DNA of 64,000 bases. It comes from an uncultured Bacilli bacterium. Its GTDB lineage: Bacteria > Bacillota_I > Bacilli_A > RF39 > UBA660. Under the pieces are notes generated by a model that saw only the letters and a program-made list of their open reading frames with translations, was not told the DNA's origin and searched no databases. Positions 1 through 64,000 of the stretch are shown here, piece by piece. The translations under genes were made by a program, and so were the position numbers. The stretch spans positions 62,001 to 126,000 of the forward strand of contig CASTSB010000001.1 of assembly GCA_949451605.1 (NCBI GenBank), read 5' to 3'. Within the stretch, counting starts at the first letter, position 1. Each line of letters starts with the position of its first letter.

Positions 1-2
1 AA

Positions 3-1253
3 CTAACAAGAGGTTTTAAAATAAAACGTCCTAAAAGACGTGATAATGATTTTATGTCTTGGAAAGAATTTATTTTAAGAGGTATGGCTTATAGTAAGAA
101 ATATACTTCACATATGAAGTCTAAAGATGTTGCGATTATATTACATAGTGGTGGAACTACTGGTACTCCAAAAGGAATTATGGTTTCAAACTTTAATTTT
201 AATGCCGAATGTCAACAAGATGGTGTTAATGTATGTAATGTAAGACCGAATGATAAAATAGTTACAATATTGCCAGTATTCCATGGCTTTGGGCTTTGTG
301 TTTGTTTACATGCTCCTTTATGTCTTAGAGTGGAAGTTATTTTGGTTCCTGAATTTGAAGCTAATAGATTCTACAAGATAATGAAAAATGAAAGACCTCA
401 TGTAATTGCGGGAGTTCCTACTTTATGGGAAGGTATGCTTTCTAATAAAAAGTTTGAGGATTTAGATTTATCTCAAATGAAATATGTTATTTCAGGAGGA
501 GATTATCTTACTTTAGCAATGGAACAGAGATTTAATAATTTCCTTCATACGCATGGAGCAAAGATATCAGTTTCAAAAGGTTATGGAATGACTGAGTCTG
601 TTGCAGCTACTGCTTATACATTCGATGGTACAAATGAACCAGGTTCTATTGGAATCCCAATGGTTGGTAATAGTATTTGCATTTGTGATCCTGATAGTAA
701 TGAACCGCTTCCATTTGGAGAAGAAGGAGAAATCTGCGTTAATGGTCCAACAGTTATGGTTGGTTACTTAAATAATGAGGAAGAAACTAAAAAAGTTTTA
801 AGAAAACATAAAGATGGTAAGATATGGTTACATACTGGAGATGTTGGTTATATTACTCCAGACGGTATAATTTATTTTACTCAAAGACTTAAGAGAATGA
901 TTGTATCTAGTGGATTTAATATTTATCCTTCTGTAATCGAAGAAGTAATTGAGTCTCATCCTGATGTTAAGAAATGTTGTGTTATAGGTATTCCTCATCC
1001 TTATAAGATGCAAGTTGCGAAAGCTTTTATAGTTTTAAATGATGGTAAAAAAGAAAATTCTAAAATAAAGAAAGAAATTAAAGAATTATGTAAAAGAGAC
1101 TTGGAAGCTTTTTCTCAACCTAAAGAATTTGAATTTAGAAAAGAATTGCCTAAGACTTTATATAATAAGATTGACTTTAAATTATTAGAAAAAGAAGAAA
1201 AAGAAAAAAGAGAAGAAGAAAAATCTAAAATAGAAAATAAAGACAATAATTAG
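3..1253 (+). CDS. AMP-binding acyl-CoA synthetase/ligase, 5' end outside window
   Basis: This is the C-terminal part of an ANL-superfamily adenylate-forming enzyme, which activates a carboxylic acid with ATP and usually passes it to CoA. The reading frame is open to the window edge, so the gene begins upstream; the ATG at 54 is internal. The phosphate-binding signature HSGGTTGTPKG is encoded from about 144, the GYGMTES adenylate motif near 580 and HTGDVGY near 832. The C-terminal mobile domain follows and ends in a Lys/Glu-rich tail. The substrate cannot be told from the sequence; a fatty acid or similar is a guess. A hairpin with a T-run follows the stop codon. Confidence 0.9.
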   Translation, partial: LTRGFKIKRPKRRDNDFMSWKEFILRGMAYSKKYTSHMKSKDVAIILHSGGTTGTPKGIMVSNFNFNAECQQDGVNVCNVRPNDKIVTILPVFHGFGLCVCLHAPLCLRVEVILVPEFEANRFYKIMKNERPHVIAGVPTLWEGMLSNKKFEDLDLSQMKYVISGGDYLTLAMEQRFNNFLHTHGAKISVSKGYGMTESVAATAYTFDGTNEPGSIGIPMVGNSICICDPDSNEPLPFGEEGEICVNGPTVMVGYLNNEEETKKVLRKHKDGKIWLHTGDVGYITPDGIIYFTQRLKRMIVSSGFNIYPSVIEEVIESHPDVKKCCVIGIPHPYKMQVAKAFIVLNDGKKENSKIKKEIKELCKRDLEAFSQPKEFEFRKELPKTLYNKIDFKLLEKEEKEKREEEKSKIENKDNN

Positions 1254-1269
1254 TTATTAATAATGTTTT

Positions 1270-1301
1270 AAAAGAGAAAGTGAGTGAAGCTTTCTTTTTT
1301 T
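1270..1301 (+). terminator. Intrinsic terminator after acyl-CoA synthetase
   Basis: GAAAG (1276-1280) pairs with CTTTC (1290-1294) across a 9-nt loop and is followed by a T-run. The hairpin occupies the region where a longer GTG-started reading of the next gene would begin, which argues against that longer start. Confidence 0.6.
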
Positions 1302-1343
1302 ATACTTTTGATGTATAATTATGGCGTATTGAGAGGGATAGTT

Positions 1344-1979
1344 ATGAATTATGATGTTAAAATGATAGAACAAATGAGTAATATAGAAGAAGGTACTTCT
1401 TTATTGCTGCATGCTTGCTGTGCTCCTTGTTCATCTGCAGTATTAGAGCGAATTGCTGATTATTTTAAAGTGACTATTTTTTATTATAATCCCAACATTA
1501 CTTTAGAAGAAGAATATAACAAAAGAATAGAAGAGATAAAAAGATTTATAAGCAAATTTAAAACAAAATATGAAATATCTTTTTTAGAAGGTAATTACGA
1601 TCCCAAAGATTTTTTTGCTATTTCTAAAGGATTAGAGAATGAACCTGAAAGAGGAGCAAGGTGCTATAAATGTTATAGTCTTAGACTAAGAGAAACTGCA
1701 AGAATTGCTGATGAATTAAATTTTCCTTATTTTACAACGACATTGAGTCTTTCTCCACATAAAAATGTTAACTGGATAAATGAAATAGGAGAGGACTTAG
1801 ATAAGAAGTATTCTACTAATTTTTTATTTTGTGATTTTAAAAAGAAAAATGGATATAAGAGGAGTATTGAGCTTTCTTCTGAATATAATTTATATAGGCA
1901 GGATTATTGTGGATGTGTTTATTCGAAGAGAGATAGAGAAAATACCAAAAATAAAGCTAATTTAATTGCAGAAAGTTAA
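1344..1979 (+). CDS. queH: Epoxyqueuosine reductase QueH (DUF208 family)
   Basis: QueH catalyses the last step of queuosine synthesis, reducing epoxyqueuosine to queuosine in tRNA; it is the non-homologous replacement for QueG. The 211-residue protein has the family's cysteine pattern: HACCAPCS at residues 23-30, a second cluster RCYKCYS in the middle and DYCGCVYS near the C-terminus. These are the expected Fe-S and redox cysteines. The ATG at 1344 is preferred because GAGAGGGA (1331-1338) is a good ribosome binding site, whereas a GTG at 1284 lies in the upstream terminator. A TATAAT sits at 1314-1319. No other queuosine gene is in the window. Confidence 0.9.
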   Translation: MNYDVKMIEQMSNIEEGTSLLLHACCAPCSSAVLERIADYFKVTIFYYNPNITLEEEYNKRIEEIKRFISKFKTKYEISFLEGNYDPKDFFAISKGLENEPERGARCYKCYSLRLRETARIADELNFPYFTTTLSLSPHKNVNWINEIGEDLDKKYSTNFLFCDFKKKNGYKRSIELSSEYNLYRQDYCGCVYSKRDRENTKNKANLIAES

Positions 1980-2070
1980 TAAATGTGATATATTATATAT
2001 GTGATTATTCACTGGATTTTGAAAAATTATATTATTTAATTCGTGGCTATATTTTCCTTTTTATTTTTGA

Positions 2071-2108
2071 ATCGATTTGGAAACAATTACCACTAGGGTC
2101 CAATCAAT
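2071..2108 (+). promoter_or_regulatory. Predicted stem-loop in leader of the zinc-ribbon gene
   Basis: ATCGATTTGGA (2071-2081) can pair with TCCAATCAAT (2099-2108), allowing one bulge. The stem ends just before the AAGGAGGG ribosome binding site of the next gene. The leader is roughly 100 bases long, which is unusual in this window. It matches no known riboswitch class that I recognise. Confidence 0.35.
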
Positions 2109-2128
2109 TAAAGTAAGGAGGGAAAGCA

Positions 2129-2293
2129 ATGGAATTTGAAGATAAGACACTTGTTTGTCAAGATTGCGGTAATGAATTTGTATTCACTGCTGGAGAACAA
2201 GCATTCTACAAGGAAAAAGGTTTAGATAATGAACCAAAAAGATGTAAAGAATGTCGTGATAAACGTAAAGCAGAAAAAGCTAATAGACAATAA
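2129..2293 (+). CDS. Small zinc-ribbon protein, 54 residues
   Basis: The encoded protein begins MEFEDKTLVCQDCGNEFVF and has two CxxC pairs (C10/C13 and C39/C42) separated by a short Glu/Lys-rich segment, followed by a highly basic C-terminus. This is the arrangement of the small 'probable zinc-binding domain' (zf-trcl) family, whose function is not established. A very strong ribosome binding site, AAGGAGGG at 2115-2122, sets the start. The gene stands alone: it has its own structured leader and a bidirectional terminator follows at 2298. A role as an accessory to RNA or ribosomes is only inference from the basic tail. Confidence 0.85.
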   Translation: MEFEDKTLVCQDCGNEFVFTAGEQAFYKEKGLDNEPKRCKECRDKRKAEKANRQ

Positions 2294-2297
2294 TTTA

Positions 2298-2333
2298 AAA
2301 AGGTACTATGAATTTAGTACCTTTATTTTTTTT
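2298..2333. terminator. Bidirectional terminator between zinc-ribbon gene and LOG gene
   Basis: AGGTACTA (2301-2308) pairs with TAGTACCT (2315-2322) over a 6-nt loop. A-tracts precede and T-tracts follow, so the hairpin can stop transcription from either side. It contains the stop codon of the convergent LOG-family gene. Confidence 0.8.
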
Positions 2334-2833
2334 AATATTTCTTCAAAATTATTGCATACTTCAAAATAATTATATATTTCTTTGTCATTAAAGTTATTTT
2401 TAATACATGTATCGATAATTTCAAATATTTTATTATAATAACCATTATAGTTAAAAATTAGGAATGGCTTGGGATTATTTATACTTCTATTTTCTTCTAA
2501 TATTGAAAAGAATTCCGCAATAGTTCCAGTTCCACCTGGTAAAAGTAGAATTACATCTGCTTCTTTATACATTTCTTTTGTTCTATCCATTGTTGTTTCA
2601 AGAATATATTCCTTAGAACTATGAATATTTTTTAAATCATTGGTATATTTTTCTACAGTATAAGAGTTTATGTTTTTAAAATGTTTTTCTATTTTTCCCA
2701 TCATTCCAGTACTGGCAGCTCCAAATATAAGATTTAAATTTAATTTAGTAAGTTCTTTCCCAATATTTTCTGCAAGTAATAAATATTCTTTATCTATTTC
2801 TTCTCTTGATGATGTACAAATTAAGATATTCAT
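2306..2833 (-). CDS. LOG-family protein (TIGR00730-type nucleoside-monophosphate phosphoribohydrolase)
   Basis: The 175-residue protein has a Rossmann-like fold with an N-terminal MNILICTSS strand and the diagnostic PGGTGTIAEFFS motif (PGGxGTxxE) near residue 98, the nucleotide-binding and catalytic loop of LOG/YvdD proteins. Members hydrolyse nucleoside 5'-monophosphates to the base and ribose 5-phosphate and are often mis-annotated as lysine decarboxylases. The length fits the family. Its physiological substrate in bacteria of this type is not known. It is read leftwards, divergently from murC. Confidence 0.85.
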   Translation of the reverse strand: MNILICTSSREEIDKEYLLLAENIGKELTKLNLNLIFGAASTGMMGKIEKHFKNINSYTVEKYTNDLKNIHSSKEYILETTMDRTKEMYKEADVILLLPGGTGTIAEFFSILEENRSINNPKPFLIFNYNGYYNKIFEIIDTCIKNNFNDKEIYNYFEVCNNFEEILKKIKVLNS

Positions 2834-2934
2834 AAAAAAATCACCTTCTTTTAAAACTATAGCATAAAATATAGTAGTGTAGTTTAAAAGAATTGTTTAT
2901 TCGTAAAAACAGTGTAAACTATTCTCCTTAAAAC

Positions 2935-2963
2935 TTTACTGATTAGTGTCGTTAACTTATAAT
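2935..2963 (+). promoter_or_regulatory. Promoter of murC (TTTACT-N17-TATAAT)
   Basis: A -35-like TTTACT (2935-2940) and a perfect TATAAT (2958-2963) are separated by 17 nt. The start of transcription would fall about 15 nt before the ribosome binding site. The same -35 variant with the same spacing recurs upstream of pyrG and of two tiny genes. Confidence 0.7.
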
Positions 2964-2986
2964 AAATTAAAAGGGAAGTGATTAAC

Positions 2987-4300
2987 TTGAAATATTATTG
3001 TATTGGTATAAAAGGAACAGGAATGTCTACTTTAGCTCAAATTCTATTTGATCTTGGAAATGAAGTAAGTGGTTATGATGATGCGAAGGGTCATAAGTTT
3101 ACTCAAGTAGGTTTAGAAGAGCGAGGAATAAATATATATTATGGCCATGATCATGAGATTGATAAGGATACAATTGTAACTTATAGTGTTGCCTTTAGTG
3201 AAGATCATCCTGAGATGAAAAGGGTTAAAGAGTTGGGGCTTACTATTAAAAAATATAATGAAATAGTAGGAGACGTTATAGATATGTTTTCTACAATTGG
3301 AGTAAGTGGAACTCATGGTAAGACAACAACTTCTTCTATTATTAGACATGTATTAGAACAAACTGTTGGCTGTAATTATTTTATTGGGGCAGGAGATGGA
3401 CATGCTAGTAAAGAAAATGAATATTTTGTAGTTGAAAGTGATGAATTTAATAGACATTTTACTGCTTATCATCCAAGATATTCTGTTATAACTAATATAG
3501 AAGCTGAGCATATGGAAATTTATAAAGACGTAGATGATATTAGAAATACATTTGAGGTATTTGCTAACCAAACTAAGGATTTAGTTGTTGCTAATGGAGA
3601 TAATGCTGAAGTTAGAAATATTAATTATAAAACTAAGGTTAAATTTTATGGGTTTAATTCCGATAACGATGTAATAATAAAGAATATGGAATTACTAGAG
3701 AATGAATCTAAATTTAGTCTTTATACTAAAGAAAATAGTTTAATTGGAGATTTTTCTATTCCTTTATTTGGTCGTCATATGGTGATGAATGCAACTGCAG
3801 CTATCATTATATGTGGGAATTTAGGGATTGATTTAGCTGATATATCTAATAACTTAAAGAATTTTAAAAATGCTGAAAGAAGATTTGCGATTGAGGAGTA
3901 TAAGGGAAGCATAATAGTTGATGACTATGCTCATCATCCTACAGAAGTTAAAGTAACACTTGAAGGAGTAAGACAAAAGTATCCAGATAAAAGGTTAGTA
4001 GTAGTTTTTGCTCCTAATACTTATTCAAGAACTAAAGATTTTACTCAGGAATTTATTGATGCATTTAAAGTAGCTGATAAAGCTTATCTTACTGAGATTG
4101 ATTGTAATAGGGAAAGACCAGAAGATTATCCAGGGATAACATCTAGTATAATTACTGATAAATTAGATGGAGGAGAAATTATCTCTACAGATACTATGGA
4201 TAAGCTTAAAAATGAGAAAGATTCAGTTGTGTGCTTTATGGGATGTGCTTACGTAGATGGATTAATAAATGCTTATAAAAAAGTTATAGATAATAATTAA
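2987..4300 (+). CDS. murC: UDP-N-acetylmuramate--L-alanine ligase MurC
   Basis: MurC adds L-alanine to UDP-MurNAc, the first peptide step of peptidoglycan precursor synthesis in the cytoplasm. The 437-residue protein starts MKYYCIGIKGTGMSTLA, the MurC N-terminal Rossmann motif. The ATP-binding GTHGKTTT lies near residue 110 and the C-terminal VDDYAHHPTEV motif is present. I chose the TTG at 2987: the GTG at 2978 lies within an extended Shine-Dalgarno stretch (AAGGGAAGTGATT), and initiating at the TTG gives ideal spacing. It has its own promoter and terminator. MurC shows the cell makes peptidoglycan, unlike true Mollicutes. Confidence 0.95.
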   Translation: MKYYCIGIKGTGMSTLAQILFDLGNEVSGYDDAKGHKFTQVGLEERGINIYYGHDHEIDKDTIVTYSVAFSEDHPEMKRVKELGLTIKKYNEIVGDVIDMFSTIGVSGTHGKTTTSSIIRHVLEQTVGCNYFIGAGDGHASKENEYFVVESDEFNRHFTAYHPRYSVITNIEAEHMEIYKDVDDIRNTFEVFANQTKDLVVANGDNAEVRNINYKTKVKFYGFNSDNDVIIKNMELLENESKFSLYTKENSLIGDFSIPLFGRHMVMNATAAIIICGNLGIDLADISNNLKNFKNAERRFAIEEYKGSIIVDDYAHHPTEVKVTLEGVRQKYPDKRLVVVFAPNTYSRTKDFTQEFIDAFKVADKAYLTEIDCNRERPEDYPGITSSIITDKLDGGEIISTDTMDKLKNEKDSVVCFMGCAYVDGLINAYKKVIDNN

Positions 4301-4328
4301 GAGGACTTGTTTAAATCCTCTTTTTTTG
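4299..4328 (+). terminator. Intrinsic terminator of murC
   Basis: AAGAGGA (4299-4305) pairs with TCCTCTT (4316-4322), followed by a run of T residues. Confidence 0.8.
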
Positions 4329-4358
4329 TTAGACTTATATTATAATAGAGGTAAAAGT

Positions 4359-6762
4359 ATGAAGTTAGAGAAAATAATAACTAGTAAAAATTTATCACTA
4401 ATTATTGTGATGTTTGTAATGGCATTGAGCTGTGCTTATGCATCTTTTAATAGTGTTTTAAATGTAACTGGGACTGTTGCAGATGTTAGGATTAAAAGCG
4501 ATATAAGAATAACAGGAGTTAGAGCATCAGAAGATTATAACAAAACAATTGTTCGGGGGGGGGGTACTTTTACCCAATAGTGATTCAACAGTCACATATG
4601 CAGTAGATATAACTAATACTGGAAACCAAGAGATGAAGATAGCATCTATTACAGGACTTCCAGATAATCTAGAATATATGGTAACAAATTATAACATTGG
4701 AGATAAGCTTTGTGAAAGTGACAAGTGTTCTTTAGGTTTTACCAAAACAATTCTATTAACTTTAAAATATAAAGATGGAGGCTACTCTCAGGCTTCAACA
4801 TTTAATTTAACTTTAAACTTTGATTTTAAACAGTTTACTAATAGTTATTTAAAAATTGCGAATACTGCGAATGGTGATACTGTAAGTTTTTTTGATACTG
4901 ATATTATAAAAAATAAGATTGAATCTGTTACGATAAGAAATACAGATGAAGTTTCTGAAAATGCAATAGATTTTAATGGTAAAAAATATTTTGACGTTTC
5001 TAATGATCAAACTGATAGTATAAAACTATATGCAGAAGATATGGATTCTAATGGATTATACGAGATATATATTGGACAGGATGGTGGAGTTAAAGCAAAT
5101 CCTGATTCAAGTAATCTTTTTAGATATCTTAATAAGGCTACTACGATAGATGTGGCCAATCTTGATACAACTGGAGTTAAATATATGAGCAATATGTTTG
5201 AACTTTGTCTTGCTTTAAAAACTTTAGATGTTAGTAATTTTAATACCTCAAATGTTACTAGTATGTTTATGATGTTTAAACATTTAGCAAACCTTAAATC
5301 ATTAGATTTAAGTAATTTTAATACTGGAAATGTAAGAAATATGGGTTATATGTTTTCTAGTTGCCGAAATTTAGAAGAATTAAATGTAACAAGTTTTGAT
5401 GTATCTAAAGTTACTAGTATGAGTAGTATGTTTTCTTCTTGTGGAAAGATTAAGTCATTAGATTTGTCCTCTTTTGCTCCAATTTCTGTTAACTCTATGA
5501 GTACAATGTTTTATAGTTGCGAAGCTCTAACGGACTTAGTTTTCTCTAATTTTGATACAAGAAATGTTTTATCAATGGAAAGAATGTTTTATGATTGTCT
5601 TAGTTTAACTTCATTAGATTTAACTTCTTTTAATACTATAAATGTTCAAGATTTTTCAGAAATGTTTCATTCTTATCCCTCACATAATATGTTATTATCG
5701 GAAATTAGGGGAATAGAGAAATTCAATACTTCAAGTGTGACAGATATGAGTAAAATGTTTTCGAATTGTAAAAATCTAATTTCTCTTGATCTTTCAAGTT
5801 TTGATACATCTAATGTCAAGGATATGTCTTATATGATTGCATTAGACACAAATACTGGTCTTTCAAATACTAATTTAACGGAGCTTATTTTATCTGATAA
5901 GTTTGCTACATCAAATGTGGAGAATATGGCTTATATGTTTGCTGGAGCGAGTAAACTTACAAGCATTAATCTTTCAAGTTTTGATACATCTAAAGTAAAC
6001 AATATGGAAGGAATGTTTTATCATTGCCACGGATTAACATCTTTAGATATAAAAAACTTTAATACCTCTAGTGTAACAACTATGAAAAGTATGTTTTGTC
6101 ATTGTAATTCTTTAGTTAATTTAGATATTACCTTATTGAAGACTAGTAATGTTACAGATATGTCAAAGATGTTTGATTGTTGCCAAAAATTGACTAGTTT
6201 GGATTTTAGCAATTTTAATACTTCTAAAGTAACGAATATGCATGCTTTATTTAACTCGTGTTCTTCATTATCCGAATTGGATTTAACGTCATTTAAGACT
6301 AATTTAGTAACAGATATGGGTTCCATTTTTAGATTCTGTAGTTCACTTAAAAATATTAATTTAAGTAATTTTAACACTGCAAATGTAGAAAATTTTAGTA
6401 GTATGTTTGAATTGTGTACTACTTTAAAAAATATAGATTTGAGAAATATTGTTACACCAAAAGCCACTAACATGTCCTCAATGTTTAATAATTGCAAATC
6501 TTTATTAAGCGTTGATTTAAGAAATTTTAATACAAGAAAGGTAACAAACTTTTCAAATATGTTTTATAATTGCAGGAGTGTAACTGATATTTATATTAAT
6601 GGAGTTGATTTCTATTTTGATAGTGCAACTACTGTTGTAAATATGTTTGCTAATTGCCCTAGTACTGGAACAGTATGGTTTGTAGATCTATCTCATATGG
6701 AACAGTATGCTAATCTTCCAGATTGTAATGGAATTGGTGAATTAAGAGGAGAAGTTGCTTAA
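4359..6762 (+). CDS. BspA-like DUF285-repeat surface protein, interrupted at a poly-G tract (apparent phase-OFF state)
   Basis: Two open frames are separated only by a single-base frame difference at ten consecutive G residues (4555-4564). The first frame runs from the ATG at 4359 (ribosome binding site GAGGTAA) and stops at 4580. The second continues without interruption to 6762. With nine Gs the two join into one 800-residue protein. It would have a hydrophobic signal/anchor segment (LSLIIVMFVMALSCAYASF), a beta-rich region with VTYAVDITNTGN, and then about 19 leucine-rich-like repeats of roughly 24 residues. The repeat core is SLDLSxFNTSNVTxMSxMF, with a C near each end: the DUF285/BspA type known from adhesins and mycoplasma surface proteins. 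No LPxTG motif is visible, so attachment is probably by the uncleaved N-terminal segment (inference). Confidence 0.85.
4555..4564 (+). repeat. Poly-G tract G(10), candidate phase-variation switch
   Basis: Ten consecutive Gs occur in an AT-rich genome, inside the coding region of a surface protein about 65 codons after its start. Slipped-strand mispairing at such tracts is an established phase-variation mechanism. At ten Gs the frame reaches a TAG at 4578; nine or twelve Gs would open the complete frame. A sequencing or assembly error in the homopolymer is the main alternative. Confidence 0.8.
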
Positions 6763-6773
6763 TAATAAATATT

Positions 6774-6805
6774 AAAGAAAAGTCAATTTGTGGCTTTTCT
6801 TTTTG
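6774..6805 (+). terminator. Intrinsic terminator after the BspA-like gene
   Basis: AAGAAAAG followed by a short loop pairs with CTTTTCTT and leads into T-rich sequence. Confidence 0.7.
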
Positions 6806-6839
6806 TTTTTGTGTGGTAAAATTATAGTGTATTAGTTAT

Positions 6840-6914
6840 TGCCCTATAGCCAAGTGGTAAGGCAGTGCGCTCTGACCGCATTACGCGTTAGTTCGAATCT
6901 AACTAGGGCAGCCA
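6840..6914 (+). tRNA. tRNA-Gln (anticodon CTG)
   Basis: The acceptor stem TGCCCTA (6840-6846) pairs with TAGGGCA (6904-6910), with discriminator G and an encoded CCA. The anticodon stem GTGCG/CGCAT closes the loop CTCTGAC, giving anticodon CTG, which reads CAG. The T arm GTTAG-TTCGAAT-CTAAC is intact. The U1-A72 pair and G73 are typical of tRNA-Gln. Confidence 0.95.
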
Positions 6915-6926
6915 TTTGAGTTATGT

Positions 6927-6963
6927 AAAGTAAAAGTTATTATTTATAGCTTTTACTTTTCTT
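6927..6963 (+). terminator. Intrinsic terminator after tRNA-Gln
   Basis: AAAGTAAAAG (6927-6936) pairs with CTTTTACTTT across a 13-nt AT loop, followed by T-rich sequence. Confidence 0.75.
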
Positions 6964-6999
6964 TTTAAAAGTTGTGGTATAATTATATTGGTGAACATA

Positions 7000-8805
7000 A
7001 TGAAAAAGTTATTAAAAACTATATTAATCGGGGTTTTGGTTGCAATAACATTTACTTTTAATTTGAATTTATTTATGATGCCATTTAAAATTAGAACTTT
7101 TTCTAGTATTAATTCAATGCTTGCTTTAATCCTTTTTTTAATTACAGTAAAAGTTTATAAAGAAAAAGATATAGAAATAAATAAAATTAAAACTTATGGA
7201 TCTATTATTATAGCTATTTTGTTTTTGATAGGAGATATTTACCAATCTATTGGCTCTGTTATCCCAGTATTTGAGAATATTTTAGTTTTTACTTTGAGTT
7301 TAATTAAATTATTTGGTTATTATTACGTTTCTAAAGCATTTTTCTTTTATTTAGATAAATATTTAAACAAAAGAGAGATTAATTTTAAATTTAAAAATAA
7401 ATATTTGATTAGATATATGGAGTTATTTGATAAATATCCTTTTAGGACTAGTTTTATAACTATTTTATTAATTTGGAGTATTTACTTAATAGCTTTTTAT
7501 CCTGGAGTATTGTCACCAGATCCTTATTTTCAAATACTTCAATATTTTAATTGTCATACCAAATATATTGATTGGGTAATTCAAAGGAATCCTTTGGTTT
7601 TTATGACTACTCATCATCCTGTTTTTCAAACTTATTTTATTGGAATGTCTCTTGAATTTGGAAGAATGATTGCCAGCGATAATTTTGGGTTATTTATTTA
7701 TACTATAATACAAACCTTAGTTTTTGCTTCAGTCCTTTCTTATACTATTAAAATATTAAAAAGTAACAATATTAAGATTGCTTATAGATTTATATTATTA
7801 CTTATTTATTTATTAGTGCCTTCTTATGCTTTTTATAGTGTTTCTTTTGTTAAAGATACTTACTATACAATCTTTATGATTTTATTTGTTTTATTTATTT
7901 ATGATATTATTAAGCATAATAAGATAATGAATTATAAAGATATTATATATTTGGCTTTAATTACCTTACTTATTTGCTTGTTTAGACATAATGGTTCTAT
8001 TGTTATAGTTCTTTCTATGCTAATTCTTATTTTTTATAATAAAGTTAATAGAGTTAAATTATTTTCAAGCTTTATAATATTTTTTACAATGTTTTTTGCA
8101 TTTAATAACATTTTAATTCCGTCTCTTGGAGTTTCATCAGGAAGCGTTAGAGAAGCTTTAAGTGTTCCGTTTCAACAAACAGCAAGATATGTTAAATATT
8201 ATGGAGATGAAATATCTATTGAAGATAAGAAAGTAATTGATAAAGTACTTAAGTATGATTCTTTAGCAATGAGATATAAGCCTGAAATAGCTGATCCTGT
8301 TAAAAATGAGTTTAATAAATATACTACTAAAGATGACTTGAAAGATTATTTTATAGTTTGGTTTAAAGGCCTTATTAAACATCCAATATGTTATATTGAT
8401 GCTTTTTTAGAGAATACATATGGTTATTTTTATCCAAATAAACATAATTGGTATATTTATAGTAGTATTACAAGTAAATATGAAGATACAGGAGTTTTTA
8501 AATATAATTTTAATAATATGTATATACTCCGTGGTATTTTATCTGGTTATGGTAATTTATTCCCGTACCTTCCACTAATTGGTCTTTTAGTTAATATTGG
8601 TTTTAGTGGTATATGGTTAGGAATTCTTAGTATATATTTAATTAGTAATAAGAAGTATAAATTTTTAATAGTACTTGCGCCTTTATATTTATCTTTATTA
8701 ATATGTTTTGTATCACCAGTAAATGCTTATTTTAGATATGCAATGCCATACATTTTTGTTTTACCTGTACTAACTATTTTATTAAAGAAGGAATTAAAGC
8801 AATAA
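7000..8805 (+). CDS. Multi-pass membrane protein, DUF6020-like (possible GT-C glycosyltransferase)
   Basis: The roughly 600-residue protein has about 12-13 hydrophobic segments. The loop after the fourth or fifth segment reads FYPGVLSPDPYFQ and is followed by a THHPVFQTYF motif. A YPG.SPD...HHP pattern is typical of DUF6020-type membrane proteins and resembles the first extracytoplasmic loop of GT-C lipid-linked-sugar transferases. A role in cell-surface glycosylation is inference. The ATG at 7000 is chosen because GGTGA lies just upstream; in-frame TTG/GTG codons at 6988 and 6991 overlap that site. TATAAT at 6979-6984 is close, so the leader would be very short. The gene is flanked by terminators and is monocistronic. 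Confidence 0.75.
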   Translation: MKKLLKTILIGVLVAITFTFNLNLFMMPFKIRTFSSINSMLALILFLITVKVYKEKDIEINKIKTYGSIIIAILFLIGDIYQSIGSVIPVFENILVFTLSLIKLFGYYYVSKAFFFYLDKYLNKREINFKFKNKYLIRYMELFDKYPFRTSFITILLIWSIYLIAFYPGVLSPDPYFQILQYFNCHTKYIDWVIQRNPLVFMTTHHPVFQTYFIGMSLEFGRMIASDNFGLFIYTIIQTLVFASVLSYTIKILKSNNIKIAYRFILLLIYLLVPSYAFYSVSFVKDTYYTIFMILFVLFIYDIIKHNKIMNYKDIIYLALITLLICLFRHNGSIVIVLSMLILIFYNKVNRVKLFSSFIIFFTMFFAFNNILIPSLGVSSGSVREALSVPFQQTARYVKYYGDEISIEDKKVIDKVLKYDSLAMRYKPEIADPVKNEFNKYTTKDDLKDYFIVWFKGLIKHPICYIDAFLENTYGYFYPNKHNWYIYSSITSKYEDTGVFKYNFNNMYILRGILSGYGNLFPYLPLIGLLVNIGFSGIWLGILSIYLISNKKYKFLIVLAPLYLSLLICFVSPVNAYFRYAMPYIFVLPVLTILLKKELKQ

Positions 8806-8827
8806 CTTAAAAATAATTGCTTTTTTT
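8796..8827 (+). terminator. Intrinsic terminator of the DUF6020-like gene
   Basis: AAAGCAAT (8796-8803) pairs with ATTGCTTT (8816-8823), followed by a T-run. The stop codon lies within the hairpin. Confidence 0.8.
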
Positions 8828-8877
8828 CTTGTTTTAGTTTATTATTAATACATGAATTTGGAAGAGGTGTTTTTTTC

Positions 8878-10536
8878 ATGAGTGAAAATGAAAGAATTGA
8901 ATTAGCTGAAATATTATTTCCTAATATAAAAAATAATTGTGATTATTATGAGAAAATGTATCCAGAAAGAGATTTAAAAGAAGGAGCTATGGTTACTAGA
9001 TATGGTCCAAGTCCTACTGGTAGTGTTCATTTAGGTAATTTGTATTCTGCTTTTTGTGATATGGTTTATGCAAGACAAAGTAAAGGAATTTTCTTTTTAA
9101 GAATTGAAGATACTGATCAAAAAAGAGAAGTTGAAGGCGGAATCGATAATATAGTTTCAGTTTTGAAAGGATTTAATATAGCACCAACTGAGGGATATTC
9201 TATTGGTGGTAGTTATGGTACTTATAGACAAAGTGAGCGAGCAGAGATTTATCAAACATATGTAAAAGAACTTATTAGAAAAGGTTATGCTTATCCTTGC
9301 TTTATGAAGGAAGAAGAGATTGCTTCAATTCGTGAAGAGCAAGAAATTAATAAGGTTAGAACTGGAATATATGGAATATATGCAGCTGATAGGGATTTAT
9401 CATTAGATGAGGTAAAAGATAAATTATCTAAGGGAGAAGAGTATGTTATAAGACTTAAAAGTCCAGGAGACTATAATAAGTCTGTAGAAATAATCGATTT
9501 GATTAAAGGTAAAATTAAATTTCCTGAAAATGATGAGGATTTCGTTTTATTAAAGAAAAATGGTATTCCAACATATCACTTTGCTCATGCAATTGATGAT
9601 CATTTAATGCATACTACTCATGTTATTAGAGGAGATGAGTGGGTGTCTAGTGTACCAAAACATGTTCAATTATTTGAAGTGTTAGGATTTGAGAGACCTG
9701 AATATGCTCATATTGCGCCTATTACTATAAAAGATAGTGAAACAGGAGCTATTAGAAAGCTTTCTAAGAGAAAAGATCCTTGGGCTGGTGCTAAATATTA
9801 TGAAGAATCAGGTATTCCATTTGATGCTCTTCATTTATATTTGGCAACTATTACTAATACTAATTTTGAAGAGTGGTATTTAAATAATAGTGATAAATCA
9901 ATTGAAGATTTTACTTTTAGCTTTGACAAAATGGCAGTAGGTGGTACTTCTTTTGATGAGGCTAAATTAAATAATATTTGTAAAACTTATTTTTCTCGTA
10001 AAAGTGGAGAAGAAGTTTATAATGAAACGCTTGATTACGCTAAAAAGTTTGATGAAGAATATGCTTTATTACTTTCTAATAATAAAGAAGATATGATTAG
10101 ATTTTTAAATATTGAAAAAGATGGAGATAGACCCAGAAAAGATATTGCAAAATATAGTGATGTTCGTGAAGAGTTTAGCTATGCAATAGATGAGTTATTT
10201 GTAAAAGAAAATTATTCTAAGTTAGAAAGTGATAAGAAATATGATTTAGATTTAGTTAAAGAATATATTAATGAGCTTGATTTATCTCTTAATAATGAAG
10301 ACTGGTTTAATGGTATTAAAGAATTTGCAAGTTTACATGGATATGCAGCAAGCCCAAAAGATTATAAGAAAAATCCTGAACAATATAAAGGGCATGTTGG
10401 AGATATATGTGAGGCTTTACGTGTTGTTATTACTGGTAGATGTAAATCACCTGATTTGCTTTCTATAATGAAAATTTTAGGAAAAGATAAAATTAACGAA
10501 AGAATTAAATTATATGAAGGATATATAGGAAAATAA
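8878..10536 (+). CDS. gltX: Glutamyl-tRNA synthetase
   Basis: This class I synthetase charges tRNA-Glu. The 552-residue protein carries RYGPSPTGSVHLGN (the HIGH region is HLGN) near residues 41-54. The KMSKS equivalent, RKLSKRKDP, lies near residue 300. Unlike the compact bacterial enzyme it has about 40 extra residues before the ATP-binding motif (ERIELAEILFPNIKNN), an extension seen in some Bacillota homologues. The ATG at 8878 follows GAAGAGGTG. No tRNA or cysS/serine-acetyltransferase neighbour is present; the gene is monocistronic with a terminator overlapping its 3' end. Whether it also charges tRNA-Gln, with amidation by GatCAB, cannot be seen here. Confidence 0.93.
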   Translation: MSENERIELAEILFPNIKNNCDYYEKMYPERDLKEGAMVTRYGPSPTGSVHLGNLYSAFCDMVYARQSKGIFFLRIEDTDQKREVEGGIDNIVSVLKGFNIAPTEGYSIGGSYGTYRQSERAEIYQTYVKELIRKGYAYPCFMKEEEIASIREEQEINKVRTGIYGIYAADRDLSLDEVKDKLSKGEEYVIRLKSPGDYNKSVEIIDLIKGKIKFPENDEDFVLLKKNGIPTYHFAHAIDDHLMHTTHVIRGDEWVSSVPKHVQLFEVLGFERPEYAHIAPITIKDSETGAIRKLSKRKDPWAGAKYYEESGIPFDALHLYLATITNTNFEEWYLNNSDKSIEDFTFSFDKMAVGGTSFDEAKLNNICKTYFSRKSGEEVYNETLDYAKKFDEEYALLLSNNKEDMIRFLNIEKDGDRPRKDIAKYSDVREEFSYAIDELFVKENYSKLESDKKYDLDLVKEYINELDLSLNNEDWFNGIKEFASLHGYAASPKDYKKNPEQYKGHVGDICEALRVVITGRCKSPDLLSIMKILGKDKINERIKLYEGYIGK

Positions 10537-10550
10537 TATATCCTTTTTAT
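10517..10550 (+). terminator. Intrinsic terminator of gltX
   Basis: AAGGATATA (10517-10525) pairs with TATATCCTT (10537-10545), followed by a T-run. The stop codon is in the loop region. Confidence 0.8.
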
Positions 10551-10591
10551 TATTTTTTTTTAAATTATATTACATTTCTTGTTTGATTAGG

Positions 10592-10620
10592 TGGACAAAA
10601 TGAATATTTTGTAGTATAAT
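10592..10620 (+). promoter_or_regulatory. Promoter of the capsule/exopolysaccharide locus
   Basis: TGGACA (10592-10597), a 17-nt spacer and TATAAT (10615-10620) form the best sigma-A-type promoter in the window. It lies directly before the ribosome binding site of the first polysaccharide gene. Confidence 0.8.
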
Positions 10621-10649
10621 TAATACTGATTTGATTTGGGGTGGAGTGT

Positions 10650-11318
10650 ATGGAAGAAATTAATTTAAATGAATTATTTCAATATTTTAAATCTAAAGTA
10701 GTGTGGATTTTACTATCGGTTATTGTAGTTATAGTTGTTGGAAATGTATATACAGTAATTAAAAGAGTTCCTTTATATAGTAGTACAGCTACTATTTTAC
10801 TTGTTACAGAAAATCAAACTGCTGTATCTCAAGGTGATGTTGTATTAAATGAAAGTTTAATAGATACTTATTCTGAGCTTATTAAGAGCCGTAGGGTTTT
10901 AGATAAAGTTAGTAAGGAACTAGAACTTGATTATTCTTTTTCTGATTTATGCAAAATGATTACAATTAGTAAAAAAGAGGGAACACAGATAATTAATTTG
11001 AATGTATCAAATGAAGACGCTAAATTAGCTAAAGAAATTACTAATGCAACTGCAGAGATTTTTGCAGGTGAAGTAAGAAAAATATATAAATTAGATAACG
11101 TTGAGATTATTGATGAGGCTGTTCAATCTAGCAGACCTTATAATTTAACTTTTGTTAAAGATAATGTAATTTATTTATTAGCTGGTATGGTACTTAGTTG
11201 TTCTGTAATCTTTATTTTATATTATTTTGATACAACTATTAAATCAGCTGATACAATTGAGGATAAATTAGGACTTGCTGTTATTGGTATAGTTCCTGAA
11301 GAAAGGATGAATGACTAA
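10650..11318 (+). CDS. Wzz/YveK-type polysaccharide chain-length modulator, BY-kinase adaptor
   Basis: The 222-residue protein has the layout of the membrane activator of bacterial tyrosine kinases. A short cytoplasmic N-terminus is followed by a membrane segment near residues 18-40, an extracytoplasmic region of about 130 residues, and a second membrane segment (IYLLAGMVLSCSVIFIL). A cytoplasmic tail then binds the kinase. In Gram-positive systems it is a separate polypeptide from the kinase, as here. It regulates chain length and export. The ATG at 10650 is chosen over the GTG at 10641 because the latter is part of the ribosome binding site GGGGTGGAG. It overlaps the kinase gene by one base. 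Confidence 0.88.
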   Translation: MEEINLNELFQYFKSKVVWILLSVIVVIVVGNVYTVIKRVPLYSSTATILLVTENQTAVSQGDVVLNESLIDTYSELIKSRRVLDKVSKELELDYSFSDLCKMITISKKEGTQIINLNVSNEDAKLAKEITNATAEIFAGEVRKIYKLDNVEIIDEAVQSSRPYNLTFVKDNVIYLLAGMVLSCSVIFILYYFDTTIKSADTIEDKLGLAVIGIVPEERMND

Positions 11319-12034
11319 TGAAGAGTGAGTTAAAGTTAAATAGAAATCCAAAATCTCGTTTTAGTGAGTCTATTAAGACTGTAAGAACTAATTTAGCTTT
11401 TTCTACAATGAATGAGAATTTAAAAGTTTTATTAGTTACTTCTCCTGAGATGGGTGATGGAAAAAGTTTTATAGCAGCAAATCTTGCTGTTGCTTATGCA
11501 CAAGAGGGTAAAAAGGTATTAGTAATCGATGCAGATTTAAGACGTGGAAGACAACATCAAATTTTTGATATTGCTAATTCTTCTATTGGTGGATATTCAA
11601 ACTTAATATTAAAGTTTAAACCTTCTACAAGACTTTCTAGATATATTTATCCTACTGCTACTAGAAATGTTTTCTTACTTCCTACTGGACCAACACCTCC
11701 AAATCCAACAGAATTACTTGGAAGTGAAAATAATAGAGCTTTACTTGAAGGATTGAAGGAAGTTTATGATATCATTATAGTCGATTGTCCTCCGGCTTTA
11801 GGTCTTAGTGATGCTATAATTATGACTAAGTATAGTGATGCAAATGTTGTTGTTATTTCTAATAATAAAACTAAGATTGAAAGCTTGGATAGAGTTAAGA
11901 AAACATTTGAACAATCTAATGCTAAAATAACAGGAGTTATATTTAATAAAGCTAAAGTCAATACTGGTGGATACTATGGCTATTATGGATATTATGCTAA
12001 TAATGGCTATTATGGGGAAGTTGATGGCGAATAA
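11318..12034 (+). CDS. Capsule BY-family tyrosine kinase (CpsD/EpsB/YwqD type)
   Basis: This autophosphorylating tyrosine kinase controls capsule assembly. The 238-residue protein shows Walker A PEMGDGKS (residues 43-50), Walker A' VLVIDADLRRG and Walker B IIVDCPP, and ends in a tyrosine cluster with eight Tyr in about 15 residues (YYGYYGYYANNGYY). That C-terminal cluster is the autophosphorylation site in this family. It is sandwiched between its membrane activator and the cognate phosphatase with one-base overlaps, so the three are translationally coupled. Confidence 0.95.
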   Translation: MKSELKLNRNPKSRFSESIKTVRTNLAFSTMNENLKVLLVTSPEMGDGKSFIAANLAVAYAQEGKKVLVIDADLRRGRQHQIFDIANSSIGGYSNLILKFKPSTRLSRYIYPTATRNVFLLPTGPTPPNPTELLGSENNRALLEGLKEVYDIIIVDCPPALGLSDAIIMTKYSDANVVVISNNKTKIESLDRVKKTFEQSNAKITGVIFNKAKVNTGGYYGYYGYYANNGYYGEVDGE

Positions 12035-12750
12035 TGAAAGATTTACATTGCCATTTGCTTCCTGGAATTGACGATGGTTCAAAGTCAATTGAGGAATCAA
12101 TTAAAATATTAAAAACAGCAGAGAAAGAGGGAGTAACAGATATTATGCTTACTCCTCATTACATTGAAAATACGAAATATGATTGTGATAACTTAAAAAA
12201 GAAAGAATTATTTAATAGACTTGTACTTGAAACAAAAAGAGAACATATAAATATAAATTTATATTTAGGAAATGAAGTTTTTATTACTGAAAACTTTATT
12301 GATCTTTTAATGGAAAGAAAAATAATAACACTTAATAATACAAGATATTTATTATTTGAGTTTCCACTTAGTCAAATTCCTTATAATGCAAAAAATATAT
12401 TATATGATTTAGTAACTATAGGTTGTATTCCAGTACTTGCTCATCCTGAGCGATATGAAGAATTTCAAAAAAATCCAACTCTTGCAGAAGAGTTTGTAAG
12501 GATGGGAGTTTTGCTTCAAGGTAATTATAAAAGCCTTTTTGGAAAATATGGAAAAGATGCCAAAAAAGTGTTGAAAAGTTATTTAAAAGATGGTTTAATA
12601 ACATTTCTTGCTAGTGATACACATCATACTGATGATTATATGATTTCTAAAGCCAAAAGAAAAACTTTAGAGATAGTTAGAGATAAGAAAATTGTTGAGG
12701 ACTTATTTGAAAACAATTTTGATAAATTAATAAGAGATCAAGATATTTAA
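12034..12750 (+). CDS. PHP-family tyrosine-protein phosphatase (CpsB/YwqE type)
   Basis: This manganese-dependent phosphatase reverses phosphorylation of the preceding kinase. The 238-residue protein starts DLHCHLLPGIDDGS (residues 3-16), the PHP metal-binding motif. Further histidines lie in LTPHYIE, LAHPERY and ASDTHH, which complete the trinuclear metal site. Length and gene order (modulator, kinase, phosphatase) match Gram-positive capsule loci. Its start overlaps the kinase stop (TAATG). Confidence 0.93.
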   Translation: MKDLHCHLLPGIDDGSKSIEESIKILKTAEKEGVTDIMLTPHYIENTKYDCDNLKKKELFNRLVLETKREHININLYLGNEVFITENFIDLLMERKIITLNNTRYLLFEFPLSQIPYNAKNILYDLVTIGCIPVLAHPERYEEFQKNPTLAEEFVRMGVLLQGNYKSLFGKYGKDAKKVLKSYLKDGLITFLASDTHHTDDYMISKAKRKTLEIVRDKKIVEDLFENNFDKLIRDQDI

Positions 12751-12776
12751 AATAATTATAGATAGGGGGGAGAAAA

Positions 12777-13451
12777 ATGAATGATACTATTACGACTAAT
12801 AAAGCAATAGTAGAAAAAAAGTCAATTAATGAATTTTTGTATTTGTTTTTTAAAAGATTATTTGATATTTTTGTTTCAGTTATTGGCTTAATTTTTCTAA
12901 TACCTTCTGCTATAATTATTAAAATTGCCTATATGCTTACGGGGGACTTTAATTCAATTATTTATACTCAAGATCGTATTGGAAAGAATGGCAAAATATT
13001 TAAACTTTATAAGTTTAGATCAATGATTCCTAATGCTGATGAAGTTTTATTTAGAACATTAGAATTAGATAAAATTCTTGCGGAAGAATATAACACTAAC
13101 AAAAAGATGAAAAAAGATCCAAGAGTTACACCAGTTGGAAGGATTATTAGAAAACTTTCAATTGATGAATTACCACAACTTATCAATGTTTTGATAGGTA
13201 ACATGTCTTTAATAGGTAATAGACCATATTTACCTAGAGAAAAGTATGATATGGGTGAATTTTATGATGATATTGTAAAGACTAAACCAGGTGTTACAGG
13301 ATACTGGCAAGTATCTGGCAGAAGTGATGTAACATTTAAAAAAAGATTAGAATTAGAAAAGTATTATTCACTAAATTATAGCACTTTATTAGACATAAAG
13401 ATTTTCTTTAAAACATTCATAGCAATTGTAAGAGGGCATGGAGCAGAATAA
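12777..13451 (+). CDS. Undecaprenyl-phosphate sugar phosphotransferase (initiating transferase, EpsL-like)
   Basis: This enzyme attaches the first sugar-1-phosphate of the repeat unit to undecaprenyl phosphate at the membrane. It is the short, single-membrane-helix form of 224 residues: a hydrophobic segment near residues 25-50, then the catalytic domain with KFRSM, DELPQLINVLIGNMSLIG and RPYLPREKY, ending with TGYWQVSGR. These are the conserved bacterial sugar-transferase (PF02397) motifs. The ribosome binding site contains six consecutive Gs (12765-12770). A terminator-like hairpin follows the gene, so it may be expressed at a different level from the downstream genes. Confidence 0.92.
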   Translation: MNDTITTNKAIVEKKSINEFLYLFFKRLFDIFVSVIGLIFLIPSAIIIKIAYMLTGDFNSIIYTQDRIGKNGKIFKLYKFRSMIPNADEVLFRTLELDKILAEEYNTNKKMKKDPRVTPVGRIIRKLSIDELPQLINVLIGNMSLIGNRPYLPREKYDMGEFYDDIVKTKPGVTGYWQVSGRSDVTFKKRLELEKYYSLNYSTLLDIKIFFKTFIAIVRGHGAE

Positions 13452-13493
13452 TTTATATAATAAGTTGTACGAAAACATTTATTAATACTACAG

Positions 13494-13522
13494 AAAGATA
13501 CATGTACAATGTATCTTTTTTT
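13494..13522 (+). terminator. Terminator-like hairpin inside the polysaccharide locus
   Basis: AAAGATACAT (13494-13503) pairs perfectly with ATGTATCTTT (13509-13518) over a 5-nt loop, followed by more T residues and then directly by the AAGGAGAG ribosome binding site of the next gene. This is a strong intrinsic terminator in shape. Because it lies between co-directional genes it may act as a partial terminator or attenuator. Confidence 0.75.
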
Positions 13523-13539
13523 AAGGAGAGAGAATAAAT

Positions 13540-14664
13540 ATGGAAAAGGAACCAATCAGAATAGCTCATATTATTGGTAAATGGGTTGGTGGTGGAGTTG
13601 AGGCCGTTGTCATGAATTATTATCGACATATTGATAGAAATAAATTTCAATTTGATTTTATATGTGACAATGACTCTTCAAATATTCCTTATGATGAAAT
13701 TGAAGCTTTGGGTGGTAGAGTAATTCTAATACCACCTTATCAAAAGGTATATGCATATCAAAAAGAATTAGTTAAAATATTTGAAAAGAATAAATATAAG
13801 ATAGTACATTCTCATATTAATACTTTATCAGTTTTTCCACTTAGGGCTGCCAAAAAAGCTGGTGTTCCTGTAAGAATTGCTCATAGTCATTCAACAACTA
13901 ATAAAAAGGAATGGAAGAAGAATCTCTTAAAACAAGCCTTAAAGCCTTTTTCTAAGGTATATGCAACAAATTATATGTGTTGTTCTGAGCTTGCTGGAAG
14001 ATGGTTATTTGGAGATAAAACATATGATAATGGTGAAGTTTTCTTACTAAATAATGCAATAGATGTAGATAAGTTTATATATAATGAAAATATTAGAAAT
14101 GAAGTTAGAAAAGAATTGAGTATTGATGATGATACTTTGGTAATTGGTCATATTGGTAGATTTGTTGCTCAAAAAAATCATGCTTTTTTGATAGATATTT
14201 TTAATGAAATTCATGCAAAGAATGAAAACTCAGTCTTACTTCTTGCAGGACAAGGTCCTTTAGTACCAGAAATACAAAATAAAATAGTAGATTTAAATTT
14301 AGTGGATAACGTTAAATTTTTAGGACAAAGAAATGACGTTAACAAACTTTATCAAGCTTTTGATATTTTTCTTTTCCCTTCATTATACGAAGGAGTAGGC
14401 ATGACTCTTATTGAGGCTCAAGCTAGTTATCTTTCTTGTGTTGCTTCTAGTGAAGTTCCAAGTATTGCGAAAATAAATGAAAATTTTGAATTTATTAATT
14501 TAGATGAAAATGCAAAAATATGGGCTGAAAAAGTTTTAATGCTTTCTTTGAAACAAAAAAGAAAAGATGCTTCATTAGCTTTAAAAAATAATGGTTTTTC
14601 TATAAAAGATGAAGCAAAAAAATTAGAAAAGAAATATGAGGGATATTATTATGAAAAGAGATAA
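13540..14664 (+). CDS. GT4-family glycosyltransferase (EpsF-like)
   Basis: This 374-residue GT-B enzyme has the opening IAHIIGKWVGGGVEAVVMNYY and the typical nucleotide-sugar site FPSLYEGVGMTLIEAQA near residue 284 (EGxGxxxxEA). It resembles EpsF-type transferases of Bacillus exopolysaccharide operons. It probably adds a sugar to the lipid-linked repeat on the cytoplasmic face. The donor sugar is not predictable. Its last 14 bases overlap the next gene's start. Confidence 0.88.
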   Translation: MEKEPIRIAHIIGKWVGGGVEAVVMNYYRHIDRNKFQFDFICDNDSSNIPYDEIEALGGRVILIPPYQKVYAYQKELVKIFEKNKYKIVHSHINTLSVFPLRAAKKAGVPVRIAHSHSTTNKKEWKKNLLKQALKPFSKVYATNYMCCSELAGRWLFGDKTYDNGEVFLLNNAIDVDKFIYNENIRNEVRKELSIDDDTLVIGHIGRFVAQKNHAFLIDIFNEIHAKNENSVLLLAGQGPLVPEIQNKIVDLNLVDNVKFLGQRNDVNKLYQAFDIFLFPSLYEGVGMTLIEAQASYLSCVASSEVPSIAKINENFEFINLDENAKIWAEKVLMLSLKQKRKDASLALKNNGFSIKDEAKKLEKKYEGYYYEKR

Positions 14665-15670
14665 TAGTATTGATATTGCTAAAGGTTTTGGTATATTATT
14701 AGTAGTCTTTGCTCATATATGTACAAATCCTTATATTAATAGGCTTATTTATAATTTCCATATGCCTTTATTTTTCTTTATTTCTGGAATAACTATATAT
14801 TATTCTTTAAATAAAAACGAAAATTTCTTTGTCTTTGCTAAGAAAAAATTTAAGTCTATTATGATTCCATATTTTGTATTTTCTATTTTATCATTTTGGT
14901 ACTGGTTTATAATTGAAAGGACTATTAGAAATCAGTTAGATATTTCTGTTTTGGATAATTTTATAAATATATTTTTGATGAAAATAGATATGGATTTATA
15001 TACACCGAATGTGGTTTTGTGGTTTTTACCTTGTCTTTTTGTAGTTTGTATTCTATTTTACTTGATGATGAAAGTTAAAAAAGGTAGAAGCCTCTTATTC
15101 TTATTATGTTTTATATTAGGTTATGTTTTAAATATTAATAATTTAATTTTACCATTTACTTTAGAAACATCTTTGATGATGGTTACATTTGTCTATTTAG
15201 GTTATTTATTTAAATGCAAGGATTTTAAAGCGATTAATTCAATTTTTGTGAACATATTATTAATTATTTTATTTGTAGTTATTTTCTTTCTTGGAAACAA
15301 AGTTAATATATTGTGTCATGAATATGGAAATATATTAATGTTCATTATTGGATCTTTATCAGGAATAATATTAACTTTAAATCTATCTTTATTATTTACT
15401 AAAAGTAAGAAATTGATGGGTATTTTCAAATATATTGGAATGAATTCTTTGGTAATTATGTGTATTCATGAACCTTTGAAAAGAATTGTATTAAAAGTAA
15501 TGACTGTTATTTTAAAAGTTGATATGGATTTATTTAGATATAACATTTTTTATAGCCTTTTAGCTTTATTTATAATAATTTTAATTAGTTTACCTATAGT
15601 ATGGGTATTTGATAATTATTTTTATTATTTAATTGGGAAAAAGAAAAGGGAAGGAGATTTTAAGTTATGA
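14651..15670 (+). CDS. Membrane acyltransferase, acyltransferase_3 family
   Basis: The protein of about 339 residues has some ten hydrophobic helices. Its N-terminus, DNSIDIAKGFGILLVVFAHI, contains the catalytic-type histidine of acyltransferase_3 (OatA/WecH-like) enzymes, and FHMPLFFFISGI follows. It probably O-acetylates or succinylates polysaccharide sugars, using a cytoplasmic acyl donor. The start at 14651 follows GAGGGA; an in-frame ATG at 14636 is too close to any binding site. It overlaps the glycosyltransferase gene by 14 nt and the polymerase gene by 4 nt (ATGA). Confidence 0.85.
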   Translation: MKRDNSIDIAKGFGILLVVFAHICTNPYINRLIYNFHMPLFFFISGITIYYSLNKNENFFVFAKKKFKSIMIPYFVFSILSFWYWFIIERTIRNQLDISVLDNFINIFLMKIDMDLYTPNVVLWFLPCLFVVCILFYLMMKVKKGRSLLFLLCFILGYVLNINNLILPFTLETSLMMVTFVYLGYLFKCKDFKAINSIFVNILLIILFVVIFFLGNKVNILCHEYGNILMFIIGSLSGIILTLNLSLLFTKSKKLMGIFKYIGMNSLVIMCIHEPLKRIVLKVMTVILKVDMDLFRYNIFYSLLALFIIILISLPIVWVFDNYFYYLIGKKKREGDFKL

Positions 15671-16917
15671 GAAATAAAACAGCAAAAGTATTATTTAATT
15701 TATTAATTATAACGATATTTTTTAATGTTTGGTTTCCAAAAGCAGGTATTAAGTTAGCAGGTATTCCGTTAACTGTTGGAAATGTTTTTTTGGGGTTAAC
15801 TTTTGTATTATGGTTTTTATTAAAAATTAGAGATAGAAAAATAAAAATAACAAAGCTTGGTTTTATAATTATCTCTGGAACTTTTTATTTTATTTTAAAA
15901 TACATTTTAATAGTTAGTAAATTTTCTAATATTGCTGCTTATATGACTTATATAATTCCTTTGATAATTTATCCCTTAATGTTTTTCTTAACTGCCGATA
16001 TTATAGATTCAAAAGAAAAGGCTGATAAAGTTTTTAAAGTCATATATTATGGGTTTATGTTTTTATGCTTTTATTCATTACTTCAGTTCTTTTTTGGAAT
16101 TGAGAAAACTGCAATACCAGGATTAACTGTTAATTTAACAGACTATAGAACAATGGGATCTCAATGGTTTTTACAAAAATCTAATGGTGTTGATGTTTCT
16201 AGTGCTAAAATTGTAAGTACTTATCAAAATGGTAATTTGTTGGGAATAAATTTATTATTACTTTATCCAATTATATATTTAGCATTAAAGAAGAAGGATA
16301 AAGGTTTTGAAGTTATGTTTTCTTTGATTTTGTTTATAGGATGTACTTTTCTTACACTGTCAAGAACTGCATGGCTTGGAATAGTTCTATTTATATTCTT
16401 TGGAATTTTGTTTGAAAGAGATAGAACAAAAAAATCTTTTTTGGTCAGATTTTTATTAATTATCCTTTGTATTATTTGTATAATTTTTGTATTTAATTTT
16501 ATGCCTTCTGTTGCGAATCGTTTTTTAGATACTAGTCCTTCTGATTGGATAAGTATGAGTGGTAGAACTGAAGGCCTTATTAAGGTTATAGATAGTGTTT
16601 CTAAAAGCAATAGTTTCTTAGCTTGGATAATTGGTCCAACTGGCATTATTAATTTTAGCGGACTTGCATATGAAATGTTACCATTATCTTTGTTTGCTCA
16701 AACAGGGTTTATTGGAATGATTTTACTTTATTTTATATTTATTAAATTTATTTTATTTAAATCTAATAATTATATTTTTAAAGGTGTTAAACTTTCAATT
16801 ATTATTTGGCTAATAATTGGTATTATAGAGTGCGGCTATTGGTTACCTCCAACTGCCGTTAATATATTTATGATTCTTGCATTAGGATATAATTGCATGA
16901 TATTTGAAAAGGAGTAG
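15667..16917 (+). CDS. Polysaccharide polymerase / O-antigen ligase-like protein (Wzy type)
   Basis: This is a 416-residue integral membrane protein with about ten to twelve helices. The LSRTAWLG motif near residue 230 is typical of the Wzy_C/O-antigen ligase family, and a large extracytoplasmic loop with GRTEG follows. In a Wzx/Wzy-type locus it polymerises flipped repeat units outside the membrane. It is the only such candidate in the locus. Translation is coupled to the acyltransferase gene through ATGA at 15667. Confidence 0.82.
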   Translation: MRNKTAKVLFNLLIITIFFNVWFPKAGIKLAGIPLTVGNVFLGLTFVLWFLLKIRDRKIKITKLGFIIISGTFYFILKYILIVSKFSNIAAYMTYIIPLIIYPLMFFLTADIIDSKEKADKVFKVIYYGFMFLCFYSLLQFFFGIEKTAIPGLTVNLTDYRTMGSQWFLQKSNGVDVSSAKIVSTYQNGNLLGINLLLLYPIIYLALKKKDKGFEVMFSLILFIGCTFLTLSRTAWLGIVLFIFFGILFERDRTKKSFLVRFLLIILCIICIIFVFNFMPSVANRFLDTSPSDWISMSGRTEGLIKVIDSVSKSNSFLAWIIGPTGIINFSGLAYEMLPLSLFAQTGFIGMILLYFIFIKFILFKSNNYIFKGVKLSIIIWLIIGIIECGYWLPPTAVNIFMILALGYNCMIFEKE

Positions 16918-16921
16918 TATT

Positions 16922-18142
16922 ATGAAATTAGCTGTTATAACTTCTGGATTTTTACCAGTTCCAGCAACTAAAGGTGGAGCTGTTGAAAATCTTTTGATGA
17001 ATATTGTAAAAGAAAATGAAAAATACAATTCAATTAATATGGAAATTTTTAGTGTTTATGACGAGAAGGCTTTATTAGAGGCAAATAATTATAAGTCTAC
17101 TAATTTTGTTTTTATAAAAATAAATCCTTTTGTAAAATTAATGGATAAAATGGTTTTCTTTACTTTTAAGAATATTTTGAAAAGGAAAAATTCTCATAGT
17201 TATAGATATATTTTTCAAAGATTGTTTTATCTTTATAAATGTTCTAAATTATTAAAGAAAAATAGTTATGATAAAGTTTTATTAGAAAATCATCCATCTC
17301 AATATTTAGCTTTAAAATGGCATAAAAATTATCTTAAATATAAAGATAATTACTATTATCATTGCCATAATGAATTTCCTAGTACTTACGGCTGTGAAGA
17401 GATAATTAGAGATACAAAAAATATTTTTTGCGTTAGTGAATTTAGAAAAAACACAATAGTTAAATATATGAATATTGATGAAAATAGATTTTCTGTTTTA
17501 AAAAATGTTGTTGATGGTAATGTTATTTCAAAAAAAGCAAATGAAGAAGAATTAGATGAAATAAGAAAAAAATATTCAATTGGAAAAGAAGATAAGGTTT
17601 TGATTTATAGTGGTCGTATTGTTCCAGGTAAGGGAGTAGGAGAACTTATAAAAGCCATTAAAAAAGTTAAAAGAGATGATTTTAAAGTTTTAATACTCGG
17701 GTCATCTTTAAATTCTTTAAGTGTAAAGAGTAAATTTGAAGAAGAAATTTTTTCTTTAGTTACGCCAGATATAAAATCTAAAATAGTTTTTACAGGTTTT
17801 ATAAAGTATGATGAATTATATAAGTATTATTCTTTAGCTGATATAGCAATTTTACCTTCTACTTGGGATGATTCTGCACCATTAACTGTAATTGAAGCTT
17901 TATGTTCTGGAATTCCATTAATAACGACTAATTCTGGAGGTATTCCTGAATATGCAATTGATGATTCAGCAATTATCTTAGATAAGGATAAAAATTTAGT
18001 TGAAGAATTAGTTTCTTCTATAGTAATGTTATTAGAGGATAATAAGAAGTTGGAAAGTCTTTCTAAAAATGCTAAGAAAGTTTCTTGCGAAATGTCTTTA
18101 GAAAAATTTTATAAAGGTTTTGTTCAAGAAGTAAATAAGTAA
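16922..18142 (+). CDS. GT4-family glycosyltransferase
   Basis: This GT-B glycosyltransferase has 406 residues. The N-terminus MKLAVITSGFLPVPATKGGAVE gives the acceptor-domain glycine loop. The C-terminal domain has IYSGRIVPGKGVGELIKA and PSTWDDSAPLTVIEALCSG with the E...E-type donor site. The ATG at 16922 is preceded by AAAAGGAG; a TTG at 16904 in the preceding gene overlaps this site and is rejected. It acts in repeat-unit assembly; the sugar is unknown. Confidence 0.88.
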   Translation: MKLAVITSGFLPVPATKGGAVENLLMNIVKENEKYNSINMEIFSVYDEKALLEANNYKSTNFVFIKINPFVKLMDKMVFFTFKNILKRKNSHSYRYIFQRLFYLYKCSKLLKKNSYDKVLLENHPSQYLALKWHKNYLKYKDNYYYHCHNEFPSTYGCEEIIRDTKNIFCVSEFRKNTIVKYMNIDENRFSVLKNVVDGNVISKKANEEELDEIRKKYSIGKEDKVLIYSGRIVPGKGVGELIKAIKKVKRDDFKVLILGSSLNSLSVKSKFEEEIFSLVTPDIKSKIVFTGFIKYDELYKYYSLADIAILPSTWDDSAPLTVIEALCSGIPLITTNSGGIPEYAIDDSAIILDKDKNLVEELVSSIVMLLEDNKKLESLSKNAKKVSCEMSLEKFYKGFVQEVNK

Positions 18143-18153
18143 GGAGTTTTAAA

Positions 18154-19137
18154 ATGAATAATTTGATATCTGTTGTTGTTCCAATATATAAAGTCGAAAA
18201 ATATTTAGATGAATGTATAAATTCGATTATTCACCAAACATATACAAATCTTGAAATTATTTTAGTTGATGATGGATCACCTGATAATTGTCCTAAAATG
18301 TGTGATGAATGGGCTAAGAAAGATGAGAGAATAAAAGTAATTCATAAAAAAAATGGTGGACTATCTGATGCTAGAAATGCAGGACTTGCTATTGCTACTG
18401 GAGAGTATATTTCTTTTATTGATAGTGATGACTTTTTAGAACTTGATTTGTATAAGCTAGCCATTGAAAACTTAAATTCAGAAAATGCGCAAATATTTGC
18501 TTTTGGAAGATACTACGTATATGGAGATCAAAGAGAAGTTCATCAAAAGCAAAATGTAAAACTTATAATGAACAGCGAAGAAGCTTTAGATACTATGAAT
18601 AAGTTTGGCTATTATGATGTTGCGGCTTGGGATAAAGTTTATAAAAGATCTTTATTTGATGAAATTATTTATCCTGTTGGAAAAATATCTGAGGATTGGT
18701 TTGTTACTTATAAATTAATTGATAGAGCAGATAAAATTATTTATGACTCTAAACCTTTATATAATTATAGACAAAGGGCAAATAGTATTACCCATTCAAG
18801 TAATGTTAAAATTAATTATGATGTAATTGACGCAAGCAGTGAAGTATTAGACTTTATAAATAAAAAATATCCAAATATAGTATTAAATGCTAATACACGA
18901 TATATATATACGTTAATTGGTGTTTATAATAATATTTTATGTTATGATAAAGTTAATAGGAAAGATAAATTAAGTTCTTTATATAGGAAAATAAAAAAAG
19001 ACTATAAAAAGATTATTAGAAATAAAGATTTAACTTTTGGACGTAGAAATCAATTATTTTTAATTGTTAGGTTTAATTTTTTATATAATTTTGTAATCAG
19101 ACAAATAAAAAAATTAAAAGATAATAAATCTAAATAG
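18154..19137 (+). CDS. GT2-family glycosyltransferase (EpsJ-like)
   Basis: This inverting GT-A transferase of 327 residues opens with ISVVVPIYKVEKYLDECI, has the donor-binding ILVDDGSPDNC, the GGLSDARNAG motif and the DxD-type FIDSDDFLE. The C-terminal half is lysine-rich, as in EpsJ-like enzymes that sit at the membrane. It follows the GT4 gene by 11 nt with the binding site AAGGAG. Confidence 0.92.
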   Translation: MNNLISVVVPIYKVEKYLDECINSIIHQTYTNLEIILVDDGSPDNCPKMCDEWAKKDERIKVIHKKNGGLSDARNAGLAIATGEYISFIDSDDFLELDLYKLAIENLNSENAQIFAFGRYYVYGDQREVHQKQNVKLIMNSEEALDTMNKFGYYDVAAWDKVYKRSLFDEIIYPVGKISEDWFVTYKLIDRADKIIYDSKPLYNYRQRANSITHSSNVKINYDVIDASSEVLDFINKKYPNIVLNANTRYIYTLIGVYNNILCYDKVNRKDKLSSLYRKIKKDYKKIIRNKDLTFGRRNQLFLIVRFNFLYNFVIRQIKKLKDNKSK

Positions 19138-19146
19138 GAGTGTTGT

Positions 19147-19857
19147 ATGATAAAAGATTTTGTTTTATTTTTAAAATATGGTTATAAAGCTACAAGCAAT
19201 GGGTTTAATAAATATTTAAAGAAAAAAGGCGTTATAATTGGTAATAATGTTAAATTCTACAGTCCTTGGACAATTAGTATAGATATACAAAGGCCTTGGA
19301 TGATAGAAATTGGTGATAATGTTCATATAACGTCAGGGTGTCGTATTTTACAACATGGATATGATTGGTGTGTACTTCAAAAGAAATATGGTGACGTTCT
19401 TGGTTCATCTGGAAAAGTTAAAATAGGAAACAATGTTTTTATAGGTGTTGAGACTACAATATTAAAAGGGGTAACCATTGGTAATGATGTTATAATCGGT
19501 GCCAAAAGCTTAGTTAATAAAGATTGTTTAAAATCAGGAGTATATGCGGGTAATCCTGCTAGGTATATTATGTCACTTGAAGATTATTATGAAAAAAGAA
19601 AGAGTAAACAGTTAGAAGAAGCAGTAGAGCTAGCTAAGGAGTATTATAAAACCTACAAAAAATATCCAGAGAAAGAAATTTTTAGAGAATTCTTTTTCTT
19701 ATTTTCAGATGGAGATGACTCACTTTGCCCAACATTTGATGATGTAATGAATTTAGAGGGGAATAGAGGAAATTCATATAATAAATTGAATAAAAACAAA
19801 AAAATCTTTAAAGATTATTCTGAATTTTTAAATTATGTAAAAACTGAAGAAGAATAA
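19147..19857 (+). CDS. Hexapeptide-repeat (left-handed beta-helix) acyltransferase
   Basis: The 236-residue protein contains repeated [IV]GxN hexapeptides (IIGNNVKF, EIGDNVHITSG, KIGNNVFIGVET, TIGNDVIIGAKS) and the terminal AGNPARYI signature of sugar O-acetyltransferases. An HGYDW motif supplies the probable catalytic histidine. It likely adds an acetyl group to a capsule sugar in the cytoplasm. About 75 residues follow the helix, longer than minimal family members, and are charged and helical. Confidence 0.88.
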   Translation: MIKDFVLFLKYGYKATSNGFNKYLKKKGVIIGNNVKFYSPWTISIDIQRPWMIEIGDNVHITSGCRILQHGYDWCVLQKKYGDVLGSSGKVKIGNNVFIGVETTILKGVTIGNDVIIGAKSLVNKDCLKSGVYAGNPARYIMSLEDYYEKRKSKQLEEAVELAKEYYKTYKKYPEKEIFREFFFLFSDGDDSLCPTFDDVMNLEGNRGNSYNKLNKNKKIFKDYSEFLNYVKTEEE

Positions 19858-19887
19858 AAGCACTTTAAGATTTGAAAGGAGATAATT

Positions 19888-20847
19888 ATGTTTAATAAAA
19901 TTAACTCTAAGATAAAACAGATTGGTTTTAGAAAAACTATTCATTTAATAATAGAAAAGTTAATAGTTAAAATTAGAATTGACTTCAATTTTACTTTAAA
20001 TAGAAAAAATCCTTTAAAGCAAGAATGGATAAGATATTGGAAAAGTTATAGTTTTTTTGAAAGAAAATACAAAAATATTATATTAAATATGAAAAAGAAA
20101 GAAATGACTAATCAATATTCTAATAAAGTATGGTGGTGCTGGCTACAAGGTGAAGAAAACGCACCATTACTTCAACAAAAATGCTTAGAATCTTTAAGAA
20201 ATAATTTAAAAGATAGAGAAGTTATTGTTATTACAAATAAAAATTTATATGAATATGTTGATTTTCCGGATTATATAAAAGATAAATACGAAAGAGGTAT
20301 AATAAGTAATACTCATTTTTCTGATTTAATTAGACTTGAATTATTAATTAGATACGGTGGTACTTGGATTGATTCAACTGCTTATTGTACTGGTTATGAT
20401 CAAATTTTCTTTGATAAAACATTGTTCGTATATAAAAATTGTAATTATATATGGTATGCTAATAAAGATAAATTTAATATTGAGCCAATGATAGCTGATA
20501 ATTGGTTTATAACTTCTTCTGTTGGAAACCCAATATTAGAGGCTGTTAGAGATTTACTGTTTCATTATTGGAAAAATAATAATTATTTAGTTGATTATTT
20601 TATTTTTCATTATTTCTTTACTTTAGTTGTAAATTATAAATATAAAGATGAATTTCAGAAAGTGCCTAATGTTTCTCATCTTTTACCACACCTATTGCAA
20701 TCTGTTTGTTTAGAAAATTATGATTCAGTAAAATATGATGAAATAAAGAATCAATCTTGTTTTCATAAATTAACTCATAAGATTGATAAGGATAAAATAG
20801 GAAAGGACTCTTTTTATAATTATGTTTTAAATGGAAAGGGAGAGTAG
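19888..20847 (+). CDS. Capsular polysaccharide synthesis glycosyltransferase (Caps_synth/GT32-like)
   Basis: The 319-residue protein has WWCWLQGEENAPLLQQ near residue 83. A SDLIRLELLIRYGGTWIDS motif follows about 60 residues later, corresponding to the R..L...GG.W.D core of GT32/Caps_synth (PF05704) transferases; the D of WID takes the DxD metal position. The N-terminal region is basic and amphipathic. It is in the middle of the polysaccharide locus and one base before the Stealth gene. Confidence 0.85.
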   Translation: MFNKINSKIKQIGFRKTIHLIIEKLIVKIRIDFNFTLNRKNPLKQEWIRYWKSYSFFERKYKNIILNMKKKEMTNQYSNKVWWCWLQGEENAPLLQQKCLESLRNNLKDREVIVITNKNLYEYVDFPDYIKDKYERGIISNTHFSDLIRLELLIRYGGTWIDSTAYCTGYDQIFFDKTLFVYKNCNYIWYANKDKFNIEPMIADNWFITSSVGNPILEAVRDLLFHYWKNNNYLVDYFIFHYFFTLVVNYKYKDEFQKVPNVSHLLPHLLQSVCLENYDSVKYDEIKNQSCFHKLTHKIDKDKIGKDSFYNYVLNGKGE

Positions 20848-20848
20848 T

Positions 20849-21853
20849 ATGAACGATAATACAATAGATTTTGTTATAACTTGGGTAGATGGTTCTTCTT
20901 TGGAATGGCAAAAAGAAAAGGCTAAGTATGATAAAAATCCTTTAACGCTTGCTAACTCAAGTCTTAGATATAGAGATTGGGATCAATTAAAATATTGGTT
21001 TCGTGGAGTAGAGAAATATGCTCCTTGGGTTAATAAAATTTATTTTGTAACTTGTGGCCAAAAGCCAGACTGGTTAAATGAAAATCACCCAAAACTAGTA
21101 CTTGTTGATCATAAAGATTATATTGATAATAAATATTTACCAACTTTTTCCTCTCATCCAATAGAACTTAACTTTCATAAAATTGAAGGTTTAAGTGAAA
21201 AGTTTGTTTATTTTAATGATGATATGTTTTTAATTAATAAAGTTTTGGAAAAAGATTTTTTTAAAAATGATTTGCCTTGCGATGATTATTGTGAGATCCC
21301 TTTAACACTTTATGATGGTCATGATGTTTTTCCATATATTTTGGCAAACAATTCTATCATAATTAATAAAAACTTTAGTAAGAGAAAAGCTTATAAGAAT
21401 AACTTTTTTAAATATATTAATTTTAGGTATGGTTTTAAATCAAATATTAAGACATTAAATATGCTTTTATTTGATAATTATTCTAATTTTGCCTTTTCAC
21501 ACACTCCATCTTCGTTTGTAAAATCGACACTCAATGAAGTATGGAATAAAGAGTTTGATAAATTGGATGAGGTTTGTAAAAATAGATTTAGAGATAAAAA
21601 TGATGTTAATCAGTACATTTTTAAAGCTTGGCAATGTTGTAGTGGTAAGTTTATGCCTAGAGATAAAAAATTTGGAGAGAGTTTTATAATTTCAATTAAT
21701 AATAAAAAAATCATTGATACTATAACTAATTCAAAATACAAAGTAATTTGTTTAAATGATTCTGATTGGTTTGATGATTTTGATAAAATCAAAAAAGAAA
21801 TAAATGATGCATTTGAGGCTAAATTTCCAAATAAATCATCATTTGAAAAGTAA
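20849..21853 (+). CDS. Stealth-family capsular polysaccharide phosphotransferase
   Basis: The 334-residue protein opens with the Stealth CR1 motif IDFVITWVDGSS. The CR2 block follows (RYRDWDQLKYWFRGVEKYAP, KIYFVTCGQ), then EKFVYFNDDMFL and a late Trp/Cys-containing region. Stealth proteins transfer hexose-1-phosphate units, creating phosphodiester-linked polymers like those of Neisseria and streptococcal phosphoglycans. I chose the ATG at 20849 because AAAGGGAGAG precedes it; the in-frame ATG at 20831 lies upstream of that site. Its presence suggests the capsule contains sugar phosphates (inference). Confidence 0.93.
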   Translation: MNDNTIDFVITWVDGSSLEWQKEKAKYDKNPLTLANSSLRYRDWDQLKYWFRGVEKYAPWVNKIYFVTCGQKPDWLNENHPKLVLVDHKDYIDNKYLPTFSSHPIELNFHKIEGLSEKFVYFNDDMFLINKVLEKDFFKNDLPCDDYCEIPLTLYDGHDVFPYILANNSIIINKNFSKRKAYKNNFFKYINFRYGFKSNIKTLNMLLFDNYSNFAFSHTPSSFVKSTLNEVWNKEFDKLDEVCKNRFRDKNDVNQYIFKAWQCCSGKFMPRDKKFGESFIISINNKKIIDTITNSKYKVICLNDSDWFDDFDKIKKEINDAFEAKFPNKSSFEK

Positions 21854-21867
21854 AAGAGGAATGTATT

Positions 21868-23409
21868 ATGAGAACTAATAATTCTATTAAAAATTCAATA
21901 ACAGCATTTGTTACTAATATGTTTTCTTGCCTTATTGCATTTATTGCTCAAGCCTTTTTTGTAAGAATTCTTGGTGCAGAGTATTTAGGTTTAAATGGTT
22001 TGTTTACCAATATACTTACAATGCTAAGTTTTTTTGAGTTAGGTATTGGTAGCGCAATTGTATATAATTTATATAAGCCAATTGCTGATAATGATGAACA
22101 AAAAATTAAATCTCTAATGTTTTTTTATAAAAAAGCTTATAATTTTATTGCTTTGGCAGTATTTGTCGTAGGTTTAGCTATTACTCCTTTTATTAAATTT
22201 ATAGTAGGAGAAATTACAATAGATATAAATATATATTTAGTTTATATATTATTTTTGTTAAGCACAGTTTCTTCTTATATTGTGGTTTATAAAAGAAGTT
22301 TTATTATTGCTAACCAACAAAATTATATAATCAATTTGATTCATATGAGTTATTTAATTTTGCTTAATGTTTTTCAAATTATAATAATTTACTTTACCAA
22401 AAACTTCTATTTATATTTAGTAATCAAGATTTTGTGCCAGTTACTTGAAAATATTTTTATTAATATAATTGCTAATAAGAAGTATCCTTATTTAAAAGCT
22501 ATAAGTAGTAAGAATCGATTAGATAATAAGACCGAAAAGGATATTTATAGTAGAGTTAAAGCCTTAATTTTACACAAAGTTGCGGGTGTATTAGTTAATG
22601 GTACTGATAATATTATTATTTCCTATTTTTTAGGAATAGTTACAGTAGGTCTTTATTCTAATTATTTAATAATTACTAATGCGGTTAATACAATATTTAA
22701 TCAAGTAATAACCTCTGCAACTGCAAGTGTAGGTAATTTGTTAATTGAAGATGACTACAAAAAAAGATTTGATATCTTTAAGAAAATGAGATTTGTTAAT
22801 TTTTGGATATCTACTTTTACTTCGGTATCTATTTTAGTAATTATTCAACCATTCATAAGTATATGGTTGGGAAGTGAATATTTAATTGCCTTTGGAGTAG
22901 TTTGTGTTATTGTATTTAATTTCTTTCAAAAAATGCAAAGAAATACTTATGCTACTTTTAAGGATTCAGCAGGAATATGGAAGGAAGATAAATTTGTACC
23001 ATTAGTTGAAGCAAGTTTAAATATAATATTTTCAATTTTATGCTTAAAAATATTTGGTCTTGCTGGTGTATTTTTAGGTACTATAATAAGTGGTTTAGCA
23101 TTATGGTGTTATAGCTATCCAAAATTTGTATATAAAAATCTTTTTAAGAGAAGTTATATGAATTATGCTAAGGAAACATTAGGATATATTTCTATATTTA
23201 TTTTGATTGCAGTTAGTACTTATTCATTTTCAACATTATTTGTAGTAGAAAATTTATTATTACAATTAGTAATAAATACAAGCATATGTATATTAATTCC
23301 AAATTTTATTTTGTTAATACTATTTTGGAAAAATGATAATATGATTTATTTTAAGGAATTGTTCTTTAAAATATTAAATAAGTTATCTTCTAAAGTGAAA
23401 AAAGCATAA
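21868..23409 (+). CDS. Polysaccharide flippase (Wzx-type, MOP superfamily)
   Basis: This 513-residue protein with about 12-14 membrane helices begins with NSIKNSITAFVTNMFSCLIA and has FFVRILGAEYLGLNGLF, the usual first-loop signature of Wzx-type oligosaccharide flippases in Bacillota. It moves lipid-linked repeat units to the outer face. It completes the Wzx/Wzy pathway with the polymerase upstream. A weak hairpin with a T-run (about 23415-23440) follows. Confidence 0.92.
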   Translation: MRTNNSIKNSITAFVTNMFSCLIAFIAQAFFVRILGAEYLGLNGLFTNILTMLSFFELGIGSAIVYNLYKPIADNDEQKIKSLMFFYKKAYNFIALAVFVVGLAITPFIKFIVGEITIDINIYLVYILFLLSTVSSYIVVYKRSFIIANQQNYIINLIHMSYLILLNVFQIIIIYFTKNFYLYLVIKILCQLLENIFINIIANKKYPYLKAISSKNRLDNKTEKDIYSRVKALILHKVAGVLVNGTDNIIISYFLGIVTVGLYSNYLIITNAVNTIFNQVITSATASVGNLLIEDDYKKRFDIFKKMRFVNFWISTFTSVSILVIIQPFISIWLGSEYLIAFGVVCVIVFNFFQKMQRNTYATFKDSAGIWKEDKFVPLVEASLNIIFSILCLKIFGLAGVFLGTIISGLALWCYSYPKFVYKNLFKRSYMNYAKETLGYISIFILIAVSTYSFSTLFVVENLLLQLVINTSICILIPNFILLILFWKNDNMIYFKELFFKILNKLSSKVKKA

Positions 23410-23508
23410 AGTGATTAAAAGAACTTATGATCTTTTTTTAATAATATTGAATGTTCGATTGACTTTTTGTTCTTCTAATATTAATCTATCTATAGGTAGG
23501 GTGGTTGT

Positions 23509-24294
23509 ATGAGAATTTCTATCTTTAATTTAGAAAATAAATCGAGTTACAAAGATGAATATATTAAAATGATGAAAGTCTTAAATAGTAAATGTATAAC
23601 TTTTAATAAGAAAAATTATTCGTATTTTGAATATGTTAATACTTATTTATTTAATAATTGGAAATATCGAGGAACTTACTTGGATTGTTATAGTTATTTA
23701 GATTTTATTGGAGTTAATGTTAATAGTCGTAAAATTACGCAGGATGCTTTTATTAATTTGTTGGAGTTTATTTTAAATATTCAGTTTTTAATAGAAAATA
23801 TAAGATATTATAGTGAACAGACAACTTTTTCTGTAACTTGTAAAAGCGTTTTGTTTCATAATATTCCATTAATTCTTGAATCATTTGGTTATAAAGCTTA
23901 TGAGCTTGGAGATAGAGTTATTGTTTCTAAGTTTGATATTGATTATAATGATTTGGGGGAATTAGTACCTGATGATATATATGAATTGTTTTTAGCTTAT
24001 AATAGTAACAATAATAACGGTATTAAAATGAAAAGAATTATTTTAAATAAAATTTATAATTATATGTGTCTTGATATTGAAAAATATAAAAGTTATGGAT
24101 CAAGTATTTTTAATTCCATTAAGGTAGTTATTACTAAAATGGGAGTGACTGGAGACATAGATAAAAAATATTCAGATTTGTCTAATTATAAGTTAAGAAA
24201 ATATTATGATAATTGTTTTTGTATGATGAGTTATCTTATAAGAACTGAAAATATTATTAAAGCTAGGGATGAAATTAGAAATGAGAATAGGTAA
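23509..24294 (+). CDS. Unknown soluble protein at the end of the polysaccharide locus
   Basis: I do not recognise this 261-residue protein. It has no signal peptide or membrane segment and is rich in Asn, Tyr, Ile and Lys. Its N-terminal half is aromatic and cysteine-containing (GTYLDCYSYLDFIGVN) and its C-terminal half looks helical. It starts after GGGTGG at about 23499. It is separated from the flippase gene by about 100 bases holding a TTGACT -35-like element, and it ends at a strong terminator, so it may be transcribed alone or as the last capsule gene. Function unknown. Confidence 0.6.
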   Translation: MRISIFNLENKSSYKDEYIKMMKVLNSKCITFNKKNYSYFEYVNTYLFNNWKYRGTYLDCYSYLDFIGVNVNSRKITQDAFINLLEFILNIQFLIENIRYYSEQTTFSVTCKSVLFHNIPLILESFGYKAYELGDRVIVSKFDIDYNDLGELVPDDIYELFLAYNSNNNNGIKMKRIILNKIYNYMCLDIEKYKSYGSSIFNSIKVVITKMGVTGDIDKKYSDLSNYKLRKYYDNCFCMMSYLIRTENIIKARDEIRNENR

Positions 24295-24320
24295 GTATTT
24301 ATTAACACTTACCTTTTTTG
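24289..24320 (+). terminator. Intrinsic terminator closing the polysaccharide locus
   Basis: AGGTAAGT (24289-24296) pairs with ACTTACCT (24306-24313), followed by a T-run. Confidence 0.85.
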
Positions 24321-24381
24321 TTGACTTTTACTATGAGTTTAGTTTATTTTTGTGTTAAAATTGTATTGAGGATGTGAGTAT

Positions 24382-25548
24382 ATGAAAATTGCAGTAGCAG
24401 GTACAGGATATGTAGGCCTTTCTATGGCAGTGCTTTTATCTTTAGAAAATGAGGTTTTTGCCTTAGATATAGTACCTGAAAAAGTAGAAATGATAAGTAA
24501 TAGAAAATCACCTATTAGGGATGAATATATTGAAGATTATTTAAAAAATAAAAATTTAAATTTGAAAGCTACATTAGACTACAAAGAGGCATTTAAGGAT
24601 GCAGAATATATAATTATAAGTACACCTACTAATTATAATGAGGAAAGTGGTTACTTTGATACTTCAAGTGTAGAAGATATTATAGAAAAGGTTGTAGGTT
24701 TGGGTAATAAGGCAACTATGGTTGTTAAGTCTACTATTCCAGTTGGTTTTATAGAAAACATGAAAAAGAAATATAATATTGATAATATTATGTTTTCGCC
24801 GGAATTTTTAAGAGAAGGTAGAGCCTTATATGACAATTTATATCCTTCTAGAATTATAGTTGGAGAAAGAAGTAAAAGAGCAGAAAAATTTGCATCTCTT
24901 TTAAAAAATGCAGCATTAAAAGAAGATGTAGAAGTTAAATTTATGAATTCAACAGAAGCAGAAGCTGTTAAATTGTTTGCAAATACTTATTTAGCTTTAA
25001 GAGTATCTTATTTTAATGAATTAGATACATATGCTGAGTTAAATGGGTTAAATACTAAGGATATAATTGATGGCGTTTGTCTAGATCCTAGAATTGGAAC
25101 TCATTATAACAATCCTTCTTTTGGATATGGTGGTTATTGTCTTCCTAAGGATACTAAACAATTATTGGCAAACTATGAAAATGTCCCACAAAACTTAATT
25201 GGGGCTATAGTTAAATCTAATGATACTAGAAAAGATCATGTTACTGCTATGGTAATGAAGAAAAATCCTAAGATAGTAGGAATTTACAGACTTACGATGA
25301 AAACTAATTCTGATAATTTCCGAGCAAGTGCAATTCAAGGAATAATTGAAAGACTTGCGAAAAGAGGAGTTGAAGTTATAATATATGAGCCAACACTTAA
25401 GGAAGATAGTTTTAATGGTTACAAAGTAATTAATGATTTTAATAAGTTTTCAGATTTATCAGATGTTGTATTAGCTAATAGATTAGATGATAATACAAAA
25501 ACTATTGAGGAGAAAATCTATTCTAGAGATTTGTTTACAAGGGATTAG
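24382..25548 (+). CDS. ugd: UDP-glucose/nucleotide-sugar 6-dehydrogenase
   Basis: This NAD-dependent enzyme oxidises UDP-glucose (or a related UDP-hexose) to the uronic acid. The 388-residue protein has the Rossmann GTGYVG motif at residues 7-12, FSPEFLREGRA, and the catalytic cysteine C253 in GYGGYCLPKDT. The C-terminal UDP-binding domain is complete. It lies right after the capsule locus but behind a terminator, with start signal GAGGATG. With the epimerase gene at 29685 it could supply UDP-GlcA and UDP-GalA. Confidence 0.93.
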   Translation: MKIAVAGTGYVGLSMAVLLSLENEVFALDIVPEKVEMISNRKSPIRDEYIEDYLKNKNLNLKATLDYKEAFKDAEYIIISTPTNYNEESGYFDTSSVEDIIEKVVGLGNKATMVVKSTIPVGFIENMKKKYNIDNIMFSPEFLREGRALYDNLYPSRIIVGERSKRAEKFASLLKNAALKEDVEVKFMNSTEAEAVKLFANTYLALRVSYFNELDTYAELNGLNTKDIIDGVCLDPRIGTHYNNPSFGYGGYCLPKDTKQLLANYENVPQNLIGAIVKSNDTRKDHVTAMVMKKNPKIVGIYRLTMKTNSDNFRASAIQGIIERLAKRGVEVIIYEPTLKEDSFNGYKVINDFNKFSDLSDVVLANRLDDNTKTIEEKIYSRDLFTRD

Positions 25549-25551
25549 GTT

Positions 25552-26034
25552 ATGAAAACTAAAAATGTAATAGCATGGTTGTTAGTTGTTTTATGGATGG
25601 GAGTTATTTTTTTCTTTTCTAGTATGTCTTATCATAGATCAAATGAACAGAGTCAAAAAGTTATTAATAAGTTGGTTGAAACTACTATCAAAGTATCTAA
25701 AGATGATAAAAATAAAGTATCAAGTAATAAAATTAAAGAAATTGTTTCATTTTTAAATAAGCCAATTCGAAAATGTGCCCATGCAAGTGTATTTTTTGTT
25801 TTAGCTATTTTACTATTAATAGCATTTTCTGTATCTAATATTCCAAATAAATATTTGTATACAATAATAATTTGTTTTTTATATGCATTATCGGATGAAT
25901 TTCATCAATTATTTGTATTCGCCAGAACTGGACAATTTAGTGATGTTATTATTGATACAATTGGAAGTAGTATTGGTTTGTTTTTTTACTTTATTTTTAA
26001 TAAATTTTATATAAAGTGTAAAGCTAATAAATAG
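25552..26034 (+). CDS. VanZ-like membrane protein
   Basis: The 160-residue protein has four hydrophobic helices and the VanZ-family landmarks: WMGVIFFFSS at the N-terminus, the CAHASVFFVLA segment after the second helix, and SDEFHQLFVFARTGQFSDVIIDTIGS near the C-terminus. The family is named after a teicoplanin-resistance accessory protein, but its chromosomal members have no settled function. It starts 4 nt after ugd and is probably co-transcribed with it. Confidence 0.85.
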   Translation: MKTKNVIAWLLVVLWMGVIFFFSSMSYHRSNEQSQKVINKLVETTIKVSKDDKNKVSSNKIKEIVSFLNKPIRKCAHASVFFVLAILLLIAFSVSNIPNKYLYTIIICFLYALSDEFHQLFVFARTGQFSDVIIDTIGSSIGLFFYFIFNKFYIKCKANK

Positions 26035-26101
26035 AGGTATTTAACTTGTAATTATTAGAAAAATGTAGTAAAATATAGTACATATGTGGGGAGATGAGAA
26101 A

Positions 26102-26632
26102 ATGAAAAAGAAAGTTATAGTACTAATAATTTTAGTAATTTCATTAATGATATTTGGTATTACTAATGTAGAAGCTTATACAAAAGAAGATTTGAGAGAA
26201 AAAATGATTAAAACTTATAGAATTAATGGTTCTGAATTTAAGGCTAGTCAAGCTCAAATAGCAGAACTTGATAGATATCTTAAAGTTAATGGTTTATCTG
26301 ATAAAGATGCTTTATATATTTCAAATAAAATAGATGAAGCTATAGCGTTAATTGAAGCAGGTAATGCGAAAGAATTTAAGTATCTTACAGCAAGTGAAAA
26401 GCAAAAGCTAATTGCGATGGTTGCGGATATTTCAAATAACACATCAGTTAAAGCAGCATTAACTGATGGAGGAGTTCTAACTATTTACAATAATGATGGC
26501 ACAATATTTACAAAATTAGGAGACCTTATTAAATATACAGATAATTCTAATTATATTTTATTATTTACTGGATTAGCTTCTTTAATAGGAATAATAGTTT
26601 TTACAAAAGGATTTAATAAAGTTAATGCTTAA
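26102..26632 (+). CDS. Secreted, C-terminally anchored helical protein preceding a sortase
   Basis: The 176-residue protein has a signal peptide (residues 1 to about 25, ending NVEA), a mainly helical ectodomain (YTKEDLREKM onward), a short beta-like piece (GGVLTIYNNDGTIF) and a C-terminal hydrophobic helix with a basic end. The ATG at 26102 follows GGGGAG; an in-frame ATG at 26084 precedes that site. No LPxTG-like motif precedes the helix, so it is not an obvious sortase substrate although the sortase gene overlaps it by 8 nt. I do not recognise its family. Confidence 0.7.
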   Translation: MKKKVIVLIILVISLMIFGITNVEAYTKEDLREKMIKTYRINGSEFKASQAQIAELDRYLKVNGLSDKDALYISNKIDEAIALIEAGNAKEFKYLTASEKQKLIAMVADISNNTSVKAALTDGGVLTIYNNDGTIFTKLGDLIKYTDNSNYILLFTGLASLIGIIVFTKGFNKVNA

Positions 26633-27260
26633 AAAAATAAGGGGAATTGTTAAGAGTTTAGCAGTTTCCTTTTTCTTTTCATTTTTAGTGATATTTGTTG
26701 TTTTTCTTGGCTTTAAAGATCAAATTAATACAATGGTATCATTAATTAATAAAATGGTAATTATTGAAGCTAAAACCAGTAAAAAAGATATTAAAATAGA
26801 TAAAGTAGAAAAAAGGTTAGTTAATTATCCTAGTTGGGGTGAAGAATGGGCTAAACTAAAAATTAAAGATATAAATTTAGATATACCAGTATTTCATGGA
26901 GATACTTTAGATATTATTAAATATGGAGCAGGTCATTATTCTGGAAGCTATTTTCCAGGAGAAGGTTCTTCCATTATTTTAGCAGCTCATAATAGCCCTG
27001 AACATTTTTATCATTTACCTGAGTTAAAAGATGGATCAGAAATTGTTATAGAGGCTGTATATGGAACTTATAAATATAAAGTTTATGATACTAAAATAAT
27101 AAAAGACACTGATGAAGAAAGCTTGCCTATTCAAACTGATAAAGAAATATTGATGATGTATACTTGTTATCCTGTTGATTCTTTAGGATTTAAAGATAAA
27201 AGATTTGTAGTTTATGCAGAACTTGTTAGTGAAAGTGTGGGTGGGGAACATGATAAATAA
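26625..27260 (+). CDS. Class-D-like sortase
   Basis: Sortases are membrane transpeptidases that join surface proteins to the cell wall. The 211-residue protein has an N-terminal membrane anchor (residues 9-30) and the beta-barrel domain. Catalytic residues are visible: H122 in LAAHNSPEHF, C181 in MMYTCYPVD and R193 in KRFVVYAEL. The TCYP context resembles class D enzymes. Its gene overlaps both neighbours (8 nt upstream, 11 nt downstream), so the four-gene unit 26102-28807 is probably translationally coupled. No LPxTG-type substrate is seen in the window. Confidence 0.88.
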   Translation: MLKKIRGIVKSLAVSFFFSFLVIFVVFLGFKDQINTMVSLINKMVIIEAKTSKKDIKIDKVEKRLVNYPSWGEEWAKLKIKDINLDIPVFHGDTLDIIKYGAGHYSGSYFPGEGSSIILAAHNSPEHFYHLPELKDGSEIVIEAVYGTYKYKVYDTKIIKDTDEESLPIQTDKEILMMYTCYPVDSLGFKDKRFVVYAELVSESVGGEHDK

Positions 27261-28080
27261 AATTAATTATGTTTTATACTATTTATGTGAGTTTATTATT
27301 TCACTACTAATTTTTGCTTTGGTCTTTTTATTTATTTGTGATAGAACATTATTAAATCCAAATTATATTATTAAAGAATTAGATAGGCATGATTATTATG
27401 AATATTTAGATAAAGAAATAAGAAATGAAATGGATAATTATGTTGTTCAAGCAGGACTTGATTCAAGCGTATTAGATAATATTTATAGTAAAAAAGTAAT
27501 TGAAGAAACAATGAATAATTATATAATTGATTTTTATAAAAATAATGATTTAGAAATTGATTCTTCATCTGTAAAAGAAAATTTGAAAATAAATATTGAT
27601 AATTATTTAGATAATAAAAATATTCAAGCTGCAGATAGTGATTCTTTAGAAAAATTTGTAAAACAAATGACAGATATATATGAAGACTCCTTTAGCATTT
27701 CTAATATAATTGATAAAATGAGTTCTAAAATTAGTAAATTGTCTAATATTATTACAACGCTAATATATATTTCAATATTTAGTTTATTGATTGTAGTTGC
27801 CTTTTTAAAGCTTTATTTTAAGAAAAATATTTTAACTGTTCCGTTATTTACAAGTGCTTTTATAAATTTATTTATAGTTTATTATATAAAATTTTCTATT
27901 GATTTGAAAAATTTAGTACTTTTAAGTAGTAGTAAAATTATTAATTATGTATCTATAGATATAATAGATTATATTAGAAATCTTTCATTTCTTTTAATTA
28001 TTTTTGCTATTGCAATTTATATAATTAATGTTAGAATATCATCTAGAAGTTTAGGTGATAAAAATGAATTTATTAAATAA
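27250..28080 (+). CDS. Membrane protein of unknown function in the sortase unit
   Basis: The 276-residue protein has one N-terminal helix (about residues 8-32), an external domain of about 125 residues rich in Asp, Asn, Lys and Ser, and three C-terminal helices. The ectodomain is acidic and probably helical. The ATG at 27250 follows GTGGGGAAC; an upstream in-frame start at 27214 has no binding site. It overlaps the sortase gene by 11 nt and the next gene by 17 nt. I do not recognise the family; a partner role for the sortase is inferred from coupling only. Confidence 0.65.
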   Translation: MINKINYVLYYLCEFIISLLIFALVFLFICDRTLLNPNYIIKELDRHDYYEYLDKEIRNEMDNYVVQAGLDSSVLDNIYSKKVIEETMNNYIIDFYKNNDLEIDSSSVKENLKINIDNYLDNKNIQAADSDSLEKFVKQMTDIYEDSFSISNIIDKMSSKISKLSNIITTLIYISIFSLLIVVAFLKLYFKKNILTVPLFTSAFINLFIVYYIKFSIDLKNLVLLSSSKIINYVSIDIIDYIRNLSFLLIIFAIAIYIINVRISSRSLGDKNEFIK

Positions 28081-28807
28081 GAAATCAGTTGATGATATAG
28101 ATGTGAAGGAATATTCTTCTTCATTTAATAGAGTGATGAAGTCTATTTATAAACAAGAAGCAGAAGAAAATGGTTTTAAAATAGCTTTTGGTATTGCGAT
28201 TATAATTTTAGGTATTCTTTCAATAAATTACGAATGTTCTAATATTATTTTAATTGGAGTATCAATTAGTTCTTTATTATTTACTTTAATTGATACAATA
28301 TTTGAGAGAAATTCTATTTTATATTTTGTTCCTTTAACAGTACTTTTAATATTTTGCGTTTTCTCTAATGAAGTTACAAATATGCCGATATTTAAAGTGT
28401 TACTTGATCAAAAATTTAATAATTTTATAGTTTTTGCCTCATTTGGATTGTTTTTCTTATTTAATTCTATTATCAGTTTAAGAAAAAGAGAAAAAAATAC
28501 TTTAGAACTTATAACTACTAATGCTAGATTTATGGAAAACTCTAATTATCAATTAAAAAATAGTAATATAATTTTGGAAAAACTCAATAATTTGACTGAA
28601 GTTGTTAAAGATAAGAACATTCATGATGTTGATTTGATAGAGGCTATTAAAGAATTTAGAGAGTATGCAGAAGAAGAGGCTTTTATTAGTGATATTAGAT
28701 TTGATTTATCTAGTCAAGGAGCAAAAGATGGTAGAGAAAAGTTTTCTATTGAAGAAATTGAAGCAGCAATAATTAGAAATAGTGATTTTAATAGAAATTC
28801 AGATTAG
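28064..28807 (+). CDS. Four-helix membrane protein of unknown function in the sortase unit
   Basis: The 247-residue protein has a short cytoplasmic N-terminus, four hydrophobic helices between about residues 34 and 140, and a charged C-terminal tail of about 100 residues with coiled-coil character (LKNSNIILEKLNNLTEVVKD). The ATG at 28064 follows TTAGGTGATAAAA; the GTG at 28055 is part of that site. It is the last gene of the sortase unit, closed by a strong terminator. Function unknown. Confidence 0.65.
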   Translation: MNLLNKKSVDDIDVKEYSSSFNRVMKSIYKQEAEENGFKIAFGIAIIILGILSINYECSNIILIGVSISSLLFTLIDTIFERNSILYFVPLTVLLIFCVFSNEVTNMPIFKVLLDQKFNNFIVFASFGLFFLFNSIISLRKREKNTLELITTNARFMENSNYQLKNSNIILEKLNNLTEVVKDKNIHDVDLIEAIKEFREYAEEEAFISDIRFDLSSQGAKDGREKFSIEEIEAAIIRNSDFNRNSD

Positions 28808-28838
28808 AAATCTTCGTAAGTAAACGAAGATTTTTTGT
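28808..28838 (+). terminator. Intrinsic terminator of the sortase unit
   Basis: AAATCTTCGT (28808-28817) pairs with ACGAAGATTT (28824-28833), followed by a T-run. Confidence 0.9.
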
Positions 28839-28900
28839 TTTAATTTTTTATAAATATTGTTATAATTGGTATGTAAAGATATTTAATTTATGAGGTGTTT

Positions 28901-29602
28901 ATGAGAACAATTAGACAGAATAAAATGATAAAAATTGGAATTCTTGTTTTGGTAATAGGCGGACTTACAATTGGTTTTGCAACTTTTTCTAATAATTTAA
29001 ATATTAGGAGTAGTACAACTGTTAGTCCTGATCCTGATAATTTTAAAATAGTAGCTTCTGCTTCAAGAGAGGACAAAGATATTTTAACTATAACACCAAC
29101 TGTGAATAGGCAAGAATTACTTAATAATGCTGGCACAGCAACAATTTCTAATGCAAAAAATAATTTTTCCATAACTGGGTTGCACGCTACTTTAACTAAG
29201 CCAGGTGATAGAGTAACTTATACTTTTTATGCACATAATATTGGAATATATAAAGCTTATATAGGTGTGTTTCGTCATACTAATATTGGTGATACTGGAA
29301 AAGTTAGAATTTGTACTGCAAGAGATGGAGCTACTGAATCTTTAGTTCAAGAGGCTTGTAAAAATATACATCTTGTTTATTGCTTAAGAGATTATGAATC
29401 AAATGTTTGTCATAGAGCAATAGCAGAAGAAAATGTAATAACTTATAATGGTTCACCTCATAATTTTGAATTACCAATAGGCGATGCTACTGAAATATCT
29501 TTTTATATTGAATATGATTATAATAGTAAATATAGTTTAGCTGATGGCCCATTTGACGTTGAGCTAGGAGACATTAGAATAGAGTTTAATTCTACTAAAT
29601 AA
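28901..29602 (+). CDS. Secreted/anchored protein, paralogue 1 of a three-member family
   Basis: The 233-residue protein starts MRTIRQNKMIKIGILVLV and has one hydrophobic segment ending FATFSNNLNI, then a beta-rich exterior domain. Shared with the genes at 49470 and 59639 are the N-terminus, a V.Y.FY.HN.G...AY segment, a C..R[ED]G[AT]T[ED][SN]LVQ..C motif and a C-terminal ADGPFD[VI] block. The N-terminus resembles those of SipW/TasA-type secreted proteins, but I cannot assign it to that family. GAGGTG at 28892 sets the start. The gene is monocistronic, with TATAAT at 28861-28866. Function unknown; probably a cell-surface protein. Confidence 0.75.
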   Translation: MRTIRQNKMIKIGILVLVIGGLTIGFATFSNNLNIRSSTTVSPDPDNFKIVASASREDKDILTITPTVNRQELLNNAGTATISNAKNNFSITGLHATLTKPGDRVTYTFYAHNIGIYKAYIGVFRHTNIGDTGKVRICTARDGATESLVQEACKNIHLVYCLRDYESNVCHRAIAEENVITYNGSPHNFELPIGDATEISFYIEYDYNSKYSLADGPFDVELGDIRIEFNSTK

Positions 29603-29632
29603 TAATTATGTAGGGTTTGACTCTTTTTTTGT
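29580..29632 (+). terminator. Probable terminator of paralogue 1
   Basis: AGAGT at 29581 and CTAC further in can pair with GTAG and ACTCT at about 29613-29627, with internal bulges, followed by a T-run. Confidence 0.5.
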
Positions 29633-29684
29633 TTGCTTTTAGTTTAATTTATTGTTATACTTCCAAGTAGAAGGTGAGATTTTT

Positions 29685-30647
29685 ATGAAGACATATTTTA
29701 TTACAGGTGGAGCTGGTTTTATTGGTTCTACTTTAACTGAAAGATTATTAAAAGAGGGAAATAAAGTAATTACTATAGATAATTTTAATAGTTATTATGA
29801 TCCTAAATTAAAAGAAGAAAATATTAAAGATTTTTTAGAAAACGATAATTATACTTTATATCAAGGCGACATTAGAGATAGAAGTAAGGTAAGAGAAGTA
29901 TTTAACAATCATAAGATTGATGTTGTTATGCATCTTGCTGCAATGGCTGGTGTTAGACCTTCAATTGAGGATCCAATACTATATCAAGAAGTAAATGGAC
30001 TTGGAACTCAAAATATTTTAGAAGAGGCCAAACTTCATGAAGTAAAAAATTTGGTTCTTGCTTCATCTAGTAGTGTATATGGAAATTGCAAAGAAGTTCC
30101 TTTTAGGGAAGACATGGTAGTTGATTATGCAATTAGTCCTTATGCAGCTACTAAGAAGGCTAATGAAGTAATGGCACATGTGTATCATAAGTTAAATAAA
30201 ATGAATATTATCATGTTGAGATTCTTTACTGTTTATGGTCCTAAACAAAGACCTGATCTTGCAATAAATAAATTCGCAAGACTTATGTTAAATAACGAAG
30301 AAATACCTATGTATGGAGATGGTACTACTTCAAGAGATTACACTTATGTTGATGATATAGTAGATGGAATTGTAAAATCATGTGATTATGTTATGAATAA
30401 TGATAATGTATATGAAATTATAAATATAGGAAGTAATAATCCAATAAGTCTAAAAGAAATGATAGAAGTAATCGGCAAGACTTTGAATATTACTCCTAAA
30501 ATAAAACAACTTCCTATGCAACCAGGTGATGTAGATAGAACTTATGCAGATGTATCTAAAGCAAAGAAGTTGCTTGGCTACGAGCCAAAAGTTAGTTTTG
30601 AATATGGTATTAAATCTTTTGTTGATTGGTATATGAAAAAAAATTAA
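29685..30647 (+). CDS. NAD-dependent epimerase, UDP-glucuronate 4-epimerase-like
   Basis: This 320-residue short-chain epimerase has GGAGFIGS near residue 7, LASSSSVYG, the catalytic Y...K in SPYAATKKANE, and LRFFTVYGPKQRPD. The SPYAATKKANE and GPxxRPD contexts are those of UDP-glucuronate 4-epimerases, though related UDP-hexose epimerases cannot be excluded. Together with Ugd it would convert UDP-GlcA to UDP-GalA for the capsule. The ATG at 29685 follows AAGGTGAG; an ATG at 29652 lies in the promoter region and is rejected. It is monocistronic with a terminator. Confidence 0.85.
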   Translation: MKTYFITGGAGFIGSTLTERLLKEGNKVITIDNFNSYYDPKLKEENIKDFLENDNYTLYQGDIRDRSKVREVFNNHKIDVVMHLAAMAGVRPSIEDPILYQEVNGLGTQNILEEAKLHEVKNLVLASSSSVYGNCKEVPFREDMVVDYAISPYAATKKANEVMAHVYHKLNKMNIIMLRFFTVYGPKQRPDLAINKFARLMLNNEEIPMYGDGTTSRDYTYVDDIVDGIVKSCDYVMNNDNVYEIINIGSNNPISLKEMIEVIGKTLNITPKIKQLPMQPGDVDRTYADVSKAKKLLGYEPKVSFEYGIKSFVDWYMKKN

Positions 30648-30656
30648 ATTTATATA

Positions 30657-30690
30657 AAAAGAGCTAATTGCTCTTTTTATTTTTTTCAAA
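30657..30690 (+). terminator. Intrinsic terminator of the epimerase gene
   Basis: AAAAAGAGC pairs with GCTCTTTTT across a 5-nt loop, followed by a long T-rich run. Confidence 0.9.
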
Positions 30691-30760
30691 ACAATAATTT
30701 TTCTTAATAAAAAATAAATAATTACATATATTAATACTATGAAAATGCAAATTTGGGCAT

Positions 30761-30789
30761 TTTACTTAATAAGAATTATCTGTTATATT
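30761..30789 (+). promoter_or_regulatory. Promoter of the 32-residue gene
   Basis: TTTACT (30761-30766), 17 nt, then TATATT (30784-30789) with an upstream TG (extended -10). A small inverted repeat, AAAATGC...GCATTTT (about 30742-30764), overlaps the -35 and could be an operator or an old terminator. Confidence 0.6.
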
Positions 30790-30811
30790 CTTTGGCGAGG
30801 TGGGGGTATTT

Positions 30812-30910
30812 ATGTATATTATAGGTGGAATTATTATATTTTTTTTGGTTTTTATATTATGTTCTTGCAGGGTAGCAAGTTTAAGTGATAGATATGAAGA
30901 AAAAAGATAG
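30812..30910 (+). CDS. Tiny single-pass membrane protein, 32 residues
   Basis: A strong ribosome binding site (GAGGTGGGGG, 30798-30807) precedes an ORF encoding MYIIGGIIIFFLVFILCSC followed by a short polar tail, RVASLSDRYEEK. One membrane helix followed by a V[AS]S..[DS]R.EE-type tail resembles short membrane proteins seen in many Bacillota that lack a known function. It has its own promoter, and a bidirectional terminator overlaps its stop codon. The helix, spacing and binding site make it a real gene rather than chance. Confidence 0.7.
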   Translation: MYIIGGIIIFFLVFILCSCRVASLSDRYEEKR

Positions 30911-30942
30911 AACTAGTTAGTGTTTAGTTCTATCTTTTATTT
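30902..30942. terminator. Bidirectional terminator between the tiny gene and the SDR gene
   Basis: AAAGATAGAACTA and TAGTTCTATCTTT form a long perfect stem around 30904-30938 with flanking A and T tracts. It serves the tiny gene on the plus strand and the convergent SDR gene on the minus strand. Confidence 0.85.
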
Positions 30943-30943
30943 T

Positions 30944-31858
30944 TTATTTGTCTTTATCTTTTTGCAAGGGAGCAAGCTGTTTTGCTAACATATTTTGAAC
31001 CATTTTAGAGTTATAGAATTTAGATCCTACTTTTCTATTCATTTGATCTTTTTCATATCCTAATGTAATAAGTGAAGTTGAGGCATAGTCAACTATTAAA
31101 GTTTCTCCTGATATGAATCTTGCCATATCACTGTTGATAAATACTAATGGTTCAGCCATTTCTTCTTTAGTTGCAAGCCTTTTAGCTACTCCTGTATGCG
31201 AAATTAAGGCTTCTTCGCCTCCTGCTTCTACTTCAAATTCTTTTTTCATTCCTGTATCTGTAGAGCCTGGTAAAATAGCGTTAACTCTTATTCCTTTTTT
31301 TCCTAATTCTATTGCTTTAAGATTAGTGTAGTAGTTCATTGCTCTTTTTGATAAAGGATAAGCCATCATTCCTAAAGTATCAGGATTTGCCTGCTTATGT
31401 AATTCATCAATCATTTCATCCCATGAAGTACACTTAATAAATTTTTGATATTCTTTAGAAAATTTTTCCCAATTTGTACCACCAGTAGAGGTAACATAGG
31501 CAATTGATCCGCCTTTTTTCATACGTTTTTCTAAGTATTCTTCTGTAATATATTTATTAGCAATAAAATTAACAGTAAAAGTAGTGTAGTAGTTAGTTAT
31601 TGCACCACTTAAACCAGCAACTCCAAAGAATGAATCAATATTATCAGGAATATTTTCAAAAGCTTCATCAATTGAATCTTTATTATTTAAATCAGTTTTA
31701 ATAAATTTTTTTATTCCTTTTAACTTTGCCTCGTTTCTGTCAAGTGCATATACTTTAGCTCCTAAGTCAACTAGCATTTCTACGGTTGCGAGTCCTATTC
31801 CAGAAGAAGCTCCTGTTACAACGCAAACTTTATTCTTATAACCAAAATAATCTTTCAT
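30944..31858 (-). CDS. Short-chain dehydrogenase/reductase, 3-alpha-hydroxysteroid-dehydrogenase-like
   Basis: This 304-residue NAD(P)-dependent oxidoreductase has the cofactor motif TGASSGIG near residue 15, the catalytic YVTSTGG serine region, YPLSKRAM as the Y...K pair, and a GIRVNAILPGSTDTGM loop. The segment FIKTDLNNKDSIDEAFENIP, the GVAGLSG step and the insert before the active-site tyrosine resemble 3-alpha-hydroxysteroid dehydrogenase/carbonyl reductases. The substrate cannot be assigned from sequence. AAAGGAGG precedes the start, and an extended -10 (TGATATAAT) lies upstream. It is divergent from mutS. Confidence 0.8.
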   Translation of the reverse strand: MKDYFGYKNKVCVVTGASSGIGLATVEMLVDLGAKVYALDRNEAKLKGIKKFIKTDLNNKDSIDEAFENIPDNIDSFFGVAGLSGAITNYYTTFTVNFIANKYITEEYLEKRMKKGGSIAYVTSTGGTNWEKFSKEYQKFIKCTSWDEMIDELHKQANPDTLGMMAYPLSKRAMNYYTNLKAIELGKKGIRVNAILPGSTDTGMKKEFEVEAGGEEALISHTGVAKRLATKEEMAEPLVFINSDMARFISGETLIVDYASTSLITLGYEKDQMNRKVGSKFYNSKMVQNMLAKQLAPLQKDKDK

Positions 31859-31979
31859 AAATCCTCCTTTAGTATGTTAATTTTATTATATCACATCGTA
31901 TAAAAAATAATATTTTTTTGTATCTACTTCTTTGTTTTCTCTTTAGTATCTGATATAATAACAACTAGTGGTGAAGTAA

Positions 31980-34532
31980 ATGAAACGCAGTGAAGTAGAT
32001 AGAAATAAATTAAGTCCTATGATGCAACAATATATGGAAATTAAGGATAAATACGATGATAGTATTATCTTTTTTAGACTTGGGGATTTTTATGAAATGT
32101 TTTTTGAAGATGCCATAACTGCATCACGTGTACTTGAACTTACTTTGACTGGTAAACAAGCAGGTCTTAGTGAAAGAGTTCCTATGTGTGGAATTCCTCA
32201 TCATGCATACTCAACTTATGTTGATACACTTATCGATAAAGGATATAAAGTGGCAATTGTAGAGCAAATAGAGGATCCTAAAGAAGCAAAAGGCATGGTT
32301 CAAAGAGATGTTGTGCAGGTAATAACAAAAGGAACTAGAATAGATTCTAATATTGATAGTAAGAATAATAATTTTATTGCGAATATTTATGCGTTTTCAT
32401 ATTGTTTTGGGATTAGTTATATTGATATTTCAACTGGAGAAGTTTATTGTTCTTTGGTTGAAGGTGAAAGTGATAGAATAATTAAAGAAGTTATACGACA
32501 TAACTTTAAAGAGGTAATTGTAAATAATGATATAGATCGCGAAATAGTTGATAATTTAAGGACTCAACACGAAATATTAGTTACAATAACTAAAGATGAA
32601 CTTGATGATAAAAATTACGAATATATTTATAAGGATATAGAAGATGTTAGGCTAATAAGCACCTTAAAACATTTGCTTTTCTATATATTAGATACTAAAA
32701 AAGGTGATATGCATCATTTACAAAGAGCTCAGATTTTAAAAGGAAGCGAGTACTTAGAATTTGATGTAAATACTAAAAAGAATTTGGAACTTGTTGAGAC
32801 TCTAAGAAATAGAGAAAGACAATATAGTTTATTATGGCTTCTAGATAAATGTAAGACTGCGATGGGATCAAGATATTTAAAAAATAATATTGAAAATCCC
32901 TTAACTGATAAAGATATGATAGAAAGACGTTATGATATAGTTTCTAAGCTATCTACAGAATTTATCTTAAGAGACGATTTAATAAAAGAATTATCAAATG
33001 TATATGATTTAGAGAGATTATGTGGACGTATTACTTATGGTAATTTAAATGCTAAAGATCTATTACAATTAAAGAGTTCTATTTCTTCACTTCCTAGAAT
33101 AAAAGAAATTTTAGAAGAACTAAAATATGATAAAAAAATAGAAACATTTGAAGATTTATACTTATTACTAGATAAGGCTATTTTAGAAGATGCTCCATTT
33201 ACTTTACATGAGGGAAGATTAATAAAAGAAGGCTATAATGAAGAACTAGATCAATTAAAAAGTATAAGTAGTGGTTCAAAAGATTATATTTTGACTTTAG
33301 AAAAGGAAGAAAAAGAACGTACAGGAATCAAAAACTTAAAAGTTGGTTTTAATAAGGTTTTTGGTTATTATATAGAAGTTTCTAAAGGTCAAGTTGAGCT
33401 TGTAAAGGAAGAATATGGCTATGAAAGAAAACAAACACTTGCTAATTGTGAGAGATATATAACTAAGGATTTAAAAGAGAAAGAGAATATTATTCTTGGT
33501 GCTGAAGAAAAAATTATAAATTTAGAATATAAGTTATTTATGGATATTCGCGAAGTTGTAAAAAGATATGTTAGCAAACTTCAAAAAGTAGCTAGAATTA
33601 TATCTGAGGTAGATATGTTACAGTCTTTTTCAATTGTTTCTGATAATTATAAGTTTGTAAGACCAGAACTTACAACTGATAGAGTAGTAAAAATGATTGA
33701 ATGTAGACATCCAGTTGTAGAGCAAGTAATGAAAGATAAGTATATTGCTAATGATATCATTATGGATAAAACTACTGATATCTTGCTTATTACTGGCCCT
33801 AATATGGCTGGAAAGTCTACTTATATGCGTCAATGTGCTATTACTGTAATAATGGCTCAAATAGGTTGTTTTGTACCATGTAAAAGTTGTTTAATGCCAA
33901 TTTTTGATAAGATATTTACAAGAATTGGAGCTAGTGATGATTTGGTATCTGGAGAATCTACATTTATGGTAGAAATGAAAGAAGCTAATTATGCGATTAG
34001 TGAAGCAACTGAAAATAGTTTGATTTTATTTGATGAGTTGGGTCGTGGAACTGCGACTTATGATGGAATGAGTCTTGCTCAAGCAATTCTTGAATATATT
34101 CATGATAGTATAAAGGCAAAGACTATGTTTTCTACACATTATCATGAACTTACTTCGCTTGAAAAAGATTTAAAGCATTTGAAGAATGTTCATGTATCAG
34201 CTATTGAAGATAATGGACATATTACGTTTCTTCATAAAGTAAAGGCAGGGGCAGTTGATAAGAGCTATGGTATTCATGTAGCTAGTCTTGCTAAATTACC
34301 TAAATCTCTAATTGATCGTGCAGATGATATTTTAAATGTTTATGAGAAGAAAAATATTAAAAAAGAAACATTTACTCAAACTTCATTATTTGAACTTACT
34401 GAATCTGAATCAGTAGAAAAAGTAGATCCAATTAGAGAAAAACTTAAGGAACTAAATCCGCTTGAAATGACGCCTATGGAAGCTCTTAGCTATTTATATG
34501 AGTTAAATAAAGAGGCAAAGGAAAAGAAATAA
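31980..34532 (+). CDS. mutS: DNA mismatch repair protein MutS
   Basis: MutS recognises mismatches and recruits MutL. The 850-residue protein has the full domain series: the N-terminal mismatch-contact motif GDFYEMF near residue 36, the connector, the lever and clamp region, and the ATPase with Walker A GPNMAGKST near residues 606-614 and LFDELGRGTATYDG. A C-terminal dimerisation stretch follows. TGATATAAT (31951-31959) and GGTGA precede the start. No mutL is next to it. Mismatch-repair status is relevant to the poly-G tract at 4555, because repair activity sets tract slippage rates. Confidence 0.97.
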   Translation: MKRSEVDRNKLSPMMQQYMEIKDKYDDSIIFFRLGDFYEMFFEDAITASRVLELTLTGKQAGLSERVPMCGIPHHAYSTYVDTLIDKGYKVAIVEQIEDPKEAKGMVQRDVVQVITKGTRIDSNIDSKNNNFIANIYAFSYCFGISYIDISTGEVYCSLVEGESDRIIKEVIRHNFKEVIVNNDIDREIVDNLRTQHEILVTITKDELDDKNYEYIYKDIEDVRLISTLKHLLFYILDTKKGDMHHLQRAQILKGSEYLEFDVNTKKNLELVETLRNRERQYSLLWLLDKCKTAMGSRYLKNNIENPLTDKDMIERRYDIVSKLSTEFILRDDLIKELSNVYDLERLCGRITYGNLNAKDLLQLKSSISSLPRIKEILEELKYDKKIETFEDLYLLLDKAILEDAPFTLHEGRLIKEGYNEELDQLKSISSGSKDYILTLEKEEKERTGIKNLKVGFNKVFGYYIEVSKGQVELVKEEYGYERKQTLANCERYITKDLKEKENIILGAEEKIINLEYKLFMDIREVVKRYVSKLQKVARIISEVDMLQSFSIVSDNYKFVRPELTTDRVVKMIECRHPVVEQVMKDKYIANDIIMDKTTDILLITGPNMAGKSTYMRQCAITVIMAQIGCFVPCKSCLMPIFDKIFTRIGASDDLVSGESTFMVEMKEANYAISEATENSLILFDELGRGTATYDGMSLAQAILEYIHDSIKAKTMFSTHYHELTSLEKDLKHLKNVHVSAIEDNGHITFLHKVKAGAVDKSYGIHVASLAKLPKSLIDRADDILNVYEKKNIKKETFTQTSLFELTESESVEKVDPIREKLKELNPLEMTPMEALSYLYELNKEAKEKK

Positions 34533-34590
34533 GTATTTAGAAATGCTTTTAAAAAAATATATACTATGATAAAATTAGGGTGGTGATTAT

Positions 34591-34992
34591 ATGAAGAGTA
34601 GAAGTGAACTTAGAGAAGTCATAATGAAAGTTTTGTATCAGATTAATTTATTTGCTGATACAGATGTTTCTTATGATATTGACAATTTAATTAAAGAACA
34701 AATGGAAATACAAAATGACTATATAAATGAAACGGTAAAAGGTGTAGTTGAAAATCAACAAAAAATAAATGAACTTGCGAATAAATATTTGAAAGATTGG
34801 ACTATGGACAGATTAAATAAAGTAGATCAAGCAATTATTTCTTTAGCAATCTATGAATTAATCTATACTGATATTCCTAGTGTAGTAGCAATAAATGAAG
34901 CAATTGAGTTATCTAAGAAGTATTCTGATGAAGCGGTAACAAAAATGATTAATGGTGTTTTAGATAAGATATATCATGAAGAAGAGAAATAG
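34591..34992 (+). CDS. nusB: Transcription antitermination factor NusB
   Basis: NusB binds boxA RNA with NusE for rRNA antitermination. The protein has 133 residues, the usual length, is all-helical and contains the typical C-terminal VAINEAIELSKKYSDE and INGVLDKI segments. The start follows AGGGTGGTGATT. It precedes xseA, a frequent neighbour in Bacillota. Confidence 0.93.
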   Translation: MKSRSELREVIMKVLYQINLFADTDVSYDIDNLIKEQMEIQNDYINETVKGVVENQQKINELANKYLKDWTMDRLNKVDQAIISLAIYELIYTDIPSVVAINEAIELSKKYSDEAVTKMINGVLDKIYHEEEK

Positions 34993-35030
34993 TACGCGAG
35001 TATTTATTTCTTTATTTTTAGAGGTGTTAA

Positions 35031-36419
35031 ATGCAAGATAAATATATAACAGTATCACAATTAACTAAGTATATTAAATATAAGATAGATAATGATGTCC
35101 ATTTAAATGAAGTGTTTTTAAAAGGAGAAATATCTAACTTTAAAGCACATAGTAGGGGTCATTTTTACTTTACATTAAAAGATGAAGGTTCAAGAATTAA
35201 CGCTATTATGTTTGCTTCTAGTACAAAAAATATTAAATTTACTCCAACTGATGGAATGAAAGTTATGGTTACTGGTAAAATTAGTGTTTTTGAAGCAAAC
35301 GGTGGTTATCAAATTTATGTTAATGAAATGTTAGAAGATGGAGTAGGAAACTTATATATCGCTTTTGAACAATTAAAAAAGAAATTAGAGGCTGAAGGGT
35401 TATTTGATGGGGGCAGTAAGAAAAAGATACCAAAAATACCTAATAGGATTGGAGTAATTACTGCATCAACTGGAGCGGCTATTAAAGATATTATCTCTAC
35501 AATTAAAAGAAGATGGCCACTATGTGAGGTTATATTATTTCCATCTCTTGTTCAAGGTGAAGAAGCAGCATCAGATATTGTAATGCAAATTAAGAGAGCA
35601 GAACAATATGATTTAGATACATTAATAGTTGGACGTGGTGGAGGAAGTATCGAAGATTTGTGGCCTTTTAATGAAGAAATAGTTGCTAGAGCAATATATG
35701 ATTGTACTATTCCAACTATAAGTGCCGTTGGCCATGAAATTGACTTTACGATAGCTGACTTTGTAGCTGATTTACGCGCACCAACTCCAACAGGAGCTGC
35801 TGAAATGGCAGTGCCTCAAATAAGTGATGTTAATAATTATTTAAACCAATTGAAAATAAGATTAAATAAAAGTATTCAAAATAGTATTATTCATAATAAA
35901 CAGAGATTGGAAAGTATTAAGAGTAAGTATGTCTTTACTAATCCAATAAGTATTTATCAAACAAAAGAGATGCTTTTTGATAGCCTATTTGATCGAATCA
36001 AATATGCAATGAGTGATTTTGTTAAGAATTATCGAAATAAGCTAAATGAAATAAGAAACAGTTATATTTTTTCAACTCCTAATGCTATTTATAAGGATAA
36101 AAGATTTAAATATAATGATTTGATTACTAAACTTGAATTTAATATAAAAAGTTTAGTTAATAGTAAAGAAAGAACTTTGATTAATGTAAAGAGTTCCTAT
36201 ATTCTACAAAATCCTTATCATTTGATAGATAAAAAATCAAATAAATATTTAAATTTAGTTTCTAAACTTGAAACTCTTAGCCCATTATTAACTTTAAAAA
36301 GAGGATATAGTATGACTAAGTTTAATGGTAAAGTAATTGAAAATTGTAAAGAGTTAAAAAAGGACGATAAAATTGAAATTGAGTTTAGAGATGGTAAAGT
36401 GGATGCTAAGGTGATATGA
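35031..36419 (+). CDS. xseA: Exodeoxyribonuclease VII large subunit
   Basis: The 462-residue catalytic subunit has an N-terminal OB-fold (FLKGEISNFKAHSRGHFYF), the central PNRIGVITASTGAAIKDI and GRGGGSIEDLWPFNEE motifs, GHEIDFTIADFVADLRAPTP, and a long helical C-terminal region that binds XseB subunits. The enzyme degrades single-stranded DNA to oligonucleotides. Its stop overlaps the start of the next small gene, and xseB follows that gene. Confidence 0.97.
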   Translation: MQDKYITVSQLTKYIKYKIDNDVHLNEVFLKGEISNFKAHSRGHFYFTLKDEGSRINAIMFASSTKNIKFTPTDGMKVMVTGKISVFEANGGYQIYVNEMLEDGVGNLYIAFEQLKKKLEAEGLFDGGSKKKIPKIPNRIGVITASTGAAIKDIISTIKRRWPLCEVILFPSLVQGEEAASDIVMQIKRAEQYDLDTLIVGRGGGSIEDLWPFNEEIVARAIYDCTIPTISAVGHEIDFTIADFVADLRAPTPTGAAEMAVPQISDVNNYLNQLKIRLNKSIQNSIIHNKQRLESIKSKYVFTNPISIYQTKEMLFDSLFDRIKYAMSDFVKNYRNKLNEIRNSYIFSTPNAIYKDKRFKYNDLITKLEFNIKSLVNSKERTLINVKSSYILQNPYHLIDKKSNKYLNLVSKLETLSPLLTLKRGYSMTKFNGKVIENCKELKKDDKIEIEFRDGKVDAKVI

Positions 36420-36622
36420 TGCTTGATGATTTTGAAAAGATTATTATGGAAATCGGAGAGCTTAACGATAATGATGGTAATGATTATGATCTTGATAGAT
36501 TAGCTTATGTATTAAATGGACTTCTAGAAAATGCAACAGAAGAGGAACTTGAACAATTAATTAATAAACCATATATGGAAAAATATAAAAATTTATTGAA
36601 AAAGAAAATGGAGGAAAAATAA
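36419..36622 (+). CDS. Small acidic protein between xseA and xseB
   Basis: The 67-residue, strongly acidic, helical protein (start MLDDFEKIIMEIGELND) has no motif I recognise. It is translationally coupled: its ATG overlaps the xseA stop and its TAA overlaps the xseB ATG. AAGGTGAT favours the ATG at 36419 over the one at 36416. Such insertions between xseA and xseB are uncommon. An accessory role for exonuclease VII is inference from position. Confidence 0.7.
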   Translation: MLDDFEKIIMEIGELNDNDGNDYDLDRLAYVLNGLLENATEEELEQLINKPYMEKYKNLLKKKMEEK

Positions 36623-36852
36623 TGGCAACAGAAAAAAAAGAATTAAGTTTTGAAGAAAACTTAGAAAAATTAGAAGCAATTGTAAAGAAACTTGAAAGTG
36701 GAGAAGTTCCACTTGATGATGCAATTGGTGAATTTACTGAAGCAATGAAACTAGCAACTATTTGTGATGAAAAGCTAAAATCTGCAGAAGAAGCTATTAC
36801 AAAACTTGTTAATAAAGATGGAAACTTAGAAGATTTTAAAGTTGAAGAATAA
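36622..36852 (+). CDS. xseB: Exodeoxyribonuclease VII small subunit
   Basis: The 76-residue helical protein has the XseB signature FEENLEKLEAIVKKLESGEV and PLDDAIGEFTEAMKL. Several copies coat the XseA helical arm. The start overlaps the upstream stop (TAATG). A bidirectional terminator follows. Confidence 0.95.
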   Translation: MATEKKELSFEENLEKLEAIVKKLESGEVPLDDAIGEFTEAMKLATICDEKLKSAEEAITKLVNKDGNLEDFKVEE

Positions 36853-36856
36853 AAAG

Positions 36857-36883
36857 AAAAACTACTATTTCAGTAGTTTTTTT
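36857..36883. terminator. Bidirectional terminator after xseB
   Basis: AAAAACTACT pairs with AGTAGTTTTT over a 5-nt loop. It is shared with the convergent gene ending at 36882. Confidence 0.85.
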
Positions 36884-37109
36884 AGGCTTCTAATTGTTTA
36901 TTTGTTAATAATAAAATTGCTTTTTTAACTTCATCTTCATCATTTAGAGGTATCATGTATTCATTATCTTCTTTATCAAGTTTTCTTATTATGAAATCAT
37001 TTCCTTCATGAACGTTAGAAAAGTAAAGGTATGTATCTTCGTTTTTAGTTATTTTATTTAATAACATATATTCTTTATCGTCGATTGTATAAATTTCTAC
37101 GTCTTTCAT
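36882..37109 (-). CDS. DUF1292-like small protein
   Basis: The 75-residue protein has the beta-strand-rich layout of DUF1292/YrzB proteins: DVEIYTIDDKEYMLLNKI, then an FIIRKL strand, a MIPLNDEDEV loop and a C-terminal helix. The assignment is moderate because the family is defined by weak patterns. TAGGAGGT precedes its start and lies inside the end of the upstream gene, so the two form an operon. Function unknown. Confidence 0.65.
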   Translation of the reverse strand: MKDVEIYTIDDKEYMLLNKITKNEDTYLYFSNVHEGNDFIIRKLDKEDNEYMIPLNDEDEVKKAILLLTNKQLEA

Positions 37110-37110
37110 T

Positions 37111-37698
37111 CTATTTACCTCCTAATGCATTATTGTTTTCATTTTGTGCTGAATTTAGTTGATGTTCTTCAGTCATCTTATTTACTTCTTGTTGTTTTTG
37201 TTCTATTTCATTTTGCATGATTATTTGTTTATTAGCTGTTTTTGTCCAATCATTAGTGTTTTCAAAATTATGTGTTTCTAAGAAATTCTCAATAGAGTTA
37301 TAAGAATCGACTGTTTCTAATACTTTATTAGTTTGAGTAGTTCCAAGATTTCGATATAGTAAATATACATCTTCATCAGTTTTTACATGCTCTCCAATAC
37401 TATCATAATCATACCAATAGTGTTGTCCATCTTGAGTTCTATGAGTGTTTTCGTTTATAGCTTCTTTTTTAAATTCTTCAATTGAAGTACCAACTTGAAC
37501 AGCCTCATCAACTGCTTTTCTTAAGGCATTAATTCCAGTCATTGTAACTGCTCCAATAATAGCTGAAAAGCAACATAAAGTAATGACTGCATTTTTGAAA
37601 TGTTCTTTTTTTACTCTTAAGTAACTAGAAGAAGTACTTTTTTGTCTTTTTCCTTGAGTACTGTTTTTAAGCATTTTTTCATATGTTTGTTTATCCAT
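37111..37698 (-). CDS. Single-pass membrane protein of unknown function
   Basis: The 195-residue protein has a basic cytoplasmic N-terminus (to about residue 35), one hydrophobic segment (AVITLCCFSAIIGAVTM) and an exterior domain that begins helical, contains HYWYDYDSIGEHVKTDED, and ends in a Gln/Glu/Asn-rich coiled-coil-like tail. I recognise no family. AGGATGTG is its ribosome binding site, with TATAAT just upstream. It is transcribed leftwards with the DUF1292-like gene and away from spoIVB. Confidence 0.6.
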   Translation of the reverse strand: MDKQTYEKMLKNSTQGKRQKSTSSSYLRVKKEHFKNAVITLCCFSAIIGAVTMTGINALRKAVDEAVQVGTSIEEFKKEAINENTHRTQDGQHYWYDYDSIGEHVKTDEDVYLLYRNLGTTQTNKVLETVDSYNSIENFLETHNFENTNDWTKTANKQIIMQNEIEQKQQEVNKMTEEHQLNSAQNENNNALGGK

Positions 37699-37815
37699 AT
37701 TTTCACATCCTATCTATTATAAATATACTTATTTTTTCTCAAATAGTCAACAAAGATGTAAAGCTGTCAATGTATAATTTGACGAAATTTGGTGATATTA
37801 ATAACAGGTGGTATT

Positions 37816-38787
37816 ATGAAAGGAAAATTTAAGTATTTAATTATATATATTTTCTTATTACTTTGTCCTTTTTCTGTTTTAGCTTATTCTAAAGTAATAC
37901 CTGGAGGAGAAACGATTGGAATAGAAGTACATTCAAGAGGAGTATTAGTAGTAGGATTTTATAAAGTAGATGGTAAAAATCTAGGAAAAGATAGCGGGTT
38001 CAAAATAGGAGACGTTATTACTAAGGTTAACGATACTGCTATCTATAATATAACTGATATGACAGAAGTTATTAAGAGTTCTACAAATGAAGAAGTACTT
38101 TTTTCAGTTATAAGAAATAGAAAAGTAAAAAATTTAAAAATGAAGTTAGAAGCTGATCGTGATAATATATTGAAAACTGGATTATATGTAAAAGATCAAA
38201 TTAATGGGCTGGGAACATTATCTTTTATTTTGGAAAATAATAAATTCGGTGGTTTAGGCCATGAAATAATAGAATCTAATACAGCAGAGAAGTTTGAGAT
38301 TAGTGAAGGTGAAATATATGATGCTTCTGTTTCAGAAATAATAAAAAGTTATAATGGTAGTGCTGGAGAGAAAAATGCTGATGTTGATAAAAGTAACATT
38401 ACTGGTATTATAACAAATAACGAGACTACTGGTATCTATGGAGAATATCGTGGCGATACTTCAAATAGAGAGTTTGTAGATATTGGTAAAGTAGAAGAAA
38501 TTAAACTTGGAGATGCGACAATTAGAACTGTAGTAGATGGTAAAAATATTGAGGAATTTCAAATAAAAATAATTGACTTAGATAAAAATAGTGCAAATAA
38601 AAATATTTTATTTGAAATTACTGATAAAAAATTACTTGATAAAACAGGAGGAGTAGTACAAGGTATGAGTGGATCACCTATAATGCAAGATGGTAAAATG
38701 ATTGGTGTTGTAAATTATGTTATTGTAAATGATACATCTAAAGGATATGGTATATTCTTAACAAAAATGTTAGAAGAGGTTGAATAA
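37816..38787 (+). CDS. spoIVB: SpoIVB-like peptidase (family S55) with PDZ domain
   Basis: In spore formers SpoIVB is secreted from the forespore and triggers sigma-K processing by cleaving SpoIVFA. The 323-residue protein has a signal peptide (to about residue 26, PFSVLA), a PDZ domain (GFKIGDVITKVNDTAI) and the S55 domain with catalytic His149 in GGLGHEI and Ser287 in VQGMSGSPIMQDGK, ending KGYGIFLTKMLEE. All match SpoIVB. The start at 37816 follows AGGTGG; an in-frame GTG at 37789 is unlikely. It opens a sporulation cluster with spoIIGA and sigE. Confidence 0.93.
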   Translation: MKGKFKYLIIYIFLLLCPFSVLAYSKVIPGGETIGIEVHSRGVLVVGFYKVDGKNLGKDSGFKIGDVITKVNDTAIYNITDMTEVIKSSTNEEVLFSVIRNRKVKNLKMKLEADRDNILKTGLYVKDQINGLGTLSFILENNKFGGLGHEIIESNTAEKFEISEGEIYDASVSEIIKSYNGSAGEKNADVDKSNITGIITNNETTGIYGEYRGDTSNREFVDIGKVEEIKLGDATIRTVVDGKNIEEFQIKIIDLDKNSANKNILFEITDKKLLDKTGGVVQGMSGSPIMQDGKMIGVVNYVIVNDTSKGYGIFLTKMLEEVE

Positions 38788-38800
38788 CTTCTTCTTTTTT
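38772..38800 (+). terminator. Intrinsic terminator of spoIVB
   Basis: AGAAGAGGTT (38772-38781) pairs with AACTTCTTCT (38786-38795) with one wobble over a 4-nt loop, followed by a T-run. The stop codon lies in the hairpin. Confidence 0.8.
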
Positions 38801-38868
38801 GTCAAGTCTTTTATTTTTATTTTATATGTATTAGAATATAGTATATAAGATAAAAGGAGTAGAAGTTT

Positions 38869-39183
38869 ATGTATATTGATTTAATTGTATTAATAGTATT
38901 AATTTTGGTTGTAATTATGTTTTTCAAGAGGTTTTCTTCATTTGTATTTTTTATGGCAATAATTGACATTTTTTTAAGAATCTTTGCTTTTATTAAAAAT
39001 AATATAGGATTACCTGATGTTGCAGCTCTTATAAATAAGTATTTTCCTGAAAGTATATTTGATATTATAAATAAATATACTTTAGGACTTCCTAATATTA
39101 TACTTAAGTGGGCTTTTGTTATTATTATGATAATATTCTTATCATATGTAATTAAAATATTTATTCATAAAAAGAAGATATAG
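38869..39183 (+). CDS. Small membrane protein between spoIVB and spoIIGA
   Basis: The 104-residue protein has an N-terminal helix pair (YIDLIVLIVLILVVIMFF and FVFFMAIIDIFLRIFAF), an amphipathic central part and a C-terminal helix (WAFVIIMIIFLSYVI) with a basic end. I recognise no family. It has the strong site AAAAGGAG and its own terminator. Lying between two sporulation genes, it may be a sporulation membrane protein, but this is inference from position. Confidence 0.65.
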   Translation: MYIDLIVLIVLILVVIMFFKRFSSFVFFMAIIDIFLRIFAFIKNNIGLPDVAALINKYFPESIFDIINKYTLGLPNIILKWAFVIIMIIFLSYVIKIFIHKKKI

Positions 39184-39190
39184 CACTAAG

Positions 39191-39215
39191 AAACGACAAA
39201 ATGGTCGTTTTTTTA
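39191..39215 (+). terminator. Intrinsic terminator of the small membrane gene
   Basis: AAACGAC (39191-39197) pairs with GTCGTTT (39204-39210), followed by a T-run. Confidence 0.85.
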
Positions 39216-39240
39216 TTGATAAAATTTAAGTGGTGATAAT

Positions 39241-39990
39241 ATGAAAGTGTATGTTGATTTGTATTTTTTGATTAATTACATTTTAGATTTAACACTTCTT
39301 TGCTCGACAGGGAGACTTTTAAAAAGAAAAGTTAAAATTTATAGGTATCTTTTAGGTTCTTTTATTGGAGGTCTAAGTATTTTATTATTATTTATAAATA
39401 TTAATGATATGACTTTATTATTTTTGAAGTTTTTTATTAGTGTTTTGATGATATTAATTACTTTTGGGAGAAAAGAGCTAGTTAAAAATATTTTCTATTT
39501 TTATATTTTAAGCATTATTTTAGGAGGAAGTTTTTATTTATTTGATTTGAATTTTGACTATACAAATAAAGCTTATTATTTGAATTATTTATTACTATTA
39601 GTTTGTAGTCCTATTATTCTTTACATTTTTATAAGTGATAATATTAAAAATAAAGTAGCTAATACTCATAAGTATTTAGTTGAGATAAGATATAGAAATG
39701 ATATTTTTAAAACTTATGGAATGATAGATACTGGAAATTGTTTAAAAGATCCTTATAAAAAGCGGGGGATAGTCCTCATTGATTATGAATTTGAAGTTGA
39801 CGATAAGAAAAGTATATTAGTGCCATTTAAGGCATTGAATTCTAATGGTTTAATTAGATGTTTTAAACCTGATAAGTTAACAATTGGAAACAAAGATATT
39901 AGTAATCTTTTAGTTGGAGTTAGTAGTAATGAACTTAATATGTGTGGATGTAGATGTATATTACCAAATACTTTAATGGAGGAATTATGA
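39241..39990 (+). CDS. spoIIGA: SpoIIGA, sigma-E-processing aspartic peptidase
   Basis: SpoIIGA sits in the sporulation septum and removes the pro-sequence of sigma-E. The 249-residue protein has about five N-terminal helices (VYVDLYFLINYILDLTLL is the typical start) and a C-terminal aspartic-peptidase-like domain with GMIDTGNCLKDPY; the catalytic Asp is residue 163. It is shorter than the roughly 310-residue Bacillus subtilis protein. Its stop overlaps the sigE start (ATGA), the classic spoIIGA-sigE pair. Confidence 0.95.
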   Translation: MKVYVDLYFLINYILDLTLLCSTGRLLKRKVKIYRYLLGSFIGGLSILLLFININDMTLLFLKFFISVLMILITFGRKELVKNIFYFYILSIILGGSFYLFDLNFDYTNKAYYLNYLLLLVCSPIILYIFISDNIKNKVANTHKYLVEIRYRNDIFKTYGMIDTGNCLKDPYKKRGIVLIDYEFEVDDKKSILVPFKALNSNGLIRCFKPDKLTIGNKDISNLLVGVSSNELNMCGCRCILPNTLMEEL

Positions 39991-40667
39991 AAAGATTAAT
40001 TGAATTTATAAAGAAGTTATTTAGTAAAAGTATATTTTTTGTAGGGTGTAGTGATGTTCTTCCTGAACCACTTTCTAGGGAGATGGAAGATTTTTATATT
40101 GATTTAAAAGATGATGGTGATTTGCGCGCTAAAGATATATTAATTGAGCATAATTTAAGATTAGTTGTATTTTTAGCAAAGAAGTATGAAAATACTGGCG
40201 TGGATTTAGAAGATCTAGTTAGCATCGGAACAATTGGCTTAATTAAAGGAATCAATACATTTTCTAAAGGAAAAAATATTAAACTTGCGACGTATGCTTC
40301 TCGTTGTATAGATAATGAAATATTAATGCATCTTAGAAAAAATAAAAAGATTAAGACTGAAGTTAGTTTTGATGCTTCTTTATCTTATGATGCTGAGGGG
40401 AATGAACTTCATTTAGAAGATGTTTTAGGAACAGATGCGGATATTGTTACTAAGGGGATAGAAGAGGAGACTGATAGAAAGGTAATGATTAATGAGGTTC
40501 TTCATTTAAATCCGAGGGATAGAGATATAATGATATTAAGATATGGTTTAATGGGCCATGATGAGCTAACACAAAAAGAAGTTGCAGAAAAGCTTGGTAT
40601 CTCTCAATCTTACATTTCAAGGATAGAGAAGAAAGTAATTAAAAGATTAAAAACACTTGTCAATTAG
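39987..40667 (+). CDS. sigE: RNA polymerase sporulation sigma factor SigE
   Basis: Sigma-E directs early mother-cell gene expression. The 226-residue protein has region 2 (IEHNLRLVVFLAKKYENTG, DLVSIGTIGLIKGINTF, KLATYASRCIDNEILMHLR) and region 4 with helix-turn-helix KEVAEKLGISQSYISRIEKK. The pro-sequence MKRLIEFIKKLFSKSIFFVG is basic and amphipathic but about a dozen residues shorter than in B. subtilis. The ATG at 39987 follows TGGAGGAATT and overlaps the spoIIGA stop; an ATG at 39954 is rejected. Confidence 0.95.
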   Translation: MKRLIEFIKKLFSKSIFFVGCSDVLPEPLSREMEDFYIDLKDDGDLRAKDILIEHNLRLVVFLAKKYENTGVDLEDLVSIGTIGLIKGINTFSKGKNIKLATYASRCIDNEILMHLRKNKKIKTEVSFDASLSYDAEGNELHLEDVLGTDADIVTKGIEEETDRKVMINEVLHLNPRDRDIMILRYGLMGHDELTQKEVAEKLGISQSYISRIEKKVIKRLKTLVN

Positions 40668-40686
40668 TAAATAAATTTATTATAAT
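40657..40686 (+). promoter_or_regulatory. Promoter of tdk
   Basis: TTGTCA (40657-40662), an 18-nt spacer and TATAAT (40681-40686). The -35 lies in the last codons of sigE, so tdk can be expressed independently of the sporulation pair. Confidence 0.7.
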
Positions 40687-40704
40687 TTTTTTGGGTGAAG
40701 TAAA

Positions 40705-41301
40705 GTGGCAAAGTTATATTTTAGATATGGAGCAATGAACTGTGGTAAGACTACACTCTTATTACAAGCGGCTCATAATTATGAAGAACGTGGAATGAAA
40801 GTTATAGTTATGAAGCCTTCTGTTGATACTAAAGGAGGAAATTCTATTGTTTCTAGGCTTGGTGCAGAAAGACAAGTGGACCATTTAATAGGAAAAGATG
40901 AAAATATAATGGAATATGCTAAAGAATTAGAAGATATTAAATGTATATTTGTAGATGAAGCACAATTCTTATCTTCAGAGCAAGTAGATCAATTAATGGA
41001 AATTGTTGTTTATAAAGATATCCCAGTTATATGTTATGGTCTTAGAACGGATTTTCAGGCTAAAGGTTTTCCTGGATCTCCTAGGTTACTTTCGATTGCT
41101 CATACTATTGAAGAGTTAAAAACAGTTTGTAAATGTGGCAAAAAAGCTATGTATAATGCGCGAAAGAAAAATGGAGAGTTTATTTTTGAAGGTGGACAAG
41201 TTGCTATAGATGGAGAAGATGAAGTTGCATATGAATCTTTATGTGCAAAATGTTATTTAGAGGAAAGAGATAAGGCAAAAACAAAAGTATTAAAAAAATA
41301 A
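40705..41301 (+). CDS. tdk: Thymidine kinase
   Basis: This type II thymidine kinase phosphorylates thymidine for salvage. The 198-residue protein has the P-loop GAMNCGKTT, the DEAQFL Walker B region, the lasso-domain zinc cysteines CKCGKKA and CAKC, and the usual length. GTG at 40705 is the start, preceded by GGGTGAAG. A bidirectional terminator follows. Confidence 0.96.
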   Translation: MAKLYFRYGAMNCGKTTLLLQAAHNYEERGMKVIVMKPSVDTKGGNSIVSRLGAERQVDHLIGKDENIMEYAKELEDIKCIFVDEAQFLSSEQVDQLMEIVVYKDIPVICYGLRTDFQAKGFPGSPRLLSIAHTIEELKTVCKCGKKAMYNARKKNGEFIFEGGQVAIDGEDEVAYESLCAKCYLEERDKAKTKVLKK

Positions 41302-41327
41302 GTTCATTAGAACTTATTTTATTTTTG
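41295..41327. terminator. Bidirectional terminator between tdk and the YigZ-family gene
   Basis: AATAAGTTC (41297-41305) pairs perfectly with GAACTTATT (41310-41318), with A and T tracts on both sides. Confidence 0.85.
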
Positions 41328-41336
41328 GGCATAAAT

Positions 41337-41915
41337 TTATAATAAGACTTCAATTAATTTGTCTTCTATTATTTCGTAATCATAATCTTTTATTAAGCCA
41401 AGTTTTTCCTTACTAATTTCAATTAGATAAATGACTTCTTTAGCAAAGTCCTTTTTAATAATATTTATATCTTTTAAAGTATAGTCTAATATTTTTTGTT
41501 TAGAATAATCTGTAGTTAGTTTTATTAAATAGCCTTTTTCTAAAGAAACTAATTCTTTTAATGCTAAAGCTTCAGTTAACGACTTGGTATATGCTCTAAC
41601 AAGACCTCCTGCACCAAGCTTTATGCCACCAAAATATCTTATAGTTATTGCTAAGACATTTATAACCTTTTCTTTAATTAATACATTTAACATGGGAAGG
41701 CCTGCTGTTCCTCCTGGTTCGCCGTCATCACTTGATTTCTCATGAGTTTCTGTTCTATACGCATAACAATAATGAGTGGCTTTTGGAAATTGTTTTTTTA
41801 CTTCTTCAAGTATTTCTAAGATATTACTAGATTTATCTATTTTATAAAGAAGAGTTATAAATCTTGAATTTTTTATTACAATTTCATTTGATATATTACA
41901 TTTGATAGTTTTCAT
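41337..41915 (-). CDS. YigZ/IMPACT (UPF0029) family protein
   Basis: The 192-residue protein has the IMPACT-domain core: SRFITLLYKI, THYCYAYR, SSDDGEPGGTAGLPML and IRYFGGIKLGAGGLVRAY. The C-terminal part fits the family's ferredoxin-like DUF1949 domain. The eukaryotic relative regulates translation; the bacterial role is unsettled and a link to ribosomes is only suggested. It is read leftwards, convergent with tdk. Confidence 0.92.
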   Translation of the reverse strand: MKTIKCNISNEIVIKNSRFITLLYKIDKSSNILEILEEVKKQFPKATHYCYAYRTETHEKSSDDGEPGGTAGLPMLNVLIKEKVINVLAITIRYFGGIKLGAGGLVRAYTKSLTEALALKELVSLEKGYLIKLTTDYSKQKILDYTLKDINIIKKDFAKEVIYLIEISKEKLGLIKDYDYEIIEDKLIEVLL

Positions 41916-42001
41916 AATACACCTCTTTATAATTATACATTATCTTCTAGTTTATTTAAAGAAATAGTGATATAATTTAAATATATGAAGGGAGAATTTT
42001 T

Positions 42002-43141
42002 ATGTTTCATAAAAAGAATGATAAAGAAGTAGATATACGTAGCTTAAACGATATTATTCATACTAGTAAAAGACTTTTAAATATTGGTTATTTTATGGCC
42101 ATAGTATGTCTTATATTGTTAGGTACTTATTTACTACAAGAGTGGAAAATACTTAATTATATTGCAGATCTATTACGTGTTATTTCACCAATATTTATTG
42201 GATTTATTTTAGCTTGGTTGTGTGCTCCAATGGTTAATAAACTTCAAAAGAAAATGCCAAGGCTTGTTAGCTGTTTAGTAGTTTATTTAGGTATGCTATT
42301 AGTAGTAATATTGATAGGATATGCTTTTATACCATCGATTATAAGCCAAATAACTGAATTTATTCAAACTCTTCCATCTATTGTCGATGAGTTAAAAGAG
42401 TTTACTGATGGAATTTTTAAATCTATGAATAATTCTTTATTTGAATCTTATAATGTAAAGGATCAAATATACTTATCTATTGAAAACTTAGCAACTGGAA
42501 TGACTACTAATTTACCTGAAAGATTATTTGATATTGGTAAAGCTTTAATTAGTGGTGGATTAAATATTGTATTAGGAATTATGATAGGATTTTATATTTT
42601 ATTTGATTTTGATAAGATTAATCAAAAAATCCATGAAATGTTACCTAATAAGTGGAAAGATGGATACAAAGATTTATGTGGTCGAATTAATGAATCTTTA
42701 AGAAGTTATATTCAAGGATTGTTCTTAGTTATGTTTTTAGTTTTTATAACGCAAAGTATAGGTCTTACAATAGCTGGAGTTAAAGCACCACTTGTATTTG
42801 CACTTTTCTGTGCTATTACTGATGTTATACCTTATGTTGGACCATATATTGGAGCTGTTCCAGCAGTTATAGTTGGATTTACTATGTCACCAATTGTAGG
42901 TATTTGTTGTGTTATTTCTATTGTTGTAGTACAATTATTAGAGAACAACTTCTATCAGCCGCTTATAATGGGACATACAATGAAGTTACATCCTGTAACT
43001 ATTATGATAGGATTGTTAGTGTTTGAACATTTCTTTGGAATTGTTGGAATGATAGTAGCAACTCCTGCGATAGCTTGCTTAAAAGTAATATTTACATTTA
43101 TTAATGAAAAAGCTAATTTAATTAGAGTGAATGAAGAATAA
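42002..43141 (+). CDS. AI-2E (PerM) family membrane transporter
   Basis: This 379-residue integral membrane protein of the AI-2E/PF01594 family has about eight helices. Landmarks are the cytoplasmic-loop region DFDKINQKIHEMLPNKWKDG, AITDVIPYVGPYIGAVPAVIVG and the C-terminal QPLIMGHTMKLHPVTIMIGLLVF. The family includes TqsA, the sporulation protein YtvI and Na+/H+ antiporter-like members; which applies here is unclear. TGATATAAT (41968-41976) and GAAGGGAG precede the start. No clear terminator separates it from the T-box leader. Confidence 0.88.
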   Translation: MFHKKNDKEVDIRSLNDIIHTSKRLLNIGYFMAIVCLILLGTYLLQEWKILNYIADLLRVISPIFIGFILAWLCAPMVNKLQKKMPRLVSCLVVYLGMLLVVILIGYAFIPSIISQITEFIQTLPSIVDELKEFTDGIFKSMNNSLFESYNVKDQIYLSIENLATGMTTNLPERLFDIGKALISGGLNIVLGIMIGFYILFDFDKINQKIHEMLPNKWKDGYKDLCGRINESLRSYIQGLFLVMFLVFITQSIGLTIAGVKAPLVFALFCAITDVIPYVGPYIGAVPAVIVGFTMSPIVGICCVISIVVVQLLENNFYQPLIMGHTMKLHPVTIMIGLLVFEHFFGIVGMIVATPAIACLKVIFTFINEKANLIRVNEE

Positions 43142-43159
43142 AAATAATTAATTAAAACA

Positions 43160-43338
43160 TTGATCAAAGATGAGTACTAAATAGGTTAGTATTAAGAGAG
43201 TTCACGGTTGGTGAAAAGTGAATTACTAATTGTTAGGAAGCTACTTTGTTAGTTTTAATCGGGATAACCGTTATTTAAATTAAGACCTTGATAGGATGGT
43301 ACCGAACAAATGTGTTCTCCTATTATGGTCTTTTATTT
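43160..43338 (+). promoter_or_regulatory. T-box leader, alanine-specific (specifier GCT at 43240-43242)
   Basis: The leader contains the conserved T-box element AGGATGGTACCG (43293-43304; consensus AGGGTGGNACCG). It can form the antiterminator GAAC/GTTC plus AGGA/TCCT, with the TGGTACC bulge that pairs with the tRNA acceptor end. The competing terminator uses AAGACC and GGTCTT (43327-43332) and ends in T-rich DNA. Stem I is closed by CAAAG/CTTTG around GAAGCTA, putting GCT in the specifier position. GCT is an alanine codon, in agreement with alaS downstream. Confidence 0.9.
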
Positions 43339-43360
43339 GATTTAAAAGGAGAAAAAGGAT

Positions 43361-43909
43361 ATGAAAATATTTATACTTACGGGGAAAGCAAAAACTGGAA
43401 AGACGACATTTGGAAATTATTTAAGAGAAGAATTAAAGAAAGCATATTATAAACCATGTGTTATGCAACTTACAAATCCATTATATACATATGCAGCCAA
43501 TTATTTTGATTGGGATCCTAATAGTGATGAAAAACCTCGTGAATTTTTACAAAAAATGGGAACAGAAATCATAAAAGAAAAGTTGGGTAAAAAAACATTT
43601 TTGCTTGATAGATTAAATGAAGATATTGAAATATTAAAAGATTTTTTTGATACTTTTATAATTACAGATATTAGATATCCTGAGGAGATAGCTTATTTCA
43701 AAAATAAATACGATAACGTTTGTACTATTAAACTAGTTAGAAGTGATTATGAGGATAATTTGTCAGACGAAGAGAGAAAACATATAACAGAAACAGCTAT
43801 GGATAGTTATGATGATTTCAATTATATTTTAGAAAACGAAAGCTTGGATTCTTTAAAAAATACGGCCCATTTTATAGTAAAGAATGAAGAGGAGGCGATA
43901 GAACTATGA
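43361..43909 (+). CDS. Deoxynucleoside-monophosphate-kinase-like P-loop protein
   Basis: The 182-residue protein has Walker A GKAKTGKTT at residues 8-16, KPREFLQKMGTEI near the middle, and ITDIRYPEEI, which corresponds to the D[VI]R[FY]P.E motif of phage-type dNMP kinases. This would phosphorylate dNMPs, though the substrate is unproven. It is the first gene after the T-box, so its expression should follow alanyl-tRNA charging. Its stop overlaps the next start (ATGA). Confidence 0.7.
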   Translation: MKIFILTGKAKTGKTTFGNYLREELKKAYYKPCVMQLTNPLYTYAANYFDWDPNSDEKPREFLQKMGTEIIKEKLGKKTFLLDRLNEDIEILKDFFDTFIITDIRYPEEIAYFKNKYDNVCTIKLVRSDYEDNLSDEERKHITETAMDSYDDFNYILENESLDSLKNTAHFIVKNEEEAIEL

Positions 43910-44457
43910 ATAAGCTAATAGCAGTTGTTGGAATGAGTGGTAGTGGAAAAAGCGTAATTACAGATTATTTAGAATCAAATAACTGGATAAAATTATATTT
44001 TGGTGGAATTACTTATAAGTTGATGGCAGAAGCTGGAATAGAAAGAACTGCTGATGGAAAAAGCGAGAAAGAATTTAGAGAAGAGTTACGTAGAAAACAT
44101 GGCAAAGAGTGCTATGCTAAATTCTTAGAACCAGAAATAAGGGAATCACTTGAAAAGGGTGATGTTGTTTTGGATGGTTTATATTCTTGGTATGAATATA
44201 AATATTTAATTGAGAGATTTCCAAATTTGAAATTGTTATGTGTAGTCGCCGATAAGAATTTAAGATATGATAGAGTGGCATCTCGTCCTGATAGACCTTT
44301 TAATAGAGAAGATATTGAATATAGAGATATTAGTGAAATAGAAAATCTTGCGAAGGGTGGACCTATTGCTTATGCAGATTATTATATTTTGAATAATGGA
44401 AATAAAGAAGACGAAATAAAAAGATTACAAGAAATACTTGAAGTGGAGAGTGAATAA
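43906..44457 (+). CDS. AAA/UPF0200-like small nucleoside-phosphate or dephospho-CoA kinase
   Basis: The 183-residue protein starts MNKLIAVVGMSGSGKSVITDYL, with Walker A at residues 9-16. VVLDGLYSWYEYKYL is the VxDGxxSxxE step typical of UPF0200/dephospho-CoA-kinase-related proteins, and VASRPDRPFNRED and IAYADYYILNNG follow. I cannot name the substrate. It is coupled to the preceding kinase gene (ATGA) and followed by alaS after one base, so it belongs to the T-box operon. Confidence 0.75.
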   Translation: MNKLIAVVGMSGSGKSVITDYLESNNWIKLYFGGITYKLMAEAGIERTADGKSEKEFREELRRKHGKECYAKFLEPEIRESLEKGDVVLDGLYSWYEYKYLIERFPNLKLLCVVADKNLRYDRVASRPDRPFNREDIEYRDISEIENLAKGGPIAYADYYILNNGNKEDEIKRLQEILEVESE

Positions 44458-44458
44458 T

Positions 44459-47152
44459 ATGAAATATATGAGTCATGACGATATAAGAAATACATGGTTT
44501 AAGTTTTTTACAAAGAATGGACATAAAATTGTTGAAAGTGCATCTTTAGTACCGATTAATGATGATAGTTTGTTATGGATTAATGCTGGAGTTACTCCTT
44601 TAAAAAAATACTTTGATGGCTCTTTAGTACCAGGAAATAGAAGAATTTGTAATATTCAAAAATGTATTCGTACAAATGATATAGAAAATGTTGGTGTAAC
44701 AAAAAGACATCAAACCTTTTTTGAAATGATGGGTAATTTCTCAATTGGAGATTATTTTAAAAACGAAGCTATTGGTTTTGCTTATGAATTACTTACTTCT
44801 CCTGACTATTTCGGTATAGATAAGAACTTATTATATGTTACTATTTATACAGATGATGAAGAAGCTAAGAAGAGATGGCTAGAACTTGGAATGAGTGAGG
44901 ATCACATTATTCCTTTAGAGGAAAACTTTTGGGAAATTGGAGAAGGTCCATGTGGACCTGACTCAGAGATTTTCTTTGATAGAGGTGAAAAATATGATCC
45001 ACAAGGTGATGCCTTAGAAAAGTTTAAAAATGATGAAGAACAAGAAAGATATATAGAAATCTGGAATAATGTTTTTAGTCAATTTAATTCTAAAGAGGGA
45101 GTTAAAAGAAGTGAATATAAAGAACTTCCTAGTAAGAATATAGATACTGGAGCAGGATTAGAGAGATGGTGCTGTATTTTCCAAAACTGTGATTCTAATT
45201 TTGAAACAGATTTATTCCAACCTATTATCAAGCATATTGAGGAGCTAGCAGATGCGAAATATGTAGGTCAAAAGGAATATAAAGTAATTGCTGACCATAT
45301 AAGGGCTTTAACTTTTGCACTTGCAGATGGTGCAGTTTTTGAAAATGTTGGACGTGGATATGTTTTAAGAAGATTATTACGTAGAAGTGTAAGATTTGGT
45401 AAACAAATTGGTATGGAGACTCCTTTTATGTATAAGCTTGTTTCTGATGTTATAGAAGTTATGAAAAATGCTTATCCATATTTAACGGAAAGAAGACCAC
45501 AAATAGAAGCTATAATATTAGAAGAAGAAAAATTATTTTTGAAAACATTAGAATCAGGAGAAAGAAGATTAAAAGAATTAGTAGAAAATTCAACTGATGG
45601 AGTTATTAGTGGTGAGGATGCATTCAAATTATATGATACATATGGTTTCCCATTTGAACTTACACAAGAATATTTAGAGGAATTAGGTTATACAGTTTCT
45701 TATAAAGATTTTAATAAATATATGGAAGCACAAAGAATGCTTGCAAAGAAAAATGCTAAGATCAAAGCTAATATGGCTTCTCAAAATGAAGTATTATTAA
45801 ATTATAAAAATGAGAGTCAATTTGTATATGGCATTTATAGGTTAAAGAGTAATATTGATGCTATATTTTCTAAAGATAGTATAGTTTCATCTTGTAATCA
45901 TGATACATATATTGCACTTAAAAGAACTATTTTCTATGCGGAAAGTGGTGGCCAAGTAAGTGATACTGGTATGATTATTGGTAAAAACTTTAAAGCTCGT
46001 GTTTTAGATGTCTTTAAAGGCCCTAATGGACAAAATATTCATAAAGTTAAACTTTTAGATGGTGTAATTAAAATTGGAGATGAAGTTGAAGAAGTTTTAG
46101 ATAAAGACTCTCGTAAAAGAACTGAATGTAATCACTCAAGCGTTCATATGCTTCAATATGCCTTACAACAAGTAGTTTCTAATACTATTAAACAAGCAGG
46201 TAGTTATGTTGACAGTGACAAATTAAGATTTGATTTTACTTATAATGGAAAAATGACTGATGACAAGTTATTAGAAGTTGAAAAAGAAGTTAATAAGATG
46301 ATTAGCCATGAGACAATAGTTTCTACAGAAGTTATGCCTATTGATAAGGCTAAAAAGCTAGGTGCTATGGCATTATTTAGTGAAAAATATGGAGATATTG
46401 TAAGAGTTGTTAAAATTGGTAAGTCTATTGAACTTTGTGGAGGAACTCATACTTCTAATACAAAAGAAATTAAATCTTTAGCAATCTCTTCTTGCGAATC
46501 CAAAGGAAGTAATACTTATAGAATTGAGGCAGTTACAGGAGAAAAAATCGAATCAACATTATTAGATATTATTAAGCCTTATAATAATGAAATAGTTAAA
46601 CTTTTAATGAGAGCACGCTCAATTTTAGAAGAAGCTAGAAGTGAAGGTATAAAGCTTGAGTTTGATGTAGATATTGATAATAATAAACCTACTTCATATA
46701 AAGATATTGTATTTATAAAAAATGAACTTCAATATGTTCAACAAGAAGTTAAAGAATTAGAAAAGAAATATTTTGAGTTACGTGAAAAGAAAACGCTAGA
46801 AAATTTAGATATTTATAAAGAAAAGATGAAAGATTATAATGGAACTTTAGGAATTGTAATGAAAATTAATAATAAGGATATTAATTTGATTAAGAGTATC
46901 GCAGATAGTTTAGCTAATTCAATAGGAGAAGTTTTTGTATTCTTTGCTAATATTAAGGAAGATAATACAGTTAATTTTATAGCTAGATCTACTTGCAAGG
47001 TTAACGCTGGAATGGTTGTTAAGAGCGTAAGCGTTCAAGCAGAAGGAAATGGTGGGGGAAGCCCTACATTTGCTCAAGGTGGAGGAAAAACTACAAAAAA
47101 TATTGATAGTATTTTATCTTATGTGGAGAACACTTTAAGAGATGCAGAATAA
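44459..47152 (+). CDS. alaS: Alanyl-tRNA synthetase
   Basis: AlaS charges tRNA-Ala and hydrolyses mischarged Ser/Gly. The 897-residue protein has the class II catalytic core (DIRNTWFKFFTKNGH, MGNFSIGDYF, GAGLERW), the editing domain with the metal site HSSVH and CGGTH, and a C-terminal DHHA1-type domain ending GNGGGSPTFAQGGG. The ATG at 44459 follows GTGGAGAGTG; an earlier in-frame ATG at 44438 is inside the kinase gene. It is under the alanine T-box and overlaps holA by 11 nt. Confidence 0.97.
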   Translation: MKYMSHDDIRNTWFKFFTKNGHKIVESASLVPINDDSLLWINAGVTPLKKYFDGSLVPGNRRICNIQKCIRTNDIENVGVTKRHQTFFEMMGNFSIGDYFKNEAIGFAYELLTSPDYFGIDKNLLYVTIYTDDEEAKKRWLELGMSEDHIIPLEENFWEIGEGPCGPDSEIFFDRGEKYDPQGDALEKFKNDEEQERYIEIWNNVFSQFNSKEGVKRSEYKELPSKNIDTGAGLERWCCIFQNCDSNFETDLFQPIIKHIEELADAKYVGQKEYKVIADHIRALTFALADGAVFENVGRGYVLRRLLRRSVRFGKQIGMETPFMYKLVSDVIEVMKNAYPYLTERRPQIEAIILEEEKLFLKTLESGERRLKELVENSTDGVISGEDAFKLYDTYGFPFELTQEYLEELGYTVSYKDFNKYMEAQRMLAKKNAKIKANMASQNEVLLNYKNESQFVYGIYRLKSNIDAIFSKDSIVSSCNHDTYIALKRTIFYAESGGQVSDTGMIIGKNFKARVLDVFKGPNGQNIHKVKLLDGVIKIGDEVEEVLDKDSRKRTECNHSSVHMLQYALQQVVSNTIKQAGSYVDSDKLRFDFTYNGKMTDDKLLEVEKEVNKMISHETIVSTEVMPIDKAKKLGAMALFSEKYGDIVRVVKIGKSIELCGGTHTSNTKEIKSLAISSCESKGSNTYRIEAVTGEKIESTLLDIIKPYNNEIVKLLMRARSILEEARSEGIKLEFDVDIDNNKPTSYKDIVFIKNELQYVQQEVKELEKKYFELREKKTLENLDIYKEKMKDYNGTLGIVMKINNKDINLIKSIADSLANSIGEVFVFFANIKEDNTVNFIARSTCKVNAGMVVKSVSVQAEGNGGGSPTFAQGGGKTTKNIDSILSYVENTLRDAE

Positions 47153-48086
47153 TTATCTTTTAGAGAGTTCTTCTTCTATCTCTATTAATAAAGAAATTGA
47201 TAAAATAATTAAAGATGCTAATTTTTTAAATGCAACTAAAAGTGTATATGATCTATCTGAGGTGTTATTAGATGATGTGTTGGAAGATTTAGATACATAT
47301 AGCTTTTTATCAGATAAAAAAGTAATTATTATCAATAATTTAGATAGTATTTCAACAGAACAGTTTAAGGACTCTATTGAGCATCTATATAGGTATTTAG
47401 ATAATCCGAGTTCAGATAATTTACTTTTTATTTGTAGCAGCAAATTTAATAATACTTTAAAGTTTACTAAAGAGTTAAAGAAAAGGATGACTTTTATAGA
47501 AATAACAACTGATCCAATTAAGTTTACAAAAGAAGCTTTAAAAGATTATAAAATTGATAAGAATTTATTTAATTACATTTCCGAAAAGTGCTTGGGAGAT
47601 ATAAACAAAATAGAAAATGAATGTAATAAGTTGAAAAATTATAAGCTAGTGGAGAAAGAAATTCTTAAAAGTGATATCGATTTAGTTGTTACTGAAAGAC
47701 TAGGAGACTCAACAGATTTAACTTTTCAATTTAATAGATGTCTTGCGGAACGAAATACAAAAAAAGCTTTAGAAAAGTACTATGAGTTATTAAACTATAA
47801 TATTGAACCTTTATCTATATTAGGTTTATTGGCTTCACAAATTAGGATAATTTATCAAGTAAAAGTTTTGGAAAAAAGAAGAATGAATGCTAATGAAATA
47901 GCAACAACTTTAGGAGAAAAAAATAGTTATAGAGTAAAAAAAACAATGGAGCTTACTAGATATTATACTGAAGATGAACTTTTAAAGTTAATGATACGAC
48001 TTTCTGATATTGATTTGAAAATTAAAACAACTGATACTGATCCTAATCTATTAATTGAATTATTTATATTGGAAAATAAAATGTAG
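47142..48086 (+). CDS. holA: DNA polymerase III delta subunit
   Basis: HolA is the clamp-loader subunit that opens the beta clamp. The 314-residue protein begins NNYLLESSSSISINKEIDKI and has an AAA+-like domain (LSDKKVIIINNLDSI, DNLLFICSSKFNN) followed by the helical collar region with RCLAERNTKKALEKYYELL. Sequence conservation in this family is low, but domain layout and length fit. The start overlaps the end of alaS, so it lies in the T-box operon. Confidence 0.88.
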   Translation: MQNNYLLESSSSISINKEIDKIIKDANFLNATKSVYDLSEVLLDDVLEDLDTYSFLSDKKVIIINNLDSISTEQFKDSIEHLYRYLDNPSSDNLLFICSSKFNNTLKFTKELKKRMTFIEITTDPIKFTKEALKDYKIDKNLFNYISEKCLGDINKIENECNKLKNYKLVEKEILKSDIDLVVTERLGDSTDLTFQFNRCLAERNTKKALEKYYELLNYNIEPLSILGLLASQIRIIYQVKVLEKRRMNANEIATTLGEKNSYRVKKTMELTRYYTEDELLKLMIRLSDIDLKIKTTDTDPNLLIELFILENKM

Positions 48087-48087
48087 A

Positions 48088-48127
48088 ATAAAAAAGAGGC
48101 AACTTTGATTATTGTCTCTTTAATTTT
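48088..48127. terminator. Terminator between convergent holA and rarA
   Basis: AAAGAGGCAA (48093-48102) pairs with TTGTCTCTTT (48112-48121) with one wobble, with A and T tracts on either side. Confidence 0.75.
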
Positions 48128-49323
48128 TCTAATTTTTCATAGATTTCTTTGATTTGTTTTTCATAACCTACATCTTTAGGTTGGTAGTATTTTTTGTTTT
48201 TTAATTTATCTGGTAAATATTGTTGTTTGACAAATGCACCTTTATAGTCATGCGGATATTTATAGTCAGGAGAGTCAGGTTTGATATGGCTTGGAATCGT
48301 TCCAACATTTCCTTTTTCAATATCATCAAGTGCAGCATCAAAGGCGATATGAGCAGTATTACTTTTTGGTGATAATGCCATTTCAGCTACTATTGTACCG
48401 ATTGGAATTCTAGCTTCTGGTAGGCCAACTCTTAGAGCTGCATTTATAGCTGCATCTAATCTTGGACCTATAGCTGGATTTGCAAGTCCAATATCTTCAT
48501 AAGCAATTACTGATAATCGTCTAAAAAGTGATTCTAAATCTTCGGATGCTACTAGTCTTGCGGCATAATGTAGGGATGCATCTATGTCGCTTCCTCTAAT
48601 TGATTTTTGTAGCCCGCTTAAACAGTCATAATGACCATCTCCATCTTTATCTGAGAAGAATACCGGTTTATTATTAATTTTTCTTACTTTTTCTAAAGTT
48701 ATTTCTTTATCATCAGTAGAGTAATATGCAATTTCTAATAAATTATAAGCATATCTTAAGTCGTTTCCTGAAAGCTTAGCAATTAAAGTTATTACTTCAT
48801 CATTTATTTTAATATCTTTTAAATCAGGATGAGTTATTGCTTTTTTTAAGCCAGTGATTATGTCATCAGTTTCTAATTGTTTAAGTTCAAATAACTGACA
48901 GCGACTTCTAATTGCAGGATTAATAGCGTGATAGGGGTTAGAAGTTGTCATTCCGATTAAGGTGATTAAACCTGATTCTAATTGAGGAAGGAGGATATCT
49001 TGCTTATCTTTATTTAGTCTATGAATCTCATCCATAATTAAAACGATTCCATCATACATCTTAGCTTCTTCAATAACTATATCAAGATCGTGCTTTGTAT
49101 TAATAGTTGCGTTTAAAAAACGATAACGCATTCCTAAATCATTAATAATGGCATTTGCGATGGATGTTTTACCAATACCAGGTTTCCCGTATAAAATCAT
49201 TGAAAAAAGTTTTTTGTTTTTTACTAGGTTTGTTAATATTTGATCTTCTCCTATTAAATGTTTTTGACCTATAACATCATTTAATGTTTTAGGAGCTAGC
49301 TTTTGGGCAAGTGGTTTATTCAT
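48109..49323 (-). CDS. rarA: Replication-associated recombination protein A (RarA/MgsA)
   Basis: RarA is an AAA+ ATPase acting at stalled replication forks. The 404-residue protein has the DVIGQKHLIGEDQILTNLV start, Walker A GKPGIGKTSI, DEIHRLNKDKQD as Walker B, TTSNPYHAINPAIRSRC, and the C-terminal tetramerisation region with IAYEDIGLANP and KNKKYYQPKDVGYEKQ. The ATG at 49323 follows GAGGTGATT; the GTG three codons before is inside that site. A palindrome lies in its promoter. Confidence 0.95.
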   Translation of the reverse strand: MNKPLAQKLAPKTLNDVIGQKHLIGEDQILTNLVKNKKLFSMILYGKPGIGKTSIANAIINDLGMRYRFLNATINTKHDLDIVIEEAKMYDGIVLIMDEIHRLNKDKQDILLPQLESGLITLIGMTTSNPYHAINPAIRSRCQLFELKQLETDDIITGLKKAITHPDLKDIKINDEVITLIAKLSGNDLRYAYNLLEIAYYSTDDKEITLEKVRKINNKPVFFSDKDGDGHYDCLSGLQKSIRGSDIDASLHYAARLVASEDLESLFRRLSVIAYEDIGLANPAIGPRLDAAINAALRVGLPEARIPIGTIVAEMALSPKSNTAHIAFDAALDDIEKGNVGTIPSHIKPDSPDYKYPHDYKGAFVKQQYLPDKLKNKKYYQPKDVGYEKQIKEIYEKLEKLKRQ

Positions 49324-49355
49324 CTTAATCACCTCAGTAGTAATATTATATCATA

Positions 49356-49381
49356 TAAAACAAATATTCGATATATTTGTT
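49356..49381. promoter_or_regulatory. Inverted repeat in rarA promoter, possible operator (LexA-like)
   Basis: AACAAATAT-TCGAT-ATATTTGTT (49359-49381) is a perfect 9-bp inverted repeat just upstream of the extended -10 (TGATATAAT, minus strand) of rarA. On the minus strand it contains CGAATATTTGTTTT, which is partly like the Gram-positive LexA box CGAAC-N4-GTTCG but deviates at the symmetrical C positions. Confidence 0.35.
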
Positions 49382-49417
49382 ATAGAATATTTTATTATGT
49401 ATTGTTTTCTTTTTTTG

Positions 49418-49447
49418 TTTACATAAGTTTTGAAATACATATATAAT
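49418..49447 (+). promoter_or_regulatory. Promoter of secreted paralogue 2
   Basis: TTTACA (49418-49423), an 18-nt spacer and TATAAT (49442-49447). It lies about 22 nt before the start codon of the gene at 49470. Confidence 0.65.
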
Positions 49448-49469
49448 AGGAATATAAGGATGTGATAAT

Positions 49470-50129
49470 TTGAAAACTTTATATCAAAAGAAAATGATAT
49501 ATATTGGAATATTAGTCACAATAATGGTCGTAATAACTGTAGGGTTTGCTGCTTTTTCTAAAACATTAAATATTAAGACTTTTACATCAATTAATACAAA
49601 TCCTAATAATTTTAATTTTACTGTTTCCGGATCAAAAACTGAACTTGATTTACTAGAAGTAGAACCCCATTCAATAATCGGGAAAAATGTTACTGCAAAT
49701 ACAGCTAATATACATCAGAACAATAATACTTTTTTAATATCTAACATAAAACCTACATTCAATAAAAATACTGGTGGATATGTTGATTATATTTTCTATG
49801 TACATAATACAGGTAAAATGAATGCATATTTAAAAAAAGAAAGTTTAAGTGATTATTCAATAAGATGTACTCCTAGAGAAGGAACAACAGATAACCTTGT
49901 ACAACAAGCGTGCGAGAAACTATATGTTAATGTATATTATTCTTATCCATCTGCTTATTATTTTTTGTTTATAAATGAATTAACTAGTAAGATTAGAATA
50001 GCGCCTGAAACTTTTTTATCAATAGAAGTAAGAGTAGGAATTGATGAATCTAGTCAAAATTCTGCTTTTGCAGATGGTCCATTTGATGTGGAAGTAGATG
50101 ATATAGAGTTGACATTATTTTCAAATTAA
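49470..50129 (+). CDS. Secreted/anchored protein, paralogue 2 of a three-member family
   Basis: The 219-residue protein starts at a TTG (KTLYQKKMIYIGILVTI) after AAGGATGTGATAA. The hydrophobic segment ends GFAAFSKTLNI. The exterior domain shares with paralogues 1 and 3 the block VDYIFYVHNTGKMNAYL, the motif CTPREGTTDNLVQQACEKL and the C-terminal FADGPFDVEVDDIELT. The two conserved cysteines could form a disulfide. It has its own promoter and lies between rarA and pyrG. Function unknown; extracellular location is inferred from the N-terminal segment. Confidence 0.75.
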   Translation: MKTLYQKKMIYIGILVTIMVVITVGFAAFSKTLNIKTFTSINTNPNNFNFTVSGSKTELDLLEVEPHSIIGKNVTANTANIHQNNNTFLISNIKPTFNKNTGGYVDYIFYVHNTGKMNAYLKKESLSDYSIRCTPREGTTDNLVQQACEKLYVNVYYSYPSAYYFLFINELTSKIRIAPETFLSIEVRVGIDESSQNSAFADGPFDVEVDDIELTLFSN

Positions 50130-50181
50130 TAAAATGAATATAATGGCAAATCTAAAAATATTAAAAATAAAAATTATGATA

Positions 50182-50210
50182 TTTACTAATATTTTTGATT
50201 AGGATATAAT
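50182..50210 (+). promoter_or_regulatory. Promoter of pyrG (TTTACT-N17-TATAAT)
   Basis: TTTACT (50182-50187) and TATAAT (50205-50210) are separated by 17 nt. The expected transcription start, about 50217, lies at the 5' arm of a terminator-like hairpin. Confidence 0.65.
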
Positions 50211-50211
50211 T

Positions 50212-50246
50212 AAAAAGAGCTCGAGATTTGTTCTCGGCCTTTTTTG
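50212..50246 (+). terminator. Terminator-like hairpin in pyrG leader
   Basis: TCGAGA (50221-50226) pairs with TCTCGG (50232-50237, one wobble), with flanking AAAAAGAG/CCTTTTTT extending the stem imperfectly and a T-run following. The ribosome binding site of pyrG (GGGAGGT) comes directly after. It could be the terminator of the preceding gene or an attenuator of pyrG. Confidence 0.65.
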
Positions 50247-50264
50247 TTTATTTGGGAGGTAGTT

Positions 50265-51869
50265 ATGACAAAATATGTATTTGTAACTGGTGGAGTTGTA
50301 TCTGGACTTGGTAAGGGTATTACAGCTTCATCTATTGCACTTTTATTAAAAGCAAGAGGATATAAGGTTTTTATGCAGAAGTTCGATCCTTATATAAATG
50401 TAGACCCTGGTACAATGAATCCAATTCAACATGGTGAGGTTTTTGTTACTTATGATGGATGTGAAACTGATCTTGATTTGGGACATTATGAACGATATAT
50501 TGATGAAGAACTTAATTATACATCTAATATTACTAGTGGTAAGATTTATAAGTCTGTAATTGACAAAGAACGTCACGGTGATTATTTAGGAGCGACTGTT
50601 CAAATGGTTCCTCATATTACTAATGAAATAAAAAACAAAGTATATGAGGCTGGAAATTCTAGTGGTGCGGATATTGTTATTACTGAGATTGGTGGAACTG
50701 TTGGTGATATTGAAAGTAATAGTTTTATTGAGGCTTTGAGGCAAATTCAGTATGAAAAAGGAGTAGAAAATACTTTCTTTGTTCATTGTACTTTAATTCC
50801 TTATGTTTATGGCTCTAATGAGCTTAAAACCAAGCCAACACAAAATTCTGTTAGAGATTTAAGAAATATGGGGATAAGGCCAGATGCTTTAGTATGCAGA
50901 GTTCCATACTCGACTAATTCACATATTAAGGAAAAATTAAGTTTGTTTTGTTCTGTTCCGGTTGAAAATGTAATTGATTCAGTAGATGTTTCTAATATTT
51001 ATGAAATACCAATTAAATATTATGAACAAAAAATTGATGAGATTATTTTAAAACAATTTGGTCTAGAAATTAGAGAGGCAAAGCTTGATTACTGGAAAAA
51101 GCTAATTAAAACTGTAGATAATTTAAAAGATGAGATAGAAATTGCTTTGGTTGGAAAATATGTAGAATTACACGATGCCTATTTATCGGTAGCTGAATCA
51201 TTAAGACATGCAGGATATAAATACAATGTTAAAATTAACATTAAATGGGTTGATTCTGAAGTTTTAGAAAAGAAAGAGACTAAATTAAGTGAAGTATTTA
51301 AGAATTCAAAAGGTATTATTGTTCCTGGAGGATTTGGTTCTAGGGGAGTAGAAGGTAAAATGATGGCAATTAAGTATGCTAGAGAAAACGATGTTCCTTT
51401 TTTAGGAATATGTCTTGGAATGCAGCTTGCGGTAATTGAGTTTGCTCGTAATGTTTGTGGAATTGAAGAAGCTTCTTCTACTGAATTTGACCCTACTTGC
51501 AAGGAACCAATTATTGATTTAATGGCTGATCAAAAAAGTGTAGTTAATATGGGAGGAACACTTCGTCTTGGAAACTACGAATGTAGTTTGAAGAAAGACA
51601 CTTTAGCCTACCTTGATTATAAAAAGGAAAAGATTTTAGAGCGACACAGGCATAGATACGAATTTAATAATAAATATAAAGCTGTCTTAGAAGAGAAGGG
51701 ATTAGTTTTTTCTGGTATAAATGAAAAGGCTAATTTAGTGGAAATAATAGAATATCCTAAATTAAAACATTTTATAGCATGTCAATTTCATCCGGAATTT
51801 AAATCTCGTCCAACACGTCCACATCCGTTATTCGATTCGTTTATTAAAGCAAGTAAAGACTCAAAGTAG
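50265..51869 (+). CDS. pyrG: CTP synthase
   Basis: PyrG aminates UTP to CTP using glutamine. The 534-residue protein has the synthetase domain (KYVFVTGGVVSGLGKGI, KFDPYINVDPGTMNPIQHGEV, TEIGGTVGDIES) and the class I glutamine amidotransferase domain with the catalytic cysteine in PFLGICLGMQ and the HPEF histidine near the end. The ATG at 50265 follows GGGAGGT; the in-frame start at 50244 lies in the leader hairpin. Attenuation in the leader would match known CTP-sensing control of pyrG in Bacillota. Confidence 0.97.
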   Translation: MTKYVFVTGGVVSGLGKGITASSIALLLKARGYKVFMQKFDPYINVDPGTMNPIQHGEVFVTYDGCETDLDLGHYERYIDEELNYTSNITSGKIYKSVIDKERHGDYLGATVQMVPHITNEIKNKVYEAGNSSGADIVITEIGGTVGDIESNSFIEALRQIQYEKGVENTFFVHCTLIPYVYGSNELKTKPTQNSVRDLRNMGIRPDALVCRVPYSTNSHIKEKLSLFCSVPVENVIDSVDVSNIYEIPIKYYEQKIDEIILKQFGLEIREAKLDYWKKLIKTVDNLKDEIEIALVGKYVELHDAYLSVAESLRHAGYKYNVKINIKWVDSEVLEKKETKLSEVFKNSKGIIVPGGFGSRGVEGKMMAIKYARENDVPFLGICLGMQLAVIEFARNVCGIEEASSTEFDPTCKEPIIDLMADQKSVVNMGGTLRLGNYECSLKKDTLAYLDYKKEKILERHRHRYEFNNKYKAVLEEKGLVFSGINEKANLVEIIEYPKLKHFIACQFHPEFKSRPTRPHPLFDSFIKASKDSK

Positions 51870-51882
51870 TCTTTTCTTTTTG
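51855..51882 (+). terminator. Intrinsic terminator of pyrG
   Basis: AAAGACT (51855-51861) pairs with AGTCTTT (51868-51874), followed by T-rich DNA. The stop codon is within the hairpin. Confidence 0.8.
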
Positions 51883-51928
51883 CTAATTTTTTATAATTCT
51901 TTTATAATATTATTAGAAGGTGATAATT

Positions 51929-52825
51929 ATGCTTATCGACGAAGCAATTGATGAGTTTATAAATTATTGTTATTTTGAAAAAGGTTTAGCTTATAAAACA
52001 TTAGAATCTTATAGAAATGATCTTAATGTTTATAGAGATTTTTTAGAAAAAAAGTATATTGAAAAAGTTTCTAAAATAAGTGATGAAGATATTAAAGCGT
52101 TTTTAAAAAATAGAAATGACTGTGAAGAGACTTCTACTCTTGCACATAATTTAACAGTTATTAAAAACTTTCATTCTTATTTATATAGTCATAAGTTTGT
52201 TAAAGAAAACGTTTCAGAATTTATTGAAAGGCCAAAGTTAAAAAAATACTTACCTAAAACATTAAGTGTTGAAGATGTAGATAAATTGCTAGATATAAGT
52301 CTAAATACGCCATTTGACTACCGTAATAAGGCTATGTTAGAATTGTTATATGGAACAGGACTAAGAGTGAGTGAATTAGTTAATATAGTTCTAACAGATA
52401 TAGATTTTACTAACTGCATTATAAGAGTTACAGGGAAGGGTAGTAAGGTAAGAGAGGTGCCTATTGGAGAGTATTCAATTCATTATTTGAAACTGTATTT
52501 AAATGTTAGAAGTAGTATGTTAAAAAATGGAAATTGTGATAAACTTTTTTTGAATAATCATGGAAAGGGAATGAGTAGACAAGGATTTTTTAAAAATTTA
52601 AAAAGTATCTTAAGAGAAAAGGGCCTTAATCCTGAAGTTTCTCCACATACACTTAGACATTCTTTTGCTACTCATTTGCTTAATCGTGGCGCTGATTTAA
52701 GAAGTATTCAGGAAATGCTTGGACACTCTGATATTTCTACTACTAAGATCTATACTCGTGTAAGCGATGATAAAGTAAAACAAGATTATGAAAATTATCA
52801 TCCACGCAGTCACAAAGGAGATTGA
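51929..52825 (+). CDS. Tyrosine recombinase XerC/XerD family
   Basis: The 298-residue protein has an N-terminal SAM-like core-binding domain (FINYCYFEKGLAYKTLESY) and a catalytic domain. The active-site residues are R146 (GTGLRVSEL), H240 and R243 (PHTLRHSFATH), the GHSDIS histidine and Y275 (TKIYTRVS). Length and neighbourhood with deoB fit a chromosomal Xer recombinase (XerD-like) resolving chromosome dimers, rather than a phage integrase. The ATG at 51929 follows AGAAGGTGATAATT. It is followed 5 nt later by deoB. Confidence 0.92.
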   Translation: MLIDEAIDEFINYCYFEKGLAYKTLESYRNDLNVYRDFLEKKYIEKVSKISDEDIKAFLKNRNDCEETSTLAHNLTVIKNFHSYLYSHKFVKENVSEFIERPKLKKYLPKTLSVEDVDKLLDISLNTPFDYRNKAMLELLYGTGLRVSELVNIVLTDIDFTNCIIRVTGKGSKVREVPIGEYSIHYLKLYLNVRSSMLKNGNCDKLFLNNHGKGMSRQGFFKNLKSILREKGLNPEVSPHTLRHSFATHLLNRGADLRSIQEMLGHSDISTTKIYTRVSDDKVKQDYENYHPRSHKGD

Positions 52826-52830
52826 ATTTA

Positions 52831-54000
52831 ATGAAATTTAGAAGGATTTTTTTAATGGTTTTAGACTCATTAGGTGTTGGTGAAGCTGTTGATGCCGCTA
52901 ACTTTATGGATGTTGGTGCTAATACGTTAGGGCATATAGTTGAAAAATGTGATCCGTTTATTCCTAACTTAAAAAAAATAGGTTTTTTAGATACTCTAAA
53001 TATGAACGAAAATGAGAATGTTGAAGCTTATTATACAATAGCAAAACCTACAAATCTTGGTAAAGACAGTTTGAGTGGTCATTATGAGATAGTTGGTATA
53101 AAGAATGAAGTACCGTTCAATACATTTAATGATGGATTTACTTATGATATATTATCTGGCATCGAAGAAGTAACTGGTAGAAGAGTAATAGGCAATAAAT
53201 GTTTAAATAATGGGGAAGAAATAATTAATGAATTAGGGGATAGACAAATTAGTTATGGATCCTTAATTATTTATACTTCTGCAGATTCTGATTTGCAAGT
53301 TGCTGCTCATGAGGATTGCATACCTATTCAAGTTTTACATGAATATTGTGAAAGAATAAGTAATTTATCTTTAGAAAAGAATTGGAGAATTGGAAGAATA
53401 ATCGCACGACCATTTACAGGTACTTCTGGCAAATATAAGCTTGTTAATGCTGGAAGACGTGATTTTGCTGTTAATCCTCCTAAAAACTATCTTTTAGAAG
53501 ATTTGAATACAAATAATTATAATGTTATAGGAATAGGTAAAATTAATGATATTTTTAATAGAAAAGGAATTAATAAAGTTATTAAAGCTTCTAGTAATGC
53601 AGAATCAATTACAAAGCTTATTGATATAATGGATAAGAACTTTACAGGACTTTGTATGGTAAATCTATCTGATTTTGATAGTCTTTATGGTCATACTAGA
53701 GATGTAGAAGGATATTCTAATGCTTTGGAAGAACTAGATGTTGAAATACCAATTATTTTAAATAAATTAGAATTAGATGATTTATTGATTATTACAGCTG
53801 ATCATGGAAATGATCCAACATATACAGGTAATGATCATACTAGAGAAAATGTTCCAGTAATTATGTATAGTAGAAATTTTAAGAAAAGTAAAAGACTTCC
53901 AATTTTTAATACTTTTGGAAATATTGGGGCTACAATTGCTGACAATTTTTCTATTAATGAAGTAGAAGTAGGGGAAAGTATACTTGATGAATTAGAATAG
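52831..54000 (+). CDS. deoB: Phosphopentomutase
   Basis: DeoB interconverts ribose/deoxyribose 1- and 5-phosphates in nucleoside salvage. The 389-residue protein has the alkaline-phosphatase-like metal sites FLMVLDSLGVGE, DSLSGHYEI, and TADHGNDPTYTGNDHTRE near the C-terminus. The ATG at 52831 follows AAAGGAG; an in-frame TTG at 52822 is inside the binding site. It is probably co-transcribed with the Xer gene. Confidence 0.95.
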   Translation: MKFRRIFLMVLDSLGVGEAVDAANFMDVGANTLGHIVEKCDPFIPNLKKIGFLDTLNMNENENVEAYYTIAKPTNLGKDSLSGHYEIVGIKNEVPFNTFNDGFTYDILSGIEEVTGRRVIGNKCLNNGEEIINELGDRQISYGSLIIYTSADSDLQVAAHEDCIPIQVLHEYCERISNLSLEKNWRIGRIIARPFTGTSGKYKLVNAGRRDFAVNPPKNYLLEDLNTNNYNVIGIGKINDIFNRKGINKVIKASSNAESITKLIDIMDKNFTGLCMVNLSDFDSLYGHTRDVEGYSNALEELDVEIPIILNKLELDDLLIITADHGNDPTYTGNDHTRENVPVIMYSRNFKKSKRLPIFNTFGNIGATIADNFSINEVEVGESILDELE

Positions 54001-54019
54001 GGGTTATACCCCTATTTTT
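53998..54019 (+). terminator. Intrinsic terminator of deoB
   Basis: TAGGGG (53998-54003) pairs with CCCCTA (54009-54014) across a 5-nt loop, followed by T-rich DNA. The stop codon begins the hairpin. Confidence 0.85.
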
Positions 54020-54024
54020 AATTA

Positions 54025-54050
54025 TAAAAAAAGACCTAGTCTCTTAGGTC
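54025..54050 (-). terminator. Intrinsic terminator of the DUF1540 gene
   Basis: On the minus strand GACCTA pairs with TAGGTC (54033-54050) and a run of T residues follows. Confidence 0.8.
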
Positions 54051-54254
54051 ATCTAATATTTCTTTTGCCATTTCATAATCTTGATTAATGCTTGGGCAAA
54101 AACTGTTGCAGATAGTATCATATGTATCTGAACAGGCATTTTCGTTACATGTGCAGCCTATTTGAACATTTGATAGGGTACACTTCCCCTTTTCATTATT
54201 GTAATTGCAACTTGCTACATTACAATTAATACATTCATTTCCTTTATTATCCAT
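54036..54254 (-). CDS. DUF1540-type cysteine-rich small protein
   Basis: The 72-residue protein has nine cysteines in the DUF1540 pattern: NECINCNVASCNYNNEKGKC, then IGCTCNENACSDTYDTICNSFC. The family is found in spore-forming Bacillota and is presumed to bind metal, but its role is not established. The C-terminus is acidic. It stands alone with its own terminator and marks the right edge of the ordinary gene block before the sparse region. Confidence 0.85.
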   Translation of the reverse strand: MDNKGNECINCNVASCNYNNEKGKCTLSNVQIGCTCNENACSDTYDTICNSFCPSINQDYEMAKEILDDLRD

Positions 54255-54372
54255 GTGTTTAGTCTCCTTTGTCTTATAGTTTTATATAAATATTATGTGT
54301 AATATTTATATTATTTATACAATTATAATATGTATTTATAATTATTAAATTTTTGCTATTAAATTTTAAGAC

Positions 54373-54418
54373 ATTTAGATGGATAATGTATCATGTTAAG
54401 ATATTTAAATCGCTTAGA
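54373..54418 (+). repeat. Imperfect 46-bp direct repeat, copy 1
   Basis: It matches 54506-54551 at 36 of 46 positions without gaps. Conserved cores are TGGATAAT, TATCAT and GCTTAGA. Confidence 0.7.
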
Positions 54419-54505
54419 TTTCATTTGAATTTTAGACATATATTAATAGCTCTACTATTTATGGCTCTTTTAGATAAGTGCAGTAGGGGGATAGAATTAT
54501 AGGAG

Positions 54506-54551
54506 ATTTAGGTGGATAATATATCATATTAGTAATACTAAATTGCTTAGA
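54506..54551 (+). repeat. Imperfect 46-bp direct repeat, copy 2
   Basis: This is the second copy, 133 bases downstream of the first and in the same orientation. Its position next to a Rep remnant allows an iteron-like origin remnant as one explanation. Confidence 0.7.
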
Positions 54552-54884
54552 ATATATTCTTTATAATAAAATAATATGCTTAATTTAAATATGTAAAATA
54601 TCTAGATAAATCTGAAAATATAAATTAATGAAATTTTATTAATCAGAAAAATTTAAAATTCTTACAAAATAAAAACATTGAACTTAACAATGTGTGATTT
54701 AAACAAAGGTATTTTAAAATATGTTATAACTTAATAAGTGAATATATTATATACTTAGCGCAAAATAATTCTTTCATACCCAACTTCCTATAATTGATAT
54801 TATGTTAACTTCTAGTTATTTCCTGTTTTGTCTTATAACGTCGTGAGTTAATATATGTATTTAAAAACAATGTATGATTCCTAG

Positions 54885-55133
54885 CTACGTCCCACATATT
54901 AAACATATCACTATTTTAGAACAATCAAAGCCATTTATAAATGTTCTGTCTCTATCATCATATTGATGTTTCTCAGGATTATCTAAATGTAAATGATATC
55001 TATACATACCTGACATACTTTCTAGTTTAATTGGCATTGTTGCGTTGACTAAGTCACATACCAATTCTTTTACTGCTTTCTGTGTTGTACTATTCTCATA
55101 ATAACAAATAACATGATAATGAGGCTTCTTCCC
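54885..55133 (-). pseudogene. Remnant of a plasmid replication initiator (Rep_2/PF01719-like)
   Basis: Read leftwards, an open stretch bounded by stop codons encodes a peptide with KKPHYHVICYYENSTTQ, then MYRYHLHLDNPEKHQYDD and INGFD. The KPHYHV metal-binding HxH motif, the R-Y-x-x-H-x-DNPEK-x-QYD block and the NGFD motif are the core of rolling-circle plasmid Rep proteins. The N-terminal part, including any start codon, and the C-terminal part are missing: a TGA stands three codons before KPHYHV and a TAG ends the fragment. It is therefore a decayed fragment rather than a working gene. Confidence 0.8.
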
Positions 55134-55152
55134 TCACCTATTGTTGGCATTG

Positions 55153-55860
55153 TTATTGTATCTTTTTATTTTGATTTTTTGACTTTTTTATTGATTTTTT
55201 ATTATATTCTATATATATTTCACTAAATATATTTTCTAAATTTGAATATATATTTTTTTCTCCTGTTAAGTTCTTTTTGATATCAATTATTATATTAAAA
55301 GGTATATACACCGAAACAATTATAACTACAGCAATTAGGCTTATGATAAATGCCATTAGAAATCCTTTTATATCAAAAGTATATTCTTTAGTAATGAATG
55401 GTAATGTTATTGATACAACTAGTGTTATAATAGTAAGTAAATGGCCAAGAACATCGTTATTGGGCTTTGACGTTAAAAACATTCTATAGTGTTCAAGAAT
55501 ACATCTAATTGCTTCAGTATTATATATCTTGTTTTCTTTTAAGTAATTAATAAATAAAGTTTTATCTTTTATTCTTATAATTTCTTCTAAAGATAATTCT
55601 TTATTATTTTCCTTTTTAAAGTTTAAGTGGAGCTTTAAGTTTAAAATTTTTTCATATTGCTCCATCATTACTAATAATGATAAAGCAATCAATAGAAGCG
55701 TTACTCCATACATTATAAGTGATGATGACAAATCATTAGGCCTGCAGAAATTTATTATTAGTATAATTAGAAAAGTGATACTATAATTACAAATTGATTT
55801 TCTTTTTATTTTATTATTGTTACTTTTACTTTTATAAAATTTTTCTATATCTTCATACAT
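55153..55860 (-). CDS. Four-helix membrane protein of unknown function
   Basis: The 235-residue protein has two helices near residues 27-65, a cytoplasmic middle part (ELSLEEIIRIKDKTLFINYL), and two further helices (LLTIITLVVSITLPF and FLMAFIISLIAVVIIVSVYIPF), ending in a lysine-rich tail. I recognise no family. GAGGTG gives the start. A terminator-shaped hairpin sits between its binding site and its probable -10. Its position next to the Rep fragment suggests it belongs to the accessory patch. Confidence 0.6.
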   Translation of the reverse strand: MYEDIEKFYKSKSNNNKIKRKSICNYSITFLIILIINFCRPNDLSSSLIMYGVTLLLIALSLLVMMEQYEKILNLKLHLNFKKENNKELSLEEIIRIKDKTLFINYLKENKIYNTEAIRCILEHYRMFLTSKPNNDVLGHLLTIITLVVSITLPFITKEYTFDIKGFLMAFIISLIAVVIIVSVYIPFNIIIDIKKNLTGEKNIYSNLENIFSEIYIEYNKKSIKKSKNQNKKIQ

Positions 55861-55873
55861 ATATTTTCACCTC

Positions 55874-55912
55874 AAAAAAAGAATTATACTTTTTTAGAAT
55901 AATTCTTTTTTT
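55874..55912. terminator. Symmetric terminator-like hairpin upstream of the membrane gene
   Basis: AAAAAAAGAATTAT and ATAATTCTTTTTTT form a near-perfect stem. On the minus strand it follows the HTH gene and immediately precedes the GAGGTG site of the membrane gene, while a TATAAT (minus strand, 55913-55918) lies just before it. It may end the HTH transcript, form the 5' end of the next mRNA, or both. Confidence 0.7.
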
Positions 55913-55954
55913 ATTATATCATAAATTATTATAAATCTTGAACAAATATATAAA

Positions 55955-56722
55955 CTAAACTTTTCTTGACTGAATCTCTGCAATTTTTTCTAGTACTTCT
56001 TTTGCATTGTCTTCATTTATCTCTATGTATCCTAACTCTTTTAAAGCTTGGACTTTAGCTGTATTTAATTCTTGAGTACGAGATAGCTTTTCTTCATTTT
56101 TATGCTCAATATCTTGTACAAATCTCTTATGAGACTCACCTAGCTTAGTCTTAGATGCTCCTCCGTTATTATATAGAGTCATTGCACTAAAGATTATACT
56201 TTCAAATATAAATTGTTTATCCTTATTAAAAACAAATTCCATTGGATCAGTAAATCCTAGTGATTTAGACATATATGCTAAGATATATTTTAATTCTTCA
56301 GTAGTTTCCATTGATTTTAAGAAATGTAATAAGTATACATAAGAGTTATAAGCATCTTTATTACTATCAGATGAAAGTTTTTCTTTTAAGATATTAATAA
56401 TATCAGATAATAATTCTTGTTCTTTCTTATTAAATCCTTTTAAATCTGCAATTATTTCTTTGTTTGAAGTTTCTTTTACTCCGTCATTTAATCTTCCTTC
56501 AACTTCTATAATGTACTCCCCTGTTGCCTTTATATTTTTTAACTCATCTACTGAATTAATATTTAATAAACTTAATATTTTTGCAGCCTTTTCTTTTGGC
56601 CAATCATTTATATCATCTATTGCTAGATAGTTATATAACATTTGTCTTGATACCCCTAAATATTTAGATAGACGTACCTTGCTTATTCCTAGCTCGGTAA
56701 GTAATATGTTCAATTCTTTCAT
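55955..56722 (-). CDS. HTH (XRE-type) DNA-binding regulator, accessory
   Basis: The 255-residue protein begins with a helix-turn-helix: LGISKVRLSKYLGVSRQMLYN, residues about 12-32. Long, mainly helical, charged C-terminal regions follow (GFNKKEQELLSDIINILKEKL; HKRFVQDIEHKNEEKLSRTQEL). Length and layout resemble regulators found on plasmids and integrative elements. The ligand and targets are unknown. The start is preceded by GGAGGGTAAATT on the minus strand. It is next to the Rep remnant, in agreement with a mobile origin for the patch. Confidence 0.75.
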   Translation of the reverse strand: MKELNILLTELGISKVRLSKYLGVSRQMLYNYLAIDDINDWPKEKAAKILSLLNINSVDELKNIKATGEYIIEVEGRLNDGVKETSNKEIIADLKGFNKKEQELLSDIINILKEKLSSDSNKDAYNSYVYLLHFLKSMETTEELKYILAYMSKSLGFTDPMEFVFNKDKQFIFESIIFSAMTLYNNGGASKTKLGESHKRFVQDIEHKNEEKLSRTQELNTAKVQALKELGYIEINEDNAKEVLEKIAEIQSRKV

Positions 56723-56812
56723 AATTTACCCTCCTAATACAATTATAGGGTTTTATATGTAAATAATCAAGTGTAAATTGACACATTTTAATAAAATATT
56801 TATTGTCAAGAA

Positions 56813-57373
56813 TTAAAATAATTTGAAAAAATAAAAGGATAAATAACTATCAATAAATGATATTAATATTTGAAGTGTACTAGTAATTAATAGAACTTTT
56901 AAATAAGATTTTATGAGCCTTTTCTTTGAAAATTTCCTTTTATATTTTACTTTTAAAATGAAGTAACTTAAAGCATAATAGAATGATACTAAAATAACAA
57001 TAAAGCTTAATATAGATGGTATTATAATAACTGGTAAGTATAATAATCCTTTTAATTTATAAATATATAAAATACTGGTTATAGAAGCACCTATTGTAAA
57101 TGATTTAAGTAGGAATATTAATATTGTTATGGGAAAGAAAACTAAGGTATATGTAAAAAGATAAAGTGCAGTATTTTCTATTAAATTATTTAGAATATTA
57201 GTTTTTATAAGGCTATTTACAGCAAACTTAGTGTTTGATAAAGCTTCTATATAATTAGTCAATTTAGCCGATATTATGCTTTTATTTACTAAGCTAGGAT
57301 AAAGAAAGCCTATAATAAGAGATATAATAGTTAAAACTACAATAAGTATTTGACGACGATTTAGTTTCTTCAT
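56813..57373 (-). CDS. SpoIIM-like membrane protein
   Basis: The 186-residue protein has about five helices. The N-terminal helix (ILIVVLTIISLIIGFLYPSLV) is followed by an exterior segment, then FFPITILIFLLKSFTIGASITSILYI and GLLYLPVIIIPSIL. The F.KGF..G...G...G.KG pattern of SpoIIM/DUF95 proteins is recognisable. In spore formers SpoIIM is part of the DMP peptidoglycan-hydrolysis complex for engulfment. The assignment is moderate; stage II sporulation genes elsewhere in the window support it. Confidence 0.7.
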   Translation of the reverse strand: MKKLNRRQILIVVLTIISLIIGFLYPSLVNKSIISAKLTNYIEALSNTKFAVNSLIKTNILNNLIENTALYLFTYTLVFFPITILIFLLKSFTIGASITSILYIYKLKGLLYLPVIIIPSILSFIVILVSFYYALSYFILKVKYKRKFSKKRLIKSYLKVLLITSTLQILISFIDSYLSFYFFKLF

Positions 57374-57425
57374 ATGCTCACCTAACTAAATTTATTCTAA
57401 AATAGCAATTATAATGCTTAATTGT

Positions 57426-57454
57426 TTTACTTTTTTTAATTCTTTTTATATAAT
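57426..57454 (+). promoter_or_regulatory. Promoter of the 29-residue gene (TTTACT-N17-TATAAT)
   Basis: TTTACT (57426-57431), 17 nt, then TATAAT (57449-57454). Transcription should begin about seven bases later, directly at the ribosome binding site. Confidence 0.75.
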
Positions 57455-57472
57455 TGAATAGAGGTGAATATT

Positions 57473-57562
57473 ATGAACGATAAAGTTATAAAATATGTTT
57501 CATTGTTTTTAGTAATTCTTATGTTGGCTTGTTTTATTTTGCCACTAGTATTAAGCATGTAA
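57473..57562 (+). CDS. Tiny single-pass membrane protein, 29 residues
   Basis: GAGGTGA (57461-57467) precedes an ORF encoding MNDKVIKYVSLFLVILMLAC followed by nine more residues ending LSM. A short charged N-terminus leads into one membrane helix. The layout resembles the tiny Prli42/DUF4044-type membrane peptides of Bacilli, but I cannot prove homology. The gene has its own promoter and a perfect terminator, so the whole transcription unit is about 125 bases. Confidence 0.75.
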   Translation: MNDKVIKYVSLFLVILMLACFILPLVLSM

Positions 57563-57592
57563 AAAAGACGATTTTATTCGTCTTTTTATTTT
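57563..57592. terminator. Terminator of the 29-residue gene, shared with convergent gene
   Basis: AAAAAGACG pairs with CGTCTTTTT across a 7-nt AT loop, followed by T-rich DNA. It immediately follows the stop codon. Confidence 0.85.
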
Positions 57593-57888
57593 TCTATATA
57601 ACCTTCTATTTCTGGGATAATTTCGCCAAGATTATTGTCTGGTACGTTATATTTATTAGCTATATCATTTATTCTATTAATATCTTTAGCAAGATATAAC
57701 ATTAATAAACCACCAATTCTATTAGCTGTATATTGATCTAGTATTTTTCTATCATTTTCAGATATATGGTATTTTTTACAAATATCAGAAATAGGACCAT
57801 AACCATATAAATAGTTTGTTAGTGATGCACTTATCATTTCTACTTGTTTGCTTCGATCCTTTAAATGTACTTTTGTCCAAACTTTCAT
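57586..57888 (-). CDS. Small helical protein of unknown function
   Basis: The 100-residue soluble, helical protein (MKVWTKVHLKDRSKQVEMIS start) contains SLTNYLYGYGPISDICKKYH and IGGLLMLYLAKDINRINDIA. I recognise no family. GGAAGT-type sequence precedes its ATG. It is read leftwards, between the tiny membrane gene and the MBL-fold gene. A DUF-type cytoplasmic protein is all that can be said. Confidence 0.6.
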   Translation of the reverse strand: MKVWTKVHLKDRSKQVEMISASLTNYLYGYGPISDICKKYHISENDRKILDQYTANRIGGLLMLYLAKDINRINDIANKYNVPDNNLGEIIPEIEGYIEK

Positions 57889-57940
57889 ACTATTACTTCC
57901 TTTCTTCGATTTACTATAATAGCATAAAATTTATAAAAAT

Positions 57941-57976
57941 AAAAGAGCTCTTTATATTAAAAAAGAGTTCTTTTTA
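57941..57976 (-). terminator. Terminator of the MBL-fold gene
   Basis: AAAAGAGCTCTTT and AAAGAGTTCTTTT form a 13-bp stem with one mismatch. The gene's stop codon lies inside. Confidence 0.7.
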
Positions 57977-58476
57977 AATTCATTTTCTAAAGTTGATTCC
58001 TCATAATGTCCAGGATAAATAGTTATAGTTTTATCATAATTTTTGATTTTTTCTATACTATCTTGCATTTCAATTGGATCTCCACCAGGTAAATCTGTTC
58101 TTCCTATACTTTCTTTAAAAATGAAATCTCCAATAAACATAATATTTTCTTCTTTAAAATAGAAAGTTACTGAATCTTTTGAATGTCCTGGAGTATAAAT
58201 ACATTCGAAAGTAAAATCTCCAATTTTATATTCTTTTTCTTCTAGATTTGATTTTTTAAAAATTTTAACACTTCTTTTTGTTAAAAAGTTTCTTAAAGCA
58301 CCTATGTGATCATAATGAGAATGAGTTATTAATACTCCTAAGACTTTTTTATCGCCAATAACATCTTTAATTTTTTGATAATCTGCTCCTGGATCTACAA
58401 CCAAACAAGTATTATCTTTTTCTAAAATATAACAATTTTCTTCTAAAGCTCCAACTACAACTTTTTTAACTTCCAT
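57952..58476 (-). CDS. MBL-fold metallohydrolase (glyoxalase II-like)
   Basis: The 174-residue protein has the metallo-beta-lactamase-fold landmarks: VDPGADYQKI, the metal motif THSHYDHIG, TPGHSKDS, FIGDFIFKESIGR and the final histidine YPGHYEEST. It is shorter than classical glyoxalase II (about 250), like the YcbL-type. It probably hydrolyses a thioester or similar compound; the substrate is unknown. It follows the membrane gene at 58481 by 4 nt and should share its transcript. Confidence 0.9.
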   Translation of the reverse strand: MEVKKVVVGALEENCYILEKDNTCLVVDPGADYQKIKDVIGDKKVLGVLITHSHYDHIGALRNFLTKRSVKIFKKSNLEEKEYKIGDFTFECIYTPGHSKDSVTFYFKEENIMFIGDFIFKESIGRTDLPGGDPIEMQDSIEKIKNYDKTITIYPGHYEESTLENEFKKNSFLI

Positions 58477-58480
58477 ATTA

Positions 58481-59509
58481 TTACTCCTGTTCTAATTCTT
58501 TGCTTATTAATGCATAATTATAATTTGTGTCTAATTTGAACGTATATTTATATATACCATTTCTAAGATTTTCTGGTAGTGACATACCCTCGCTTGATGA
58601 ATATTTAACTTGTTCTCTTAAAATTATTGTTGCATCAAACGAAGTAGCTTCTATAAGGTCTTTTTTTACTTTATAAGTAGTGGTTACATTTTCGTTACAT
58701 TGACCTTGAACATATTCTCCTCGCTCTTTTATATATTGATATCCTACTATGCAATTTTTTCCAATTTGAATATTATCTAACGTAAGTTTTTGATTTTCTC
58801 CAAACAGCTTTTTATATTCAACTATTAAGGCTTCTTCTTTAAAAGCTAGTGGAATAAAATTAGTTGATGCCGAACAAGTATAAGGTATCATAGAGGAAAT
58901 ATCAAAAAGATTACAATTTGATTCATAAAACTTCGATTTAGGAATTTGTTTGTAAGCCAAATAAAGTTTCATAGTTTCATTTAGAGAACTTTCTGCTAAG
59001 TCTTCTCTTATATTAGTTTTTACTTTACTATATAAATCTTGAACAATTGTTGAATTTAGATTTAGGTTTTTACTTTCTTTATTTGTACTAACTGGAGTAC
59101 ATACTTCACCTAATTTGATTAAAGTATTTTTATATGAATAAAATAAATATCCAATAGCTGCACCCATAATTAATATGATTAGAAAGAAGAAACGCGCTAA
59201 TGTATTTTTTTTCTTTTTGGGCTTTTCCTCTACTTGTTTTGGTGGTTCTACTATTGGTTGAGGTGCTTGCACTTGTTCAGTAGTACTGTTTTGAACTGGT
59301 TGATTTTCTGGCTGATATTTATAAACTTTTGCTGCTTTAATTTCTTCTCTAGGTGTTACACTATTGCTCTGACTTATTGGTTGGGAAACTGTATTAGAAA
59401 CAGTAGAAGCTACCGATGGATTATTGTTTACTACTGGTGTTATACTTGGATTTGGCTCTTGCGGATTGAATCCGTTATTAACTCCTTCATTATTTACCCC
59501 ATTATTCAT
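58481..59509 (-). CDS. Bitopic membrane protein with disordered Asn/Pro/Gln-rich cytoplasmic part
   Basis: The 342-residue protein has three parts: a low-complexity N-terminal region of about 100 residues (many Asn, Pro, Gln, Val), a lysine stretch before one membrane helix (FFFLIILIMGAAIGYLF), and an exterior domain of about 210 residues. The exterior domain has conserved-looking cysteines (GEVCTP, ESNCNLF, PYTCSAS, KNCIVG, GQCNEN). The ATG at 59509 follows AGGTGATA; the GTG three codons before lies in that site. The layout resembles membrane-anchored sensors or cell-division accessory proteins, but I recognise no family. Confidence 0.65.
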   Translation of the reverse strand: MNNGVNNEGVNNGFNPQEPNPSITPVVNNNPSVASTVSNTVSQPISQSNSVTPREEIKAAKVYKYQPENQPVQNSTTEQVQAPQPIVEPPKQVEEKPKKKKNTLARFFFLIILIMGAAIGYLFYSYKNTLIKLGEVCTPVSTNKESKNLNLNSTIVQDLYSKVKTNIREDLAESSLNETMKLYLAYKQIPKSKFYESNCNLFDISSMIPYTCSASTNFIPLAFKEEALIVEYKKLFGENQKLTLDNIQIGKNCIVGYQYIKERGEYVQGQCNENVTTTYKVKKDLIEATSFDATIILREQVKYSSSEGMSLPENLRNGIYKYTFKLDTNYNYALISKELEQE

Positions 59510-59605
59510 TCTTATCACCTATCCTACTATTAAAATTATATTAGATAATTAAATATTTTACAAGAGCAAAGATTTCCATATTCTAATGATTTTTTATAAA
59601 TAAAA

Positions 59606-59625
59606 AAAGAACAAATGTTCTTTAG
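59606..59625 (-). terminator. Terminator of secreted paralogue 3
   Basis: AAAGAAC/GTTCTTT with a 4-nt loop (59607-59624); on the minus strand a T-run follows. Confidence 0.8.
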
Positions 59626-59638
59626 ATGATTTTGTATA

Positions 59639-60310
59639 TTATTTTGCTGTAGAAAAAGAGTATTCCATATTTCCTATTTGTATATCAAAAGGCCCGTCAG
59701 CGTTGGTACTATTTGTTGATGATAAATAATATACAGTAACTCTCAAAGGCAAAACCTCGCCTTTTTCTATTGGAATGCTATATCTATAGCTTGAAGTCGC
59801 AGATTTATTTGAAGCAAACTGATATGCTTGATTATTAAATTCATATATAAGGGATACTGTTAAATTCTTACAAGTTTCTTGAACTAGTGAGTCAGTTGTT
59901 CCTTCTCTTGCAATACATTTGACATTTAAATCTGTTCCATCAATATTTTCAATTTTTCCACCTTTAAAGTAAGCAGTTAAGTTACCTAAATTATGTGCAT
60001 AAAAATAATAATCTACAACACTTCCTAGTTTCGGAAATTCAATATTAATGTTGGAAATTGTGAAGTTTGAGCCAGATTTACTTATTGTAGCATTAGTAGC
60101 ATATTTTTGTGAAGGGATAATTGTTGTTACGTTAGGATCAGATTTAGATCCTGAAATAACTATTTGATAATTGTTTGAACTTGGAGTTACAGTTGTTTGA
60201 GACTTAATATTCAAGGTGTTCGAAAAAGTGGCAAAGGCAATTGTTAAAGTCACTACTATTAAAACTAGTATTCCAATATATATCATTTTCTGTTGTCTTA
60301 TGGTTCTCAT
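59639..60310 (-). CDS. Secreted/anchored protein, paralogue 3 of a three-member family
   Basis: The 223-residue protein starts MRTIRQQKMIYIGILVLI, nearly identical to paralogue 1, with a hydrophobic segment ending IAFATFSNTLNI. Conserved blocks are VVDYYFYAHNLGNLTAYF, CIAREGTTDSLVQETCKNL and NADGPFDIQIGN. The ATG at 60310 is preferred over the GTG at 60319, which is too near AAGGA. A TATAAT lies upstream on the minus strand. Unlike the other two it is read leftwards. Extracellular location is inferred; function unknown. Confidence 0.75.
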   Translation of the reverse strand: MRTIRQQKMIYIGILVLIVVTLTIAFATFSNTLNIKSQTTVTPSSNNYQIVISGSKSDPNVTTIIPSQKYATNATISKSGSNFTISNINIEFPKLGSVVDYYFYAHNLGNLTAYFKGGKIENIDGTDLNVKCIAREGTTDSLVQETCKNLTVSLIYEFNNQAYQFASNKSATSSYRYSIPIEKGEVLPLRVTVYYLSSTNSTNADGPFDIQIGNMEYSFSTAK

Positions 60311-60432
60311 ATTATTCACTATCCTTATATCCTAATTATATATATGCAAGCATTTTAGTAGATATAAATTGATAAAGATATTGAAAAATGAATTTATATA
60401 TGTTATCATTGTAGTTGTCTTAGGAAATGTAT

Positions 60433-60509
60433 GACCTGTTGGTGAAGTGGTTTAACACGCTACCCTCTCAAGGTAGTATTCGTGGGTTCGAAACCCATAC
60501 AGGTTACCA
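60433..60509 (+). tRNA. tRNA-Glu (anticodon CTC)
   Basis: The acceptor GACCTGT (60433-60439) pairs with ACAGGTT (60499-60505, with a G-U at the end), with discriminator A and encoded CCA. The anticodon stem CTACC/GGTAG closes loop CTCTCAA, giving CTC, which reads GAG. The T arm GTGGG-TTCGAAA-CCCAT is intact. Confidence 0.93.
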
Positions 60510-60518
60510 TAAAAATAT

Positions 60519-60553
60519 AAAGAAAACTATTTTGATGATAGTTTTCTTTTTTT
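60519..60553. terminator. Bidirectional terminator of tRNA-Glu and the ZIP gene
   Basis: AAAGAAAACTAT pairs perfectly with ATAGTTTTCTTT over a 7-nt loop, with T-rich flanks in both directions. Confidence 0.9.
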
Positions 60554-61292
60554 AAAATATTAAATGATTTATGACCATTACAATAATACCTATAAAGAAA
60601 AATATTATGGTATCTTTTTTACTAAACTCATATGCTTCTTTATATAATTCATTTATGCCAATATTTATCATCATACCAGCAATTACGGCATAAAGTATTG
60701 CCAAAATATCATTTGTAATATACTTAGAAAGAAATAGATAACAGATAATGGCACCAAGAGGTTCTGCTAGTCCTGATACCAATGTATATACAAATGCCTT
60801 TGTTTTACTTTTAGTTGCATAATATATAGGAAGACTAATTGAAATTCCCTCTGGGATATTATGAAGGGCTATTGATATTGCTAGTACTAGACCTAGTTTA
60901 TTATCTGATGAGGCAGTTATAAAAGTGGCAATTCCTTCAGGAATATTATGTAACATTATAACTAATGCAGTAATTAAGCCTAAATTATATAGTCTTTCAT
61001 TAGTTATAGAGTCAACTTTTTTGTCAATTATATTAGAAGAAATGGCTCCGATAAAAATACCGATAAAAATTAAAATTAATGCTATTAAAAAACTATTAGA
61101 TTTTAACAATAAGTCTAAAGCACCTGGTAGTAAATCTATTACAGAAATCGTTATCATAACCCCACTCGCAAAGCCTAATGCTTTACCAATAATTTTTTCT
61201 CTACTTGCTTTTATAAAGATAAATAAAAAACCAATTAGAGTTGAAAGCCCTGCTAGTGTTGTTATTAAAAAAGAAAAGTCTCTACTATTCAT
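60552..61292 (-). CDS. ZIP-family metal transporter (ZupT-like)
   Basis: The 246-residue protein has eight hydrophobic helices and two copies of the metal-binding HNIPEG motif (in LHNIPEGIATF and LHNIPEGISIS), as in ZupT-type zinc/divalent-metal importers. The length is typical. It is read leftwards towards tRNA-Glu. Metal specificity (zinc, iron or manganese) cannot be told. Confidence 0.92.
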   Translation of the reverse strand: MNSRDFSFLITTLAGLSTLIGFLFIFIKASREKIIGKALGFASGVMITISVIDLLPGALDLLLKSNSFLIALILIFIGIFIGAISSNIIDKKVDSITNERLYNLGLITALVIMLHNIPEGIATFITASSDNKLGLVLAISIALHNIPEGISISLPIYYATKSKTKAFVYTLVSGLAEPLGAIICYLFLSKYITNDILAILYAVIAGMMINIGINELYKEAYEFSKKDTIIFFFIGIIVMVINHLIF

Positions 61293-61338
61293 ATTTGTTC
61301 ACCAATATAAATGTATGATAAAGACCTAAATAATATAA

Positions 61339-61367
61339 ATAAAAAGAGATAAACTTAATTATCTCTT
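61339..61367 (-). terminator. Terminator of the 97-residue membrane gene
   Basis: AGAGATAA/TTATCTCT hairpin (61345-61366); on the minus strand a T-run follows. Confidence 0.75.
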
Positions 61368-61659
61368 ATCTAGTAATGTGCTTATCAATTCTATAAATTA
61401 TATAAACTATAATAATGCTTATTAATAAAACCAATGCTCCTTCAATTAAATAGGTACTAAATAAAATATCATAATTAAAAGTATCTACACAGTTTGTACA
61501 GAAATATTTATTTTTTAAAATAGTAAATAGATCTATTCTTGCTATATAGTTAACTCCTGCTAATCCTCCACTAATATTAACTGGTATTAAAATTATCATT
61601 TTTAAAATGAATATAATTAATGGAATAATACTATAAATAATTCTTTTCTTCTTATACAT
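61366..61659 (-). CDS. Small two-helix membrane protein
   Basis: The 97-residue protein has an N-terminal helix (IIYSIIPLIIFILKMIILIPV), an exterior loop with KYFCTNCVDTFNYD containing two cysteines, and a C-terminal helix (ALVLLISIIIVYIIYRI). I recognise no family. It is encoded 12 bases after the next gene upstream (61672) and probably shares its transcript. Function unknown. Confidence 0.6.
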   Translation of the reverse strand: MYKKKRIIYSIIPLIIFILKMIILIPVNISGGLAGVNYIARIDLFTILKNKYFCTNCVDTFNYDILFSTYLIEGALVLLISIIIVYIIYRIDKHITR

Positions 61660-61671
61660 TATACTGCCCCT

Positions 61672-62064
61672 TTATTTATTATAAAAATAATTATATGATT
61701 CTAGATATTTAGTATTTTCCTTTATCCAAGGACAACCTATTACTTTTCTATTTATTTGGAATTTATATGTGGCATTTTTTGTTTTAATAGTCATTTTTCC
61801 AATTATTAAAACATGTTTAATCTTAAAGTCTTCTACTTCTTCCCAATGTATTATTGCATAATCATCTCTATGTAATGGGTAAAGTGTGATACCTTTTTCA
61901 TCAAAATAGAAAAAATAGCCTTGTGTTTCTTCAAAATTGATATTTGTCTTTTTTGGAGTTACAATTATTTGCTTTGGCATTGGGATATTAGTTCCATATA
62001 TTATATTACTTGTTTTAGTAATGTTTTGTTTTTCTAATAATTCTTCATATTCTTCATTTACCAT
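61672..62064 (-). CDS. Small protein of unknown function, possible PH-like fold
   Basis: The 130-residue soluble protein has a helical, acidic N-terminus and an alternating beta-strand core (YFFYFDEKGITLYPL, IIHWEEVEDFKIKHVLIIGKM, KNATYKFQI). This strand order is like small bacterial PH-domain or YcxB-like proteins, but no signature proves it. GAGAGT precedes the ATG. It lies between the histidine-kinase gene and the small membrane gene. Confidence 0.55.
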   Translation of the reverse strand: MVNEEYEELLEKQNITKTSNIIYGTNIPMPKQIIVTPKKTNINFEETQGYFFYFDEKGITLYPLHRDDYAIIHWEEVEDFKIKHVLIIGKMTIKTKNATYKFQINRKVIGCPWIKENTKYLESYNYFYNK

Positions 62065-62110
62065 TTTACACTCTCCTACCTTTAAATTATAACATTAAAT
62101 GTTTTAGTTT

Positions 62111-63331
62111 TTAAAGTAGGAAAAAATATTTTATTGTAAATGTTGTTCCTTTATCTGAAGAAGATACATCTATTATCCCATTATCTTCCTCTATAATAGT
62201 CTTGGCTAATGCAAGACCTATTCCTACACTATCTTCCTTAGCGTTTTTGCCTTTATAAAATCTTTTAAAAATATATGGTAAATCTTCTTTTGTTATTCCT
62301 TCTCCAAAATCTTTAATGGTTATTTCCAGATATGCTTTATTACTAGTATAACTAATTATTATTTTATTGTTTTTATTTGAGTGATCTAATGAATTCTTAA
62401 TAATATTTGTAAGAGCTTCAACTTGCCATTTTGAGTCGCATTTAAGTTTACAATCTTTGTTATTGCTTTCTACTTCTATTTCTATATTTCTCAAGTCTGC
62501 TAGTAAAGAAACATTATTTATAGCTTTATTTATGATTTTACTAATGCTTACTTCTTCTTTTATATATGTAATGGTATTAGAATCAAACTTTGATAATTTT
62601 AAAAGTGATTGAACTAAAAAGTTTATATTCATTATTTCTTTTTTTATATCATGAATAAATTCATTTTTAGTATTGATATCCATTTCATCATTATCAATTA
62701 AATTATCTAACATAACAAGAATTGAAGTTAGAGGAGTTTTTAATTGATGAGATATATCTTCTAGTGACTTTTTTAGATTTATTTTATCATGTAAAGAATT
62801 CTCAGCATTTTCCTTTAACATAACTGTAGTTTTATATATCTCATTTTTTAAAATAGAAAGTTCATCTTCAGATATTTCATCAATATGAAGTGAATAGTTT
62901 TTTCTATTAATTTCTTCTATATATTTGGTAATATTATTTAATTCTTTATCTTTATTATAGTTATATTTTAAAAATAAGCAGATTATAATAACTAAACTTA
63001 ATAATAAAAATATGAGGTTTGTTGCTAAGAAAAGTTTAAAATAATTATTATTTTCTAATATTATAGAATCTCTATTTAGTTCTATTCCATATTTTTTAAA
63101 AAACTCGATATCAGATTTATCTTCATTAAGAGCGTCAAGCAAATCTGTTTCCTTAATACTAGGATATTTTTCTTTTATAAGCGAAACCATATTAGAAATT
63201 TTACTATTAAAGTTTTTTGTATATGTCTTATATTCATAAATATTAAGAATGCAAAATGCACTTATGAAAATTAGTGACAGTAAAAAGGATTTTTTTAAAT
63301 ACTTTTTTAATTCTAGTTTATTTTTCATCAT
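62111..63331 (-). CDS. Sensor histidine kinase
   Basis: The 406-residue protein has a membrane helix near residues 16-31, an exterior sensor region of about 65 residues (to about 97), a second helix (FLATNLIFLLLSLVIIICLF) and a HisKA domain with the phospho-acceptor His195 in DISHQLKTPLTSI. The HATPase domain carries NIIKNSLDHS (N-box), DFGEGI and GIGLALAK (G-boxes). It overlaps the response-regulator gene by 14 nt. TTG/ATG/ATG codons are adjacent; I take the first ATG. The sensed signal is unknown. Confidence 0.9.
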   Translation of the reverse strand: MMKNKLELKKYLKKSFLLSLIFISAFCILNIYEYKTYTKNFNSKISNMVSLIKEKYPSIKETDLLDALNEDKSDIEFFKKYGIELNRDSIILENNNYFKLFLATNLIFLLLSLVIIICLFLKYNYNKDKELNNITKYIEEINRKNYSLHIDEISEDELSILKNEIYKTTVMLKENAENSLHDKINLKKSLEDISHQLKTPLTSILVMLDNLIDNDEMDINTKNEFIHDIKKEIMNINFLVQSLLKLSKFDSNTITYIKEEVSISKIINKAINNVSLLADLRNIEIEVESNNKDCKLKCDSKWQVEALTNIIKNSLDHSNKNNKIIISYTSNKAYLEITIKDFGEGITKEDLPYIFKRFYKGKNAKEDSVGIGLALAKTIIEEDNGIIDVSSSDKGTTFTIKYFFLL

Positions 63332-63977
63332 CAATTCTATACCCTATTCCTTTAATTGTTATGATTATATTAGACTGTAGTTTTTCTCTAATACGTTTAA
63401 AATATACTGTAATAGTATGATCATCTATATAATTACCAGTCCATTCCCATATTTTATCTAACATTGTGTTTCTTGTAACTACTTTATTTAGATTTATAAA
63501 TAGTAAATTAAGGAGTTTTAATTCAAGAAATGTTAAATCTAATTTTTGGTCATTTTTATAAACTATCATTTTATCCATATCAAATTTTATATCTTGTACT
63601 TTTATTATACTTTGTTTTTTTGAACGAAGTAAGATTCTATTGCATCTTGCGAGTAGTTCTTTTGTACTAAATGGTTTAGTTATATAATCTTCTCCACCTA
63701 AGTTTAGGCCTCTTACAACCATATCTTCATCATCATTAGCAGTAAGAAAGAGCGTAGGAATATTTTTATCTTTTATAGTTTCTTTATATAGGTCAAAACC
63801 ATTTCCATCTGGGAGTGTTATGTCTAGTAAAATTAAATCTATTTCATGATTATTATCAATATAATCTTGAGCATCATGAATAGTAGCTTGATATAAAAAA
63901 TTATAATTATTATTTTCAAACAAAAACTTTAACCCCTTAATAATCCCAGGATTATCTTCTATTAACAGTATGTTCAT
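63318..63977 (-). CDS. OmpR/PhoB-family response regulator
   Basis: The 219-residue protein has a receiver domain with phospho-acceptor Asp52 (LILLDITLPDGNG), LTAND and the PFSTKELLAR lysine region. The C-terminal winged-helix DNA-binding domain (LDLTFLELKLLNLLF ... IDDHTITVYFKRIREKL ... IKGIGYRID) is complete. GGGAGGA precedes its ATG on the minus strand. It pairs with the overlapping histidine kinase; targets are unknown. Confidence 0.95.
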   Translation of the reverse strand: MNILLIEDNPGIIKGLKFLFENNNYNFLYQATIHDAQDYIDNNHEIDLILLDITLPDGNGFDLYKETIKDKNIPTLFLTANDDEDMVVRGLNLGGEDYITKPFSTKELLARCNRILLRSKKQSIIKVQDIKFDMDKMIVYKNDQKLDLTFLELKLLNLLFINLNKVVTRNTMLDKIWEWTGNYIDDHTITVYFKRIREKLQSNIIITIKGIGYRIDDEK

Positions 63978-64000
63978 AATTCTCCTCCCTAAATACTTTT

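Follow-up and report, generated by a model that had tools for sequence, protein, structure and literature searches.

The gene under study lies downstream of a Mur-ligase gene in the window (the whole 64 kb stretch of DNA that was analysed; GC 26.5%) and is split into two reading frames at a run of ten consecutive Gs, about 65 codons from the start codon (Table 1). The 5' frame carries a putative membrane-anchor/signal segment and the first strands of an N-terminal beta domain, and the downstream frame carries the remainder of this domain followed by a DUF285/PARCEL leucine-rich-repeat solenoid. An earlier sequence-only reading of this DNA had noted ten Gs in AT-rich DNA, an early stop in the frame before them, a frame of more than 730 codons after them and no other lesion. 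Reading the sequence anew, we found the tract to occupy exactly 4555-4564 of the forward strand; the frame starting at ATG 4359 ends after 73 residues at TAG 4578-4580, and the frame behind the tract runs through 737 codons with zero stops to a real stop codon at 6762. No inactivating lesion was seen apart from the tract, and comparison with the nearest paralog brought out only an in-frame gap of 30 bases before it. Upstream of the tract, the second frame has a single start codon, TTG at 4549, which lacks both a ribosome-binding site and a signal segment, so that the second frame on its own is unlikely to yield a surface protein. The promoter region of the gene carries no G tract, and hence no switch of the kind in which a tract separates the -35 and -10 boxes. 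The site downstream of the Mur-ligase gene is variable in the genus, a gene with a similar N-terminus being found there in one congener only (G004, L239).

Table 1. Features at the G-tract gene (window positions)
Feature	Position	Strand	Basis and remarks
Intrinsic terminator of the preceding Mur-ligase gene	4300-4328	+	agagga...tcctct stem, then T7; directly upstream of the promoter
Probable -10 box, TATAAT	4341-4346	+	Sequence; nearest paralog has the same promoter
Ribosome-binding site, AGAGG	4347-4351	+	Sequence
5' frame, 73 aa, TAG 4578-4580 in the assembled state	4359-4580	+	Sequence; conserved with paralog N-termini
G10 tract, proposed switch	4555-4564	+	Sequence; interrupted run G4AG5 at the equivalent site in a paralog (L041)
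Downstream frame, 737 codons open	4549-6762	+	ORF reading; PF03382, TIGR02167; purifying selection

Profile searches with the downstream part matched DUF285 (PF03382; E=4.4e-91, 301 bits, cut-off 25) and the PARCEL repeat (TIGR02167; E=1.6e-116, 379 bits, cut-off 30) in 16 stretches, both above the curated cut-offs, which upholds the BspA-like, DUF285-repeat identity given to the protein in the sequence-only reading. The N-terminus of the window protein is a hydrophobic segment, represented in the AlphaFold model of an intact paralog, C15 (mean pLDDT 85), by a helix at residues 12-36 that is modelled there with low confidence. In the model the helix is followed by a beta domain at residues 49-169, by another, small beta region and by an extended leucine-rich-repeat solenoid, and the site equivalent to the tract falls in or adjoins the strand at residues 74-80. 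The OFF product would retain the anchor and lose nearly everything else. Surface display and adhesion of the window protein are predicted. A fold search returned only weak leucine-rich-repeat matches to Toll-like receptors and, for the N-terminal domain, matches to beta-sandwiches, and was uninformative.

The G10 tract is pure and stands far above chance expectation, as is typical of contingency loci. Apart from the tract, the longest run of Gs in the window numbers six, and G7 matches numbered four as against 0.34 in dinucleotide-preserving shuffles of the window, in which four was never attained. Under a first-order chain trained on the window, about 0.03 runs of at least ten Gs would be expected on either strand of the whole genome (1.33 Mb, a draft of 22 contigs), whereas two were observed. 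These two are also the only tracts of eight or more Gs in the genome; each is exactly G10, and both lie at the 5' ends of members of one family of 15 paralogs, the chance of two random sites both falling within the 300-base 5' regions of 15 genes being about 1e-5. The five congeners contain no tract of nine or more Gs, which gives no support to conservation of the tract in the genus and counts against its being a switch. Loss of mismatch repair as the source of long G runs was ruled out: MutS (G000:C1:94010-96508, about 32010-34508 of the window) and MutL are present and intact, as in most relatives, indicating that the genome is not a repair-deficient, homopolymer-rich one. Long pure G tracts thus persist despite mismatch repair, and in this genome they do so only at two surface genes.

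About 15 genes of the genome share the N-terminal domain. The second G10 tract belongs to C15 (L007; G000:C15, 8504-8534, minus strand), in which TTGACA and TATACT are separated by a 19-base spacer containing the tract, an arrangement of the porA type with the G tract between the -35 and -10 boxes; behind this promoter lies an intact DUF285 protein of 848 residues. Two other paralogs carry the same promoter with interrupted runs, G6AG4 in a spacer of 20 (C6_18k) and G5AAG3 in a spacer of 18 (C1_181k). C1_16k (L041:1571-3600; G000:C1:16070 onward), the paralog closest to the window gene, has G4AG5 at the position of the window gene's tract, with identical total length and out-of-frame state. 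An in-frame TGA and no fewer than three additional frame breaks make it a pseudogene. Being interrupted, its run is not slippery: the copy locked OFF decays and the slippery window copy does not. In this paralog family, pure (slippery) and interrupted (stable) forms thus coexist at both coding and promoter positions. Two further paralogs, C6_83k (L044:987; G000:C6:83486) and C4_72k (L043:3620; G000:C4:73119), are disrupted and lack a long G tract, their lesions being one early frame break and one stop after 248 codons. As side observations, a sortase-domain gene lies on the contig of C15 (L007:2927-3736), and C15 and two paralogs share a weak motif, TGTGGATAA, between the -10 box and the start codon.

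Selection on the downstream frame was assessed in the 96 codons directly after the tract. Since the split from C1_16k the window gene has accumulated 7 synonymous changes and 1 nonsynonymous change, as against 6 and 10 in C1_16k over the same codons (Fisher p=0.033), and its branch departs from neutrality (binomial p=1.3e-4); the changes were polarised with six other paralogs, the outgroups being distant (dS near 1) and only 24 changes being assigned. This ratio indicates that the downstream frame is kept by purifying selection, though it is untranslatable from the assembled start codon, as would be expected of a reversible switch and not of an old pseudogene. The frames around the tract, the 737-codon open frame and the selection on it together fit a contingency locus in which changes in tract length alter the expression of an otherwise intact gene.

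Across the bacterial family, tracts of nine or more Gs were found in 162 of 291 genomes, mostly drafts of about 0.9-1.5 Mb. Among 30 such tracts that we sampled, 13 were promoter-like by a strict filter, and by eye about 20 were closely preceded by a -35-like hexamer (TTGAC or similar). The pattern TTGAC-N-G7+-TATAMT occurred in 41 of the 291 genomes and 30 of 150 genera, with up to 27 matches per genome, whereas its reversed form occurred in none of the 291; outside the family but within the same class, the pattern was present in 4 of 131 genomes. A narrow promoter pattern based on C15 had no match in the contigs of genomes other than the window's own. In 140 listed promoter sites most spacers were 18-20 bases long (mode 19) and most tracts G9-G11. 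Where promoters within one genome had identical flanks, 14 of the 20 groups so formed contained more than one tract length, as would follow if the tract evolves more quickly than the sequence around it. Most of the genes lying first behind these promoters encode N-termini of exported or membrane proteins, as judged by eye; among those from other genera are a DUF285 protein whose N-terminus is of the prepilin type (L082) and a BspA-type LRR_5 protein (L106), and a prepilin-like protein is also found behind such a promoter (L107). Coding tracts were found as well. Genes for a family-2 glycosyltransferase (L074) and an Acyl_transf_3 protein (L063) each carry an out-of-frame G9 tract with the next frame open, and these tracts are likely switches of surface sugar modification; in a hexapeptide transferase gene the tract is in frame (L053), and in a gene for a small membrane-anchored protein it lies at about codon 8 (L072). 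DnaA-box-like motifs (TTCCACA/ATCCACA) near the poly-G promoters (L093, L054, L055, L057, L066) were considered and set aside, since 5 of 42 against a background of 2.8%, with intergenic position uncontrolled, is too weak. Two relatives have runs of G22 close to or at the ends of contigs (L068, L059), which may be sequencing artefacts.

We consider it probable that the poly-G tracts form a contingency system shared by this family of uncultured, small-genome gut Bacilli with mismatch repair, acting on surface, prepilin-like, lipoprotein and sugar-modifying genes, placed in promoter spacers more than in 5' coding regions, and reaching about 27 promoters per genome; the window gene would be one switch of the coding type. 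The promoter tracts are the larger finding and lie outside the segment with which the sequence-only reading dealt.

For the window gene itself, that reading had proposed phase variation by slipped-strand mispairing, and this remains the best account: only two G10 tracts exist in the genome, both 5' in one paralog family and one of them in a promoter, the 737-codon frame is intact and under selection, the locked sister copy C1_16k has decayed, and such switches recur across the family. We regard it as highly probable that the gene is a slippage contingency locus, and infer from its sequence that the tract slips and that expression switches with it. The product would be a membrane-anchored BspA-like (DUF285/PARCEL) leucine-rich-repeat surface protein. 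Slippage of DNA polymerase would lengthen or shorten the G10 tract one base at a time. Of the three possible length classes (modulo 3), two would end translation soon after the tract and leave a short anchor peptide, the OFF state that was assembled, and the third would join the frames so that a protein of about 800 residues is displayed (ON). A population would then be a mixture of lengths, of which the assembly gives the majority or consensus state. In C15, tract length would set the spacing between the -35 and -10 boxes and thereby transcription, and coding and promoter switches together could vary the displayed surface repertoire combinatorially.

The gene might also be a recent pseudogene, frameshifted at an accidental G run and dying like its sister, which we consider unlikely. 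C1_16k did decay with the same out-of-frame length, and its disruption together with that of C6_83k and C4_72k, none of which has a long pure tract, indicates that birth and death are frequent in this paralog family, a point that counts against a switch. However, an accidental G10 is very unlikely at this base composition, the sole other G10 of the genome sits in the promoter of a paralog, and the window gene has kept its codons stop-free with a single nonsynonymous change against seven synonymous ones since the split.

Errors in reading homopolymers could likewise have produced the assembled length, the true tract being in frame and the gene simply ON. Indel errors usually fall at homopolymers and the assembly is a draft, but the run of C1_16k also totals ten bases and, being interrupted, is easier to read correctly; moreover, even a tract of another length would be a long, uninterrupted run of Gs of the switch type, and we hold such an error to be very improbable. 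Transcription can slip at long homopolymers, and either this or programmed ribosomal frameshifting could yield the full protein from unchanged G10 DNA, for which it speaks that the out-of-frame length is common to two paralogs. The paralog with the same offset is nevertheless a pseudogene, the tracts of relatives lie mostly in promoters, beyond the reach of recoding, and their coding tracts occur both in and out of frame, so that we give recoding hardly any credence.

Slippage switching is a classical mechanism, and several systems resemble the slippage locus proposed here. In Mycoplasma agalactiae, poly-G switching has been proposed for the PARCEL/DUF285 lipoprotein genes MAG1330 and MAG3260, and PARCEL genes of M. 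capricolum have homopolymer or dinucleotide tracts in their 5' flanks (PMC2996958). The M. agalactiae genes share the repeat family of the window gene (PMC2996958); they encode mycoplasma lipoproteins, whereas the window protein has a membrane anchor and a beta domain and belongs to a non-mycoplasma lineage with MutS, MutL and Mur ligase. Candidatus Mycoplasma girerdii also has a BspA-like multigene family in which repeats switch the reading frame, often with an OFF consensus and minor ON variants in metagenomic reads (PMC5476646); its repeats are mostly dinucleotides and vary in reads, whereas the window gene has a mononucleotide G tract known from the assembly. The pilus genes bbr_0113 and bbr_1889 of Bifidobacterium breve, for which replication slippage at G tracts was measured experimentally and promoter-spacer G tracts are mentioned (PMC9187656), are similar in having a coding G tract in a gene for a surface structure of a gut commensal; they differ in encoding sortase pili, in an actinobacterium, and in that their switching was measured, the window locus being known from sequence. 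The porA promoter of Neisseria meningitidis, in which the length of a poly-G run between the -35 and -10 boxes sets expression (PMC3639595), is the model for C15 and the family promoters, though organism and protein are unrelated and the window gene lacks such a promoter. Searches of the open-access literature brought up no account of poly-G switching for this lineage. The sequence-only reading had called a homopolymer switch of such an adhesin in this kind of bacterium notable; it is less exceptional than that, given the precedents of repeat-driven switching in BspA-like/PARCEL genes of Mycoplasma (PMC5476646, PMC2996958) and of G-tract frame switching in Bifidobacterium pili (PMC9187656). 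As far as the open literature searched shows, a paralog family with a translational switch in one member and a transcriptional one in another would be new, and the extent of poly-G switching across this family of uncultured gut bacteria appears undescribed there.

It is chiefly through assembled metagenomes that these gut residents have become known, and their dealings with host immunity or phages have hardly been described. Existing metagenomic reads allow slippage switches to be followed without culture, since the distribution of tract lengths would show what fraction is ON or OFF in each person and how it changes with time. If the family pattern is true, poly-G phase variation would be a major contributor, hitherto unreported, to surface variation among bacteria that share their class with the mycoplasmas yet retain mismatch repair, and many surface genes that look "frameshifted" or split in these assemblies would be switches rather than pseudogenes.

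A GTDB-wide scan with the promoter pattern returned at least 120 stretches. Among the matches listed (L112-L231) are uncultured Clostridia and Bacilli, Saccharibacteria, Candidatus Ancillula, Streptobacillus, a Helicobacter and others, indicating that the poly-G promoter architecture extends beyond this family, and the listed matches often stand ahead of genes with signal-peptide-like N-termini.
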